Shown piece after piece: positions 1 through 64,000 of a stretch of 64,000 nucleotides of DNA. The stretch is from Prochlorococcus sp. AG-418-M08. GTDB lineage: Bacteria; Cyanobacteriota; Cyanobacteriia; PCC-6307; Cyanobiaceae. Each line of letters opens with the position of its first letter. Position 1 is the first letter of the stretch. Location: assembly GCA_003213955.1 (NCBI GenBank), contig QCMG01000001.1, positions 1 to 64,000 on the forward strand. The letters are read 5' to 3'. A program made the position numbers and the translations under genes. A model generated the notes under the pieces. It made no database searches and had not been told where the DNA came from. It was given only the letters and a program-made list of their open reading frames with translations.

Positions 1-140
1 CTAGATTTTTGAATAATATTCAATTCAGAATCACTAAGCTGACTTAATTTTTTAATATTGTTTAGTTTATTTTTAATTAAAAAAGATTTTTCATGTCTGA
101 AATTCTCAGGCAAAATTTCTAAAAATTTTTCTTCAATCAT
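1..140 (-). CDS. Hypothetical protein, N-terminal part only (runs off window)
   Basis: A minus-strand reading frame opens with ATG at 138-140 and stays open to the window edge, giving about 46 residues that begin MIEEKFLEILPENFRHEK. It sits 8 bases downstream of the ycf51-like stop and reads the same way, so the two may be co-transcribed. The short helical pattern with repeated Leu and the KLSQLSDSEL stretch recalls small helix-hairpin-helix-like domains such as DUF4332, but too little is present to assign a family. It is too short for the ORF track. Confidence 0.55.
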   Translation of the reverse strand, partial: MIEEKFLEILPENFRHEKSFLIKNKLNNIKKLSQLSDSELNIIQKS

Positions 141-148
141 TTATTTAA

Positions 149-592
149 TTAATTCATTTTAAAGCTTTTTTCTATTTCTCCAATAATTACGGGTTTACTA
201 ACGTCATCGGCAATCTTTGCGATTTTCCTAATTTTAATTTTTACTTTTGATCCTGATCTGCTTCCTTTTTTAAGATTTTCAGATAATTGTTTTAAAGTTG
301 GTTCAATAGCCTCTTCTGGAAATTCATCATCAGCTTTTGTAACAATTAAATCAAATCCATTATCATAAACAATTGGAACATATTTAGCGCCATCTATTTT
401 TATATTTTCTGAATAGCTTTGTATAAAAGCCCAACTGCTCAAAGAGAGTAATAATGAAAATATAGCAGCGCCTGTGATTCTAAATTTAAAACCAAAATTA
501 AAAATAAATGCAATTAAAGTGCCAAGAAAAAGAAATATCCCTAAAAATCCAAATATTTTAGGTGTATTCTCTAATAGTTCAAAAAAAGACAT
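149..592 (-). CDS. ycf51: Ycf51-like (DUF2518) membrane protein
   Basis: This 147-residue protein has two N-terminal hydrophobic segments (about residues 10-32 and 37-55) followed by a soluble domain with the stretch YVPIVYDNGFDLIV. Length and pattern match the cyanobacterial and plastid Ycf51 (DUF2518) family, whose role is unknown. Membrane attachment is read directly from the sequence; the family call is by recognition. It is divergent from the tamB-like gene with 64 bp between them, so both promoters must lie in that gap. Confidence 0.75.
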   Translation of the reverse strand: MSFFELLENTPKIFGFLGIFLFLGTLIAFIFNFGFKFRITGAAIFSLLLSLSSWAFIQSYSENIKIDGAKYVPIVYDNGFDLIVTKADDEFPEEAIEPTLKQLSENLKKGSRSGSKVKIKIRKIAKIADDVSKPVIIGEIEKSFKMN

Positions 593-656
593 TTAGTGGC
601 TTAGACCTAATTAATTTCTTATATTTTGTAAGCCTACTCTATTTTGGGATTCTAAA

Positions 657-2183
657 TTGAAAAAAATTAGATCTCTAAATTTTAATAAAAAACTTTTTTT
701 CTTAGGGACTGTATTGTCAATTAGTTTTGTAGGAACTTTTTTACTAAATAAATTTCTTGAGGATTTCTATAAGACGAGAAAGATAGGATTAGAAAATAGA
801 ATAGAAAAATTATTAAATAAAGAAGTAGATTTGGGTGATTATTCTGGGATTAGATTTCTTGGCATTTCTTTGAATAATTTAAAAATTATCGATAATAAGA
901 ACTTAAATTCTGAAATTGTAGCGAAGAATATCTATATAGGTATCATGCCAATTAGATCATTTTTAAATCAAAGATGGATTTTAAATGTAAGTCCTAAAAA
1001 AACTAATATTCAAATAAAAAAAGATTTTTTCAAAAGAGGCGAATTTAAAAATAATGAAAAAAAAATTATTAAAAACAAAGTAAAATATGATCTTAATTTC
1101 AATTTGAAAGAATCTGCAAATTTTAAATTAACAGATATTGGAATAGAAACTATTTTAAAAGGAAAATTAATATACAAATCAAAATCTAAGCAACTTTTTG
1201 GAAATATCAAGGCCTACTCTAGAGGTAGAGGGAATTTAAATTTAAAACTAAATACTTTCTTAGATAAAGATTTTTTGAATCTAGAGATATTAGCTAGTAA
1301 TTTTGATCTGAATAAATCTGAGTATAAATTCGGGGATAGGAAATTTGCTTTAAAAGGAGGAAAAATTAGATCTAATATTAAATTTTATAAATCCTCTAAG
1401 CAAACTTTTTGCAAAGGGAAGTTTTCTTTGAATAACTTAAAATTTAAGACTACTAATTTAGCAGAGGATTTGAAAACAGACTCTATTGATTTGTTATGCC
1501 AAGGCAATAATTTAATCGCTGATACGAAAAAACTCAATTACGGTACTCTAATCTCAAATTTTAATCTAAATCTGCCTTTAAATAAAAATATTAATAATAT
1601 AAAATTAAAAGGTAGTATTGGATATTTAGATAGTTTAAAGCCTGAAATAAAATTATCAGGAGAAATTCCCTATTGGTTTGATAAAAGGGGGATAAATTTT
1701 GGAAATCTTAATTCCAGTTTTATTCTTAATAGAACCCAATTATCTAATTTAAATATTTTTCGAAAAAATAGGATCAGGGGTTTTGTAACTGCAACAGGCG
1801 AATTAAGAGGTGAGATAAATAAACCTAATGTTCAAATCAATTTTAATGTTGATTATCCTCATTATAAAGGTATAAGAATTAGAGAAATATGGGAGGGTGA
1901 AATTAAAAATCAAAAAAATAAATATGTCTTAAATATGAATAATAGATATTCACCCGTTCCTTCTTTCTTATCTTTTGATTTTGATGCAAATATTAATTTA
2001 GAGAAGATAACCTTTAGTAGAATATTTAATTCTAATAAAGGTAGTTTAAACCTAATTAAAGTTAATGATCATTATAGTTGGCGAGCTAATAATTTTCCTT
2101 TAGACGAACTTGAACTAGCTATTGGTAATAATGATTTCGATAGAGTTGGGGGGGATTATAAATGGTTCAGGTTTCATCTCTAG
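657..2183 (+). CDS. tamB: TamB/TIC236-like (DUF490) protein, N-terminal part, frameshifted
   Basis: This frame encodes a single membrane anchor near the N-terminus (about residues 12-32) followed by long beta-rich, Asn/Lys-rich sequence, as in TamB family proteins that span the periplasm and help deliver outer-membrane proteins or lipids. Plastid TIC236 is a relative. The frame uses a TTG start. It runs into a G7 tract at 2148-2154 and ends 29 bases later in a short unrelated tail (DYKWFRFHL). The family sequence continues in the +1 frame, in the next entry. Reading through with one G removed gives RVGGIINGSGF and one protein of about 1,315 residues. The gene is therefore either truncated, phase-variable, or carries a sequencing error. 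Confidence 0.75.
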   Translation: MKKIRSLNFNKKLFFLGTVLSISFVGTFLLNKFLEDFYKTRKIGLENRIEKLLNKEVDLGDYSGIRFLGISLNNLKIIDNKNLNSEIVAKNIYIGIMPIRSFLNQRWILNVSPKKTNIQIKKDFFKRGEFKNNEKKIIKNKVKYDLNFNLKESANFKLTDIGIETILKGKLIYKSKSKQLFGNIKAYSRGRGNLNLKLNTFLDKDFLNLEILASNFDLNKSEYKFGDRKFALKGGKIRSNIKFYKSSKQTFCKGKFSLNNLKFKTTNLAEDLKTDSIDLLCQGNNLIADTKKLNYGTLISNFNLNLPLNKNINNIKLKGSIGYLDSLKPEIKLSGEIPYWFDKRGINFGNLNSSFILNRTQLSNLNIFRKNRIRGFVTATGELRGEINKPNVQINFNVDYPHYKGIRIREIWEGEIKNQKNKYVLNMNNRYSPVPSFLSFDFDANINLEKITFSRIFNSNKGSLNLIKVNDHYSWRANNFPLDELELAIGNNDFDRVGGDYKWFRFHL

Positions 2184-4605
2184 AGATCAAATGAATTTTG
2201 ATGGTCGTTTCGCATGGAGTTTAGGAAAATATAAGAATATAAAGTTTGCTAATTCATTATTCGCTTTTAATTATAATGAAAAATCTTTTTACATTAATTC
2301 ATCATTGTATCCAATTGATGGAGGTACAATTGATCTTGAATATGATTCTAATGAAGATAATAGTTTTAATATAAATTTTACTAATATTAGTACTAGTTGG
2401 TCATTGCTAACAGCAGTAGATATTTTTAATCTTGATAATAAAAAAATCGTTCCAAATGGTAATTTCAGAGATTTGGAGGATATAGAAATAAGCAATAGTG
2501 ATAAATCATTTAAAGAAAAAATTACATTCATAAATAATTTTTTAAATGAAAATATCATTTTGGAAAATAAATTTAATTTAAAAAGATATTTAAGCAAATT
2601 TGAAAGTAGATATGATGCAAATGTAACGATAGAAGGTAATGACAAATCTAATTTTAGATTAAAAACTAAATTGAATGGATATCTTGATATCAAAAACGAT
2701 GTTAAAAAAAGTTCTAAAGAAGAGTTTTCTCTAGATTTGGAAGGAGGGATTTTTACAGGGAAAGGCTTTTTATATATTAATAAATTGCCTTTGAAAAGTA
2801 TAAATATTTTTTTAGATAAACCAAGAGATTTTGAAGGCGATTTGAATATTAAATTACTTTATAATCTAGATCAAAAATCCTTTACTACTAATATTTCTTC
2901 GCTTAATACATCTATTAACAGTAGCCCGATCATAATTGATATTGGAAGTGTTCAATTTAGTAAATCAATTTTTGATTTAAATTTATCTTTTTTAGTGAAT
3001 AATTCAAACATTCCAATAAATTTTTCAGGCTCCATACCTATTAATAAAAAGGATAAATTAGACTTAAGATTAAATGGTAATGGAAAGTTTATTGAATTAA
3101 TTGATATATTTGCTGATGATTACTTCACTTTTAAAAAAGGTGATGTAAATTTAAGAATGATATTAACAGGAACAATAAATAAACCTATTGCTAATGGTTT
3201 TGTTGTTATTAAGGATTCTGAGATTGATATTTATAGCAATATTATTAAAAATATTAATAGCATTCTTATTTTCGATTTTGATCATATAGAAATTAAAAGT
3301 TTTGAAGCTTCTGATAATGCTTCTGGGAATATTCTAATTAAGGGAGTTCTACCTTTTTATGATGGAAGTAGTTTTAAAGATAAAGATATTAGCTTAGTAA
3401 CCAATAAATTTAATATTAAATCAAAAAATATAAAATTCCTAACTGACTCTAAAATTAATATCGGTGGATCATTCATTGAACCAATCTTTAGTGGCAAATT
3501 ATCACTAAATAATGGTTTTATTAATTTAAATAATGCTAATAAAAAAAATAATAAAAAAAATGATTCTAAAGAAAAAAATAATGAAAGAAATTGGCCAGAA
3601 CTATTTTGGAAAAAAGATAAGAAAATTGAAATAATTTCTAATGAGACCATATTAAATTCTTTTCTGCTAGGGAAAAATGTCCCAAATTATCTCGAAAATT
3701 TAAATTTTAAGAACCTAAAATTAAAACTTGGTCCAGATTTCAGAATTCAATATTCAGAAATAGTTAAAGCTTATCTAGATACCAAGTTAGATTTAAATCT
3801 TGATGGAAAAGTTGGAGAAGATTTAAATGCCAGAGGTCTCATTACTTTAAGTAAAGGTACAGCAAATTTATATACAACACCATTCAAATTAGATAAAAAT
3901 AAAGAAAATTATATTTTATTTGCCTCTAGAAGCGGCATTGTTCCTTACATTAACTTTTCTCTCACTAGTAAAGTTCCAGATACAATAATACCAATTAGTG
4001 AAAATAATCAAGATCTGAATATCTCAAGCGGTATAGATGAGAATTTGAGTTCAAGCGGTTTTGGAGTGGTTGGCATTGGTAATACGAGACTTATAAAAAT
4101 TGAGGCATCATATGAAGGTTTTCTAGATCAATTATCATTTGAAGATGAAAATAAAAAAATACAATTAAGAAGTACTCCAAGTTATAACAGATCTCAAATT
4201 ATAGGTTTAATAGGAGGAAACTCTGCAAATTTAATAAATAGAGCATTTATTTCTCAAATAAATAGTTCAGATGGATTTAGTGAGAGATTTCAGTTGTCTT
4301 TATATCCTGCCTTAATAGAAAATAATGAACCCATAAATAATGTTTTTTCTAATGAAAATATTGATGTAGATGATACAGAAAAATCATCTTCAAATACTGG
4401 GTTCTCTACCCAAGCTTGGATTGCTGAAATAGGTCTGGATATTACTGATAGAATAAATTTCGCTGTTCAAGCTACTCCGGATAGGGATGATTTACCCCCT
4501 TTAGGGATACTGACTTTACAAGCTAATCCAAATTTGGAATTATTAGGTTCTATGGATTCTGAGGGAGAGTGGAAAAGTCAAGTTCAATTATTTTTCAGAT
4601 ATTAA
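2122..4605 (+). CDS. tamB: TamB/TIC236-like protein, C-terminal DUF490 part, other side of frameshift
   Basis: This is the continuation of the preceding gene in the next frame; the ATG at 2122 lies inside the upstream coding sequence and is probably not a real start. The homologous sequence effectively begins at about 2155, just after the G7 tract. The C-terminal 300 residues carry the DUF490 pattern (DLNLDGKVGEDLNARGLITLSKGTANLYTTPFKL in outline) and end in an aromatic FFRY, typical of TamB. A very Lys/Asn-rich linker lies around 3530-3600. If translated alone it lacks the membrane anchor and would not be exported, so function depends on the frameshift being absent or bypassed. proA follows 65 bases downstream. 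Confidence 0.75.
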   Translation: MVIMISIELGGIINGSGFISRDQMNFDGRFAWSLGKYKNIKFANSLFAFNYNEKSFYINSSLYPIDGGTIDLEYDSNEDNSFNINFTNISTSWSLLTAVDIFNLDNKKIVPNGNFRDLEDIEISNSDKSFKEKITFINNFLNENIILENKFNLKRYLSKFESRYDANVTIEGNDKSNFRLKTKLNGYLDIKNDVKKSSKEEFSLDLEGGIFTGKGFLYINKLPLKSINIFLDKPRDFEGDLNIKLLYNLDQKSFTTNISSLNTSINSSPIIIDIGSVQFSKSIFDLNLSFLVNNSNIPINFSGSIPINKKDKLDLRLNGNGKFIELIDIFADDYFTFKKGDVNLRMILTGTINKPIANGFVVIKDSEIDIYSNIIKNINSILIFDFDHIEIKSFEASDNASGNILIKGVLPFYDGSSFKDKDISLVTNKFNIKSKNIKFLTDSKINIGGSFIEPIFSGKLSLNNGFINLNNANKKNNKKNDSKEKNNERNWPELFWKKDKKIEIISNETILNSFLLGKNVPNYLENLNFKNLKLKLGPDFRIQYSEIVKAYLDTKLDLNLDGKVGEDLNARGLITLSKGTANLYTTPFKLDKNKENYILFASRSGIVPYINFSLTSKVPDTIIPISENNQDLNISSGIDENLSSSGFGVVGIGNTRLIKIEASYEGFLDQLSFEDENKKIQLRSTPSYNRSQIIGLIGGNSANLINRAFISQINSSDGFSERFQLSLYPALIENNEPINNVFSNENIDVDDTEKSSSNTGFSTQAWIAEIGLDITDRINFAVQATPDRDDLPPLGILTLQANPNLELLGSMDSEGEWKSQVQLFFRY

Positions 4606-4670
4606 TTCCTAAAATAAAAGTTTAAATAATGCTTATTTTGAATTATTATTAGATTTAAATAATTAATATT

Positions 4671-5981
4671 ATGACTGATATATTTGAAGTTCCAATACCT
4701 GATACTGATCTTTTAGATAAAGCAGAGAATCTTCGTTTAGCTTCAATTAAAACATGCCAAACAAATAATAATGAACGAATTAGAGCCCTATGCTTAATGG
4801 CTGATTCTTTAGAAGAAAACTCTAAAGAAATAATCGATGCTAATATTCAAGATTATGAAAAAGCCAAAAATAAAGGAATTTCAAAAGCCTTACTTTCTAG
4901 ATTAAAATTATCAAAAGAAAAATTAAACCTGGGAATCGAAGGTGTAAGGAAAGTTGGAGATTTGTCAGATCCAATAGGTCAAATTCAAATAAAAAAGGAA
5001 CTTTCCAGAGGATTAATTCTAGAGAGGAAAACAGTACCCATTGGAGTATTAGGAGTCATTTTTGAATCAAGACCTGATGCTGTAATGCAAATAAGTTCTT
5101 TGGCAATTAGATCTGGGAATGGAGTAATGCTCAAAGGGGGAAGTGAAGCAAATTTGACTAATCTTGCAATAGTTTCTGCTTTAAAGAAGGGCTTGCAAAA
5201 ATCTAATCTTGATGAAAAGGCTATCTGTTTATTAACAACTAGAAAAGATAGTATGGCGATGCTGAAGTTAGAAAAATATATAAATTTAATTATTCCAAGA
5301 GGAAGTAATGAACTAGTAAAATTTATACAGGAGAATACACGAATTCCTGTTTTAGGTCATGCTGATGGAATTTGTCATTTATATATCGATAATGAATTAA
5401 ATCTTGATCATGCTTTAAAAGTGGCGTTAGACAGCAAGATTCAATATCCAGCTGCATGCAATGCTATTGAGACTCTTTTAATACACAAAGATATTGCCCC
5501 TAATTTTTTGAAAAAAGCCATCCCAATTTTTAATGCTAACAATGTTAAATTAGTTGGAGATGAAAAATCTGTTCAACTGGGTGTTGCTTTTGAAGCTAAT
5601 TATAAAGACTGGCAAACTGAATATTTAGATCTTATTCTTTCTATAAAAATTGTTGATCATTTAGAAGAAGCAATTGCTCACATACAAAAATTTAGTTCGA
5701 AACATACAGATGGAATAATTACAACAAACATTAATAATGCTAATAAATTCATGAGTGAGATTGATAGCGCCGGAGTTTTTCATAATTGCTCTACAAGATT
5801 TGCAGATGGATTTAGATATGGCTTTGGAGCGGAAGTTGGGATATCTACTCAAGCATTACCCCCAAGAGGCCCTGTTGGGCTAGAAGGGTTAGTAACTTAT
5901 AAGTACTTTTTAAGAGGCGAAGGCCATATTGTGGATGATTTTTCATTAGGTAAGTCAATCTATACCCATAAAGATCTTTAA
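4671..5981 (+). CDS. proA: Glutamate-5-semialdehyde dehydrogenase (gamma-glutamyl phosphate reductase)
   Basis: ProA reduces gamma-glutamyl phosphate to glutamate-5-semialdehyde with NADPH, the second step of proline synthesis. The 436-residue length is normal for the family. The catalytic Cys lies in YPAACNAIETLL (about residue 262), and the FESRPDAVMQ and LPPRGPVGLEGL motifs are typical of ProA. proB is not in the window. folB follows after 11 bases on the same strand, so co-transcription is likely. Confidence 0.95.
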   Translation: MTDIFEVPIPDTDLLDKAENLRLASIKTCQTNNNERIRALCLMADSLEENSKEIIDANIQDYEKAKNKGISKALLSRLKLSKEKLNLGIEGVRKVGDLSDPIGQIQIKKELSRGLILERKTVPIGVLGVIFESRPDAVMQISSLAIRSGNGVMLKGGSEANLTNLAIVSALKKGLQKSNLDEKAICLLTTRKDSMAMLKLEKYINLIIPRGSNELVKFIQENTRIPVLGHADGICHLYIDNELNLDHALKVALDSKIQYPAACNAIETLLIHKDIAPNFLKKAIPIFNANNVKLVGDEKSVQLGVAFEANYKDWQTEYLDLILSIKIVDHLEEAIAHIQKFSSKHTDGIITTNINNANKFMSEIDSAGVFHNCSTRFADGFRYGFGAEVGISTQALPPRGPVGLEGLVTYKYFLRGEGHIVDDFSLGKSIYTHKDL

Positions 5982-5992
5982 ATATTTTTAAA

Positions 5993-6355
5993 ATGGAGAC
6001 GTATTTAAAAATTAAGAATATTAAACTTTGGGCAAGAGTCGGTGTCTTAGAGGAAGAAAGAGAATTAGGACAACTTTTTAAATTAGATTTATTTTTGTGG
6101 GCTGATTTTGAGAATTGTACTCATAATGATGATATTAAAAGAACAATTGATTATGCAAAATTAGTTGAAATATTAAAGTATCATTCGAAGAAGATATGTT
6201 GTTTTACGATTGAGAAATATTCAGATCAAATTTTAAAAATTATTAATGAAGAATTTCAGCTTAACCGAATTAAAATTATTTTAACCAAATGCAAGCCTCC
6301 AATCATAGGATTTGATGGAGAGGTTTCAATAGTAAGAATTTTTGAAAATAATTAA
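5993..6355 (+). CDS. folB: Dihydroneopterin aldolase
   Basis: FolB cleaves 7,8-dihydroneopterin to 6-hydroxymethyl-dihydropterin and glycolaldehyde in folate synthesis. The 120-residue protein shows the family outline: an N-terminal GVLEEERELGQ segment with the conserved Glu, TIDYAKLVEIL in the middle, and a C-terminal KPPIIGFDGEVSIVR. It is packed between proA (11 bases) and the lipase-like gene (5 bases). Confidence 0.9.
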   Translation: METYLKIKNIKLWARVGVLEEERELGQLFKLDLFLWADFENCTHNDDIKRTIDYAKLVEILKYHSKKICCFTIEKYSDQILKIINEEFQLNRIKIILTKCKPPIIGFDGEVSIVRIFENN

Positions 6356-6360
6356 AAGTT

Positions 6361-6954
6361 TTGTCTAAAAGAAACCCAATAATTTTAATTCATGGTCTGT
6401 GGAATACATCAGATATCTTCTATTCGATCACTTCGAAACTTGATGAAATAGGAATTGAATATTTTGCTCCAACTTTAAAACACAAATATGGAATGACTTC
6501 TATAGTTGAATTAACTAATCTATTAAATCAACTAATTATAGAGAAATATGGTTTAGAAAAAGAACTTGATATTTTGGGATTTTCAATGGGAGGAATAATT
6601 GGGAGGTATTGGATTATAAAATTTAATGGTTACAAAAGAACCCGACAATTTATAACTGTGGGATCGCCTCATAATGGAACATTTGCTTCACAAATAGTTC
6701 CTAAATATCCCTTTAGAGGAATATCTGAAATGAAAATAAATAGTTTTTTATTAAGAGAGCTTTCTAAATATGATTATCTTCTTAAAGGCATAAATTGTAT
6801 TAGCTTCTTTACTTATTGGGACCTTATGGTTATCCCAGGATGGAAAGCAATTTTGAATTCGGGTGAAAAAATATCCTTAAATATCTATAAACATAAAAAT
6901 TTAATAAGAAATCCAGAAGCAGTTGAAAGAATCATCTATAGACTTCTTAAGTAG
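6361..6954 (+). CDS. Lipase-like alpha/beta hydrolase
   Basis: The 197-residue protein begins with PIILIHGLWNTSDIF, a beta-strand plus oxyanion-loop HG motif, and has the nucleophile elbow GFSMGG (Ser near residue 75). VGSPHNGTFASQIV follows, as in bacterial triacylglycerol-lipase/esterase (EstA-like) proteins. The start is TTG at 6361; no ATG lies upstream in frame near the folB stop. The substrate is unknown. Its last 8 bases overlap the 3' end of the convergent oligopeptidase gene. Confidence 0.8.
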   Translation: MSKRNPIILIHGLWNTSDIFYSITSKLDEIGIEYFAPTLKHKYGMTSIVELTNLLNQLIIEKYGLEKELDILGFSMGGIIGRYWIIKFNGYKRTRQFITVGSPHNGTFASQIVPKYPFRGISEMKINSFLLRELSKYDYLLKGINCISFFTYWDLMVIPGWKAILNSGEKISLNIYKHKNLIRNPEAVERIIYRLLK

Positions 6955-9034
6955 TACTTGATAGACCTAAATGTCTTATTAAAGGATCAGTTTTTGGTTC
7001 CCTCCCTCTAAATAATTTAAATACCTCTAAAGGGGATAAACTTCCACCAAGACTTAAAATTGTATCTTTAAATTTCCTCCCAACTACTTTTATATTTTTA
7101 TTATTTTCTAAATCTGCCTCTTCAAACATGGAAAAAGCATCTGCACTTAGGACTTCTGCCCATTTGTAAGAGTAATATCCTGCAGAATACCCCCCTGCAA
7201 ATATGTGGCTAAAACAGCAAAGGAATTTATCTTCCTTTATAGGATCAATTACTGTTGTTTGAAGGGCAATTTCTTTTCTGATCTCATCGGCAGTTTTACA
7301 CTCATTGCTATCAATATTACTATGCAATCTTAGATCTGTAATCGCAAAATGTAATTGTCTTAGAGTCGCCATACCGCAGTTAAAGGTTCTATTCTTAACT
7401 AATTTTTCAAAATTAGCATCTGATAAACTTTCTCCTGTTTTATAATGTTTGGCTATATTCAATAAGGTATTTTTGTGGAAACACCAGTTTTCCATGAATT
7501 GACTGGGAAGTTCAACTGCATCCCATTCAACATTATTAATACCGGCTGCTTGTGGAAGATTTACTGTAGTAAGCATATGCTGGAGGCCGTGACCAAATTC
7601 ATGGAAAAGGGTTTGAACCTCATCAAAACTCATTAAACTTGGTTTGTCTTTGGATGGTGGAGTTTGATTACAAACTAAATATGCGACAGGCAAAGTATTT
7701 CTACCAATATTATTTTTATTAAGGCATTCATCCATCCATGCTCCTCCTCGCTTTGATTCAGGCCTTGAATATGGATCTAGATAAAATGAGGCTATTTTTT
7801 CATTGTCTTTGTTAAATATATTAAAAAATAAAACGTCATCATTCCATACAGGAGCTTTATTAGTGGATTCTATAACTTTGATTTCAAAGAGCTTTTCACT
7901 AAGGTCAAATAGACCTTTTAAAACATCATTAAGAGGGAACCAGGGCCTAAGAGATTCTTGATCCAAATTGAGCTTTTCCTTTCTTAGAAGCTCAGACCAA
8001 TAACTAATATCCCAGGGCTCAAGATCCTCAGTTTTTAAAAATCCATTATCTTTTGCAAATTTATTGAGTATTTCCAGTTCATTTTTAGCTTTTTTAAAAG
8101 CAGGCTTCCTTAACTCCTCTAAAAGTTTTTCAACATTTTTAATTTCCTTAGCCATTTTTGTTGAGAGACTTAATTCTGCCCAACTTTCATAACCCAGTAG
8201 CTTAGCCTGTTTAGTCCTGAGAGATATTATATCTTCAATTATTTGAGAGTTATTATTTTCTCCTTGAGAGGCTCTACTTACAAAAGCTTTATATAGTTTT
8301 TCCCTAAGACTACGATCATTTGCATATGTCATAAACGAGGTATAAGTTGGAATATCTAAACTTAATTTCCAAGGCCCATTGTCTGTATCAGGTTCTCCTT
8401 CTTTTTTTAGGTGTTCATGGGCTGATATTGACATTAATTCTAAAACCCTTTCTGGAAGCCCATCGACTTTAGATTTATCATTTAAAATCAAAGACCAACC
8501 ATTAGTAGCATCTAAAACATTATTACTAAAATTTGTAGATAGCTTTCCTAACTTTTCAGAAATAGCATTAAATTCTTTCTGATCTTTGATATTTAATGAA
8601 ATGCCTTTATGTTCCATTTCTATTATTTCTTTATCTAGAATTCTATTTTTGATTCCATCAAAATTATTTGTTTCTTTAAGTTTTACTAGAGCATTATAAA
8701 TGATCTTACTTTGTCCAAACTTATTGCTTATATTAATAATTTCTGGTAGAAACTTTGAGTAAATTTCTCTTAAACTTTCAGAATTTTTAACTCCATTAAG
8801 ATGACTTATTACTCCCCAACTCCACCTGATAATTTCATTGACTTCATTTAGAGGATTTATTACTTTTCCCCATTCTAAAGAATCTTGGTCCAGGTAATTA
8901 GATAAAAAATTTTCAATATTTTGGAAATCAAGATTTATTTTCTTTATTACTTGCGGAAATTCTTGATTAATTTTATCAGAAGTAAATTTTTTAAATTCTG
9001 GTAATTTTCCGTAATTAAAAATTGAAGCTTCCAT
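6947..9034 (-). CDS. prlC: M3-family oligopeptidase (oligopeptidase A-like)
   Basis: A zinc metallopeptidase of the M3 (thimet oligopeptidase/PrlC) family that degrades short peptides in the cytoplasm. The 695-residue length fits. The zinc site HEFGH lies near residue 478 in LFHEFGHGLQHML, followed by the downstream Glu in NNVEWDAVELPSQFMENW. No signal peptide is seen. It lies 11 bases downstream of ndhD at the end of a minus-strand run. Confidence 0.92.
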   Translation of the reverse strand: MEASIFNYGKLPEFKKFTSDKINQEFPQVIKKINLDFQNIENFLSNYLDQDSLEWGKVINPLNEVNEIIRWSWGVISHLNGVKNSESLREIYSKFLPEIINISNKFGQSKIIYNALVKLKETNNFDGIKNRILDKEIIEMEHKGISLNIKDQKEFNAISEKLGKLSTNFSNNVLDATNGWSLILNDKSKVDGLPERVLELMSISAHEHLKKEGEPDTDNGPWKLSLDIPTYTSFMTYANDRSLREKLYKAFVSRASQGENNNSQIIEDIISLRTKQAKLLGYESWAELSLSTKMAKEIKNVEKLLEELRKPAFKKAKNELEILNKFAKDNGFLKTEDLEPWDISYWSELLRKEKLNLDQESLRPWFPLNDVLKGLFDLSEKLFEIKVIESTNKAPVWNDDVLFFNIFNKDNEKIASFYLDPYSRPESKRGGAWMDECLNKNNIGRNTLPVAYLVCNQTPPSKDKPSLMSFDEVQTLFHEFGHGLQHMLTTVNLPQAAGINNVEWDAVELPSQFMENWCFHKNTLLNIAKHYKTGESLSDANFEKLVKNRTFNCGMATLRQLHFAITDLRLHSNIDSNECKTADEIRKEIALQTTVIDPIKEDKFLCCFSHIFAGGYSAGYYSYKWAEVLSADAFSMFEEADLENNKNIKVVGRKFKDTILSLGGSLSPLEVFKLFRGREPKTDPLIRHLGLSSTT

Positions 9035-9045
9035 TTTATCGAAAA

Positions 9046-10590
9046 TTAAAATTGACCAATGTTTGATATGAACCCAATTAACTTAGCCAAAGTTAGTTGC
9101 TGACTGAGAGCATCTGTAGAAGATTCATATAAGTTTATAGCTATTTTTGGCCAAAAACCTATAATTAAAGTTGGCAAAAGCAAACTAAACCCGATCGTTA
9201 ATTCTCTACTATTCATTTCTTTAACAGATGCAAGTGCAGGAATCCTTGGCCCGAAAAATACTCTTCTACACATTGAAAGAAGGTATATGGGGGTTAAAAC
9301 AAGACCTATAGCTGCTATCAGTATAGTTATTGATCTAAATAGTGAGCTAAATCCTTCTTGACTTGTAATTCCCAAAAATACAGTAATTTCACTTATAAAT
9401 CCGCTCATGCCAGGTAAAGCTAAAGAAGCTAAAGAGCTGGCAAGGAAAAAAGCAAATGTTATGGGTAAAACTTTTGCTAATCCACCCATATTAGGGATTG
9501 AGAGCGTTTTTGTTCTTTCATAAAAAGATCCAGTCACGAAGAACATAGCTGCAGCTATAAGACCATGACTAATCATTTGAAGCATTGCACCACTTATACC
9601 TAAGGCGTCAACTGCTCCAATACCTAAAAGTACAAATCCCATATGACTGACAGAACTGCATGCAATCCTTCGTTTGACATTATCTTGAGCAAATGCATTT
9701 AAAGCTCCATAAATTATATTAATAATTCCAAGAATTATTAAAGCTGGTGCGAGTTTTAAATGAACTTCAGGTAATATTTGCACATTAAATCTTAGAAGTG
9801 CATAACCACCCATTTTCAAAAGAATACCAGCTAATAACATTGAAACAGGAGCATTAGCTTCTCCATGAGCATCAGGTAACCAAGTATGTAAAGGGAAAAT
9901 TGGGAGTTTAACTCCAAATCCTATTAAAAAGCCTAGATAGGTTAGTAATGCAAGACTACCTTGTGCATGTTTATTAGTTAGCTCAGTTAAATTTAATGTG
10001 AAAAAATCGCCGCTAAGTGCAAGTGCTAATCCACTTATTAGAATTAAAAGGGAAGCTAAAGCGGTATAAAGTATAAATTTTGTCGCAGCATATAATCTTT
10101 TATTCCCGCCCCAAATAGCAATTAAAAGATAAACAGGGACAAGTTCTAATTCCCAGGCCAAGAAAAATAGCAAGAAATCTTGAGAGAGGAATACTAATGC
10201 TTGTGCTGATGCCTGTACTAAAAGTAGAGCAAAATATAAATTTGATTTTTTCTTTATTTTCCAACTAGCCGCAGCTGATAAAAATGTAATTAACCCGCTT
10301 AAAGCTATCAAAGGAGCTGATAGACCATCTACCCCTAAAGACCATTCCAATCCTATTGAAGGAAGCCATTTTAATCTTTCTACTAATTGTAATGTGCTAT
10401 CTGTATTATCAAATTTTCTGATAAGTACTCCAATTATGAGTAAAAAATCTACAAATAAAAAGCTTAATGAAATATTTCTTGGGAGGGAATTATCTTCTCC
10501 TTCTATTGTTTTCAAAAAAGGCATTATTAATGCCCCAATTAAAGGTAATAAAACAATTGATGATAACCAAGGAAAAGATTCTAAATTCAT
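9046..10590 (-). CDS. ndhD: NAD(P)H-quinone oxidoreductase (NDH-1) subunit 4
   Basis: NdhD is a proton-pumping antiporter-like membrane subunit of thylakoid NDH-1, used for respiration and cyclic electron flow. The 514 residues are almost entirely hydrophobic helices, with the conserved motifs [10 protein letters not shown], the Glu in [37 protein letters not shown] and [13 protein letters not shown]. It could be one of two NdhD paralogues; the sequence alone does not place it firmly. thrB lies 78 bp upstream on the same strand. Confidence 0.93.
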
Positions 10591-10668
10591 TTATGTAATG
10601 AATAATTTTATTATTGTAGTTGAAGATACTCTAGCTTGAGACTTTAGCATTAAAAAAGGTAAGTAAAA

Positions 10669-11616
10669 CTACTTACTCGAAATAGTTTTAAATTGACTAC
10701 CTGAAGTTTGGATATTTAAAAAAGGAGCTCGACTTGCTATTCCTAAGTTCTCCCAAGCTTTTACCATCGCCTGACTTATAGCCTTCCCATTATTATTTTT
10801 GCATAAGGCTAGAATACTAGGCCCTGCTCCACTTATCGCACAACCCAGAGCTCCTGCTTGTAACGCGGCATTTTTAACTTCTAATCCTCCTTTAATAAGT
10901 TTCCAACGATATGGCTCATGTAATTTATCAAACATACCTTCTTTTATTAATTCTTCACTTCCAGTTTTTAAACCATTAAGCAATAAAGTTAGAGCACCCA
11001 TATTTGTTACGGCATCGGATATTGGAATATTTTTTGGCATCACCCTTCTTGCTTCACTTGTACTAAGTCGAATTGCAGGAATCGCTACTACTGCTTTAAT
11101 TGAATCATGCCAATCACATCTAATTATTCTCCATCTATGAGAAGATGATCTTGCTGTTAAGCATAAGCCGCCTAAAAGAGATGGAACCACATTATCAGGA
11201 TGACCTTCTATATCTATTGCTAGCTCTAAAAGTTTTTCTTTAGAAAGAGGAGAGTTCATAATTGAATTAGCTCCAATAAGCCCTGCTACTATTGCGGTTG
11301 CACTGCTCCCAAGACCTCGAGCAGGCGGGACTGCAAGTTTAACTCTTGCTTCTAAAGCAAATGGTGGGACGTTTGCACTTTCCCATACTTTTTGTGCCGC
11401 CCTAAATACCAAGTTCTCAGGACCTCCTCTTAAATGATTTCCATCTGTACTCTCCATTATTAACTCAAATCGATCCCCGCCCCCGTCTATTCTTGTAAAA
11501 ATAAATTCGTTATTTAAATCTAATGCTGCGCCAAGACAGTCGAATCCAGGACCTAGATTAGCAGTAGTAGATGGGACTGTTACTATTATCTTTTTTCCTA
11601 CTTCTGGAGAAGACAT
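10669..11616 (-). CDS. thrB: Homoserine kinase
   Basis: ThrB phosphorylates homoserine on the way to threonine. This 315-residue GHMP kinase has the N-terminal TANLGPGFDCLG motif, the ATP-binding PPARGLGSSATAIVAGL motif and the C-terminal GCAISGAGPSILAL motif. It is followed by ndhD and preceded by glk with an 8-base gap, part of a co-directional cluster with thrS. It competes with MetA (this window) for homoserine. Confidence 0.95.
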   Translation of the reverse strand: MSSPEVGKKIIVTVPSTTANLGPGFDCLGAALDLNNEFIFTRIDGGGDRFELIMESTDGNHLRGGPENLVFRAAQKVWESANVPPFALEARVKLAVPPARGLGSSATAIVAGLIGANSIMNSPLSKEKLLELAIDIEGHPDNVVPSLLGGLCLTARSSSHRWRIIRCDWHDSIKAVVAIPAIRLSTSEARRVMPKNIPISDAVTNMGALTLLLNGLKTGSEELIKEGMFDKLHEPYRWKLIKGGLEVKNAALQAGALGCAISGAGPSILALCKNNNGKAISQAMVKAWENLGIASRAPFLNIQTSGSQFKTISSK

Positions 11617-11624
11617 ATAAAATA

Positions 11625-12662
11625 TTATCCTATTTGTAAAAGCATTTTTGCTCGGCAGGCTGCGCTAAATAGTCCAAATTCTTCATCTAAAATTACATTC
11701 ACAGGTATATTTTTAAGAATATCTTTTAATCTGCCTTTATCTGAAAATTGTTTCATAAATAAACTTGATTTAAAGTTTTTGATATGTTTTGGAGCGGTCC
11801 CTCCAGAAATCCATAACCCTCCAAAGCACAATTCTTGAAGAGCAACATCTCCTAATAAAGTGGCGTAAGCATCTAACCATATTCCTTCCACCTGAATCAT
11901 TAGGGCATCCCCTTGATTAGAAAGATTACAAATTTTTTGAGGAAGTTCTTTTCTCAAATTATCAGAAATTTTCAATTCTTTTAAGTATCCTCTTAAAGGA
12001 TGGTTTTTAGCATCGGATTTGCTAAGTCTCCATTCTGCTATTCTTGACAACCCATTACCACTAATAATTCTCTCGCAAGATATCCTTTTAACTTTTAATG
12101 AATTTTTGAGCCAATTCTTTAATTCCCATTCTAATTTTGACTTTGGCGAGTATTCAACATGACCACCTTCGCTAGCTAAAACTTTTACTTTACTTCCAGA
12201 TATTATTCCCCTCGCAATGCCTAGACCAGTTCCAGCCCCAACAATAGCATGCATATCTTTGTTAGATCCTGCTGACTGGTTTCCAATTTGAATATTACAA
12301 TATTGACTTTTTTTTAAAAAAGGTATTCCATAAATTTGCACAGCAAAATCATTTACTAGCTCGCAACTTTTAAATTTAAATTTCTTTTTCAATTCATTGC
12401 AGGAAATATCCCATGATAAATTTGTAATTTTTGCATTGTTGTTAGATAAAGGACCTGCTACGGCGAAACATGCAGTAGCAGGATGAGCAATATTTTTGCA
12501 TTCATTTTTGAGAAAATCTTCTAGGATTAGATCAAAAGAATCCCAATTAGAAGATTTATATTTCTTTTTGAATAATAACTTAGGCGAATTATCATTTATT
12601 ACTATTTCAAATATTCCCAGTAGGACCTTTGTACCTCCTAAATCACAAGCGAGAAAATTCAT
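11625..12662 (-). CDS. glk: Glucokinase (Glk family)
   Basis: Glk phosphorylates glucose to glucose-6-phosphate with ATP. The 345-residue protein starts with the phosphate-binding motif FLACDLGGTKVLLGIF and has VNDFAVQIYGIPFL, AIVGAGTGLGIARG and SEGGHVEYSP, all Glk hallmarks. The length is normal. thrB follows at 8 bases and thrS precedes it at 10 bases, suggesting one transcript. Confidence 0.9.
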   Translation of the reverse strand: MNFLACDLGGTKVLLGIFEIVINDNSPKLLFKKKYKSSNWDSFDLILEDFLKNECKNIAHPATACFAVAGPLSNNNAKITNLSWDISCNELKKKFKFKSCELVNDFAVQIYGIPFLKKSQYCNIQIGNQSAGSNKDMHAIVGAGTGLGIARGIISGSKVKVLASEGGHVEYSPKSKLEWELKNWLKNSLKVKRISCERIISGNGLSRIAEWRLSKSDAKNHPLRGYLKELKISDNLRKELPQKICNLSNQGDALMIQVEGIWLDAYATLLGDVALQELCFGGLWISGGTAPKHIKNFKSSLFMKQFSDKGRLKDILKNIPVNVILDEEFGLFSAACRAKMLLQIG

Positions 12663-12672
12663 ATTCTTGAAA

Positions 12673-14589
12673 TTATTCTGTTCTCCCTTTTTTATCTATT
12701 AATTCATCCATTAATTTGTAAAGATTAGGTAAATTGAAAATTCCTAAATTTCTTCCATTCAAAGCTCTTAAGGCTACTGAATCAATCTCCTCTTCTTTAT
12801 CTCCAATAACTGCAATTAGAGGAACTCTCCCGAGAGTTGCCTCTCTAATTTTATATCCTATTTTTTCATTCCTAATATCAACTTTTGATCGGTAACCATT
12901 ATTGTTTATTAATTCATTAAACTTTAAACACTTTTCAATATTTCTATCAGTAATGCTCAATAAAATTATTTGATAAGGGGCAAGCCAAATTGGGAATTTT
13001 GCCTCATATTGTTCTATCAAGATGCCGATAAATCTCTCAAAGGATCCTAAAATTGCTCTATGAAGCATAACTGGATTTCTTTTTTCATTATCAATATCTA
13101 CATAAGTTGCATCCAATCTAATAGGCATTGAGAAATCAACCTGAATAGTTCCGCATTGCCAGACTCTATTAAGACAATCTTTTAATGAGAATTCTATTTT
13201 TGGACCATAAAAAGCACCTTCACCTGGTTGGAGTTCCCATTTTAGATTCTTATTATCGAGAGCTTTAGTAAGTGCCTCTTCTGATTTATCCCAAATCTCT
13301 TCACTACCTACCCTCTTTTCGGGACGAGTTGATAATTTGATAATGATTTCATCAAAACCAAAAGTTTTATAAACCTCGAAAACAAGTTCTATAAAAGTAG
13401 ATACCTCTTCTTGAATTTGCTCTTCTGTGCAGAATATATGTGCATCATCTTGAGTAAAGTTTCTTACTCTCATTAAGCCGTGTAGTGCGCCAGAGGGCTC
13501 GTTTCTGTGACAAGAACCAAATTCAGCAAGACGAATAGGTAAATCCTTATAACTTTTTAAACCTTGATTAAATACTTGAATATGGCATGGACAATTCATT
13601 GGTTTAATTGCATAAGTCCGATTTTCCGATGCAGTAGTGAACATATCTTCTCTAAATTTTTCCCAATGACCGGATTTTTCCCAAAGAGATTTATCGACAG
13701 CTTGAGGGGTTTTTATTTCTAAATAGTCGTTTTTGTTAAGTATTTCTCTTATGTACTTTTCCAGTACTTGGTAGATTTTCCATCCATTTGGATGCCAAAA
13801 AATCATTCCCGGGGATTCTTCCTGTATATGAAATAGTGAATGTCTTTTACCAAGTTTTCTATGATCCCTTTTTTCCGCTTCTTCAATTCTTGTTAAGTAG
13901 TCATTGAGTTCTTTTTCTTTTGCCCATGCAGTTCCATATATTCTCTGTAATGATTCATTCTCACTATTACCTCTCCAATATGAACCTGATAATTTAAGTA
14001 ATTTAAAGTGTCTCAAATGTCTAGTGTTGGGAACGTGAGGCCCTCTACACATGTCGATATATTCTTCGTGTTTATATAAATTGATGAGTCCTTCCTCAGG
14101 AATTTCTTCAATTATTCGTAATTTAAAAGTCTCATCTCTTTCTTTAAAAGTCTTAATTGCCTCTTCTTTAGAAACTTGTAAAATTTCAACGTCATAGTTT
14201 GTTTTTATTAATTTATTAATTCTATTTTCTATCTTTATTAAATCTTCAGGAGTAAATCTATATTCAGAAAAAATATCGTAATAAAAACCATCTTCAATTA
14301 CAGGCCCAATCGCCATTTTAATATCAGAGTAAATTTGTTTAACTGCATGACCAATAAGGTGAGCAAAGGAATGTCTTATTATTTCAATTCCTTCTTTATC
14401 TTTTGATGTGATGATTACAACTTTGGAATCTCTATTTATAGGAATAGTTGCATCCAGAAGAACATCATTTACTTTTCCAGCAATTGTTGCTTTAGCTAAA
14501 CCAGAGCCTATACTCTGGGCAATTTCTAAAATAGTGACAGATTTTTCGAAAACCTTTTTTGAACCATCAGGCAAGGTTATTATCGGCAT
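12673..14589 (-). CDS. thrS: Threonyl-tRNA synthetase
   Basis: A class II aminoacyl-tRNA synthetase of full length (638 residues): an N-terminal TGS domain (about residues 1-61), an editing domain with [14 protein letters not shown] and CRGPHVPNT, and a catalytic core with the zinc-site [10 protein letters not shown], motif 2 [15 protein letters not shown] and motif 3 [18 protein letters not shown]. The C-terminal anticodon-binding domain begins around [11 protein letters not shown]. trpS lies 3 bases upstream. Confidence 0.96.
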
Positions 14590-14592
14590 GAT

Positions 14593-15609
14593 TTATTTCT
14601 CCATTTCAAAGAATCCCAAGTTTGATTTAACTCTTTTTAAAGTCTGATTTGCTAAATCTTCAGCTTTTTCCTTCCCTTCGTAAAGGATTTTATTTAATTG
14701 ATAGGGATCATTAATTAGTAATTTATATTTTTTCTGAATAGGTTCTAGTGATTCAATAATTTGTTCAGTAATTAATTTTTTAAATGTTCCCCATCCAGTT
14801 TCTGAGAATTCATTTTCACATTGAGAAATTCCCTTTCCAGATAATATTGAATAAATCATTAAAAGATTTTTAGATTCTGGTCTCTCAGGGTTGTTAAATT
14901 CAATTCCAATAGAACTGTCACTTTTTGCTTTTTTTATTTTTTTTGTGATTATTTCAGGAGGATCTAATAAGTTAACACGACTGCCCTCATTAGGATCGCT
15001 TTTGCTCATCTTTTTTGAACCATCAATTAAACTCATTATTTTTGACCCATTCTTCATGATTATTGGTTGAGGGATTTTTAAAATATTTTTATCCTTACTA
15101 AATCTGGCATTAATTCTCTGTTGTGCAATATCTCTGGCAAGTTCAAGATGTTGTTTTTGATCTTCACCTACTGGTACAAAGTCAGCCTCATATAGAAGAA
15201 TGTCTGCAGCCATGAGGATAGGATAGTCAAATAATCCAATGGATACATTATTTCCCTGTTGTATGGATTTTTCTTTGAATTGAATCATTCTTTCCATCCA
15301 ATTTATAGGAGTCATGCAATTTAATATCCAACAAAGTTCTGAATGTGCAGAAACCTGACTTTGGACAAAAATCGAGCATATCTTGGGATCTATCCCACAA
15401 GCGACGTACAAAGCAGCAGTAGAGAGGGTGTTCTTAGATAATTCTTTGGGGTTATATGAAGCTGTGATTGCGTGTAAATCAACTACACATAGAAATGTTT
15501 CATATTGCTCTTGAAGTGAAACCCAATTATTAATGGCCCCGAGCCAATTCCCAATATGTAAATCACCAGTTGGTTGAACTCCTGAAAGAATTCTTTTTTT
15601 ATTTTTCAT
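14593..15609 (-). CDS. trpS: Tryptophanyl-tRNA synthetase
   Basis: A class I synthetase of 338 residues. The HIGH-type signature appears as GDLHIGNWLG and the KMSKS loop as DGSKKMSKSDPNE; VGEDQKQHLELARDIA is also typical. The start codon lies inside the end of the upstream Arg/Gly-rich gene (11-base overlap), which implies translational coupling. Confidence 0.96.
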   Translation of the reverse strand: MKNKKRILSGVQPTGDLHIGNWLGAINNWVSLQEQYETFLCVVDLHAITASYNPKELSKNTLSTAALYVACGIDPKICSIFVQSQVSAHSELCWILNCMTPINWMERMIQFKEKSIQQGNNVSIGLFDYPILMAADILLYEADFVPVGEDQKQHLELARDIAQQRINARFSKDKNILKIPQPIIMKNGSKIMSLIDGSKKMSKSDPNEGSRVNLLDPPEIITKKIKKAKSDSSIGIEFNNPERPESKNLLMIYSILSGKGISQCENEFSETGWGTFKKLITEQIIESLEPIQKKYKLLINDPYQLNKILYEGKEKAEDLANQTLKRVKSNLGFFEMEK

Positions 15610-16021
15610 CCTCTCCTACTTCTATAGATTGGATCTCTTCTTCTGATTGACTTTTTACTGGTCTTGCAAAAGGGTCAGGAGCTGTTTTTGTCTTTTCTTC
15701 ATAAGGATTTTGTGATTGTCTATTCGGAGAGGAGTTTTTGTTGTTTTTTGCATATTCTTTAATTGATTCAATCAATTTCTCGTCTTTGATCATTTCGCTA
15801 AGTGTTCTAACAGAGAAACCCAGAACTGCAACGGTAGACCTTAATTGAAAGGTCTCTTGTATTGATTTAACAGCTTTCATTTCGTTATCACTCAATCTTA
15901 TGCGGAATCCTCCACCATCTCTTCTGCCGCCTGATCTATCTCTGAAATTAGATCTTTCGTTATTAGAACGAGCTCTGTAATTTTCTTGCCCAGGATTATT
16001 GCTGAAATTTGAATTAGACAT
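15599..16021 (-). CDS. Arg/Gly-rich small protein, possibly nucleic-acid binding
   Basis: This 140-residue protein has three parts. The first is a low-complexity basic N-terminus (RSNFRDRSGGRRDGGGF, RGG-like). The second is a short middle domain RIRLSDNEMKAVKSIQETF that continues as STVAVLGFSVRTLSEMI, with the strand-helix-helix feel of ribbon-helix-helix proteins. The third is an acidic tail ending EVGEDEK. No family name is recognised with confidence. Its 3' end overlaps trpS by 11 bases, and it is the first gene of the trpS-thrS-glk-thrB-ndhD run. Nucleic-acid binding is inference from composition only. Confidence 0.7.
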   Translation of the reverse strand: MSNSNFSNNPGQENYRARSNNERSNFRDRSGGRRDGGGFRIRLSDNEMKAVKSIQETFQLRSTVAVLGFSVRTLSEMIKDEKLIESIKEYAKNNKNSSPNRQSQNPYEEKTKTAPDPFARPVKSQSEEEIQSIEVGEDEK

Positions 16022-16186
16022 CTTGATGTTTCTTAAGTTATTTAAATAGTTTATTAACTTAGCATCTTGTTATGCAATAAGTCTTTTCAAAAGCCTTGAA
16101 TTTTTATCTTTTGATTAACGACTTATGTAATTTCGCTTTTCTCATTCATAACTTGCATTAAAATAAAATTAGAGAAATAATGCATT

Positions 16187-17527
16187 GTGTTTGATATTAG
16201 TAAAGACAACCTTTTAAAGGATTTCATAAAGTTTCCAAAAAAAAATCTTCTTATTATTTTATTATTATTGGGATTTGGGGAATGGTTTGTCAGTGACTTA
16301 ATTCATTTTGCGGGCGGCTCAATAGGATTTTTTGCGTTGTGTTTGGTGGGATATTTTTACCTGAAGAATGATAAGCCTAAATTTAATGAGCCAAATAATT
16401 TAGGTGGTTGGATAAAGTTATGTAATGAAGATTTAAATTTTTTTGAAGAACTTGAAGCAACAAATGAATTAGAGAAACAGAATTCAAAAAGACAAAAAAT
16501 ACTTGAATCGATTCTTAATAGATGTGAAAAAGAAAAAATAAGTTTTATTGGACAAAAACATCATCAAAGTTGTCAGTCTGTTTTGAAAAATTATTTTAAA
16601 GCAGATAAGTTTGACTTTGATTTATTCGAAAAACTGCCTAAATACAATTCTTCTGAAATTATTTCAGAAGAAGCTTTGAATAGTGATGCAATCTTGTATT
16701 TTATAAACCTGCCTTTGTCGGCAAATGATTTTTTGTGGCTGGAAAAATTTCCTAAAAATATGCCAATCTGGTTGGTGGCTTTAACTTCCAACGAAACAGA
16801 AGCCAAAAATCAGATAGAAGACCTAAAGTCTCAAATTTCAAGTGAATTTATAAATAAAATTATTACTTTTGATGTGAATAAGAATGAATTAACAAATATA
16901 CCTTTTTCTTTAAGGAAGTTTTTCATGAATTCATCTAAAAATATTGAAAATACAAAAAAAAGGCTCCTGAAAGAACTTCATGTTGCCTGGCAATCTGAAA
17001 TTGAAGGTATAAGAAGAATGCAGTTAAAAGGAATACAAAGAAAAAATCAAATTCTTGTAGCAACAACCGTTTTCTTATCTCCTATCCCCTCAATTGATGT
17101 TTTGGCAATGACAGTACTAAATTCTTTAATGATTAAGGAAATTAAATCTATATGGGGATGTAATTGGTCTCCTGAGATTTTAGATAAAATATCTAAAGAA
17201 ATTTTAAAGACTGCAATTGCTCAGGGAGTTATTGAATGGAGTGGACAGACTTTAATTGGCATAACAAAATTACATGGCCCAAGTTGGCTTTTTTCTGGAA
17301 CATTTCAGGCTGTCAGCGCTGCTTACTTAACAAGAGTAGTATCAAGTTCTTTGGCTGATTTTATGGCAATAACAAAGGGAGTAGAAGAACCTGATTTGGA
17401 TTTTATAAAGAAAAATTCTGAGAAAATTGTTGAAAAAGCTTTTGAAAAAGAAAAAATAAATTGGAAAGGATTTATTTCTGATCTTAGAAAACCACTCATG
17501 AAACTATCTTTTGGTTCATATTCTTAA
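16187..17527 (+). CDS. Membrane protein with degenerate GTPase domain and DUF697 C-terminus
   Basis: The 446-residue protein has two N-terminal membrane segments (about residues 20-58), a middle domain shaped like an Era-type GTPase, and a C-terminal DUF697 region (YcjF-like) with FLSPIPSIDVLAMTVLN and SGTFQAVSAAYLTRVV. The place where a P-loop GxxxxGKS should be reads FIGQKHHQSCQSV, and the NKxD position reads TSNE, so GTP binding is doubtful. The start is GTG at 16187; the nearby ATG at 16180 is out of frame. mntC follows 16 bases downstream, perhaps on the same transcript. The role is unknown. Confidence 0.75.
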   Translation: MFDISKDNLLKDFIKFPKKNLLIILLLLGFGEWFVSDLIHFAGGSIGFFALCLVGYFYLKNDKPKFNEPNNLGGWIKLCNEDLNFFEELEATNELEKQNSKRQKILESILNRCEKEKISFIGQKHHQSCQSVLKNYFKADKFDFDLFEKLPKYNSSEIISEEALNSDAILYFINLPLSANDFLWLEKFPKNMPIWLVALTSNETEAKNQIEDLKSQISSEFINKIITFDVNKNELTNIPFSLRKFFMNSSKNIENTKKRLLKELHVAWQSEIEGIRRMQLKGIQRKNQILVATTVFLSPIPSIDVLAMTVLNSLMIKEIKSIWGCNWSPEILDKISKEILKTAIAQGVIEWSGQTLIGITKLHGPSWLFSGTFQAVSAAYLTRVVSSSLADFMAITKGVEEPDLDFIKKNSEKIVEKAFEKEKINWKGFISDLRKPLMKLSFGSYS

Positions 17528-17543
17528 GGAATAATATTAAAGT

Positions 17544-18443
17544 ATGAGAAAAAATATTATTTTTTTAAGTTTGTTAATTCTGCTTTCTCTAACTTCAGGA
17601 TCATGTAAGAGAATATCAAATAAAAACGAAAGTAAAGAAGTAATACTTGCAAGTTTTACTGTTTTGGCGGACATAATTAGAAATGTTGCTAAAGATGATT
17701 TTATTGTCAGATCAATAACAAAACCTGGTGTTGAAGTTCATGGTTACCAACCAACTCCAAGTGATTTGGTAAAAGCCTCTACTGCTTTTGTTTTTATTGA
17801 TAATGGATTTGGATTTGAATTATGGGCAGAAAAATTTGTTTCTAATTTAAAAGTTAAAAGAATTACTGTTGCAGAAGATTTAGATCCTATTTTTATCAGT
17901 GAAGATTTTTATAAAGGGAAACCAAACCCCCATGCCTGGATTTCTCCAAAAAGAGGGATGCTATACGTTGATATTCTTGTGAATTCCTTATCAGAATTAA
18001 GGCCATCCAAAAGAACATTATTTGAAGAAAATGGAAAAATGTATAAAGATAAACTTTCTAAAATAGATAAAGAATTCTCACTTTTTATTAATAACTTAAA
18101 TAAAGAAAGGAGGTATCTAGTAAGTTGTGAAGGAGCTTTTTCATATTTAACAAATGATTATGGATTAGAGGAAGTTTATTTGTGGCCAGTTAATGCTGAG
18201 AGTCAAATTACTCCCAAAAGAATGGCTAGAACAATCTCACTAGTTAAAGAAAAAAATGTTCCATCTTTATTTTGCGAAAGTACTGTAAGTAACGAATCTC
18301 AAATGGTTGTTGCAAACGAAACTGGGGCTATTTTTGCAGGAAATCTTTTTGTTGATTCATTATCTGATGATAGTGGTCCTGCTAGTTCCTACATAAAAAT
18401 GCTTGAGCATAATTTGGATCTGATTAAAAAAGGACTTTATTAA
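17544..18443 (+). CDS. mntC: Manganese ABC transporter, substrate-binding lipoprotein
   Basis: This is the periplasmic metal-binding component of a cluster A-I ABC importer. It has a signal peptide with a lipobox ending at Cys21 (SLTSGSC). Metal-site stretches are visible: GVEVHGYQPTPSDLVKA, PNPHAWISP, and LVSCEGAFSYLTNDYGLEE with the conserved Cys region. These agree closely with cyanobacterial MntC rather than ZnuA, and there is no His-rich loop. mntA and mntB follow in the order known from Synechocystis. Confidence 0.9.
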   Translation: MRKNIIFLSLLILLSLTSGSCKRISNKNESKEVILASFTVLADIIRNVAKDDFIVRSITKPGVEVHGYQPTPSDLVKASTAFVFIDNGFGFELWAEKFVSNLKVKRITVAEDLDPIFISEDFYKGKPNPHAWISPKRGMLYVDILVNSLSELRPSKRTLFEENGKMYKDKLSKIDKEFSLFINNLNKERRYLVSCEGAFSYLTNDYGLEEVYLWPVNAESQITPKRMARTISLVKEKNVPSLFCESTVSNESQMVVANETGAIFAGNLFVDSLSDDSGPASSYIKMLEHNLDLIKKGLY

Positions 18444-18446
18444 CTT

Positions 18447-19211
18447 ATGGAAACAATCAATTATCAAAATTTTAGGATTGAGGCAGAGAATATTTGCGTA
18501 GATTACAACGGTAAGGTGGCTTTGTATGATGCCAATTTAAGATTAAAACCTGGTCAGATTTGCGGATTAGTAGGGATGAACGGGGCCGGTAAAACAACTT
18601 TCTTTAATGCTTTGACGGGCTTTGTAAATATTTCAAAGGGAAAAATTAGAATAAATGGTGAGTCTGTAAGATCTGCTCAAAAAGATCAGACAATTGCTTA
18701 TGTGCCTCAAAATGAGGGAATTGATAGTCAATTTCCAATAAATGTTTGGGATGTAGTGATGATGGGAAGATATGGTTCGATGAATATTTTTAGATGTCCT
18801 AGAGAGTCTGATGTTCAGGCGGTTAAAGATGCTATTGAGAGAGTTGATCTTACTGATCATTTATCTACACCCATTGGAAACTTATCTGGAGGTCAGAGAA
18901 AACGAACTTTTTTAGCTAGAGCAATTGCGCAAAGAGCGTCAATATTACTTCTTGATGAGCCTTTTTCAGGTGTTGATATAAGAACTGAGAAACTTATCTC
19001 AGAATTATTTATTCAATTTAAAAATGAGGGGAAAACTATCTTATTATCAACTCATGATATGATTCATGTCCGTGAATTTTGTGATTTGGTTCTTTTGATA
19101 AATAAAACTGTTGTAGCTTATGGGGAAACCTCTGAGGTGTTTACCCCTGAAAATATTACAACCACTTTTGGAGGGATCTCACCTGATTTCTTGTTTGGAC
19201 CTGAATCCTAA
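18447..19211 (+). CDS. mntA: Manganese ABC transporter, ATPase
   Basis: A 254-residue ABC ATPase with Walker A GMNGAGKTTFF, signature LSGGQRKR, Walker B ILLLDEPFSGVD and the switch His in LLSTHD. It begins 3 bases after mntC and ends 12 bases before mntB, so it powers the same importer on the cytoplasmic side of the inner membrane. Confidence 0.92.
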   Translation: METINYQNFRIEAENICVDYNGKVALYDANLRLKPGQICGLVGMNGAGKTTFFNALTGFVNISKGKIRINGESVRSAQKDQTIAYVPQNEGIDSQFPINVWDVVMMGRYGSMNIFRCPRESDVQAVKDAIERVDLTDHLSTPIGNLSGGQRKRTFLARAIAQRASILLLDEPFSGVDIRTEKLISELFIQFKNEGKTILLSTHDMIHVREFCDLVLLINKTVVAYGETSEVFTPENITTTFGGISPDFLFGPES

Positions 19212-19223
19212 ATTTTAAATTAT

Positions 19224-20096
19224 ATGGAGCTCTGTTCTTTTTTAACTTTAGATTCATTTATAACAGATCCATTAACTCATGATTTTATGAGAAAAGCACT
19301 TGTTATGAGTTCATTAGTAGCAGCTGTTTGTGGTTTCTTATCTAGTTATTTAACTCTTAAAGGATGGGCTTTAATGGGAGATGCAGTATCACATTCAGTA
19401 ATGCCCGGTGTTGTGGTTGCTTATGCATTAGGTCTCCCTTTTTCATTAGGGGCATTTATTTTCGGAGTTGGTTCTGTAGCATTGATAGGGTTTGTTAAGC
19501 AGAAATCTAGGGTTAAGGAAGATACTGTTATTGGGTTGGTATTTACTGGATTTTTCGCTCTTGGAATAGTATTGGTTTCTAAGATTAAAAGTAATATTGA
19601 TTTGCACTCTATTCTTTTTGGCAGTCCATTAGGAATATCACTTTCAGATGTCAAACAAACCATATTCATTTCTTTATTGGTAGTAATCCTTTTATCAACT
19701 TTTAGAAAAGATTTAATGCTTTATTGTTTTGATCCTAGGCATGCAAAAACAGTTGGAATTAACGTATCTTTTCTTCACTATTTACTCTTAACATGCTTAT
19801 CTCTTGCAGCAGTTGTAGGCTTGCAGTCTGTTGGAATTATTTTAGTAGTTGCAATGTTGATTACACCCGGGGCTACAGCATATTTACTTACGGATAAGTT
19901 TGATAATATGACAATAATTTCAGTATTAAGTGCAATTATCTCAAGCTTAATAGGAATCTACATTAGTTTTTGGTTTGATCTTGAAACGGGTGGATCAATT
20001 GTCTTGGCACAAACTTTTATATTTTTATTTGCTTTTTTATTCGCTCCAAGATATGGAATATTTAAATTAAAGAAATTTTTTGCTGGGTATAAATGA
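19224..20096 (+). CDS. mntB: Manganese ABC transporter, permease
   Basis: A polytopic permease of 290 residues in the ABC-3 (MntB/ZnuB) family, with GWALMGDAVSHSVMPGVVVAY, SIGLHS-like DLHSILFGSPLGIS and VGIILVVAMLITPGATAYLL, which form the pore region. Its stop overlaps the start of the DUF4336 gene by 4 bases. Together with mntC and mntA it forms a complete Mn importer, which supplies photosystem II. Confidence 0.92.
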   Translation: MELCSFLTLDSFITDPLTHDFMRKALVMSSLVAAVCGFLSSYLTLKGWALMGDAVSHSVMPGVVVAYALGLPFSLGAFIFGVGSVALIGFVKQKSRVKEDTVIGLVFTGFFALGIVLVSKIKSNIDLHSILFGSPLGISLSDVKQTIFISLLVVILLSTFRKDLMLYCFDPRHAKTVGINVSFLHYLLLTCLSLAAVVGLQSVGIILVVAMLITPGATAYLLTDKFDNMTIISVLSAIISSLIGIYISFWFDLETGGSIVLAQTFIFLFAFLFAPRYGIFKLKKFFAGYK

Positions 20097-21265
20097 TAGA
20101 AGTGGAAGAAACTTTCAATAAAAAGTGGTATTGGTGGCCATTATTTCCCTTATATCCTTACGGAAAAAAGAAAACAATTTTAAGAGAATTAATTCCTGAT
20201 CAAATATGGTCCTTGGAACAAATACAGGGACTTTATTATGTTGCTGTTCCAATAAGAATGACAGCAATAAAGGTTGATAACGGCTTGATGCTAATAAACC
20301 CACTTCCTCCGACAAAAGAGTTAATAAATGAGTTAGAAAAATTAATTGCTATTCACGGCAAAGTAAAAACAATAATTTTACCTAGTGCCTCTGGACTAGA
20401 ACATAAAATAGGACTGCCAGCTCTTTCAAGAATTTTTAAAAATGCAGAAATTTGGCTTTGTCCTGGACAGTGGAGTTTCCCCATCAATCTCCCACTAGAT
20501 TTTTTAGGAATTCCATCAAAAAGATCAAGAATACTGTTTGAGGAAGGAACTCCACATACAAACTCCTTTAAATGGTCTTCATTAGGTCCACTGAATTTAG
20601 GACTTGGAAGATATCAGGAGATAAGCTGTTTTCATTATTCTACAAAAACTCTACATGTAACAGACGCAATTGTTGGAATAGACTCCACACCACCTGAGAT
20701 ATTTAATTTTGATCCAACTCCACTTCTTTTTCATTCTAGAGAGAGGGGAGATGAACCTTTGATTGACTCCATCGAACAAAGAAAAAAAGGCTGGAAAAGG
20801 TTAGTCTTATTTTCATCTTTTTTGAAACCAGGGAAATTAAATATTCCACCTTTAAAAGAAATATTTAAGTATTCGTTCAAAAAAGATCTTAGAAATTTGA
20901 GATCTCATTTCGGCATTTATCCCTTTTTATGGGACGAAGATTGGGAATCCTCTCTTGTTGAAATAATGGGTAAAGATACTCCTAAGATTCAAATTGCACC
21001 AGTTTTACAAAAATTAATTTTTCCACGTTCAAAAGAAGTGTTACTTAAATGGTTAGAAAATATCAAGTCTTTTGAAGATATGGAATATTTAATTCCAGCT
21101 CATTTTACGGCACCAATAAAATTTACAATGGAAGATTGTCAAAGATTAATTAATGAAATTAATTCCCAAAAGTGGGATAAACTACCCGAGGATAATAAAT
21201 TTCTGATGGGTTTATATAAAAAGTTGTTTGAGCTAGGAATAATTCCTGAAGAAGTAAACCTTTAA
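20093..21265 (+). CDS. DUF4336 domain protein
   Basis: The 390-residue protein contains the DUF4336 pattern: IRMTAIKVDNGLMLINPLPP, TIILPSASGLEHKIGLPALS, and HVTDAIVGIDSTPPEIF. The order of segments resembles a degenerate metallo-beta-lactamase fold, with H in GLEHK and D in TDAIVG. The function is unknown. The 4-base overlap with mntB suggests co-translation, though a role in metal handling is only inferred from position. The gene is convergent with the DUF760 gene, 6 bases away. Confidence 0.8.
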   Translation: MIEVEETFNKKWYWWPLFPLYPYGKKKTILRELIPDQIWSLEQIQGLYYVAVPIRMTAIKVDNGLMLINPLPPTKELINELEKLIAIHGKVKTIILPSASGLEHKIGLPALSRIFKNAEIWLCPGQWSFPINLPLDFLGIPSKRSRILFEEGTPHTNSFKWSSLGPLNLGLGRYQEISCFHYSTKTLHVTDAIVGIDSTPPEIFNFDPTPLLFHSRERGDEPLIDSIEQRKKGWKRLVLFSSFLKPGKLNIPPLKEIFKYSFKKDLRNLRSHFGIYPFLWDEDWESSLVEIMGKDTPKIQIAPVLQKLIFPRSKEVLLKWLENIKSFEDMEYLIPAHFTAPIKFTMEDCQRLINEINSQKWDKLPEDNKFLMGLYKKLFELGIIPEEVNL

Positions 21266-21271
21266 AAACTA

Positions 21272-21607
21272 TTATTCTTCAATAGACATGTTTTCATCAT
21301 TTTTAAGAGTTTGTTCTAGCTCTTTTCTTTGCTCCATTTGTCTTAAGAAATATCCTGTCATCATTGCAGAAGATAATAAATTGGCAATGTTGTCTTTTGA
21401 AGATGTTATTTTTACATCAAATTGATCTGAAGGAAGCATTCCAAGAAGACCTTGAACATTATGTCTAATAATTTCTTGAATATCTTCACTAGCTGATTTT
21501 GCTACTCTTTGCAAAACTTCTGGAGATTGTTTTTGTAAATATTGTATTAAATCATTCTCATCGTTTGGATCATTATTTTCAGTGGCAAGAAATTCTGGAT
21601 TAAACAT
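21272..21607 (-). CDS. DUF760 family protein
   Basis: A 111-residue soluble protein found throughout cyanobacteria and plastids. The recognisable core is LIQYLQKQSPEVLQRVAKSAS followed by EIIRHNVQGLLGMLP and a helix SSAMMTGYFLRQMEQRKELE. The function is not established. It lies downstream of lepB on the same strand with a 45-bp gap. Confidence 0.8.
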   Translation of the reverse strand: MFNPEFLATENNDPNDENDLIQYLQKQSPEVLQRVAKSASEDIQEIIRHNVQGLLGMLPSDQFDVKITSSKDNIANLLSSAMMTGYFLRQMEQRKELEQTLKNDENMSIEE

Positions 21608-21652
21608 TTCTAAAACTTCATGATATAAAGACCCTACAACATCAAGTACCCA

Positions 21653-22237
21653 TTAATCTAAATTATTAAGGGCAGGGAACCGAATAGGTCCAATTTTATT
21701 AAAAGGCCAGTATCTAAAAATTGCTTTGCCAATGACCTTTTCATAGGGTAAAAATCCCCAAATATGGGAGTCCATACTGTTATTTCTATTATCTCCCATC
21801 ACCCATAATGACTCTTCTGGGACAATAAAAGGCCCTATAGAATAATTAATATTTTTGTCAAAAACGTAATTTTTTTGAGCTATATCATTTAAGAAAAGGT
21901 TACCGTCTTTTACTTCTACCTTGTCTCCAGGTATTCCAATTACTCTTTTTATTAGTGCAGTATCTGCTTCATAGCCAGCATTAATTAATTGTTCCGGAAC
22001 GTTAAAAACAACTATTTTATTTTTTAATTTTGAAAGATTTGATTTAGATGTGATTTTAGGGGTTACTTTCTCAACAAGAATTTTATCTTGTATTTGAAGA
22101 GTTGGAAGCATTGAACCGGATGGTATCCATCTTGGCTCTATAACCTGCCATCGTATAATTAGAGCAATAGATATCCATATTAAAAGATTTTTAAAATCCT
22201 TAATCATTGAATTTCTTTTTTCTTCAGTTTTAGACAT
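21653..22237 (-). CDS. lepB: Signal peptidase I
   Basis: LepB cleaves signal peptides of secreted and lumenal proteins. The 194-residue protein has one N-terminal membrane segment (about residues 13-30), the catalytic Ser in PSGSMLPTL, the catalytic Lys in ALIKRVIGIPGD, and the C-terminal GDNRNNSMDSHIWG box. The length is typical for a cyanobacterial enzyme. It is divergent from menD across a 51-bp gap that must hold both promoters. Confidence 0.93.
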   Translation of the reverse strand: MSKTEEKRNSMIKDFKNLLIWISIALIIRWQVIEPRWIPSGSMLPTLQIQDKILVEKVTPKITSKSNLSKLKNKIVVFNVPEQLINAGYEADTALIKRVIGIPGDKVEVKDGNLFLNDIAQKNYVFDKNINYSIGPFIVPEESLWVMGDNRNNSMDSHIWGFLPYEKVIGKAIFRYWPFNKIGPIRFPALNNLD

Positions 22238-22288
22238 GTTTTATTTAATTCAGTTATAAGGAAAAATCACAAAGCATTTATATAAATT

Positions 22289-24052
22289 ATGACATCAACT
22301 ATTGAATGCAAAAATTTTCTTAGAAGTTTACAACTTTTAAATCTTTTTATAAAAATAGGAGTTCAAAATTTAATACTATGTCCAGGTAGTAGATCTGCTC
22401 CTCTTGCATTAGCTGCTGGAGAATTAAATAAATTAGGACTGGTAAATATTTTTAATTCAATAGATGAGAGGTCTGCAGGATTCCATTCTCTAGGGATTTC
22501 TGCTGCATCAGGTAATCTTTCTTTAGTTATTACCACTTCTGGAACTGCCGTAAGTAATTTATTGCCAGCAGCAGTTGAGGCAGACCGATCTTGTAAAGGC
22601 ATTATTTTTCTTACGGCTGATAGACCTTTAAGGTTAAAAGATTGTGGTGCTAATCAAACAGTAAATCAAGAAGATTTTTTGAGTTCAGTTTGCAGAAGAG
22701 TCTTAAATACAAATCTCAATGGAATTCATGAGACGGAAGATAGTGAAATTTTAAATTTAGTTCAAATCATCGAGAAAGAAATATCTACCTTCCCCGGTCC
22801 TATTCATTTAAATATTCCTATTGATAAGCCTCTAGATATTTCTTTCTCTAATAAAAAAAGTGCTCTAAAGGTGTTTGAGAGAATTTATTTAAAGAAAAAA
22901 TATGTCTTTCAAAAAAACGAAATAATATCTAATAAAAACAAATTCTTTGAAATTTCTAAAAGTTTAAATTTAGATGAATCAGGCATTATTTTAGTTGGCC
23001 CCTATCAAGGTTCTTTAAATGAGTTATCTTCTTTTAATAAATCTTTAGCGCAATTACAAGAAATTACTGGTTGGCCAGTATTTGCTGATCCTGTTTCAGG
23101 TGTTTATTCTCACTTGAGAGGGTTGGTTGTGAATTGGGAATTAATCTTAAGAAAAAATAATAATTTCATCAATTGTAAACAAATTATAAGGCTTGGTCCA
23201 ATGTCTTCCTCAATTGATTTAGAGAATTTTTTAACAATATTCAAAGGTATACAAATTCTTATTAAAGAAAAAAACATAAGAAAATTGGATCCTATAAAAA
23301 AATCATTTGAATATGAGTTTGGACTTTCTAAGTTTGTTAATCAATTATTAGAAGATTTATCAAGTAATCAAAAAAACAAAAAGTCTTTAACTTCCTTAGC
23401 CTTGGATCTAAAAGAGGAAGGTGAAAAAATAAAGAAAATCCTAAAAGATAAAATTTCAAAAAATAATCGAATAACTGAGTATAAGCTTGCCAATCTTGTA
23501 CCAAAAATTTGGCCAGCTAAAAATCCTATTATGCTTTCAGCGAGTAGCCCGATCAGAGATTGGCTTACATTCTCTGAAAATTGTACTTTAACAAGAAATT
23601 GTTTTAGCTTTAGAGGAGCTTCTGGAATTGACGGTACTTTATCACTTGCATTAGGAATATCTAGAATTAAAAATCCTCTACTTCTTGTCACTGGAGATTT
23701 GGCTTTTGTTCATGATATAAATGGATGGCTTACTGAAAATTCAATCGAATTGAATTTGACAATTCTTTTAATAAATAATAATGGAGGAAATATATTTAAC
23801 CGTCTTTATAAGAAAAATCTAAAAGAAGAGGAATTAAAAAAACTATTTCTTATGCCTAAAGAAATAAACTGGGAAAAACTCGCAGAAGGCTATCAAGTAA
23901 AATTTAAAAGTGTGACAAATTTTAAAAAATTACGAGAGGCATTCGAATGGAGTATTTCTATTCGGAAGTCTGCAATAATTAAAGTTGATATTGATCCAGA
24001 AAATGAAATTAATGAAAAAAATGCCTTACTAGAAAAAATAATTGGCAGTTAA
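22289..24052 (+). CDS. menD: SEPHCHC synthase (menaquinone/phylloquinone pathway)
   Basis: MenD is a thiamine-diphosphate enzyme joining isochorismate and 2-oxoglutarate in phylloquinone synthesis, needed for photosystem I. The 587 residues show [31 protein letters not shown] with the catalytic Glu, [12 protein letters not shown], and the ThDP/Mg site [15 protein letters not shown] continuing to [10 protein letters not shown]. menB follows 33 bases downstream, giving a partial men operon. Confidence 0.95.
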
Positions 24053-24085
24053 AAAATTTTTTCAATTTTAAAATAATTAGGATTC

Positions 24086-24943
24086 ATGAAAGTATTACCT
24101 GGAAAAAAAACCTTAAATTGGTCACAATATAGATCTTATGAGGATATTTTGTTTCATAAATCAGATGAGGGCATTGCGCGAATCGCAATTAATCGACCTG
24201 AGAAAAGAAATGCATTCAGACCTCAAACTGTTGATGAGCTTATTGAAGCATTTAATATTGTGAGAAATGATGAAAGTATTGGAGTAGTTCTTTTTACTGG
24301 AGCGGGCCCTGATAAGAAAGGCATTTATTCTTTTTGCTCTGGAGGAGATCAGAGTGTTAGAGGTGAAAATGGATATACAAATGATAAAGGGAAGCAAAGA
24401 TTAAATGTACTAGAATTACAAAGATTAATAAGAAGCTTGCCCAAAGTGGTTATTGCATTAGTTCCAGGTTTCGCCATTGGAGGAGGTCAGGTTCTTCATT
24501 TGATTTGTGATCTTAGTATCGCCTCAGAAAATGCAATATTTGGTCAAACTGGCCCAAGAGTTGGTAGCTTTGATGCAGGATTTGGTTCTAGTTATTTGGC
24601 TAGACTTGTTGGTCAAAGAAAAGCGAAGGAAATTTGGTTTTTATGTAGAAAATATAATTCTAAGGAGGCACTAGAAATGGGCTTGATAAATGCAATTACA
24701 AAGATTGAAGAATTAGAAGCTGAGGGTGTAATGTGGGCAAGAGAGATTTTACGAAATAGTCCAACTGCTATTCGTATTCTTAAAGCTTCATTCAATGCCG
24801 AGAATGATGGAATTGCTGGTATTCAAGAATTATCTGGATACACAACCCAATTATTTTATTCGACTAAAGAAGCTCAAGAAGGAAGAGATGCCTTCCTAGA
24901 GAAAAGGCCACCTGATTTTTCTGATTATGGGTGGACTCCTTAA
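24086..24943 (+). CDS. menB: 1,4-dihydroxy-2-naphthoyl-CoA synthase
   Basis: MenB closes the naphthoate ring in phylloquinone synthesis. The 285-residue crotonase-fold protein has [53 protein letters not shown] and [13 protein letters not shown], all MenB hallmarks, and ends with [12 protein letters not shown]. It follows menD directly and its end overlaps only a spurious upstream extension of glgA. Confidence 0.95.
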
Positions 24944-24990
24944 TAGCTAAATTTCTCATCAAAAGCACTTTTCATAATAATTATCAATCA

Positions 24991-26442
24991 ATGAGAATTC
25001 TTCTTGCCGCTGCTGAATGCGCTCCAATGATTAAAGTTGGAGGGATGGGAGATGTCGTTGGCTCGTTACCGCCATCATTGATAAAACTTGGTCACGATGT
25101 AAGGGTAATAATTCCAGGGTATGGCAAATTGTGGAACTTACTAGAAGTATCAAGTGAGCCAGTTTTTAGAGCCAATACAATGGGAAACGATTTCTCAGTA
25201 TATGAAGCAAAACATCCGATACACAACTACACAATTTACTTAGTGGGACATCCAACTTTTGATTCGGGACAGATATATGGTGGAGAAGATGAGGACTGGC
25301 GCTTTACATTTTTTGCTAGCGCTACTGCAGAATTTTCTTGGAATTGTTGGAAGCCTCAAGTCCTACATTGTCATGATTGGCATACTGGAATGATTCCCGT
25401 ATGGATGCATCAAGATCCTGAAGTAAGCACTGTTTTTACAATACATAATTTAAAATATCAGGGACCTTGGAGATGGAAACTCGAAAAAATGACATGGTGC
25501 CCATGGTATATGCATGGTGACCATACTATGGCAGCTGCTATGTTATATGCAGACAGGGTTAATGCTGTTTCTCCTACATACGCGGATGAGATAAAAACTC
25601 ATGAGTATGGGGAAAGCCTTGAAGGATTATTGAATTATATTTCTGGGAAATTAAGAGGCATCCTAAACGGAATTGACCTAAATGAATGGGATCCTGATAA
25701 AGATCAAGTTTTACCTGCACAGTTCAATATTAAAAATTTGGAAAGAAGATCAGAAAATAAGGCAATTCTTCAGAAAGAAATGGGACTTGAGGTTAATAGT
25801 AAAAAGTATCTTTTAGGAATGGTGAGTAGATTAGTTGATCAAAAAGGGGTTGATTTGGTTTTACAAGTTTCCAGAAGATTACTTTCTTATACAGATTCTC
25901 AAATAGCTATTTTAGGTACAGGAGATAAATATTTAGAATCTGGATTATGGCAATTGGCCTTAGATAACCCTGGAAGATTCTCGGTGTTTCTTACATATGA
26001 TGATTCTTTATCAAGGCTTATATATGGAGGATCTGATGCATTCTTGATGCCCAGCAGATTCGAACCATGCGGCATAAGTCAATTACTCGCAATGCGGTAT
26101 GGATCAATTCCAATAGTAAGAAGAGTTGGAGGACTGGTTGATACTGTTTTGCCTCATGATCCAGAGAACAATAGTGGTACAGGATTCTGCTTTGATCGTT
26201 TCGAACCGATTGACTTTTATACCGCACTAGTAAGATCCTGGGAGGCATTTAGGCATAAAGATAGTTGGAAATCCTTACAACTCAGAGCTATGAGTCAAGA
26301 ATTTAGTTGGCAGAGATCAGCACTAGAATATGAACTGATGTACAAAGATGTATGTGGAATTAAGGAGCCATCACCAGACATTGCTGAAATTGAAAAGTTT
26401 TCTTATGGTCAATCTGCTGATCCATCTCTTAAAAAAATATGA
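24991..26442 (+). CDS. glgA: Glycogen synthase (ADP-glucose)
   Basis: GlgA extends alpha-1,4-glucan from ADP-glucose. I choose the ATG at 24991 because the conserved start [18 protein letters not shown], with the ADP-glucose-binding KVGG, begins there. The ORF track starts 20 codons earlier inside menB. Further motifs are [21 protein letters not shown] and [19 protein letters not shown] with the C-terminal nucleotide site. The length of 483 residues is usual. murF follows 11 bases downstream. Confidence 0.94.
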
Positions 26443-26453
26443 TCTAAGTTTTA

Positions 26454-27824
26454 ATGTATTTTTCTGTATCTGATTTAAATAAGATTTTAGGAAATATAAA
26501 CAATTGGGAGAGTCTCACAAATCAATTTCAAACTTTTAAAAATATAAGCTTAGACAGCAGAACTATTGTAAATGAAGACTTATTTATCGCCATAAAAGGT
26601 ACAAATTTTGATGGACATGATTTTCTAAATGAGGTAATAAAAAAAGGAGGAAAAGCAGTTGTAATTGAAGATGGGAAGCAGAATTTATTACCTAATGCGT
26701 TTCCTTTTTGGACAGTCCCAGATACTTTAGAAGCTTTTCAGAAATTAGCATTATATAAAAGAAGAAAATTAAATATACCTGTTGTAGGAATTACAGGGTC
26801 AGTGGGTAAAACAACTACAAAAGAAATGATGGGAGAGGTTTTAAAGCAATTAGGTAAAATAAAATTTACAAAATTAAATTTTAATAATGAAATTGGGGTA
26901 GGTCTGACCATACTTGATACTGATCCGAAAGATAAAATTTTAATACTCGAGATGGGAATGAGAGGTCTTGGACAGATTGAAAACTTGTCCAAATTTTCTG
27001 AACCTGATATTGCAGTTATTACAAATATTGGAAGTTCTCATATTGGAATACTTGGCTCTAAAGAAAAAATTACCTATGCAAAGTGTGAAATAACCAAACA
27101 TTTAAACCCAAAGGGCGTTGTAATTATTCCAGCGAACGATTTGTTCTTGGAGGAAACTTTAAGAAAAACTTGGAATGGAAGAATTATTAAAGTAGAACTT
27201 TTAGATATAAATCAAAAAGGTCAGAATATTAATAAAAATAATTTACAGGGATTTTTTAGTAGATCTAGTAATTCAATAATAATAGAAGATAATATCTTTC
27301 AAATTTCTTTCCAAGGTTTTCATAATGCATTTAATTTTTTATTAGTTTATGCGGTTGCAAAAGAGTTTGGAATTGAATTCAAAAATACAAATAAATTTAA
27401 TTTTGTCAGTTTAGATGGAAGGAATAAAATTCTTAAATCAAAAAAGACCACGATATTTGATGAGACTTATAATGCTTCACCTGAATCTGTAAAAGCATGT
27501 ATAAATAATTTATTGGATAGTCCTAATAATCATTTTCTAATTTTTGGAAGTATGCAGGAATTAGGCTCTGAAAGTAAAAAATATCATAAAGATATTTTTG
27601 ATTTTATAAATAGATCAGATATAAAGAAATGTTTTTTTATATGTGATAGAAATGATCAAATATATTATGCAGATTATTTAAAAAAAAGTACGAAATTCTT
27701 ATTCTTTAATGAGATTAACAAAGTTGGCGAAACAATAAATAAACTAACAAAGCACGGCGATTTCATCCTTATAAAAGGGAGCCGTAGTTGGCAACTTGAG
27801 AAAATTATTAAATCAATTGATTAA
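26454..27824 (+). CDS. murF: UDP-MurNAc-tripeptide D-Ala-D-Ala ligase
   Basis: MurF adds D-Ala-D-Ala to the peptidoglycan precursor. The 456-residue protein has the Mur ligase N-domain ([18 protein letters not shown]), the P-loop [29 protein letters not shown] and the C-domain start [15 protein letters not shown]. Its stop shares a TTAA with the stop of the convergent glmU (4-base overlap). Confidence 0.94.
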
Positions 27825-29176
27825 TCTCTTGATTTATTTTTTTTCCAATTTTCAATATTTACCTGTTTGCTTCTAGCAATAGCTAAAGAATTATTTCTAG
27901 AGTCTTTTGTAATTACTGAGCCTGCGCCTGTAGTTACTGAGTCACCAAGATTAATTGGGGCTATTAATACTGTATTCGCACCAATACTAGAGTTTTTACC
28001 AATGTTAGTTGGATATTTCTTAATGCCATCAAAATTAGCGGTAATAGTTCCTGCTCCTATATTGGTATATTCCCCAACTTTAGAATCGCCAATATAACTT
28101 AGATGGTTAATTTTAACTTCCTCATTTATTTTGCTATTTTTTATCTCAACAAAATTACCAATTTTGCTTTGAGATGATATTTCAGAATTTGGTCTTATAT
28201 GACTATAAGGACCAATTTTTACATGGTCCATAATTTTGGAATTGAAAATTGTTGAATTTATTATTTCGCAATTATCATTTATAATCGTATCCTTTATGAA
28301 AGCATTAGGGCCAATTTTACAATTATTGGAAATTTTAGACTTTCCTCTTATATGCGTGTTGGCTTCAATTATTACATCCATCCCTATTTTTGATTCTTCA
28401 CTTATTGTGCAAGTTGATGGGTTAATAAAAGTTACTCCTCCCATCATATGTTTTTCTTTAATTAAGTTTTGAATAGTTTCTTCGCATTCCGATAATTGAA
28501 CTCTATTATTGATGCCTTGAAGTTCTCTATCATCTTTAACTTCAAAGCTGTAAGATTTCTTTAACAAAGAGATAGTGTCTGTAAGATAAACTTCTTTTTG
28601 TTTATTTTTATTTTTTAAATCATTAATAATCTTCGATAAACTTTCCCATCTAAAGCAATAGATTCCTGCATTTGTCAATAGATTTAGACTTTCATTTTTA
28701 TTGCAATCCTTTTCTTCGACGATTCTTTCAATTAAATTATCTTGAGTAAATACTCTTCCATATCCATAAGGATTTTCTTTCTTAGTAGTTATCAATGAGA
28801 CATCTGCTGTTTTTGAGTCATGAAAGTTAATTAGTTTTTTCAAAGTTTCAGCTTTGATAAGTGGCACATCTCCATTGAGAACCATCAATTTACCTTCATG
28901 TTTTTTTACCTGTTTAGAAAGAACTTGTATGGCATGTCCGGTTCCATTCTGTGGATTTTGCACGATAAAGTGAATGTCTTTATTTTTAAGTACCGAATCT
29001 TCTACTACCTTTGATTTGTGACCTACTATTATATATATCTTATTTGGGTTTAATTTCATACAAGAATCTATAACTCTTTGAAGAAGTGTTTTGCCAGATA
29101 ATTGATGTAACACTTTAGGAATCGAGCTCGCCATCCTAGACCCTTTACCCGCAGCTAAGATCGCAACTGTTAACAT
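27821..29176 (-). CDS. glmU: Bifunctional GlcNAc-1-P uridyltransferase / GlcN-1-P acetyltransferase
   Basis: GlmU makes UDP-GlcNAc. The N-terminal half is the nucleotidyltransferase ([34 protein letters not shown]). The C-terminal half (from about residue 250) is a left-handed beta-helix of hexapeptide repeats ending in [20 protein letters not shown] and the acetyltransferase site [13 protein letters not shown]. The 451-residue length is normal. With murF, murI and the amidase it makes this window rich in cell-wall genes. Confidence 0.95.
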
Positions 29177-29216
29177 ATTTATTGAGATATTTTATTTAAA
29201 TTTTACTGTTTAAGGT

Positions 29217-30107
29217 CTATTTCGTCATTCCCCATTTTTCTCTCCATTTTTTTGAAGTCTTTAGATTAGATAATAATTGCTCCTGTACTCTTTTCTTTAT
29301 GATGTCATTCGCATTTGAATTTAAATTAGGATCACGATATGGAATACTAGCTTTACTCAATAGGTGTTCCTCTTCCATTAAAGATAATTTTTCAAAGAAT
29401 AAATTTCTTTTTAAACTTTCTTCATCAATTTTTTTTATTGCAATTGTGCCATTACTCCATGAATTATTTGAAATTTTGTTTGGCTTTAAATTAAAAATAT
29501 ACAAACCAAACCCTCTTAAGGTTTTTCGTATTGCAGCTGAAGAAGTGTAGGTTATTAAATATCCATTATTACTTAGTCTTTCAGTCACTTTTTCTAGAAA
29601 TTCAACTGACCAAAGTTGAGGACATTTTTGAGGAGAAAATCCATCTAAATAAATTAAATCAAATTTTGTATTTGCAGGAATATTATTAATTCTTTCTCTA
29701 GCATCACCCCATAAAATTTCACATTCAAAAAATTTATCTTTATATACATAATTTTTACATAATGATTCTAATATTTTTAAAACTTTAAGATCCCATAGGT
29801 TTTGAAATAATTTATTTCTCAGAGAATATTCCAGAGGTTTCTTATCAATTTCTAAAGCATACCAGTTTAAAAAAGAGTTTTGTCTAATTAGATTACTAAA
29901 TAATGAGGCTGAATTATATCCCAGACCAAAGCAAATATCTAAAACATTTAGAGACTTACCCTTAAATCTTTTTAAATCGGAAGGGTTGATGAATTTAATT
30001 TCAGTTTCTTTAAAAGCACCTTCAAGACTATGAAAATTCTCTTGAAAAAAAAGACTCCTTAGAGTGATACTTCCGTCCCTAGTTAAAACCTCTTTTAATT
30101 CTGACAA
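29217..30107 (-). CDS. MnmD-like SAM-dependent tRNA methyltransferase
   Basis: The 296-residue protein matches the Methyltransf_30 (MnmC N-domain-like) pattern: LTRDGSITLRSLFFQENFHS, the SAM loop NVLDICFGLGYNSASLF, DLIYLDGFSPQKCPQLWSVEFL and ISNNSWSNGTIAIKK. This family methylates 5-aminomethyl-2-thiouridine at tRNA position 34. The FAD oxidase half of bifunctional MnmC is absent, so MnmD is the closer model. The exact substrate in cyanobacteria is inferred. It lies 13 bases after the aroA start-proximal operon partner (aroA upstream). Confidence 0.8.
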   Translation of the reverse strand: MSELKEVLTRDGSITLRSLFFQENFHSLEGAFKETEIKFINPSDLKRFKGKSLNVLDICFGLGYNSASLFSNLIRQNSFLNWYALEIDKKPLEYSLRNKLFQNLWDLKVLKILESLCKNYVYKDKFFECEILWGDARERINNIPANTKFDLIYLDGFSPQKCPQLWSVEFLEKVTERLSNNGYLITYTSSAAIRKTLRGFGLYIFNLKPNKISNNSWSNGTIAIKKIDEESLKRNLFFEKLSLMEEEHLLSKASIPYRDPNLNSNANDIIKKRVQEQLLSNLKTSKKWREKWGMTK

Positions 30108-30120
30108 GAATATTATTGGA

Positions 30121-31437
30121 TTAATTAATTAATTTTTCGAGATCATTCCAAAAAGTTGGATAGGATACATTAGATGCTTCTGCTCTTGCAATCTTAGTGG
30201 AGCCCTTTGCTAAAAGTGAAGCTATAGCAAGGCTCATTGAGACCCGATGGTCAGTCTCGCTGTCAACTTCAGCAGAATGAAACTTAGACCCGCCAGTAAT
30301 TATTAAACCATTTTCTTTTTCTATTATGTTCGCACCAAATTTTTTAAGTTGTCTTGCCATAACTTTTAATCGGTCTGTTTCTTTAACTCTTAATTCTTTT
30401 GCATCTTTAATTTCTGAAACTCCATCACAAAAACAAGCTGCTACTGTGAGTATTGGAATTTCATCGATTAGTTTGGGAAGAATGTCACCCTCTATTTTAA
30501 ATGGTTCCAAATTATTTACGTATTTTATATTTATAGAACCTATTGGTTCTCCTGCAATAGTAGATTTTTCTACTATTTTATAATCGCACCCCATTTGGTC
30601 CATTACATTTAATATCCCTGTTCTTGTTGGATTCAATCCTACATTTTTAACAAGAATTTCAGATTCTGGCACTATAGAGGCCGCAATCATCCAAAAAGAT
30701 GCTGAACTAATATCACCAGGTATGAGTATATTTTGGCCTATTAGTTTATTGCCTGATTTTATTACTATATTTCTTCCATATTCTCCTCTTATTTTTACAT
30801 CAGCCCCGAATGCTTTAAGCATCCTTTCAGTATGATCTCGAGAGGATGCGGGTTCAATAACTGAAGTAGTCCCAGATGCATTTAAACCTGCTAATAAGAT
30901 TGCAGACTTAACTTGAGCACTTGCTACTGGAGTTCCAATCACACAACCCTTAAGTTTGTTCCCAGTGATAGAAATTGGAGCTTTTGTGCCATTTTCTCTT
31001 CCATGAATCTCTCCTCCCATTTGTGATAACGGCTTGCTAACTCTTCCCATTGGTCTCTCATTAAGAGAGTTGTCTCCAGTTAAAATAAAATTCCTACCTT
31101 TTTGTCCAGCCAAAAGCCCCATTAATAATCGCATTGTGGTGCCAGAATTGCCACAATTAAGTATTTCCTTAGGTTCTAAAAATCCATCGAGACCTAGCCC
31201 TTTTATTGTAAAAGGCTGATCCTTTTTGATATCAGGAATACATACACCCAATTTTCTTAGACAATTAGCAGTTGAAAGTGGATCTTCAGAATATAAAAAA
31301 CCTTCAATATTTGTTTCACCTTCAGCAATACTTCCAATAATCAAAGATCTGTGGGAGATTGATTTATCTCCAGGTACTTTTATTGTTCCTTGTAAACTGC
31401 CCCCACCTTTAACGGTGCGGTTATGATTAGTATTCAA
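30121..31437 (-). CDS. aroA: 3-phosphoshikimate 1-carboxyvinyltransferase (EPSP synthase)
   Basis: AroA makes EPSP in the shikimate pathway. The 438-residue protein has [66 protein letters not shown] and the late [10 protein letters not shown]. The length is typical. It is divergent from comB; the roughly 130-bp space between them holds a clear TATAAT for the comB side. Confidence 0.96.
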
Positions 31438-31537
31438 ATTAATAAATTGGTTTGATTTTTATAAAATTTTTCTTAGGTATATAGTATCAATAAGTTTGTT
31501 TTTAAAAAAAATTATTCAAAGTTAAGTAACTGTTTTC

Positions 31538-31543
31538 TATAAT
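31538..31543 (+). promoter_or_regulatory. Candidate -10 element of comB
   Basis: A perfect TATAAT lies in the aroA-comB divergent gap, reading toward comB. Transcription would start near 31550, about 17 bases before the proposed comB start at 31567, leaving almost no leader. No convincing -35 is seen, which is common in Prochlorococcus promoters. Confidence 0.5.
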
Positions 31544-31566
31544 AGTTTTAAAATTGGTATCGAATT

Positions 31567-32295
31567 ATCAACCTTTCCTACTACCATGTTGCAGATGATG
31601 TTCCAGAAACCGATTCTGATATTGCTGTTGTTATTGATGTTTTAAGAGCTACAACAACAATTTCTTGGGCATTGAAAAACGGTGCAGATTCAATTCAAGT
31701 TTTTTCTGATTTAAATTTACTTAAGAAAACTGCTAAAGAGTGGGATGCTGATAAAAGATTAATGCTTGCTGAAAGAGGGGGGAAGAAAATTGATGGTTTT
31801 GATTTGGGTAATTCTCCATTAGCTGTAACTAAAGAGAAAGTTCAGGGTAAAAGGTTATTTATGAGCACAACAAATGGTACAAAATCATTAAAAAAAGTTC
31901 AAAATGTAAAATATTTATTTGCAATGGCTCTCCCAAATAGAAAAGTAGTTGCTGAAAGGATAATGTCTTTAAACAAGAAAAATGTATTTATACTTGGTAG
32001 TGGCTGGGAAGGCTCTTATTCTCTTGAAGATTCTTTAGCCGCAGGTGCATTAGCTTTATATATCAAAGAAAATTATAATTATGAAGTAAATATTTCTAAT
32101 GATGAAATGATGGCTTCTTTAGCTCTTTGGAATTCATGGAAGAATGATATTTTAGGATGTTTAAAAACTGCAACCCACGGCAAAAGATTGACTCTCCTAG
32201 GTGATTATGAAGATGATTTCAAGTGTTGTTCAGAACTTGATTGTTTAGATATTGTTCCTACTCAAGTTGAGAGAGGTGTGATCCGTGCCTCATAA
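31567..32295 (+). CDS. comB: 2-phosphosulfolactate phosphatase (ComB), non-canonical start
   Basis: ComB family proteins dephosphorylate 2-phosphosulfolactate in sulfolactate/coenzyme M-type metabolism; the role in cyanobacteria is not settled. The ORF track starts at an internal TTG (31672) that cuts off the conserved VVIDVLRATTTISWAL. Reading upstream in frame gives NLSYYHVADDVPETDSDIAVVIDVLRA back to a stop at 31549, with no ATG, GTG or TTG. By comparison with the usual family N-terminus I place the start at the ATC of 31567 (the ATT at 31564 is the alternative), giving 242 residues. Other motifs: LAERGGKKIDGFDLGNSP, TTNGTKSL and LAAGALAL. The nitrilase gene follows 30 bases later. Confidence 0.82.
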   Translation: MNLSYYHVADDVPETDSDIAVVIDVLRATTTISWALKNGADSIQVFSDLNLLKKTAKEWDADKRLMLAERGGKKIDGFDLGNSPLAVTKEKVQGKRLFMSTTNGTKSLKKVQNVKYLFAMALPNRKVVAERIMSLNKKNVFILGSGWEGSYSLEDSLAAGALALYIKENYNYEVNISNDEMMASLALWNSWKNDILGCLKTATHGKRLTLLGDYEDDFKCCSELDCLDIVPTQVERGVIRAS

Positions 32296-32325
32296 TTTGC
32301 AGATTTATTATGTTGGAGTAGTATC

Positions 32326-33153
32326 TTGACTGATTTTTTAGTTGCGGCTTTACAAATTACGAGTACTTCCAATATTGAAGCAAACTTTGCTGAAGCTGAG
32401 GAGCAGATTGAATTAGCCTCTAGAAGAGGGTCAGAATTAATTGGATTACCTGAAAATTTTGCATTTTTAGGAGAAGATCATGAAAAACTAAGTCTGGCTT
32501 CTGAATTATCAATAAAGTGTACTAATTTTTTAAAGACGATGTCCCAGCGATATCAAGTTTTTCTCTTAGGTGGAGGGTATCCGGTCCCTGCAGGAGATAA
32601 TCGTCATACTTTTAATAGATCAGCCCTTTTTGGAAAAGATGGACAGGTTTTAGCAAAATATGACAAAATCCACCTTTTTGATGTTGATTTGCCCGATGGA
32701 AATTTATATAAAGAGTCATCAACTATTTTATCTGGGAAGGAACATCCTCCGGTTATTGATGTACCTGGCCTTTGCAAGATAGGACTTTCTATTTGTTATG
32801 ATGTTAGATTTCCAGAACTATATAGAAACCTTTCTTCGAATGGTGCTGAACTTATTATGATTCCTGCGGCATTTACAGCTTTTACAGGAAAAGACCACTG
32901 GCAAATTTTACTTCAAGCAAGGGCGATAGAAAATACTGCTTATGTAGTAGCACCTGCTCAAACTGGTATTCACTACGGTAGAAGGCAAAGTCATGGACAT
33001 GCTATGGTTATAGACCCTTGGGGGACTGTTTTATCTGATGCTGGGAAAACACAGGGCGCAGCAATAGCTCCAGCGGATAAAGAAAGAGTAAAAAAGATAA
33101 GAGAGCAGATGCCAAGCTTAAAACATAGAAAAACGAAACTTTTCGCAGAATGA
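32326..33153 (+). CDS. Nitrilase-family carbon-nitrogen hydrolase (Nit1/Nit2-like amidase)
   Basis: The 275-residue protein has the Glu-Lys-Cys triad of the nitrilase superfamily: Glu in LIGLPENFAFLG, Lys in LAKYDKIHLFDVDLP, and Cys in LSICYDVRFPELYR. The last two are characteristic of the Nit1/Nit2 branch, which includes omega-amidase and deaminated-glutathione amidase. The exact substrate is not readable. The start is TTG at 32326. The stop overlaps the amidase start by 4 bases. Confidence 0.88.
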   Translation: MTDFLVAALQITSTSNIEANFAEAEEQIELASRRGSELIGLPENFAFLGEDHEKLSLASELSIKCTNFLKTMSQRYQVFLLGGGYPVPAGDNRHTFNRSALFGKDGQVLAKYDKIHLFDVDLPDGNLYKESSTILSGKEHPPVIDVPGLCKIGLSICYDVRFPELYRNLSSNGAELIMIPAAFTAFTGKDHWQILLQARAIENTAYVVAPAQTGIHYGRRQSHGHAMVIDPWGTVLSDAGKTQGAAIAPADKERVKKIREQMPSLKHRKTKLFAE

Positions 33154-34238
33154 TGTCAAAGTTTTTTTTTAATAAACTTTTTCGCTACTTATCAATATTT
33201 TTACTTTTTAATTTAGATATCTCTCCAGCAAGATCCTCTAGCGCACTAGCTGCATGGAGTTTAAATTCTAATGGAGTTTTAGAATTAAGAACTAAATCAA
33301 ATTCTAAATTAAAGGCCTACTTTCAAAAAGGAGGAAATACTTATGGGGATAGATTTTGGATAGATTTCCCTGGGGAACTTAAAAATCCAAGAACTATAAA
33401 AGGAAATGGTCCAATCAAAGAAATTAGATTGGGTAAACCAATTAAAGGAAAAACTAGATTAGTTGTCGAATTTTCTGCTGACAGTAATTTGAAACCTCTT
33501 AATTGGAGGTTAGAAGGTATAGATCAAAATAGATGGAGAATTAAATTATTTTCTTTACCAAGAAATTCATTAAAAAAAATTGGGGAAGGTCTCGTAACCA
33601 AATCTACTAATCTTAATGTTAATAAAAAGGCAATTAAAACAAGAAGTAGAAATTATGGGTTTATGCAATTACCAGATATTGAGAGAAATAAGTTTTCTGT
33701 TGTTATAGATCCAGGGCATGGGGGACCTGATCCTGGAGCAATCGGTATAGGTGGTTTAAGGGAAGCAGAAGTGGTACTCGATGTTTCTAAAAGAGTGAAA
33801 AATTTATTATCTGAAAAAGGTGTATACGTAAGAATGACTAGAAATAATGAAGTTGATTTGGATTTGTCTCCAAGAGTTTTAATAGCGAACAGAATTGATG
33901 CTGATATTTTTGTAAGCATTCATGCGAATGCATCAAAAGGTAAAAGGAGAGATATTAACGGATTAGAAACTTTTTATTATTCCGGCTGGAGGGGGAGATT
34001 ATTAGCAAAAAAAATTCAAAAACAAATACTTAAAGTTTCTCCTGGGAGTCCAGATAGAGGAGTAAGGCAGGGCAGATTCTTCGTTATTAAAAATACTAAA
34101 ATGCCTGCAGTTCTTGTAGAAATAGGTTTTTTAACAGGAAAATTAGATGCAAGAAGGCTTGAAAAATCTATCCATCGTAAGAGAATAGCTTACGCAATTA
34201 CAAAAGGTATTCTTGAATATCTTTCTAAGGCAGGGTGA
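33150..34238 (+). CDS. N-acetylmuramoyl-L-alanine amidase (AMIN + Amidase_3)
   Basis: A periplasmic cell-wall amidase that cuts the MurNAc-L-Ala bond during septation. The 362-residue protein has an N-terminal signal segment (about residues 8-28), an AMIN-like localisation domain (about 30-120) and a zinc-dependent Amidase_3 domain: VVIDPGHGGPDPGAIG, the Glu in LREAEVVLDVSKRV, FVSIHANAS and VLVEIGFLTG. It is AmiC-like in layout. It overlaps both neighbours by 4 bases (nitrilase and murI). Confidence 0.9.
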   Translation: MMSKFFFNKLFRYLSIFLLFNLDISPARSSSALAAWSLNSNGVLELRTKSNSKLKAYFQKGGNTYGDRFWIDFPGELKNPRTIKGNGPIKEIRLGKPIKGKTRLVVEFSADSNLKPLNWRLEGIDQNRWRIKLFSLPRNSLKKIGEGLVTKSTNLNVNKKAIKTRSRNYGFMQLPDIERNKFSVVIDPGHGGPDPGAIGIGGLREAEVVLDVSKRVKNLLSEKGVYVRMTRNNEVDLDLSPRVLIANRIDADIFVSIHANASKGKRRDINGLETFYYSGWRGRLLAKKIQKQILKVSPGSPDRGVRQGRFFVIKNTKMPAVLVEIGFLTGKLDARRLEKSIHRKRIAYAITKGILEYLSKAG

Positions 34239-35029
34239 AACTTAAAATAGGGATTTTTGATAGTGGTATTGGAGGATTTACTATCCTCAAATCTTTACTG
34301 AAGACGCGTAGAGATCTTGAGATATTTTATTTGGCAGATACAAAAAGAGTGCCTTATGGAAATAAAGATTTCGAAGAAATAAGGTCTTTTGCAAAAGAAA
34401 TTTGTAATTGGTTTGAAGATAAGAATTTGGATGCATTATTAGTAGCTTGTAATACTACAAATGCATGCGCCTTTGATATTTTAGAAAACTATCTAAAGAT
34501 ACCTATTTTTGATCTAATTAATTCGGTTTCAGAAATAGTAACTAAAAAAAATATTGGTGTTTTGGCAACTCCCCTCACTATTAAAACCTCTTATTACAAA
34601 AAAATAATAGAAACCAAAATAGATAAGGTGAAAGTATTCCAGCAAGCATGTCCTGAATTTGTATCTGAGATAGAAAAAATCAAACCAAACTTTAATAAAT
34701 TAAATTATCTTTCGGATTTATATCTTAATCCTTTATTAAAAAAAGATGTTCAAGAAATAATACTAGGTTGTAGTCATTATCCTTTAGTTTATGATGTTTT
34801 AAAAAATAAAATGCCTTCAAATATAAGAATTATTGATCCTTCAGTTGCCTTAGTGAATAAATTTAATAATTCATTCTTAATTCCAAACAATGACAGCTGT
34901 AAGAGTATCTCTCAGGAAATTATAAAGTTCTATGCCACCTCTAAAAGCGGGGAATTTTCTAAAAAAGTAAAATATTGGTTGGAAATTAATAAAGAAATTA
35001 GGTCTGTTAACCTCCGAAGCAATGCTTGA
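34235..35029 (+). CDS. murI: Glutamate racemase
   Basis: MurI supplies D-glutamate for peptidoglycan. The 264-residue protein carries IGIFDSGIGGFTILKSLL, LADTKRVPYGNKD, the first catalytic Cys in LLVACNTTNAC and the second in ILGCSHYPLV. The start is GTG, overlapping the stop of the upstream amidase by 4 bases; the pairing of two wall genes is likely co-translated. Confidence 0.94.
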   Translation: MKLKIGIFDSGIGGFTILKSLLKTRRDLEIFYLADTKRVPYGNKDFEEIRSFAKEICNWFEDKNLDALLVACNTTNACAFDILENYLKIPIFDLINSVSEIVTKKNIGVLATPLTIKTSYYKKIIETKIDKVKVFQQACPEFVSEIEKIKPNFNKLNYLSDLYLNPLLKKDVQEIILGCSHYPLVYDVLKNKMPSNIRIIDPSVALVNKFNNSFLIPNNDSCKSISQEIIKFYATSKSGEFSKKVKYWLEINKEIRSVNLRSNA

Positions 35030-35056
35030 TTCTTTAGTATATGTAAGAGGTCAATC

Positions 35057-36028
35057 ATGAATACAGTTACAGAACTTTTACAACCAGTTGAAAATGATCT
35101 TGATGATCTAATTCTCGAACTGAAAAATTTGATCGGTGCAGGTCATCCCATCCTTCAAGCTGCAGCAGAACATCTATTCAGTGCAGGAGGGAAAAGGTTA
35201 AGACCTGGGATAGTTTTATTGATTTCTAAAGCTATTTCTTCAGGTTTTAATTTGACAACTAAACATAAAAGACTTGCAGAGATTACTGAAATGATTCATA
35301 CAGCATCTCTAGTTCATGATGATGTTGTAGATGAAGCATCTACAAGGAGAGGTGTTGATACTGTGCACAGTAGATTTAACACCAGGGTAGCTGTTCTTGC
35401 GGGCGATTTTTTATTCGCTCAAGCTAGTTGGCACTTGGCAAACTTAGATAATGTAAGAGTAGTTAAATTACTTAGTAGAGTAATAATGGATTTAGCAGAA
35501 GGCGAAATAAAACAAAATTTGAATAGATTTGATTCCGGGCAAACTTTTTCAAAATACATTAATAAGAGTTATTGTAAAACGGCTTCTCTAATTGCTAATA
35601 GTACAAAGGCGGCAGGGGTTTTGAGTGATTTAGAAGATGATAAGTTAAATAGTTTATACGAATTTGGTAAAAATATTGGATTAGCTTTTCAGGTCGTTGA
35701 TGATATCCTTGATTTCACAGGTAACTCTAAACAATTAGGTAAGCCAGCTGTTAGTGATCTTGCTAGTGGATACCTTACTGCTCCAGTCTTATATGCGCTA
35801 GAAGAAAATAAAAATTTATCTGTTTTGATAAATAGAGAACTTGTAGAAAAGGAAGACTTAAATAATGCTTTGAATATTGTGATGAACTCTGAAGCTATTA
35901 AGCGCTCTAGAAAATTAGCGGAAGAATTTGCCGCCCTCTCAAAGGAAGCAATATTATGGCTACCTGACTCAGAATATAAGAGAGCTCTGTTAGCATTACC
36001 AGAGTTTGTTCTTAGTCGTCTTTATTAG
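35057..36028 (+). CDS. sds: Polyprenyl (solanesyl) diphosphate synthase
   Basis: A trans-prenyltransferase of 323 residues with GGKRLRPGIVLL, the first Asp-rich motif SLVHDDVVDEASTRRG and the second AFQVVDDILDFTG. In cyanobacteria this clade makes the C45 side chain of plastoquinone, though the chain length cannot be read with certainty from the sequence. murI lies 27 bases upstream on the same strand. Confidence 0.88.
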   Translation: MNTVTELLQPVENDLDDLILELKNLIGAGHPILQAAAEHLFSAGGKRLRPGIVLLISKAISSGFNLTTKHKRLAEITEMIHTASLVHDDVVDEASTRRGVDTVHSRFNTRVAVLAGDFLFAQASWHLANLDNVRVVKLLSRVIMDLAEGEIKQNLNRFDSGQTFSKYINKSYCKTASLIANSTKAAGVLSDLEDDKLNSLYEFGKNIGLAFQVVDDILDFTGNSKQLGKPAVSDLASGYLTAPVLYALEENKNLSVLINRELVEKEDLNNALNIVMNSEAIKRSRKLAEEFAALSKEAILWLPDSEYKRALLALPEFVLSRLY

Positions 36029-36125
36029 ATCTATCAATAAATAAATTTTTTTTAGTTAAAAATTTAATATAGTAATTTAAAATTATAATAAATTTGAAAA
36101 AATAAATAGTTTATAGATTCATCTA

Positions 36126-38108
36126 ATGAAACTAGATAAAAAACATTCAATAAACAATATTCTTGAAGAAAAAAGACTCTTCCGTCCTTCAAAAGAATTT
36201 TCAGAAAAATCAAATATAAAAAGTTTTGAGGAATTACAAAGTTTAAAAAAAAAATCTCTAGATAACCCAACAGAATTCTGGGAATCTTTTGCAAATTCTG
36301 AAATTGATTGGTTCGAACCATTTAAGACTGTTTTAGACCGAGAGAATGCTCCTTTTTTTAAATGGTTCAAGGAAGGGAAGTTAAATATTTCTTACAACTG
36401 CCTAGATAGACATATCAAAAACGGAATTGGTGATAAGACAGCGCTTATATGGGAAGGAGAGCCTGGGGATAATAGGAAATATACTTATCGAGAACTTCTT
36501 AAAGAAGTATGTAAAGCTGCGAATGCCTTGAAATCGTTGGGAATTAAGAAAGGTGATTTGGTATGTATTTATATGCCAATGATTCCTGAGGCGATGTTTG
36601 CAATGCTAGCTTGTGCAAGAATTGGAGCTCCACATTCAGTCGTCTTTGGAGGTTTCTCTTCAGAAGCTTTAAAGGATAGATTAATAGATGGCAATGTGAA
36701 ATTTATTATTACGGCAGATGGTGGTTTTAGAAAAGATAAGGTAATTGAACTTAAGAAAGCTGTAGATGCGGCGATTGAAAGTGGAGCAAATGAAATTGTT
36801 GAAAAAGTAATTGTTGTTCAAAGAACAAAAAAAAATATTTCGATGAATAACAATAGGGATTTTTGGTGGCATGAATTATTAAAAGATCAAAAAGATTGGT
36901 GTGAACCTGAAATTATGAATAGCGAAGATAGATTATTTGTCTTGTATACCTCGGGGTCTACTGGCAAACCAAAAGGGGTTGTTCATACTACTGCTGGTTA
37001 TAATCTCTGGTCTCATCTCACATTTAAGTGGATTTTTGACATAAAAGATGATGATGTCTATTGGTGTACAGCAGATGTAGGTTGGATTACTGGCCATAGT
37101 TATATTGTCTATGGACCTTTATCGAATGGTGCAACAACCCTAATGTTTGAGGGTGTTCCAAGGGCCTCTAATTTAGGAGCTTTTTGGGAAGTTATCCAAA
37201 AATATAAAGTTACGATTTTCTATACAGCGCCTACAGCGATAAGATCATTCATGAAGTCTGGACGTGATATTCCTGATAAATACGATTTAAGATCTTTGAG
37301 GCTATTGGGTACAGTTGGGGAGCCAATTAATCCTGAAGCATGGATATGGTACAGAGATGTAATAGGTAATAATAAGTGCCCTATAGTAGATACATGGTGG
37401 CAAACTGAAACTGGAGGTGTAATGATTAGCCCCTTACCTGGAGCCGTTGCTACTAAACCAGGTTCAGCTACATTTTCTTTACCAGGAATTGAGGTTGAAG
37501 TAGTGAATAAAAAAGGAGAAAAGGTAGCGGAAAATGAGGGAGGATATTTAATTGTTAAAAAACCTTGGCCAGGGATGATGAGAACAATCCATGGTAATTC
37601 TGAGAGATATTTAGAAAGTTATTGGAATTTTATCCCTTCCAAGGATGAAAAGAATGTTTATTTTGCTGGAGATGGAGCGAGGATCGATAATGATGGATAT
37701 ATTTGGATCATGGGAAGAGTTGATGATGTTATAAGTGTCTCAGGACATCGTTTGGGGACTATGGAAATCGAATCTGCTTTAGTAAGTCATGAATCAGTTG
37801 CAGAAGCGGCTGTTGTAGGAAGAAAGGATGATTTAAAAGGTGAGGTTATAGTTGCATTTTTATCTTTGGAAAAAAATGTTAATAATTCTCTAGAATTAGT
37901 GGAGGATTTAAAGAAACATGTAGTTAATGAAATTGGAATTATTGCTAAGCCAGAAAAAATAATAATATCAGATTCTCTTCCAAAAACGCGGAGCGGAAAA
38001 ATAATGAGAAGAATTCTGAGATCCTTGGCAGCGGGAGAAAAAATAAGTGGAGATATAAGTACTCTTGAAGACAGTTCTGTTTTGGAAAAATTAAAGGAAA
38101 AAACTTGA
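36126..38108 (+). CDS. acs: Acetyl-CoA synthetase (AMP-forming)
   Basis: Acs converts acetate, ATP and CoA to acetyl-CoA. The 660-residue length fits. Motifs include the P-loop [59 protein letters not shown] and the C-terminal catalytic Lys in [16 protein letters not shown], the site of possible acetylation control. The 97-bp gap upstream is A/T only in long parts and probably contains its promoter. It is convergent with the DUF1350 gene, 2 bases away. Confidence 0.95.
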
Positions 38109-38110
38109 AT

Positions 38111-38827
38111 TTATTTTTCAATTAAGTTTGCTATTTGTTTAATTGTATTTCTTTTGAAATCATCATCTGCCCAATCTCCTAAAAAATTTTCTCTAAGTCC
38201 TGCGCTAGCAATAGTTGTATGATTACCATTTAACACTATCCCTTTGGAGCTATCTTCTTTTCTTGCTTTAAGACGAGAAAGTAATTTATCTGTTTGATCT
38301 AATTCGTCTGATTTAAATTTTATAAGAAAATTATTTTTTTGATTATAAGTTTTTTCAATTATTCCAAATGTTCTTTCGGGACTTGGACTGAATTCACTAT
38401 TGAATTCTAATTTTTGAGATATTTTTTTTAAAAATGGAATGGATCTGCTTGCACTGAAGTTGTTAAAACTTATTGAGATGAATTTTTCGCAGTTCCTTCC
38501 ACCATCTGGAGAAATTAAATGAAGTTTGCAACCCAGACTATGGCCAATTCTTATTGAGGGAATAGTTTTTCCTATTCTTTTTGATAGTGATTGTTTGCAT
38601 TTTTTTAAATCCTTCCAAGCCTTTATAGAGAGTTCTTGGTGATCAAATTGCGGCGTATACTTATAGGCGTGTACAGCATAATTTTTGTTAATCAAGCTTT
38701 CTATAAATCTTCTATAGGTTAAGTCTGGTTTAGAAGCTAGATAACTTCCACCTATAAATTCTATAATTTTTCTTGGATTGGATGGCCAATAGCAGTAATT
38801 ATTAAATTGATATTTTGTAAAAGCCAT
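38111..38827 (-). CDS. DUF1350 family alpha/beta-hydrolase-like protein
   Basis: A 238-residue cyanobacterial/plastid family protein. It shows YCYWPSNPRKIIEFIGGSYLAS at the N-terminus and RIGHSLGCKLHLI, an esterase-type Ser elbow, in the middle; ASAGLRENFLGDWADDD ends the fold. The substrate is unknown. The gene stands alone on the minus strand with its own upstream gap of about 140 bp. Confidence 0.78.
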   Translation of the reverse strand: MAFTKYQFNNYCYWPSNPRKIIEFIGGSYLASKPDLTYRRFIESLINKNYAVHAYKYTPQFDHQELSIKAWKDLKKCKQSLSKRIGKTIPSIRIGHSLGCKLHLISPDGGRNCEKFISISFNNFSASRSIPFLKKISQKLEFNSEFSPSPERTFGIIEKTYNQKNNFLIKFKSDELDQTDKLLSRLKARKEDSSKGIVLNGNHTTIASAGLRENFLGDWADDDFKRNTIKQIANLIEK

Positions 38828-38966
38828 TTTACATAATTTATTTAAGATTTATTTGGATATTTTTTTAGTAAGATTCAAATTTTTTATCTAATTTGTTTAA
38901 TTAATATTAATTTAAAAGAAATAAATATTAAATGCGTCAATATATATTTATAGATTTTTTTGATAA

Positions 38967-39779
38967 TTGGAACTACCTAACAAAAAAGAATTAAATCAAT
39001 TGGATTTTCTAAATAATGCAATTAAAAATAATGATCGTGAAATATCAAAGCCTTTAAATAAATCGATGCCAACCTCTAAAGTTAATAATCAAAACAAAAA
39101 AATCGAAAAAATCTTAATTCTTGATACTGAAACTACTGGTCTAGATGAAAATAAAGATGAAATTATTGAGATAGGTTGTATTTTATTTCATGTGACTTCT
39201 AAATCTGTCCTCTCTCAGGTTTCTTTTTTATTCCCGGTAAATTCGAATGAAGCTGAATTTGTTAATGGGATATCACCAGAAATTACAAATATCATTCAAC
39301 CATGGAAGGATGGCTTAAATTTTTTTTTAAAACTTGTGGATTGTTCAGATTTGATCGTGGCTCACAACGCAGAGTTTGACAAAAAATGGTTTGGCAAAGG
39401 GAGATTGCCCAAACTTAAGAAAAAATGGATTTGTAGTTTAGAGGATATTAATTGGTCATTTAAAAAAAACTTAAAAAACAGACCATCAGTAACGGATCTT
39501 GCGCTTTCTTTCTCTATCCCAGTCTGGAGCTTGCATCGAGCCTTATCTGATTGCTTTTATATTTCGGAGGTATTTAAAAAATGTGAGAATTTAGAAGAAC
39601 TTCTCATTAAAGCGACTGAACCAAGATTTTTATATAAAGCATTGGTAAGTTATGATGAAAGATCATTAGCTAAGAAGGCAGGATTTCGCTGGAATAATCC
39701 TGCAGTAGGTGCTTGGGCTAGAAAATTAACAGTTGAAGAGGCAAATAGTCTTGATTTTAAAGTACAGATATTAAATTAA
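38967..39779 (+). CDS. DnaQ-like 3'-5' exonuclease
   Basis: The 270-residue protein has an RNase T/DEDD exonuclease domain: motif I ILDTETTGLDENKDEIIEIG (Asp53, Glu55), motif II VAHNAEFDKKWF and motif III SLHRALSDCFY. It could proofread as a pol III epsilon-like subunit or act in RNA/DNA trimming; epsilon is usually accompanied by other evidence that is absent here. A 50-residue N-terminal extension rich in Asn/Lys precedes the domain. The start is TTG at 38967. The last 50 residues (KAGFRWNNPAVGAWARKL) form a small conserved tail. Confidence 0.85.
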   Translation: MELPNKKELNQLDFLNNAIKNNDREISKPLNKSMPTSKVNNQNKKIEKILILDTETTGLDENKDEIIEIGCILFHVTSKSVLSQVSFLFPVNSNEAEFVNGISPEITNIIQPWKDGLNFFLKLVDCSDLIVAHNAEFDKKWFGKGRLPKLKKKWICSLEDINWSFKKNLKNRPSVTDLALSFSIPVWSLHRALSDCFYISEVFKKCENLEELLIKATEPRFLYKALVSYDERSLAKKAGFRWNNPAVGAWARKLTVEEANSLDFKVQILN

Positions 39780-39809
39780 TATTTCAGCTTTTTTCAAATA
39801 TTATGTTCT

Positions 39810-40235
39810 TTAGTGCATTTTACAGGGCATCCATTTTTCACCCATTTTATGAGCGCCGACACATCCATATTTCGATGCCTCTTTTTCAGCTTCTTCTTTT
39901 GTCTTAAAAAGGCTTGGCATCATTGACTCTTTTTTAATATTTAAAATCTTCTCATTGTAACTTTGATGCTCGTGGCTGTGTAATTTAGGAGAATATTCCC
40001 ATAATCCCATAGTGGTTATTCCAGCAGAAATTATTCCCATGCCAACTACTGAAAAATTAACTATTCCCATAGCAACGGCTCCACAAGAGAAAACACCCAT
40101 TGGCACAACACCAATACTAATAACTCCCATGGGAACTATTCCAATGGAAATGATCCCTAATGGAGCGATGCCGAAGGCAATTTTTTTTGGTTTTGTTCCA
40201 CAATGCTGACTCTCTTTTTCGTTAGTTATTCCCAA
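39810..40235 (-). CDS. Period-5 glycine repeat protein with C-terminal DUF3721
   Basis: The 141-residue protein has a Gly every fifth residue from 22 to 77 (one Ser replaces Gly at 62). The unit is G followed by four mostly hydrophobic residues, with a ten-residue super-period alternating IVPM and VISI. After a His-rich linker (KLHSHEHQSYNEK) comes a DUF3721-type end: FKTKEEAEKEASKYGCVGAH then KMGEKWMPCKMH, with two Cys and two His. The repeats could be a membrane-embedded or solenoid structure; the tail could bind metal. Both are inference. It is convergent with the DnaQ-like gene. Confidence 0.75.
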   Translation of the reverse strand: MGITNEKESQHCGTKPKKIAFGIAPLGIISIGIVPMGVISIGVVPMGVFSCGAVAMGIVNFSVVGMGIISAGITTMGLWEYSPKLHSHEHQSYNEKILNIKKESMMPSLFKTKEEAEKEASKYGCVGAHKMGEKWMPCKMH

Positions 40236-40333
40236 TATTTTCTCTGAATGTTAGATTAAATTATGACATAAAGCTTCCCATCAAAATTTAATTTCTATTA
40301 AAATTAAAAAATTTTGAATTATTAATTAGAACT

Positions 40334-41623
40334 TTGAATAACTTTAAAAATCTTAGAGGTACAGTAGATCTTCTACCTGATCAATTAATAAAGTGGCAAA
40401 ATGTTGAAAAAATAATATTAGAACAACTTTTCAGGTCCTCTGTAAAGGAAATTAGGACTCCAATACTAGAAATGACTGATTTATTCTTGCGAGGTATTGG
40501 AGAAGGAACTGATGTTGTTAGCAAAGAAATGTATACATTTTTAGATAGAGGTAAAAGGTCCTGCACATTAAGACCAGAGGGTACTGCCTCAGTTGCAAGA
40601 GCATTAATACAAAACGGATTATTGACTAAACCTTTTCAGAAACTTTGGTATATGGGACCAATGTTTAGATATGAGAGACCTCAAGCTGGAAGGCAAAGGC
40701 AGTTTCATCAGTTGGGCGTTGAATTTATCGGTTATGAATCTGTGAGGAGTGATATCGAGATTATTACATTGGCTTGGGATATTTTGGAAAAATTAGGAAT
40801 AAAAGAACTTAATCTTGAGATTAATACCTTAGGTGATCATGTTGACAGGTCAAATTTTCAAAAGGCATTTTTAAAATGGTTAGAAGTTAATAAAAACTCT
40901 TTAGATCAAGATTCTCAAAGGCGAATAGATAAGAACCCTTTAAGAATTTTAGATACTAAGAATATTAAAACAAAAAAAATCCTTGAAGATTCTCCAAGAT
41001 TATTTGACTTTTTGTCTGAAAAAAGTCTCGATAGATATTTAACCATTAAAGAAAAATTAAAACTTCTTAAAATACCGTTTATCGAAAATTTTAATTTAGT
41101 AAGAGGTTTGGATTATTACACACATACTGCATTTGAAATTACAAGTGGACTATTAGGTTCTCAAGCTACAGTATGTGGAGGAGGAAGATATGACAATTTG
41201 ATTAATCAAATGGGTGGGGCAGAAATTCCCGCAATAGGATTTGCAATTGGATTAGAAAGACTCATTCTATTGTCGGGTAATGAGCTTGAAAAAAGTAGAG
41301 AAACAGATATTTATATTGTGAATAAAGGCTCGAATGCTGAAACTTTGGCAATGCAGTTATCTAGAAAGTTAAGAAATTATAATCTGATAACAGAATTAGA
41401 CCTAAGTGGATCATCATTTTCAAAGCAACTTAAAAAAGCTAATAAATTAAAATCAAGATGTATCATTGTCATCGGAGATATTGAAGCACTTAAAAATGAA
41501 TTTGTTATTAGGCTTTTTATTAATGTCAATTCAAAAAATCAAGAAGAGACTATATCCTTTGGTGACGATATTAAATTAGATAATTGGCTTAAGAAAAATC
41601 TGCTTTCAACAGTTCTCCCATAA
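40334..41623 (+). CDS. hisS: Histidyl-tRNA synthetase
   Basis: A class II synthetase of 429 residues, with FKNLRGTVDLLPDQ at the start, motif 2 MFRYERPQAGRQRQFHQLGVE, the histidine-binding LVRGLDYYTHTAFEI and motif 3 PAIGFAIGLERLILL. The start is TTG at 40334. Two small unknown genes follow at 5 and 6 bases, so the three are probably one transcript. Confidence 0.96.
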   Translation: MNNFKNLRGTVDLLPDQLIKWQNVEKIILEQLFRSSVKEIRTPILEMTDLFLRGIGEGTDVVSKEMYTFLDRGKRSCTLRPEGTASVARALIQNGLLTKPFQKLWYMGPMFRYERPQAGRQRQFHQLGVEFIGYESVRSDIEIITLAWDILEKLGIKELNLEINTLGDHVDRSNFQKAFLKWLEVNKNSLDQDSQRRIDKNPLRILDTKNIKTKKILEDSPRLFDFLSEKSLDRYLTIKEKLKLLKIPFIENFNLVRGLDYYTHTAFEITSGLLGSQATVCGGGRYDNLINQMGGAEIPAIGFAIGLERLILLSGNELEKSRETDIYIVNKGSNAETLAMQLSRKLRNYNLITELDLSGSSFSKQLKKANKLKSRCIIVIGDIEALKNEFVIRLFINVNSKNQEETISFGDDIKLDNWLKKNLLSTVLP

Positions 41624-41628
41624 ATTTA

Positions 41629-41898
41629 ATGTTAATTTTACTTTTTTTCGCAATTGCTATTTATCTATATATTTTTTTTAGAGTATATAGATATAAAAAA
41701 TTATTAAAAAATAAAAAAATTATTTCTTTTAATAAAAATAATTTATATAAATGGATGAATCTGACTAAGAAAGAAAGATATAATTTGTCAAAAAAAGATT
41801 CTGCTTCTTATTTTAATAAAAGAAAAGTCCTATTAGATCAAATAAGAAAAGAATATAAAATTATTTCCAAAAAGGGGAAAAAAATATTGGATAGTTAG
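41629..41898 (+). CDS. Small single-span membrane protein, unknown
   Basis: An 89-residue protein with one N-terminal hydrophobic helix (about residues 2-18, ILLFFAIAIYLYIFF) followed by a strongly basic, Lys-rich soluble part, consistent with an inner-membrane protein whose tail faces the cytoplasm. I do not recognise a family. It begins 5 bases after hisS and precedes another unknown by 6 bases. Confidence 0.65.
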   Translation: MLILLFFAIAIYLYIFFRVYRYKKLLKNKKIISFNKNNLYKWMNLTKKERYNLSKKDSASYFNKRKVLLDQIRKEYKIISKKGKKILDS

Positions 41899-41904
41899 AA
41901 AAGT

Positions 41905-42207
41905 ATGAAAGTGATGTGGACTTCTAACAAACCCATTAATGGATTAAGACATTTTGTTTTAGTGAATAAGATTAAAGAAAAAAATAAAATAATAAATTTG
42001 ATGGTTTCTGTGATTGATGTAGAAATTAGCTTGAAAATTTCTAATGAGGAATTAACTAATAGTGGCGACTGGACTGAGGGGTGGTTATCTTTGCCAAAAG
42101 ATGAATCAATTACTTCAGATTATTTAGAATTCAAATTATCTATTAATTCAAAAGAAGAAATTAATAAAATTTTCATTAATAAAAATTCTATTTTTAATAT
42201 TTCTTAA
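41905..42207 (+). CDS. Hypothetical protein in hisS operon
   Basis: A 100-residue soluble protein with mixed strands, containing LRHFVLVNKIKEKNK, VSVIDVEISLKISNEEL and GDWTEGWLSLPKDESIT. No motif or family is recognised. Position suggests co-transcription with hisS and the 89-residue membrane protein. Confidence 0.65.
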   Translation: MKVMWTSNKPINGLRHFVLVNKIKEKNKIINLMVSVIDVEISLKISNEELTNSGDWTEGWLSLPKDESITSDYLEFKLSINSKEEINKIFINKNSIFNIS

Positions 42208-42342
42208 TTTAAAATTTAGAAAATATATTTATAAGACTCATCATAAAGACTATATTTTTATAAACTTAATATTTTTAAAAGTTTAATCCCCCTTTCAAAG
42301 TAAGAAGATAGACGTTATTAAGGATTAACAATATTTTTTTTA

Positions 42343-42579
42343 ATGTTAGGAAATATATGGCACTCATCTAATTATGCTGCAGAGTATTTAGATACGAATG
42401 AAAAAAGACTTTCTTATTTAAGGGAGAACGGCTTCTTCAAGCCAGGTATACATTGGAAAAGCTCTCCTTATGGACAAAAAAAACCTTGGAATCCTGAGGT
42501 TCTCTATAACACAGAATTATGTAAAAATATAATACATAAATATTATTCCGAAGAACAAACTAACCAAGAAGCAGCCTAA
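42343..42579 (+). CDS. Small protein with excisionase-like helix-turn-helix
   Basis: A 78-residue protein. The stretch YLDTNEKRLSYLRENGFF followed by KPGIHWKSS and KPWNPEVLYN has the spacing of small MerR/Xis-type DNA-binding proteins, where a recognition helix is followed by an aromatic PG.HW wing. No integrase or phage gene is nearby, so a mobile-element origin is not shown. The start is ATG at 42343, 135 bp after the hisS operon. Confidence 0.65.
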   Translation: MLGNIWHSSNYAAEYLDTNEKRLSYLRENGFFKPGIHWKSSPYGQKKPWNPEVLYNTELCKNIIHKYYSEEQTNQEAA

Positions 42580-42589
42580 ATAATTAAAG

Positions 42590-42623
42590 AGAAATTTAGG
42601 AAATAAATCCTAAGAAAATTTCT
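42590..42623. terminator. Imperfect hairpin between convergent small genes
   Basis: AGAAATTTAGGA and TCCTAAGAAAATTTCT pair with an internal bulge around a six-base loop. It lies exactly between the ends of the 78-residue gene (+) and the 70-residue gene (-), and could end transcription in both directions. The U-tract is weak, so the call is tentative. Confidence 0.4.
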
Positions 42624-42834
42624 AGTTAACTAAATTTTCACCCTTACATTCATTCAAAGTAGTTTGAAGTATTGGATATAAATTGATCATATTTATATAT
42701 TGATCTGATTTCCGATAATTTTTAGCAGCCTTTTTGTAATGTACTTCTGATTTCATTTCTAATGAAATTTTTTTTGAAGTTTTTTGTAAAGTTGTCATGA
42801 GAAGAGTTGTCATGAGAAGAGTTGTCTTATTCAC
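42622..42834 (-). CDS. Small hypothetical protein with duplicated start region
   Basis: A 70-residue frame (GTG at 42834). Its N-terminus is MTTLL repeated, because the DNA carries 2.5 copies of a 15-bp unit, so possible starts are the GTG or the ATGs at 42814 and 42799. The rest (KSEVHYKKAAKNYRKSDQYI and so on) is a basic helical sequence with no recognised family. No clear ribosome-binding site distinguishes the starts. The shortest form (58 residues) may be the native protein. Confidence 0.45.
   Translation of the reverse strand: MNKTTLLMTTLLMTTLQKTSKKISLEMKSEVHYKKAAKNYRKSDQYINMINLYPILQTTLNECKGENLVN
42791..42827. repeat. 15-bp tandem repeat, 2.5 copies
   Basis: The unit AGTTGTCATGAGAAG occurs twice in direct succession (42791-42805 and 42806-42820) and continues for seven more bases. 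It covers the start region of the minus-strand small gene and keeps its reading frame, adding MTTLL per copy. Confidence 0.9.
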
Positions 42835-43141
42835 TTTTTAGTAATTGATTAATAATGAGGCAATAATTTTTATGTTTTTATGACATAAATAACTAATAAT
42901 GTCAGCAAAGAGAGATTTTTTAAAAATATTTGTTTAAGTTATCCAAAAATAAATTGTTGAAAACTTTTGTAAAATCAACAAATATTAAGACTAATTCTAT
43001 CTTTTCAACATTGAAAACAAACATTCAAATTACTTTAAGTATTTATAACTAGGATTAACAACCTTTACAATTTTGTTATGAATTCAACTCTTTGATGAAA
43101 TATAAAGTATTCTCAAAACGTTTAAGCTAATCAATTCCTAA
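42835..43141. other. Gene-free leader region upstream of pcb
   Basis: About 307 bp without a credible gene. It holds the pcb promoter and 5' leader. Candidate -10 sequences toward pcb are TATAAC at 43044 and TATAAA at 43101; neither has an evident -35. An inverted repeat TTGTTGA (42953) / TCAACAA (42974) lies farther up. The 11-mer AGGATTAACAA at 43051 also occurs at 42321 before the 78-residue gene. Confidence 0.5.
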
Positions 43142-44200
43142 ATGCAAACCTATGGCAATCCAGATACTACCTATGGATGGTGGGCTGGTAATTCAGGTGT
43201 AGCAAATCGCTCAGGAAAATTCATTGCTGCTCACGTAGCTCATGCAGGATTAATTGTTTTCTGGGCCGGTGCTTTCACCCTTTTCGAACTTTCAAGATTT
43301 GACCCAAGCGTCCCAATGGGACACCAACCTCTAATCGTCCTTCCTCATTTAGCAACTCTTGGAATAGGGTTTGATGCTAATGGGGTCGCGATGGGAGATA
43401 CTAAACCTGTTCTCGCGATAGCAATAGTTCACTTAGTTTCTTCTATGGTTTTAGCCGCTGGAGGACTTTTACATTCTTTACTTCTTCCTGGAAATTTAGA
43501 GGATTCTGAAGTTGCTAGAGCTAGAAAATTCAATATTGAATGGGATAATCCAGATAAATTGACTTTTATTCTAGGACATCATCTAATTATTCTTGGATTC
43601 GCAGTTATTGCTTTCGTTGAATGGGCACGTGTTCACGGTATCTATGATCCAGCTATTGGTTCTGTAAGACAGGTTGAGTATGAATTAAACTTAGCCAAAA
43701 TTTGGAATCATCAAACAGACTTCTTAACTATTGATAGTCTTGAGGAAGTAATGGGCGGCCATGCTTTCCTAGCTTTTGTTGAGATTACTGGTGGTGCTTG
43801 GCATATTGCTACTAAGCAAGTTGGAGAATATACCAAATTCAAAGGTAAAGGACTTCTTTCTGCAGAAGCAGTTCTCTCTTGGTCTTTAGCAGGAATAGGC
43901 TGGATGGCTATTATTGCAGCCTTCTGGAGTGCAGCTAACACAACAGTTTATCCTACTGAATTCTTCGGTGAACCACTTGAATTGAAATTTAGTATTTCTC
44001 CCTACTGGGTTGATACTGTTGATCTACCCGATGGTGAATACACCTCAAGGGCGTGGTTAGCAAATGTTCATTACTATTTTGGTTTCTTCTTTATTCAGGG
44101 TCACCTTTGGCATGCATTAAGAGCATTAGGATTTGACTTTAAGAGAGTTACAAATGCTATCAGTAATATTGATAGTGCTACTGTTACTCTTAAAGATTAA
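43142..44200 (+). CDS. pcbA: Divinyl-chlorophyll a/b-binding antenna protein Pcb
   Basis: Pcb proteins form the membrane antenna of Prochlorococcus in place of phycobilisomes. The 352-residue protein has six hydrophobic helices with paired His residues ([65 protein letters not shown]). It lacks the large lumenal loop of PsbC, as in the IsiA/Pcb family. The codon use is richer in C-ending codons than its neighbours, consistent with high expression. A clear terminator follows. Confidence 0.95.
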
Positions 44201-44223
44201 ATTTTAAATCACAAATAATATTT

Positions 44224-44255
44224 AAAGGTCTCATCAATTGAGGCCTTTTTTATTT
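44224..44255 (+). terminator. Intrinsic terminator of pcb
   Basis: AAAGGTCTCA pairs with TGAGGCCTTT (10 bp, one G-T) around the five-base loop TCAAT, followed by TTTATTT. It lies 24 bases after the pcb stop and isolates this strongly expressed gene from the downstream carrier. Confidence 0.85.
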
Positions 44256-44306
44256 GATAAAATTTATTTATTAAATTAGATTTGTAAAGTATTAAGTTTC
44301 AAATAA

Positions 44307-45680
44307 TTGAATATTTACTTCCTACAAAATAAAGATATTTCATCGAATTCTCTACTGATAAGTCTAATAGGATTTTTGATAATAGGTTTCTTCTTGATTT
44401 TTGGAAGAAAATTTAAACTTGCTGTTCAATTAGAAAGATTTGGATTACCAATAGCTGTTATTTCTGGAGTCGTAGGAATATCGATAGGTCCCTATGGTCT
44501 AATAAATATCTTGTCTAAGGAGACTACAAATGTCTGGAGTAATTTTCCTACTCCTCTTCTGTCTCTTGTATTTGCAACATTAATGATGGGCAGGCCAATT
44601 CCAAATATTAATGGTTTAGTGAGACCAATAGTTAATCAGTTCTTACTGGCGCTTTCATTGGGCTTTGGCCAATTTTTTGTAGGAGGATTAGTTGTGAAAT
44701 ACTTTTTGTCTCTTTTTATGGAAACAAATCCTTTAATGGGATGTCTAATAGAGGTTGGTTTTGAAGGAGGTCATGGTGCTGCATCTATCATGGGACAAAG
44801 TTTTAATAGACTTGGATTCTCAGATGGCTTAGACCTTGGCCTTGCAATGGCAACAATGGGTCTTTTATCGTCTTCACTATTAGGTAGCATATTTATTTTT
44901 ATAGGTAGAACTTTAGGAATTTCAGATACAGAGGAGATTGTTGAAACAAAGGATAATGAAAATTTAAATATAAAGAAAGGATTTTTCTCAGATTTGAAAA
45001 TTTTATTAATTAACCTTGGCTTTGTAGGGTTGGCAATTTCTTTTGGTGTTTTGATGCTTACCCTTCTTAGGAATATTTCAAACTACTTTGGGGAATTTTC
45101 AAAAGAGGTGATTTTATCACTTCCTGTATTTCCATTCATTCTTATAGGATCACTTTTGATAAGATATATCTTAGAAAAAACAAATAATACAGAGTTTATA
45201 TCTAATATTCTACAAAGAGAAGTTGGTATATTATCTACAGATTTATTAATTTTTACAGCTATGGCAAGTTTAAATATTGCTATTGTTTTTGAGAATTGGA
45301 GATTGATTTTTGCACTGACTATTTTTGGGTTGAGTTGGAATTTAATTTGCATTGCTTTTTTTGCATACTTTGTATTTGAAAAAAACTGGTTTGAGAGGAG
45401 TTTAATAGAATTTGGAAATTCAACTGGTGTAGTAGCATCTGGACTGCTTCTTTTAAGACTCGCAGATCCTAAAAATATTTCTAAAACTCTTCCTATTTTT
45501 ACATCCAAGCAACTTTTTGCTCAGTTAATTTTATCAGGAGGATTTTTTACAGTACTAGCTCCATTAATGATTTCAAAAATAGGATTAGATTATTGGACAG
45601 AGATATGTGCATTAATAACTCTTTTTGTTAGTTTCTTCGCTTTTATATTTAACAATAGGATTTCTGCAAGTTACGAATAA
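44307..45680 (+). CDS. GltS-like sodium:glutamate symporter family protein
   Basis: A polytopic membrane protein of 457 residues with about 11-12 hydrophobic segments. The stretch VGFEGGHGAASIMGQSF corresponds to the conserved Gly-rich loop of GltS carriers, and the second half has an equivalent region near EFGNSTGVVASGLLLLRLAD, the usual inverted repeat. The substrate is not readable; glutamate is only the family precedent. The start is TTG at 44307. A short spacer after the pcb terminator must hold its promoter. Confidence 0.75.
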   Translation: MNIYFLQNKDISSNSLLISLIGFLIIGFFLIFGRKFKLAVQLERFGLPIAVISGVVGISIGPYGLINILSKETTNVWSNFPTPLLSLVFATLMMGRPIPNINGLVRPIVNQFLLALSLGFGQFFVGGLVVKYFLSLFMETNPLMGCLIEVGFEGGHGAASIMGQSFNRLGFSDGLDLGLAMATMGLLSSSLLGSIFIFIGRTLGISDTEEIVETKDNENLNIKKGFFSDLKILLINLGFVGLAISFGVLMLTLLRNISNYFGEFSKEVILSLPVFPFILIGSLLIRYILEKTNNTEFISNILQREVGILSTDLLIFTAMASLNIAIVFENWRLIFALTIFGLSWNLICIAFFAYFVFEKNWFERSLIEFGNSTGVVASGLLLLRLADPKNISKTLPIFTSKQLFAQLILSGGFFTVLAPLMISKIGLDYWTEICALITLFVSFFAFIFNNRISASYE

Positions 45681-45718
45681 GAAGTTAAGTTATTATAAAA
45701 GTATATTTTTCTTAACTC

Positions 45719-45976
45719 ATGTCCCATACCTCATATGATATTCCTCCTCAAGAGAACAAAGAAAAATGGTTCAGAAGCCACTTACTTGGTAGAGAGATTG
45801 AACTTGGAGAATTATATAGTCTTGGATTTAATGATCTAGATTTAATTATGGCTGAAACTGCAGAAATTAGAAGCGATATTGAATTTAAAGAAAAAAATAT
45901 TGGGAAATTTAGAACCGCTGGATATTTTTTAGAATTAGCAAGAATTATCGAAAAAAGAAAATTGCTAGATAGCTAA
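45719..45976 (+). CDS. Small conserved-looking hypothetical protein
   Basis: An 85-residue soluble, charged helical protein (GREIELGELYSLGFNDLDLI continuing to RTAGYFLELARIIEKR). No family is recognised. Its stop overlaps the convergent GST-like gene by 4 bases. Confidence 0.65.
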   Translation: MSHTSYDIPPQENKEKWFRSHLLGREIELGELYSLGFNDLDLIMAETAEIRSDIEFKEKNIGKFRTAGYFLELARIIEKRKLLDS

Positions 45977-46632
45977 TTAAATGGGAAATAATCTTTATTA
46001 GAAGATGGTTTCCATGGATCATATTTATGCATTAATTTTTTAAAGTGTAGATGGTTTTCGAAATAATTTAACCACTCTTTTATTGGATCATCAAAATAGC
46101 TGGTTTTCTTTTGACTCTCACAAGCAATTCTGAATTGCCTTACGAATGGCCAAATACACCAATCAGCAATAGAAGGTTTATCTCCAATAAGCCATTTGTT
46201 ATTGATAAGTTTTTTATTCCATTTTCTTATGAATTTCTTAGCTTCCACGAAATGATAATCTTCTAGATTTTTATTAAATCTTGCTGAATATTTAAAACGA
46301 TCCAAATGATATTTAAAACCATGATCATTTTCGGAAATAATTTCTAAAATTTTTTCCTCATTACTATTTGAAATGTATAGGTTTTTTATATTTTTCTTTT
46401 TTGACTCTGAAAGTGCCCAGATTATAATGTCTAAACTTTCTTCTATAACTTCATTATTTTTTTTTAATAGAATTGGAACAGTTTTAGTACTTGATTTGTT
46501 TATAAATTCTATAGGCTTATTCTTTAAATCAACTTCTCTTATTTCTAGCTTAATTTCGCAAATTAATAATGCCCATCTAACTCGAATTGCATATGGACAT
46601 CTACGAAATGAATATAAAATATCTGTTGTCAT
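45973..46632 (-). CDS. Glutathione S-transferase-like protein
   Basis: The 219-residue protein starts with a thioredoxin-like fold: ILYSFRRCPYAIRVRWALL with a glutaredoxin-type CPYA, then KTVPILLKKNNEVIEESLDII, where the cis-Pro and the SLDI glutathione-gamma-Glu site are seen. The C-terminal helical domain has SIADWCIWPFVRQF. This is typical of omega-like or uncharacterised cyanobacterial GSTs. The substrate is unknown. Confidence 0.85.
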   Translation of the reverse strand: MTTDILYSFRRCPYAIRVRWALLICEIKLEIREVDLKNKPIEFINKSSTKTVPILLKKNNEVIEESLDIIIWALSESKKKNIKNLYISNSNEEKILEIISENDHGFKYHLDRFKYSARFNKNLEDYHFVEAKKFIRKWNKKLINNKWLIGDKPSIADWCIWPFVRQFRIACESQKKTSYFDDPIKEWLNYFENHLHFKKLMHKYDPWKPSSNKDYFPFN

Positions 46633-46706
46633 TTTGTAAAAAATTTAAAATTTTTTGATTCTTTTAGTATCATTTACTTAGGAATAAAATTAATTTTACA
46701 TCGCAA

Positions 46707-47249
46707 ATGGCGGGATATGTTTACCTTATAAGAGTTGGAGATCTTTATCGTATTGGTAAGACAGATAATCTTGATAAGAAAATTAGAAAACTAAAGCCAG
46801 ATGAATTACTGACTTCCATACTGACTAAGGAACCTGAGACACTTGAAGCTAGGTTATTAAGAAAATATAAATCTCAAAGAATTCCTGAAACTGGATATTT
46901 AAAGCTCACTAAAGGGCAAATATCTGAATGTAAAAAACAATTTCAATTAAAAGGTAATTTACCTCATACGCTTGATGCTGAAGTTTCTATAACTTTGTTC
47001 GCATCTTTATTATTATTTGGGGCAAATTTTTTAATTCTAAATTATCTTAATGTCGGATTTTTAAGAAATATTTCCTATTCATTTGGTGTGGCATCGATAC
47101 CTATGATTATATTATTTCTTACCGGCAGTTTTGGAGGATATTTTTCTGAAGATTTATCTCTATTCTCATTATTAACGAATCGTATAAAAGGATTTTTTAT
47201 AGCCATTGCGATGATAACACTTGCTTTTTTAATGTTCAGACTAAATTAA
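46707..47249 (+). CDS. GIY-YIG-like (T5orf172-type) domain fused to membrane segments
   Basis: The first 80 residues fit a small GIY-YIG nuclease-like module: YVYLIRVGDLYRIGKTDNLDKKIRKL, with the second triad as RIG, then an ARLLRKY helix and a TGYLKL strand. The next 100 residues are mostly hydrophobic with three likely membrane helices (about 95-115, 122-142, 155-178). The combination is unusual; the GIY-YIG part may serve as a binding module rather than a nuclease. The stop shares a TTAA with the convergent SDR. Confidence 0.7.
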   Translation: MAGYVYLIRVGDLYRIGKTDNLDKKIRKLKPDELLTSILTKEPETLEARLLRKYKSQRIPETGYLKLTKGQISECKKQFQLKGNLPHTLDAEVSITLFASLLLFGANFLILNYLNVGFLRNISYSFGVASIPMIILFLTGSFGGYFSEDLSLFSLLTNRIKGFFIAIAMITLAFLMFRLN

Positions 47250-47953
47250 ATTTCATGATTACAATTTAAAGCTATCTCAAATGGAACAGACTGTGTTGGT
47301 AATTTTAGAATTGTAGAACATATCTCAGCGATGTCTTCTGGTTGAGTCATTTTTGTCTTTTCTATTGATGATATATTCTCAGCCATTTTTGTATTAACCC
47401 AACTTGGACATATAGCAGTAACTCTAATATTTTTTTCCCAACCTTTGTTCTTCATAGTTTGGCAAAGGCTCATTAAAGCGAATTTTGATGAGGAATATGC
47501 AGCTAAATCTCCTTTGGACCTTTTGCCACTCATTGAGACTAAAACAATTATTCTTCCATTATTAGCCTGAGATAAATGTTCCCAGGAAAGTCTGCATAAA
47601 TTCCAAATGGCTAAAAAATTAATATTTAAAGTATTCATAATTTCATCTTCATCTTCATCTTTATATAAGAAAGGAATCTTTGAAAGTATTCCTGAACAGT
47701 TTATTAAAGTATCAAAACCTCCAAATTTATTTATTGTATTTTTGATCCATTTTTTGGCGGATAATTTATCTGATGCATCATATTTATTAATGAGAATTTT
47801 TTCGTTAGGCCATAAATCCGGATCAATAATGCTTCCTTTAATGGACTCTAAATTTCTTATTCCAATACTAATTCTATTCCCATTTTTTAATTCTCTATGT
47901 GCAATATTTATGCCTATTCCTCTACTGGCTCCACTTATTAAGATCGTTCTCAT
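47246..47953 (-). CDS. Short-chain dehydrogenase/reductase
   Basis: A 235-residue SDR with the cofactor loop ISGASRGIGINIA, the NAG-like NCSG and the catalytic Ser-Tyr-Lys set in VLVSMSGKRSKGDLAAYSSSKFAL. The acidic/basic residue choice after the first strand does not settle NADH versus NADPH. The substrate is unknown. The lycopene cyclase gene lies 7 bases upstream on the same strand, so the two may be co-transcribed. Confidence 0.88.
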   Translation of the reverse strand: MRTILISGASRGIGINIAHRELKNGNRISIGIRNLESIKGSIIDPDLWPNEKILINKYDASDKLSAKKWIKNTINKFGGFDTLINCSGILSKIPFLYKDEDEDEIMNTLNINFLAIWNLCRLSWEHLSQANNGRIIVLVSMSGKRSKGDLAAYSSSKFALMSLCQTMKNKGWEKNIRVTAICPSWVNTKMAENISSIEKTKMTQPEDIAEICSTILKLPTQSVPFEIALNCNHEI

Positions 47954-47960
47954 TTTTTAA

Positions 47961-49244
47961 TTAAATATTTGGGAAAACTATCCTTAGCAACATTTTGAAT
48001 TCTTTACCATGCATAATCATTAAACCTTTTTTGACACTCCAAGGAGCTCTTATAAACATTATGCACATTGCATAAACTATTTCTCTTAAGGATAATGTAT
48101 CTGTAAGAAATCCATACCATTGAGTTTTTGGTAATTTAAAGAAACTACCAAAAAATTCTCTTAATAATTTCTCATCAAATCTCATTAGTTTTTCTAAGCC
48201 AAATTGGTAAATTGATTTCTTTCTTATTAATTCTTTGGGCCATAAACTCTCCCATCCTTTTTTTGCAATATTAAAAGTGCTTAAATTTTTATCATTCATT
48301 GCTAGTGAAATGGCTTTTGCTACAAGCGGAGCTCTTCTAAGGACATTACCAATTAAATATCCAGAGGCTGGATGTACCATTGATGCAGCTCCACCGTACC
48401 CTAATATTTGTTGTTTAAAGTCTGGGATAGGCATATTCATGGGTAAAAACAAACCTAGTTCTTCATGTTGCATGCTAGTAATTGAGATATTTCTGTAAGT
48501 AAGCCTTTTCTCTAACCTTTCTTTTAAATTTTCCATTGTTAGAGGATTTACTAATCCAAGAGAAGTTTCTTCAAGAAAATACTTTCCATTACCCATATCC
48601 ATTGCATACAAAAAAGTAGGAGGTTCTTTTCTTTGCTCCTCATTTAAATGATCATTACGGTAATCCATTAAGACAAATTGACCTTTTTTTAGTGGAGGCT
48701 TACTGAAACTTCCTACTATCCCGTAACAAGTCTGAACTGCTAATGGGCCGCATGATTTTAATTTTAGAAATACAGGATCATATCCTGTAGCATCTACAAC
48801 TAATCTTGCTGAATAAGTTTTCCCATCATTTGTTGAAACTGTACTTTTATATTTATGAAATTGAATTTTCTCTGCGAACCCCTCATGCCATTTAATACAG
48901 GACTTATTACATTCATTTAACCAGTAACTATGTAATTTCTTTTTATCAAATAATCCATAATCCAAAGAGTGCTCCGTTGCTTTATTCTCAAAGTGATGTT
49001 CCTCAAGAGAACCATGCCCGAAAAAACTAACGGTATTTTTCCATCTATATTCAAGTAAATCCTGAAGCCCAAGTTGATCAACTTCTTTGCCCCAAATACC
49101 ATAAGTATTTGGCCAAGGTTCATCAGGACCATTGGGGGAAAGAACCTCAACATCCAATTTCTCTTTTCCTAAAGCTGAAGCAATCGCCATTCCTGCAGGC
49201 CCTGCGCCCAAAACTAGTACATCTGGCAATCTTTTGGAAGACAT
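47961..49244 (-). CDS. crtL: Lycopene cyclase, CrtL type (probably epsilon)
   Basis: CrtL cyclases close the ionone rings of carotenoids. The 427-residue flavoprotein has the dinucleotide loop VLGAGPAGMAIASALG, PWPNTYGIWGKEVDQLGL, VVDATGYDPVF and YGGAASMVHPASGYLIG. Prochlorococcus carries two CrtL enzymes; the MED4 copy near pcb, as here, is the epsilon/bifunctional type used for alpha-carotene. I base epsilon on that remembered location, so it is less sure than the family. Confidence 0.85.
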   Translation of the reverse strand: MSSKRLPDVLVLGAGPAGMAIASALGKEKLDVEVLSPNGPDEPWPNTYGIWGKEVDQLGLQDLLEYRWKNTVSFFGHGSLEEHHFENKATEHSLDYGLFDKKKLHSYWLNECNKSCIKWHEGFAEKIQFHKYKSTVSTNDGKTYSARLVVDATGYDPVFLKLKSCGPLAVQTCYGIVGSFSKPPLKKGQFVLMDYRNDHLNEEQRKEPPTFLYAMDMGNGKYFLEETSLGLVNPLTMENLKERLEKRLTYRNISITSMQHEELGLFLPMNMPIPDFKQQILGYGGAASMVHPASGYLIGNVLRRAPLVAKAISLAMNDKNLSTFNIAKKGWESLWPKELIRKKSIYQFGLEKLMRFDEKLLREFFGSFFKLPKTQWYGFLTDTLSLREIVYAMCIMFIRAPWSVKKGLMIMHGKEFKMLLRIVFPNI

Positions 49245-49423
49245 TAATTATAAATTCTGCAGTTAAAAAAGTTTTTAGAAAAATAAAAAATATGTGAAAC
49301 TTCATTTTTATAATTCATTCAAAATTCTGTAATAAGAATAAATTTAATAATAAGCAAGAGACTCTATAACTAGTTCCTATTTTCAAAGTGTTTTAACAAT
49401 AATTTATAAGATTACGAATGAAA

Positions 49424-49463
49424 AAATAACATATAATTTTTTATTATAAATTATATGTTATTT
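49424..49463. promoter_or_regulatory. 40-nt perfect inverted repeat in leader of POR-like gene
   Basis: AAATAACATATAATTT and AAATTATATGTTATTT are perfect reverse complements (16 bp) around an 8-base loop. The left arm contains a TATAAT at 49432-49437 that would place transcription start inside the palindrome. The repeat ends 8 bases before the ATG of the gene at 49472. It could be an operator overlapping the promoter or a hairpin over the ribosome-binding site. Confidence 0.7.
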
Positions 49464-49471
49464 AAATTCTA

Positions 49472-50473
49472 ATGTTGAAAGAAAAAAATATCTTAATAAC
49501 AGGAGGTAATTCTGGCATTGGTTTTTTTGCGACTATTAACTTATTAAAGACTAAAAATAATTTATATATTCCTATTAGATCTTCATCAAGAAAAGATCAA
49601 TTTTTTTTAAAACTCCAAAAATATTTTGATAAAAATTATATCGAAAAATATTTAAATCTTATTGAAAATATTGATTTATCCAATCTTGAAAATGTTCAAA
49701 TAATTGGAGATTATTTTATCCAAAAAAATATTTTCTTAGATATTGTAATTTTGAATGCAGGTTTGCAATATACTGGATCTTTTTATCCTAAAGTCTCAAA
49801 ACAAGGCATTGAACTTACTTTCGCTGTTAATCATCTCGCACACTTTTATTTAGTAAATATTCTTATAGGACGTATAAATAATAAAAAGGATTCAAGAATT
49901 ATTATTACATCATCTGATGTACATGATCCAAAAAGCTCAGGAGGCAACGTTGGTGAGAAAGCAGGTTTAAATAACCTACGTAATTTTAAAGAAGAAATTA
50001 CTGGTAAATATTTAAATTTTAGTGCTGATAAAGCTTATAAAAATAGTAAATTATGTAATATATTGTTTGCTAAAGAACTTGCAAAAAGATTACAAATTCA
50101 AGCTAGTAAAATAGCTGTTATTACTTGGGCTCCAGGCCTTGTAATTCCAAATGATGATCTAGGTTTTTTTAGATATAGTAAGAAGTTTAATATCATGGGT
50201 TATTTAATTTTTTCAAATATTGCGAAAAATATTTTGGGTATTTCAGAAAATGTAGAGAATGCAGGTAAGTTACTTTCTGAAATTGTATTTGAATCTGATT
50301 TTAATACAAATGATTACTTACATTTAAGTAATAAACTTGTCTTTTATAAAAAACATCAATTACTTAAAAGTGATGTAAGTGAGGAAGCTAATAAAAGTGA
50401 ACTTGCTTTAAAACTTTGGAATTTAAGTGAAGAGTTATGTCGCTCATTTGGTTTCGTTTCTCTCAATATTTAA
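49472..50473 (+). CDS. POR-like short-chain dehydrogenase (not a standard POR)
   Basis: The 333-residue SDR has ILITGGNSGIGFFATINLL, VILNAGLQYTG, the Asn-rich FAVNHLAHFYLVN and the Tyr-Lys pair in DKAYKNSKLCNILFAKELAKR, which closely resembles light-dependent protochlorophyllide reductase (KAYKDSK). The POR motif YPGCIA with its catalytic Cys is here WAPGLVIP, so the Cys is absent. I therefore call it a POR relative of unknown substrate. Its last 30 bases overlap the convergent mscS-like gene. Confidence 0.8.
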   Translation: MLKEKNILITGGNSGIGFFATINLLKTKNNLYIPIRSSSRKDQFFLKLQKYFDKNYIEKYLNLIENIDLSNLENVQIIGDYFIQKNIFLDIVILNAGLQYTGSFYPKVSKQGIELTFAVNHLAHFYLVNILIGRINNKKDSRIIITSSDVHDPKSSGGNVGEKAGLNNLRNFKEEITGKYLNFSADKAYKNSKLCNILFAKELAKRLQIQASKIAVITWAPGLVIPNDDLGFFRYSKKFNIMGYLIFSNIAKNILGISENVENAGKLLSEIVFESDFNTNDYLHLSNKLVFYKKHQLLKSDVSEEANKSELALKLWNLSEELCRSFGFVSLNI

Positions 50474-51475
50474 TGTTTGAGTTGGGAATGCAAATTCTAT
50501 TTTATTTAAAGAAAATTCTTCAATAATACGCAAATTAATACTTTGTTGTGCTTCCATAGCGGCTAAATAATTATTTGTTGGTATGTAATAAACTAGTTCA
50601 AAATTAAGACTAAAGTCTCCAAAATCTGTAAAGTGACATCTATCAAAAGAAGCATCTTTAGTTTCTTCAACAATTTTTTTTATGATTTTTGGAATTATTT
50701 TCATCATGGATGGAGAGGTTTCATAAACTACTCCCAATTTATGAACAAGCCTCCTTTTTTTCATTTGAGCATAATTTGAAATGATTCCATTAGTTAAAGC
50801 ACTATTGCTCATAACTATTACTTCTCCATTTATGCTTCTTATCCTTGATGATCTTACTCCCACCCTTTCTACCATTCCTAATACACCATCAGACTTAATA
50901 AATTCACCTTTTTGAAAAGGTTTATCTAGCAGAATTGTGATGTATTCAAAGAATTCTTGTACTGGATCTTTTAATGCTAAACCTGCTCCAATACCACCCG
51001 CACTAAGAAGAGCCCAAATTGCAGTCATTTGTACTCCAATATTTTGTAAGAAAAATATAGATCCTATTGTCCAAGTAAAAGCCTTAATTAAAGGCGTTAA
51101 TGATGAGATCATTGAACTAATTGATGAATCATCAATTTTTGCAGTAGATTCTGTTAAAGATCTAATCAATACTTTGTTGAGAGCTTTAATAATGATTATT
51201 AATATAAGTAATTTCTGAATATTCAATAATACAGATATAAATGTTATTTCATCAGTGAAAAAATAATCAATTGAGAAATAGGCTGATAGAAGAAAACCTA
51301 TTGGCCTGATAATTCCAGTAAGTGTTTCAAAAATATAATCATCAAAATTTGTTTTCGTTCTTTTAGAAATTCTTTTTAAAATAATTCTTGATATTTTAGA
51401 TATTATTATTGATAAAATAATTCCAATAAGAAATATAGAAATTGCTAAAAGTAAGTTTTCCGTAAATAATTTCAT
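50444..51475 (-). CDS. MscS-family small-conductance mechanosensitive channel
   Basis: The 343-residue protein has about five N-terminal membrane helices and the MscS pore/beta domain: ALLSAGGIGAGLALKDPVQEFFEYI (Gly/Ala-rich pore helix), LDKPFQKGEFIKSDGVLGMVERVGVRSSRIRSINGEVIVMSNSAL in outline, then the C-terminal alpha/beta part. Such channels release solutes on hypo-osmotic shock. The StpA-like osmolyte gene lies about 2 kb away, which fits but proves nothing. Confidence 0.9.
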   Translation of the reverse strand: MKLFTENLLLAISIFLIGIILSIIISKISRIILKRISKRTKTNFDDYIFETLTGIIRPIGFLLSAYFSIDYFFTDEITFISVLLNIQKLLILIIIIKALNKVLIRSLTESTAKIDDSSISSMISSLTPLIKAFTWTIGSIFFLQNIGVQMTAIWALLSAGGIGAGLALKDPVQEFFEYITILLDKPFQKGEFIKSDGVLGMVERVGVRSSRIRSINGEVIVMSNSALTNGIISNYAQMKKRRLVHKLGVVYETSPSMMKIIPKIIKKIVEETKDASFDRCHFTDFGDFSLNFELVYYIPTNNYLAAMEAQQSINLRIIEEFSLNKIEFAFPTQTLNIERNETK

Positions 51476-51548
51476 ATCAAATAAATTCTTAAATAATAAA
51501 TATTTAAATTTTAAATTATCTCTTAAAATAAACCAGTCTTAATCATCT

Positions 51549-52106
51549 CTAATTCTTAATAATATTTCTTATTTCTTTAAATTCTTTTCTATCTGAAGTT
51601 TTGCATATTTCAAAAATGATTGATTCGGTAGTCGTAATAATTGCCCCTTTTTGGAGCATTCTTTGTAATGAAATTTGGTGATCTAAATTTTTTCTACTTC
51701 CCATGGCATCTGATATTACTAGGACTTCAAATCCCCTTTCTAATAACTCTAAAACACTTTGTTGTATACAAATATGTGTCTCAAATCCGCAAACAATCAA
51801 ATTAGTAATTTTTTTACAATTAAGTTCATCTAAAAGATCTTTGCTGCTAGCTATGCTGAAATCCATTTTTTGGATTTTATTAAAACTTACTTTAGGTAGT
51901 AAATTTGGTAGTGTTCTACCTAATTTGATGGGATTTTGCTCTGATACAAAAATGTTTTCATCTAGGATTTGATAAGCGTTTAATAATTTTTGGATATTTT
52001 CGATTATTGAATCTTTGTTATGAATTGGAGCTATAATTTTTTCCTGAATATCTATGATGAGCAAGGCATTTTTTGTTGGCGATTTTTCTTTTAAAGAATT
52101 TTTCAT
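51549..52106 (-). CDS. Isochorismatase-like cysteine hydrolase
   Basis: The 185-residue protein begins ALLIIDIQEKIIAPI, with the catalytic Asp, and has the nucleophilic Cys in VCGFETHICIQQSVLELLERG, the hallmark of the isochorismatase-like superfamily. A conserved KMDFSIASS segment provides the third polar site. The reaction is not readable. It is divergent from the Fur gene across 125 bp. Confidence 0.85.
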   Translation of the reverse strand: MKNSLKEKSPTKNALLIIDIQEKIIAPIHNKDSIIENIQKLLNAYQILDENIFVSEQNPIKLGRTLPNLLPKVSFNKIQKMDFSIASSKDLLDELNCKKITNLIVCGFETHICIQQSVLELLERGFEVLVISDAMGSRKNLDHQISLQRMLQKGAIITTTESIIFEICKTSDRKEFKEIRNIIKN

Positions 52107-52231
52107 TAATCTTTTTCATCAATACTAAAGATATATATATTAAATATATAGTTATTGAAAATTATTTTATTGAGGTACTTTGGTAAATATTTATTAGTTA
52201 AAAGTTGTTTTAATCTCATCTAGAGTTATTA

Positions 52232-52708
52232 TTGAGAATAGAGATTACTTCTTATTTGTCTTTATCTTCTCAATATCAAGTTATTACTTCTCCTTTAGGA
52301 GATGGACTACATAAAGATGGGAAAAGATTAACCCCTCAGAGATTAAAGGTTTTAAACTTATTTGAAAATATAGGAGCAGGAAATCATTTAAGCGCGGAAG
52401 AGGTTCATGAAAAATTAGTTAAATCTCGTTCAAAAGTTTCACTAGCAACAATATATAGAACTTTGAAGCTTCTTGTTCAGATGGGTTTATTACATGAATT
52501 AGAGCTAAGTGAAGGAGGACATAGATACGAATTACTTAGCAATGAGACTGCAGATCACCATCATTTGATTTGTATTAGGTGTGGAAGAACTGAAGAATTT
52601 GAAAATGATGAAGTATTAGAGGCGGGTAAATTGGCTGCTGAAGTCAATGGTTTTAAACTTATTGAATCTTCTTTAAATGTTAGAGCTATATGCCCTAATT
52701 GTATTTAG
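52232..52708 (+). CDS. fur: Fur-family metal-responsive regulator
   Basis: The 158-residue protein has the winged-helix DNA-binding half (RLTPQRLKVLNLFENI, HLSAEEVHEKLVK, VSLATIYRTLKLLVQMG) and the metal half (ADHHHLICIRCGRTEEF with CxxC, ending ICPNCI with a second CxxC). Two CxxC pairs suggest a structural zinc. Whether it is Fur, Zur or PerR cannot be decided from the motifs alone. The start is TTG at 52232. Nearby mntCAB is 33 kb away. Confidence 0.88.
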   Translation: MRIEITSYLSLSSQYQVITSPLGDGLHKDGKRLTPQRLKVLNLFENIGAGNHLSAEEVHEKLVKSRSKVSLATIYRTLKLLVQMGLLHELELSEGGHRYELLSNETADHHHLICIRCGRTEEFENDEVLEAGKLAAEVNGFKLIESSLNVRAICPNCI

Positions 52709-52714
52709 GCGAAA

Positions 52715-53647
52715 CTAAGTTAAAGTTCCTCCACAGCTTGAACCAGCACCTGCAGTGCATGCAAAACAATGTTCTTTGACAGCTATGCCATAATCAAATT
52801 TAAATGATTTATCTATTAATTCATAAAGAGTTTTTGGACCTGCATTTCCCTTGAAATTTATTTGTTGGTTAAAGTCGCAATCGTAAATTTGGCCTTGCCA
52901 ATTAACACTCATCGTTTTTTTGCACATAAGGTTTTCTAAATTATTTTTATTAAAATTTTCTTTAAGTAGTTTGTAATAAGAATCAAGTTTATTTTCTCTC
53001 TTAAGGGAATCTGCGTATCTATTAATTGGCATATTGGTAATTGTATAAAGATTATTAAATGAGATGTTATATTTATCGAGAAGAATCCTTTTATAATCAG
53101 CCTCTAGTTTTTCTTGAGATGGAGGAAGGATAGGATTTACGGGGTTATAAACTAGATTTAATTGAAGTCCATCTTTTTGTTTCCCATATCCTAAATCATT
53201 AAGTATTTTTAAAGCATTAATACTTTTATCAAATACACCATACCCTCTTTGTTCCTCTACATTTTTTTTTTCGTAGCATGGAAGTGAAGCTGTTACGATT
53301 ACTTTATTCTTAGCAAGAAACTGGGGTAAGTCTTCGAATCCATCTTCAAAGAAAATTGTTAAATTACATCTATCAATAATATCAATATTTTTATCACTTA
53401 AAGAAGTAATTAAATTTCTAAATTCAGGATGCATTTCTGGAGCTCCCCCGGTAATATCTAAAGTTTTAATTTTATATTTTTCTATTACTTTTGGAATGAG
53501 TGAAATTATTTCTTTAGACATCTTTTCGGTACGTAATGGGCTTGAATTTACATGGCAATGTTTACAAGCCTGATTACATTTAAGGCCAATATTTATCTGG
53601 AGTGTTTCAATATATTCTTTCTTTATTAATGGAAAACTATCTATCAT
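52715..53647 (-). CDS. arsS: Radical SAM protein, ArsS-like (arsenosugar biosynthesis)
   Basis: The 310-residue protein has the radical-SAM cluster motif CNQACKHCHVNSSP, the Gly-rich DITGGAPEMHPEF, and the C-terminal DUF3641-type HCFACTAGAGSSCGGTL with three Cys. This combination is characteristic of ArsS, which moves an adenosyl group onto dimethylarsenical on the way to arsenosugars. arsM, the usual partner, is not in this window. It is convergent with the Fur gene, 6 bases away. Confidence 0.87.
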   Translation of the reverse strand: MIDSFPLIKKEYIETLQINIGLKCNQACKHCHVNSSPLRTEKMSKEIISLIPKVIEKYKIKTLDITGGAPEMHPEFRNLITSLSDKNIDIIDRCNLTIFFEDGFEDLPQFLAKNKVIVTASLPCYEKKNVEEQRGYGVFDKSINALKILNDLGYGKQKDGLQLNLVYNPVNPILPPSQEKLEADYKRILLDKYNISFNNLYTITNMPINRYADSLKRENKLDSYYKLLKENFNKNNLENLMCKKTMSVNWQGQIYDCDFNQQINFKGNAGPKTLYELIDKSFKFDYGIAVKEHCFACTAGAGSSCGGTLT

Positions 53648-53690
53648 GATTTGCGATTAATATTCTCAGTTTAAAAAATTTATTTAAGAA

Positions 53691-54896
53691 TTAGGTTCTT
53701 AATTTTGATCTTTTTTTTGCAAATGCAATAAACCAGTTTAAATATTCTTTAGGCCCATTCTGAAAAATAATATCAAACTTTAAGTTGTCTGCCTCATCGC
53801 TTATCCCTTTTAATCCAGATATTTTTGTAGAAGGTCTACAAACTTCTCCTGAACTGCTGTCAACGAAAATTATTTTATTATTACTATCAAATTCTTTTCC
53901 AAGTAATTGTATAAATTCTAGGAATGATCGATCACTTCCTCCTCTCGAATAACTATTATTGGTATTTTTTTGTGATGTGACAGTATCGCCAATCCCAATT
54001 ATTGTTGGCATATCTTCTGGTTTAATATATTTTTTGCAGAAATTTACTTTTTCTATTATCGATTTAGGAGAGTCTCTAAAATTAAAGTTTCTACCAAATG
54101 GAGCTTTTCCAGTATTATCGTAAATAAATTTATTTAATAAAAAGAGAACACCGGAGTCTTTTACTGCTCCTTTGAGAAGTAACTGTATATCGGTTGACCC
54201 AATATCATTTTTACTAGAAAGTTTTATTATTTCATTTCCATATTTGCTCCCTAGATTTGGTGATATGTGAAGAAAAAACGAGTTTTTAAGTCCTTGAGCT
54301 TTGGCTTTATAAATAATTTCATTCATCATATCTTCAAAGTTTTTTTGAATGGTTTTTCTTTTCTCAGAATCATCTTTTACTAAATCGAAAAGGCTATTGA
54401 AATTTATTGTTGGAGAGAACCTTGTTTTACATATGGATTTTGAAGCATGAGAATTTATTTCTTCTTGATTGAGATTGGGAAAAATTTTCTTTACTATTTG
54501 TTCAAAGCTAGGCCTCATTAAGTCAGGAACTTTGGCTAAGAAATCGACCTCTTCTTTTGATACTCCCGCAAAACTTATATTCCCATTATTATCTTGATAT
54601 TCAACCCCGCATGCAGCTAAACCTCTTAAATAAAGACCTTTTTCTCTTGGCTGATCAATACTTTTTAGGCTCCTTTCAACTATTCTGTTAACCCCTCTTG
54701 GGCCTTCATGTTCTCCGCAAGTTAAAACATAAAATTCTTTTTCTAGATTCTTAACGGCAAATATGAATTTTGATTCCAGTTTTCTAGTCATTGGGTCTTT
54801 TACCAATGGAATACATACTCCATCTATATCTTGAATAAATAAGATATTTTTAGAATTAATTATTTTCTCTTCAAAATCTAAACTAATGTTTTTCAT
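53691..54896 (-). CDS. stpA: Glucosylglycerol-3-phosphate phosphatase (StpA/GgpP-like)
   Basis: StpA removes phosphate from glucosylglycerol phosphate, the last step in making the osmolyte glucosylglycerol. The 401-residue protein starts the HAD-like motif with LFIQDIDGVCIPLVKDP (Asp23, Asp25) and contains YVLTCGEHEGPRGVNRIVE, SFFLHISPNLGSKYGNE, IIGIGDTVTSQ and RGGSDRSFLEFIQLLG, all close to Synechocystis StpA. The synthase ggpS is not present here. It is divergent from a G3P-dehydrogenase-like gene across 152 bp. Confidence 0.87.
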   Translation of the reverse strand: MKNISLDFEEKIINSKNILFIQDIDGVCIPLVKDPMTRKLESKFIFAVKNLEKEFYVLTCGEHEGPRGVNRIVERSLKSIDQPREKGLYLRGLAACGVEYQDNNGNISFAGVSKEEVDFLAKVPDLMRPSFEQIVKKIFPNLNQEEINSHASKSICKTRFSPTINFNSLFDLVKDDSEKRKTIQKNFEDMMNEIIYKAKAQGLKNSFFLHISPNLGSKYGNEIIKLSSKNDIGSTDIQLLLKGAVKDSGVLFLLNKFIYDNTGKAPFGRNFNFRDSPKSIIEKVNFCKKYIKPEDMPTIIGIGDTVTSQKNTNNSYSRGGSDRSFLEFIQLLGKEFDSNNKIIFVDSSSGEVCRPSTKISGLKGISDEADNLKFDIIFQNGPKEYLNWFIAFAKKRSKLRT

Positions 54897-54983
54897 TTTC
54901 TATTATGAAAATCCCCTCTCTATTAAATTCATAATAAAGCTTGAACTTGAAAATATAAAATTCAATATTTATATTAAAACCAT

Positions 54984-54995
54984 TTGCGATCGCAA
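54984..54995. promoter_or_regulatory. 12-bp palindrome TTGCGATCGCAA in stpA divergent promoter region
   Basis: A perfect palindrome containing the HIP1 core GCGATCGC, striking in so AT-rich a stretch. An outer pair AAACCA (54977) / TGGTTT (55101 minus 100, that is 55001) flanks it slightly off centre. It lies midway between two divergent genes and is a plausible operator; the regulator is unknown. Confidence 0.5.
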
Positions 54996-55048
54996 TAAAT
55001 TGGTTTAATGTATAAAAATGCTATTCATAGAAAATATTAAGATAATTT

Positions 55049-56575
55049 ATGGATAAAAAGAACAAAATTAATAATAGTTTTTTTAGGCAGTTAAATAATG
55101 AAGAATCTTTTTATTCATTGTTAGAAGACATTGAAAGCAGCAAAGTGGGATTCTATAGTGTTGGATTATATCCAGCATCATTAGCATATAACTGTGCGAT
55201 GCATTCTAAGTCAAATAATATTCTATTAGCTCCAAGACCTGGAAGAGATTTATTAGGTGCTTTTTCTAGAGATGTTTTATCCAAAATGGAAAACAAAATA
55301 ATAGAAAAAATAGAAGGTATGGGAAATTACTTTTTTGAGGGTAAAAGAAAGACTAATACACTTGAAGACCTTCTTCTAAAATGTAAGATCGTTATTCTCG
55401 CTTCAAATAGTAATCACATTCAAAATGATATTCGTTATGCAATAGAATTAAGAAAATCTTTAAATCGTGAAAATGTAGTCCTTGCATGTCTTGTGGGCTC
55501 TTTTTGTTATGATGATGAAAATGAAAAACCATATATTTTATGTGATCAATATCCTGATTTAGCTTTCTTTACAGGCTTTCATCGTCATGGTGCTTTACGA
55601 AACCCTAAAGATAGTTTTACCGCTAATTTTTGTCATCCTGACTCATTAACAGCTCTAATTGGTGCAAGAATCTTAAATCAATTATCTCCAAATATTCAAG
55701 TATCACCAGGAGTTCATAATATTGAATGCCAGTATATTAAGTCCATAAAAAATATATCTTCAATATTCGCAGGGTTTGCTACTAACTTTCATTCAGAAAA
55801 TCCTGGAATGTTGCCTACAATCAATACTGTTTTATTAACTCAGTGCTTGGATCAAGCAGCTACTGTATCTTTAAAAGTTAGAAAAGAAAATAAATTTCAA
55901 AACGTAAATTTTTCATTAAAAGAACTTGGATATGGTGAAGATATTATTATCGCTAAAGAAAATCTTGGGAACAAATATGTTGAATCAGCTGATTATACTT
56001 TTTCTCAACTAAATGCTGTTAAAGCTGATGTTTTAGGTAGCATGTCTTTGCCAATAAAGGGAAATCCAACAAGGAATTTTCAGGCAGGGCAAGTTTTATC
56101 AGATATGCTTTTAAAACTTAAGAGATGTCCTAATGATGTCGGTGAATTTATTAATTGGTGTGAAAAATTTAGCTTAGGTCAAGGAGGCCTTGAGGGCTTG
56201 AAATCGCTAATATATTGGCCCAAAATTTACAGGGAATTTAATATTAAAAATAATAATTGCTCGATGATTAACCTAATTTATTTATGCTTTAATGCAAAAG
56301 CTGAGGAAAAAAAAGATATTTATGAAGTATTAATTAATTCAGATGCAATAACTAATTTTTGCCAGGAATCTGTAAAGCCTAATTTATGCTTAGAACTAAA
56401 TTATAAACTTCAAGGAATAGATATTTTTGATAATAAAAAATTATTTCTTGAGAAATTAAAACCAAATGGTAATAAAATAAATTTTGATAAAAAATTATAT
56501 GAAAAATTTTCTCCTAAAAAAAATCCAAACTACATTAAAGCTATAAATATAATAAATAAACACTTTACTAATTAA
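55049..56575 (+). CDS. Glycerol-3-phosphate dehydrogenase-like protein (tentative)
   Basis: A 508-residue protein. The N-terminus (VGFYSVGLYPASLAYNCAMH) suggests a Rossmann-type nucleotide site, though the Gly pattern is not classical. The second half has SMSLPIKGNPTRNFQAGQVL and GQGGLEGLKSLIYWP, reminiscent of the C-terminal helical domain of GpsA/6PGDH-like dehydrogenases, where an R-N-.F pair binds glycerol phosphate. It is divergent from stpA, so supplying glycerol-3-phosphate for glucosylglycerol is an attractive inference. The length (GpsA is about 330) means extra sequence at the C-terminus. Confidence 0.6.
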   Translation: MDKKNKINNSFFRQLNNEESFYSLLEDIESSKVGFYSVGLYPASLAYNCAMHSKSNNILLAPRPGRDLLGAFSRDVLSKMENKIIEKIEGMGNYFFEGKRKTNTLEDLLLKCKIVILASNSNHIQNDIRYAIELRKSLNRENVVLACLVGSFCYDDENEKPYILCDQYPDLAFFTGFHRHGALRNPKDSFTANFCHPDSLTALIGARILNQLSPNIQVSPGVHNIECQYIKSIKNISSIFAGFATNFHSENPGMLPTINTVLLTQCLDQAATVSLKVRKENKFQNVNFSLKELGYGEDIIIAKENLGNKYVESADYTFSQLNAVKADVLGSMSLPIKGNPTRNFQAGQVLSDMLLKLKRCPNDVGEFINWCEKFSLGQGGLEGLKSLIYWPKIYREFNIKNNNCSMINLIYLCFNAKAEEKKDIYEVLINSDAITNFCQESVKPNLCLELNYKLQGIDIFDNKKLFLEKLKPNGNKINFDKKLYEKFSPKKNPNYIKAINIINKHFTN

Positions 56576-56679
56576 TACAATTCTTACTAAATTTATCTAA
56601 ATCAATTGAGTTGTTCTTTTCTATTATTTACTTATCCTAATTTCAGAGTTAGACTTATTAAGTTAAAATAGGTTTTTTT

Positions 56680-57339
56680 TTGAATAAAGAATTATCACAT
56701 CGCTCTCATGAACTCAAAGCTCTTGGTTGGAACCAAGAAGATTTATCAAGGTATGAAGACTTATGGGACTATAGTCAAAGATGGGGATTGATAAATCTAG
56801 AAAGAGAAGACAGACAATTTTTGAAAAAAGCAGAGAAGTTACTCCCGAAAATTCAAAATAAAAAAGTATCTGTTAAAAAATCTATTGAAGAGAAATCTTA
56901 TTATTTATGGTTAAATTTCTATCTTGAAGAAATTAAAATTTTTAGTGAACATAACGTGCCCAAAAAACAAGTAAGTGTTTGGACTCTTTTGATTGAAGAG
57001 GAGTTGAAACTTCTTAAAGAGCTGCAACCAGTAATGGGATTACCAGATACTTTGAAGGCTAAAAATTTGTTTACCAATAGAAAACAAATTATTGAAAAAG
57101 CTTTTAAAAAATACGATGCTAAAAATAATAACGAGTCTTTTGATTTCATTAATATTTTTAATAAATCTGAAAAAGATGTGAGTAAAAGCTGGAAATCTAT
57201 TATTGAAAAAGATCCCGAAGCAAACAAAACTTTCCCTATTATCGAAAGTAATAATGAAGAAGATTTGAGATCTGAAATAAATGAAGATTTAAAATCATTT
57301 ATGAGGGGAAATTATCCATCATTAAAAAAGGATTTATAA
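56680..57339 (+). CDS. Hypothetical helical protein
   Basis: A 219-residue charged, mainly helical soluble protein. Recognisable features are the N-terminal HELKALGWNQEDLSRYEDLW followed by DYSQRWGLINLEREDRQFL and an acidic C-terminus. No family is recognised. The start is TTG at 56680, preceded by a T8 tract. It stands between the G3P-dehydrogenase-like gene (104-bp gap) and metY (71-bp gap). Confidence 0.65.
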   Translation: MNKELSHRSHELKALGWNQEDLSRYEDLWDYSQRWGLINLEREDRQFLKKAEKLLPKIQNKKVSVKKSIEEKSYYLWLNFYLEEIKIFSEHNVPKKQVSVWTLLIEEELKLLKELQPVMGLPDTLKAKNLFTNRKQIIEKAFKKYDAKNNNESFDFINIFNKSEKDVSKSWKSIIEKDPEANKTFPIIESNNEEDLRSEINEDLKSFMRGNYPSLKKDL

Positions 57340-57395
57340 AGATTTATCTTTTTTTTATTTATTTTTAGGAAGTTTTTAAGTTAAATAGATAATAA

Positions 57396-58739
<1,344 letters not shown>

Positions 58740-58753
58740 ATAATGGAGATTCT

Positions 58754-59644
58754 TTGGCTTTAATAATACCTAGCAATTATCACAAGATTAGTGATGTTGA
58801 GAAAAATCATATTTCTTGGATTGAACCGGAGTTGGCTGAAAGACAAGATATACGTCCATTAAGAATTGGTATTTTAAATATCATGCCTCTTGGTAAGCAA
58901 TATGAATTTAATTTATTACATCCTCTCGGTTTATCTCCTCTTCAAATTGAGCCTGTTTGGATAAAATTAAAAACTCATTCATATAAAACATGGGATCTTA
59001 ACCATTTAGATAATCTTTACACAACATGGGAGGAGGCAAATGATCCCGAACCATTAGATGGATTAATTATTACCGGAGCACCTGTGGAGCATTTAGCTTT
59101 TGAAGAAGTTAAATATTGGGATGAATTCGTGAATATTACTAATGAAGCAAGAAATTTATGTGCAAGCACTCTTGGGTTATGTTGGGCAGGATTTGCACTC
59201 GCTTATTTGGCTGGTGTTAATAAAAAAGTATTTGATAGAAAATTATTCGGGGTATTCCCTTTAAAGAGTCTTGTCCCTGGTCATCCTTTAATGGGTACGC
59301 AAGATGATGAATTTATCTGTCCACAAAGTAGATTTGCAGGGTTACCTGATTTTGAAATGGAAGAAGCGCAAAAAGAAGGAAAATTGAATTTGCTTGCATA
59401 TGGCAAGAATGTTGGTTATACAATATTTGAAACGAAAGATCAAAAGCAACTCATGCACTTAGGACATCCTGAATATACAGTGCATAGAATCATTAGTGAA
59501 ATTAATAGAGATAAAGAAAAGGGAGATGTACCTCCTCCTGAGAATTTTGATATTAACTGTTCAAATACATCATGGAGATCTCACCGGAATCTCCTTTTCC
59601 AGCAATGGCTATGGTTTTGTTATCAGCAAGTTAGTCTAAATTAA
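58754..59644 (+). CDS. metA: Homoserine O-acetyltransferase (MetA type)
   Basis: MetA activates homoserine. The 296-residue protein has the catalytic Cys143 in LGLCWAGFALAYLAG and the His-x-Glu in HLGHPEYTV. Residue 112 is Glu (ITGAPVEHLAFEEV), aligned with the position that selects acetyl-CoA (Glu, Bacillus cereus) rather than succinyl-CoA (Gly, E. coli). With metY next door, this means O-acetylhomoserine. The start is TTG at 58754. Many databases will name it homoserine O-succinyltransferase. Confidence 0.92.
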   Translation: MALIIPSNYHKISDVEKNHISWIEPELAERQDIRPLRIGILNIMPLGKQYEFNLLHPLGLSPLQIEPVWIKLKTHSYKTWDLNHLDNLYTTWEEANDPEPLDGLIITGAPVEHLAFEEVKYWDEFVNITNEARNLCASTLGLCWAGFALAYLAGVNKKVFDRKLFGVFPLKSLVPGHPLMGTQDDEFICPQSRFAGLPDFEMEEAQKEGKLNLLAYGKNVGYTIFETKDQKQLMHLGHPEYTVHRIISEINRDKEKGDVPPPENFDINCSNTSWRSHRNLLFQQWLWFCYQQVSLN

Positions 59645-59650
59645 ATTTAA

Positions 59651-61219
59651 TTAGTGAGAGGTTTCAAGGCCTCCAAGTCTCTCAAATAAGTTTAGGCTCT
59701 CTTTATTTAAACCAATAATCTCAACTTTTGAACCGCTATTTTTGAATTTTCTAATAATTTGATCAAGAGCAACAACTCCGCTTTGATCCCATATATGAGC
59801 TAAAGACATATCAATTAAAATATTTTTTGGATGTTCATGAATATCGAATCCTTGTAGAAAATATATTTTGCTTACAAAAAATAATTGACCTTCAACTTTG
59901 TAAGTTATTTGGTTTTTACCTTTAGCTCTTGAAACAGTTATAACTTTTGCAACTTTCCTACTAAAAAGTATTGCAGCTAAACCAACCCCTGCAATAACAC
60001 CTAGGGCAAGATTATGTGGTTTTGTAAGCATCGTAACCGCAAATGTCATAAGCATTACTGCTGTGTCGCTTTTTGGTATCTTTCTAATATTCTTTAAACC
60101 AGTTAAATCAGCAGTACTTATAGCAATTGTGATCATTATTGCTACTAAAGCGGCCATGGGTATTGCACCTATCCATGGCTTTAAAAGGATTATCATTAAC
60201 AATAATGATAATCCTGACATTAAAGTTGATAACCTAGATTTCCCTCCATTCTCATTATTCATAACTGATTGTCCTACTAGAGCACAACCTGCCATGCCTC
60301 CAAATAAAGAGGATACTATATTCGCTATACCTTGCCCTCTTGCTTCTTTGTTTTTGTTGGAACTTGTGTCTGTGGCATCATCTAAGATGTCTTGAGTTAA
60401 AAACGTCTCCATTAACCCAACAAGTGATATTGCTAAAGATGTTGGCAATATTACACCTAAAGTTGAAAGGTTAAATGGTGCTTTCCCATTCGCTAATTCA
60501 CCAAACGGTAAGGAGAGACTAGGGAATCCATTCGGTAATGTCCCTAAATCACTTACAGTGGGGATTTCTAATTTTAAAAATACACTTATTAAAGTAAGCA
60601 AAACAATTGCTACTAATTGAGAAGGAATTACTTTTGTTATTTTAGGAAATCCGTAAATAACAATCAATCCTAAAATTACGAGAATCCAAACGGTAGGTAT
60701 TTGACTACTTGTGGGATATTTTGAAAGTTCATTTTCTAATAGTTTCCCTTCATTAATTCCAATTCCTAATTGAAGGAATTGAGCTTGAAATATTAATAAA
60801 GCAAGTGCATTTACAAATCCGCTTAATACACCTGTAGGTACAAACCTCATTTGATAAGCCAGTCTTAGATATCCCCAGAGAATTTGAAAAATTCCTGTTA
60901 ATAATCCTGCCGCTATTAAATAGGAAAGACCAAGATTTGTCCCAGGGGCCTGAGCTTCTCCAATTGCAACAACCCCAGTCATTAAAAGAGCTGTTGATCC
61001 TGTTGCAGAAGTAATCATACCTCTTCTGCCGCCTAGAATCGCAATTGTTATAGATAAGCAGAATGCGCCATAAAGCCCAACTTTAGGATCAACCCCAGCA
61101 ATTCCTGAAAAAGCAATTGCTTCAGGAATCATTGCAAAAGCTACTACTAATCCCGAAAGAATATTAGATTTTGGATCATCTAACCAATTTTTAGATAAAT
61201 ATTTGTTGAAATTTGACAT
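59651..61219 (-). CDS. SulP-family anion transporter with STAS domain
   Basis: A 522-residue membrane carrier with about 11-14 helices: GLVVAFAMIPEAIAFSGIAGVDPKVGLYGAF (helix 1 region), ATGSTALLMTGVV and QGIANIVSSLFGGMAGCALVGQSVMNNENGGKSRLSTL in outline, then a C-terminal STAS domain (ILIDMSLAHIWDQSGVVALD). SulP proteins carry sulfate or, in the BicA branch, bicarbonate; the substrate is not decided by what I can see. It is convergent with metA (6 bases), which hints at but does not prove sulfate. Confidence 0.9.
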   Translation of the reverse strand: MSNFNKYLSKNWLDDPKSNILSGLVVAFAMIPEAIAFSGIAGVDPKVGLYGAFCLSITIAILGGRRGMITSATGSTALLMTGVVAIGEAQAPGTNLGLSYLIAAGLLTGIFQILWGYLRLAYQMRFVPTGVLSGFVNALALLIFQAQFLQLGIGINEGKLLENELSKYPTSSQIPTVWILVILGLIVIYGFPKITKVIPSQLVAIVLLTLISVFLKLEIPTVSDLGTLPNGFPSLSLPFGELANGKAPFNLSTLGVILPTSLAISLVGLMETFLTQDILDDATDTSSNKNKEARGQGIANIVSSLFGGMAGCALVGQSVMNNENGGKSRLSTLMSGLSLLLMIILLKPWIGAIPMAALVAIMITIAISTADLTGLKNIRKIPKSDTAVMLMTFAVTMLTKPHNLALGVIAGVGLAAILFSRKVAKVITVSRAKGKNQITYKVEGQLFFVSKIYFLQGFDIHEHPKNILIDMSLAHIWDQSGVVALDQIIRKFKNSGSKVEIIGLNKESLNLFERLGGLETSH

Positions 61220-61250
61220 TTTAATATCTTCTTATATTTAAAAAGTTACC

Positions 61251-62531
61251 TTATAGAGGAGGCAAAATACTCTCTGGATCACAAATATTCTTTAAAGTTT
61301 TTAATTCACCAAGTCTTTCACCATAAGATAAATAGACTTCTTCTTCGTGAGAATTTAAATGATTATGAATTTGAGCTAGATGTATTCTTGGGAAAAATAT
61401 TTTTAGTTTCTTCCACGATTCATTCATCCACTTCAAAACAATTTCCTTTTCTTTCAAATCATCTTTTTTCCATGCGGCATAGATCCAAGGTTTCCAAGTG
61501 CTTGTCCGATGAATAAAGAAGCTTGATTTATGATCAAAATCTTTTGTCTTTCCTCCAAGCTGCTGTGAAGCCACATAACAAGATTTATTTGGTTTGTCCT
61601 TAATTATTTCTTTCATGCACTTAATAAAAATTTGAATATCATCTTTTAAATCTCCTCCCAAAAGGCTTATAACTTCTGAATGGTTGTTCTTATTTAATTC
61701 AAATAGATCTAATTCCTTTGGAAAAAAATCTATCTGATTAAAGTTTTTATAACTTTTTATTTTGAGAGAAGTAAATTTTTCAAGTTTTTCTAAATAGCTT
61801 TTAGTAATTTTTTTGTCTGACTCATTTTTTATCTCCGCAAAGATATAAATATATATATATTCGGCATAAATCCATTGTAGGCTTAAATTCTCTGGAAATC
61901 CCTCAGCTAATTTAATAATCTTTGAGAGTTCATTATCATCTATAAATCCTTCAATAATTTGAATAGGGTGAGATTGGAATGTTTTAAGTCCAATTTCAGT
62001 AATTATCGCAAGAAAAGGAGCCGCCCCTTTAAGTCCTTCCCATATTGGTTTTTGGGATGAATCTAGACTATTTTGTTCTAGTGATATAAAGGTCCCATTC
62101 CCTAAGTATCCTTTTATAGATTGAATATTATCAATAGCTAATCCATATCTTCGACTCATCGGACTTATTCCTCCAGTTAATATGTAACCTGCTCCGGGAA
62201 GTTTTGATAGGCCAGTAGGGAAGGTCCTATTATATTTTTCTAAATAATTCATAAGATCCTTCATAATCACCCCACCTCCAATTTTTATTAAATTCTTTTC
62301 TTTCTCAATATGAATTTGGTTATATTCTTTTCTTAAATCAAGAGTAATTAAACCATTTTTAGCGCAGCTTGATGTGGTACCTCCGCTGCAAACACAAAGA
62401 TATTCTGATTTTGATGATAATTTGTAATGAGTATTAAATAAATCATCCTCTACTTTATAAATTATGTTTTTAACTTGAGCATCACTGGAATTAATATTTG
62501 GAACTTCAAGTAAACTATTATTTTTTTTCAC
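61251..62531 (-). CDS. FAD-binding oxidoreductase (PCMH type)
   Basis: The 426-residue protein has the FAD-binding PCMH pattern: SKSEYLCVCSGGTTSSCAK, the substrate-side LIKIGGGVIMKDLMNYLEKY, and LPGAGYILTGGISPMSRRYGLAIDNIQSI. The C-terminus (EVYLSYGERLGELKTLKNICDPESIL) is the usual BBE-like tail with the Asp-Pro. The substrate is unknown. It is divergent from the CbiX-like gene. Confidence 0.85.
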   Translation of the reverse strand: MKKNNSLLEVPNINSSDAQVKNIIYKVEDDLFNTHYKLSSKSEYLCVCSGGTTSSCAKNGLITLDLRKEYNQIHIEKEKNLIKIGGGVIMKDLMNYLEKYNRTFPTGLSKLPGAGYILTGGISPMSRRYGLAIDNIQSIKGYLGNGTFISLEQNSLDSSQKPIWEGLKGAAPFLAIITEIGLKTFQSHPIQIIEGFIDDNELSKIIKLAEGFPENLSLQWIYAEYIYIYIFAEIKNESDKKITKSYLEKLEKFTSLKIKSYKNFNQIDFFPKELDLFELNKNNHSEVISLLGGDLKDDIQIFIKCMKEIIKDKPNKSCYVASQQLGGKTKDFDHKSSFFIHRTSTWKPWIYAAWKKDDLKEKEIVLKWMNESWKKLKIFFPRIHLAQIHNHLNSHEEEVYLSYGERLGELKTLKNICDPESILPPL

Positions 62532-62578
62532 TACTAAATATTCTTCTTTACTATTATATTATTAGTTATTGCTTACAA

Positions 62579-63721
62579 TTGGATACTTTTGATTCTAACT
62601 TAAATAAGCAAATTGGGATCCTCATATGTGGTCACGGCAGTAGAAATAAATTAGCTATTAAAGAATTTCAGGAATTAACTGGGCTTATACAAAATAAATT
62701 TCCATCAATATTAGTTGAATTTGGTTTTTTGGAATTTGCAAAGCCATCTCTTACTGATGCTTTGGATAAATTAAGAAATAGTTCTATTAAAAAAGTAATA
62801 GCTATACCGGCTATGCTTTTTGCTGCTGGGCACGTTAAAAATGATATACCGAGTTTGCTTATGAATTATGCGAAGAAAAATGATATAGAGATAATTTATG
62901 GAAGAGAATTAGGAATTAATAATTTAATGATTAGTGCAGCTTGCGAGAGAGTTAAAGAAGTATTCAAAAAAAATAACTCTCTTATTCCTGAAGAATCATT
63001 ATTAGTTGTTGTTGGAAGAGGTTCTTCTGATCCTGATGCAAATTCTAATGTATCTAAAATTACAAGAATGGTTGTTGAAGGAGTTGGTTTGGGCTGGGGA
63101 GAAACTGTATACTCGGGAGTAACATTTCCATTAGTAGAATCTGGGTTGCGAAATGTTGTTAGACTTGGTTATAAAAACATAATTATTTTTCCATACTTTC
63201 TTTTTTCAGGTGTACTGGTAACAAGAATAAAAAGGCAAAGCGATATAGTGGCGCTTGATAATCCACATGTTGAATTCCATGAGGCAAAATATCTTTCATC
63301 TCATAAATATGTTGTTCAAACATTTGTAGAAAGGATTGAAGAAATTTTTAATGACGAGAGCAACAATTTTATGAATTGTTCCTTGTGCAAATATAGATCG
63401 AACTTATTCGGTTTTGAAAAAGAAGTTGGTTTATTACAAGAAAGTCATCATGATCATGTTGAGGGCATTGGAATTAGTTGTGATTTGTGTGAATCTGAAT
63501 GTAATGGGGCATGCGAAACGAATAACCAAAACTTGAGTGATGTTGATGATCACCCAGTACCTTTAGTAGAAAAAAATAATGATGAATATCATCATAAACA
63601 TGAAGATCACCATCACCATCATCATAGTATTTACCCAAATTCAAAACATCCCTTGGGACCTGTTACGCTTCGCTTGCTTAGTGATGATCAAATCTTAAGA
63701 AATTCAGTTGAAAAAGACTGA
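62579..63721 (+). CDS. cbiX: CbiX-like sirohydrochlorin cobaltochelatase with His-rich tail
   Basis: CbiX inserts cobalt (or, as SirB-type, iron) into sirohydrochlorin. Two related domains are seen: IGILICGHGSRNKLAIKEF with the metal-site His, and VVVGRGSSDPDANSNVSKI. The C-terminus adds MNCSLC (the MxCxxC of long CbiX proteins), CDLCESECNGAC, and a run of His (HEDHHHHHHS). I choose TTG at 62579 rather than 62498, because the conserved sequence starts there and 62498 runs into the divergent gene; a TATATT lies at 62555. The length is 380 residues. Confidence 0.87.
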   Translation: MDTFDSNLNKQIGILICGHGSRNKLAIKEFQELTGLIQNKFPSILVEFGFLEFAKPSLTDALDKLRNSSIKKVIAIPAMLFAAGHVKNDIPSLLMNYAKKNDIEIIYGRELGINNLMISAACERVKEVFKKNNSLIPEESLLVVVGRGSSDPDANSNVSKITRMVVEGVGLGWGETVYSGVTFPLVESGLRNVVRLGYKNIIIFPYFLFSGVLVTRIKRQSDIVALDNPHVEFHEAKYLSSHKYVVQTFVERIEEIFNDESNNFMNCSLCKYRSNLFGFEKEVGLLQESHHDHVEGIGISCDLCESECNGACETNNQNLSDVDDHPVPLVEKNNDEYHHKHEDHHHHHHSIYPNSKHPLGPVTLRLLSDDQILRNSVEKD

Positions 63722-64000
63722 ATCAAGCGTCTCTTTCTTAGTTTGGTCTCAATAGACTAATCATATATAAGTATTCCTAATAGTTATTCAGAAAAGTATT
63801 TTGGGTTATATTTTCCACAGTTAATAACAAGTTTTCCACGTCCATATCCACATCGAATTAGGTTTAAAGGCTTATCTCAAAAATAACAGCACTTCAACAT
63901 TTTTATTGACTTTTCTTAAAGCTTTTTCCAATTTGCCCTTCTGGGAAACCGTTTTTGTTAAATCTAATTTATAACATGAGTCTCATTTGATAACGGCGTT
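63722..64000. other. Gene-free end region with DnaA-box-like cluster
   Basis: No gene is visible in 279 bp. A weak hairpin (TTGGTCT/AGACTAA, 63743-63760) follows the cbiX stop. TTTTCCACA (63811), TTTTCCACG (63832) and TATCCACAT (63845) resemble DnaA boxes in the same orientation. The remainder is AT-rich and may be the leader of a gene beyond the window. Confidence 0.45.

Follow-up and report, generated by a model that had tools for sequence, protein, structure and literature searches.

Does the change of reading frame in a TamB/TIC236-like gene near the start of this DNA reflect a property of the gene, or an accident of one sequence? The window, by which we mean the whole stretch of 64,000 nucleotides analyzed here, carries one TamB/TIC236-like gene whose frame is broken where a run of seven G residues is one base too long (Table 1), as the preliminary description of this DNA had proposed. 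This TamB/DUF490-family gene spans 657-4605 and changes frame exactly at the G7 run, the sole G7 in the window with both strands counted, which sits in the overlap of two open frames: the upstream frame ends eight out-of-frame codons after the run, and the other, open from 2122, reaches 4605. With each part read in its own frame, the two give 1,315 residues and the junction ...FDRVGGIINGSGF, which matches FDRVSGIVNGSGF of relatives, so that the earlier prediction of a single protein of about 1,315 residues upon removal of one G was borne out. The TamB domain (PF04357) is recognized on the downstream half with E=1.7e-31 (110.3 bits against a Pfam cut-off of 22.4), and its match there is the only one in the genome (G000), where tamB is single-copy. 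A hydrophobic segment typical of the TamB anchor, LFFLGTVLSISFVGTFLLNKFL, stands at the start of the upstream frame, in a different frame from the TamB domain, whereas relatives carry a hydrophobic N-terminal segment and the domain on one polypeptide; the second half, as had rightly been pointed out, would have no membrane anchor of its own.

Table 1. Features at and around the split tamB-like gene (positions in the window).
Feature	Position	Strand	Description
DUF2518 gene	149-592	-	start of window
Upstream open frame	657..2183	+	508 codons, TTG start; putative N-terminal membrane anchor and first part of TamB-like protein
Downstream open frame	2122..4605	+	827 codons; C-terminal TamB/DUF490 domain (PF04357, residues 394-827); without own membrane anchor
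G7 mononucleotide run	2148..2154	+	frame change; one base longer than homologous site in each aligned relative
Aldehyde-dehydrogenase-family gene, reads like proA	4671-5981	+	after the downstream open frame

The gene resembles the TamB/TIC236 proteins of diderm bacteria and plastids (PF04357, DUF490) in its C-terminal TamB domain, its hydrophobic N-terminal segment (a putative anchor), its length of ~1,300 residues, and its single copy. It differs from them in lying in two frames by virtue of one base and in its N-terminal part, which matched no Pfam or NCBIfam model. A false split of tamB has a close precedent in Deinococcus radiodurans: small errors in the published genome sequence had divided DR_146T (tamB) into three annotated ORFs, DR_1462-DR_1461-DR_1460, and the gene was proved to be intact by resequencing and by peptides (PMC5382914). 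The gene described here is read from the assembled sequence.

The genome that holds the window (1.66 Mb, 29 contigs, 98.8% complete, Prochlorococcus-type) is apparently a draft from a high-light Prochlorococcus, and the genus offers many relatives for comparison. The preliminary description had proposed to check its reading by the length of the G tract in sister strains, and in a base-by-base alignment 55 of 55 relative rows, drawn from two collections in which some genomes occur twice, are one base shorter at the site and have no G run. In relatives, MED4-like ones included, the sequence aligned through the junction lacks one base, typical site sequences being GTTAGTGGAATT and ATTGATGGAATT, with AGTGGA, GATGGA or similar where the G7 run lies. 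Present in 84 of 87 good genus genomes, tamB is nearly always one open frame of ~1,318-1,330 codons except where the gene is truncated at a contig end, and the six short copies that were checked (G102, G091, G172, G095, G194, G149) each run into a contig end. The nearest orthologues are ~80-83% identical in the downstream protein and include that of G033, a single contig of 1,657,990 bases that we take to be MED4. No difference from relatives in tamB other than the extra G changes the frame, and the +1 insertion is private to this genome. Since the residue at the G-run site varies freely among relatives (S, D, N, E, R, K), a GGG GGG pair is an ordinary in-frame variant. Frame breaks in tamB also occur in G024 (L098), G230 (L101), G191 (L102), and G127 (L094), at sites different from this one and in genomes that are all either drafts or a suspect assembly, and a recurrent break at one site was accordingly rejected. 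At least the break in G127 adjoins a T7 run, and that in G230 lies near A-rich runs. A run private to one genome, together with other breaks at different sites, gives no support to a conserved switch or a programmed frameshift.

A second break in the same assembly bears more heavily on the question. When all 16 G/C runs of at least seven bases in this genome were read, the open frames around those within genes proved intact except at two, the tamB G7 and a C9 in glmS. The C9 run (G000:C4:75786-75794; L083 1507-1515) is the longest G/C run in the genome and splits the single-copy glmS by +1, the frames on either side being the two halves of the gene (NCBIfam NF001484/TIGR01135). A search with the downstream half matched 84 of 87 genus genomes, among which only the open frame of G000 stops at the C9 run; the other 83 have no stop inside the matched part. 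All 29 glmS sites that were aligned lack one base by comparison, and the site in L125 is an in-frame C8. GlmS makes glucosamine-6-phosphate for peptidoglycan, and a cell in which the break were real and fixed should not survive. If glmS is essential in this strain, as we assume, it is hard to accept that a growing cell carries such a break without some form of bypass. We regard the glmS break as the strongest pointer that +1 changes at the G/C runs of this assembly are errors or unfixed accidents.

These changes do not extend to homopolymers in general. Contig C1 (318 kb), compared with 340 kb of G033 through 284 non-overlapping aligned genes, shows tamB as the only clear homopolymer frame break, and the 125 A/T runs of 8-10 bases within its aligned coding regions are all free of frame breaks. 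These A/T runs led us to reject a general weakness of the assembly at homopolymers; the two breaks are confined to G/C runs. Four other frame-change candidates on C1, none at a G/C run, were set aside: three of them (47957, ~97000, and 54896) seem to be ambiguities of non-coding sequence or of the start codon, and the fourth, at ~129300, looks like a small decaying ORF. The preliminary description had also called the G7 rare. It is indeed the sole G7 in the window, but a run of this kind is not improbable in itself (shuffles give a mean of 1.77), and it is one of the 16 runs of at least seven bases genome-wide, in a genus where G8-G10 runs are ordinary and usually in frame. Counted as overlapping matches, G/C runs of at least seven bases number 19 here, and the other good genomes of the genus have roughly 10-40, so that an excess of G7 runs as a sign of base-calling artefact was rejected. 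In 20 stretches from six better-assembled genomes, no broken genes were found at G/C runs of 8-10, a suspected break in L177 proving to be a normal gene end; a search of the literature on homopolymer errors in single-cell assemblies found nothing useful. Two further runs were observed along the way: a poly-C run in the short rpsK-rpoA gap has lengths of 7, 9, 10, and 10 in L084 1507-1513 (G000), L167, L171, and L183, and might affect the transcript or its translation, and a G7 in L005 1497-1733 (minus strand) lies right at the end of a small ORF resembling a Nif11-type leader peptide, with the C-terminus ...KARGGL.

Divergence gives a view of how long the two tamB halves might have been apart. 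Against twelve close relatives, with each half kept in its own frame, pN/pS in this genome is 0.117/0.372 for the upstream half and 0.090/0.335 for the downstream half, compared with 0.106/0.359 and 0.094/0.375, respectively, between intact relatives of similar distance. Relaxed selection was not seen in the downstream half (pN 0.090 versus 0.094), and no second lesion was found in tamB; together these indicate a break that arose very recently, is not real, or else is bypassed or without effect.

A real slip would have a plausible setting in this genus. None of the ten Prochlorococcus genomes examined (G000 and nine others) yielded a match to the MutL domain; MutS-type proteins (MutS, MutS2-type) are found in all ten, and MutL was found in five other cyanobacteria. 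The gene mutL has likewise been reported absent from MED4 and several other strains (PMC2921402; PMC5101192). Without MutL, slippage in runs may be poorly repaired, making a real slip in the cell or culture plausible.

We therefore consider it likely, with some real room for doubt, that the tamB break is a sequencing, amplification, or assembly error or a mutation that arose by chance and is not fixed, and that the tamB-like gene itself is an ordinary one, presumably encoding a TamB/TIC236-family protein that is anchored in the inner membrane and spans the periplasm. Ordinary substitutions at the variable residue of V-S/D/N/E/G-G-I would have built an in-frame G6 run, to which one G was then added, more probably during library amplification, sequencing, or assembly, or alternatively when replication slipped recently in the cell or culture that was sequenced; in this assembly the same accident would have turned the glmS C8 into C9. 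From this we infer that in living cells the molecule is mostly in frame and that the tamB break has no regulatory role. Among the alternatives that the preliminary description had listed, sequencing or assembly error and sporadic slippage are thus favored, and phase variation and programmed slippage are disfavored by the private tract and the glmS break.

The rival that survives best, though we hold it to be unlikely, is a true frameshift that is bypassed: the G7 and the glmS C9 would both be real, and slippage by RNA polymerase or the ribosome would restore enough full-length protein. Such bypass would fit the unrelaxed selection on the downstream tamB half and the missing MutL, is the only way in which a growing cell could carry an equally broken glmS, and has a precedent in laboratory drift, where frameshifts lying in 3-8-base repeats, among them repeats of G and C, were bypassed (PMC3812077). 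A very recent or unreal break, however, equally predicts normal divergence, the slippery sequence is not conserved, and no promoter- or terminator-like signal near the G7 junction rose above chance. Programmed frameshifting or transcriptional slippage would be recognized by a conserved slippery site with a kept frame change, and the relatives are single-frame and non-slippery. It is quite improbable, in our estimation, that in MutL-less, high-light Prochlorococcus real +1 slips at G/C runs persist in glmS and tamB because slippage routinely restores the frame, the runs being tolerated leaky frameshifts.

Slipped-strand phase variation of an envelope protein strikes us as very improbable. Poly-G contingency loci, such as the phase-variable genes of Neisseria, are typically built in this way, with a G run inside the coding sequence of an envelope-protein gene, and MutL is missing from the genus. 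Yet such loci have a conserved tract of strain-variable length, and here no aligned relative has a G run; the tract is short and known from one draft genome only, the other tamB breaks lie elsewhere in drafts or a suspect assembly, and the companion break falls in glmS, not a surface gene, where the same accident cannot be a useful switch. Equally slight is the chance of a genuine recent loss of tamB or of two conserved separate genes, since, the broken frame in this assembly notwithstanding, neither a second lesion nor relaxed selection accompanies it and no relative has the two genes that the preliminary description had named as evidence against a split, the orthologues being single frames.

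Read as an accident at a G/C run, the tamB break calls for caution: an automatically annotated version of this draft would show a pair of truncated envelope proteins, and glmS in two fragments. That both +1 breaks fall at G/C runs, in an assembly where many longer A/T runs are fine, points to a specific weakness, either of the data or of mutation in a genus without MutL. If the breaks are real, bypass of the glmS break would be worth an experiment.
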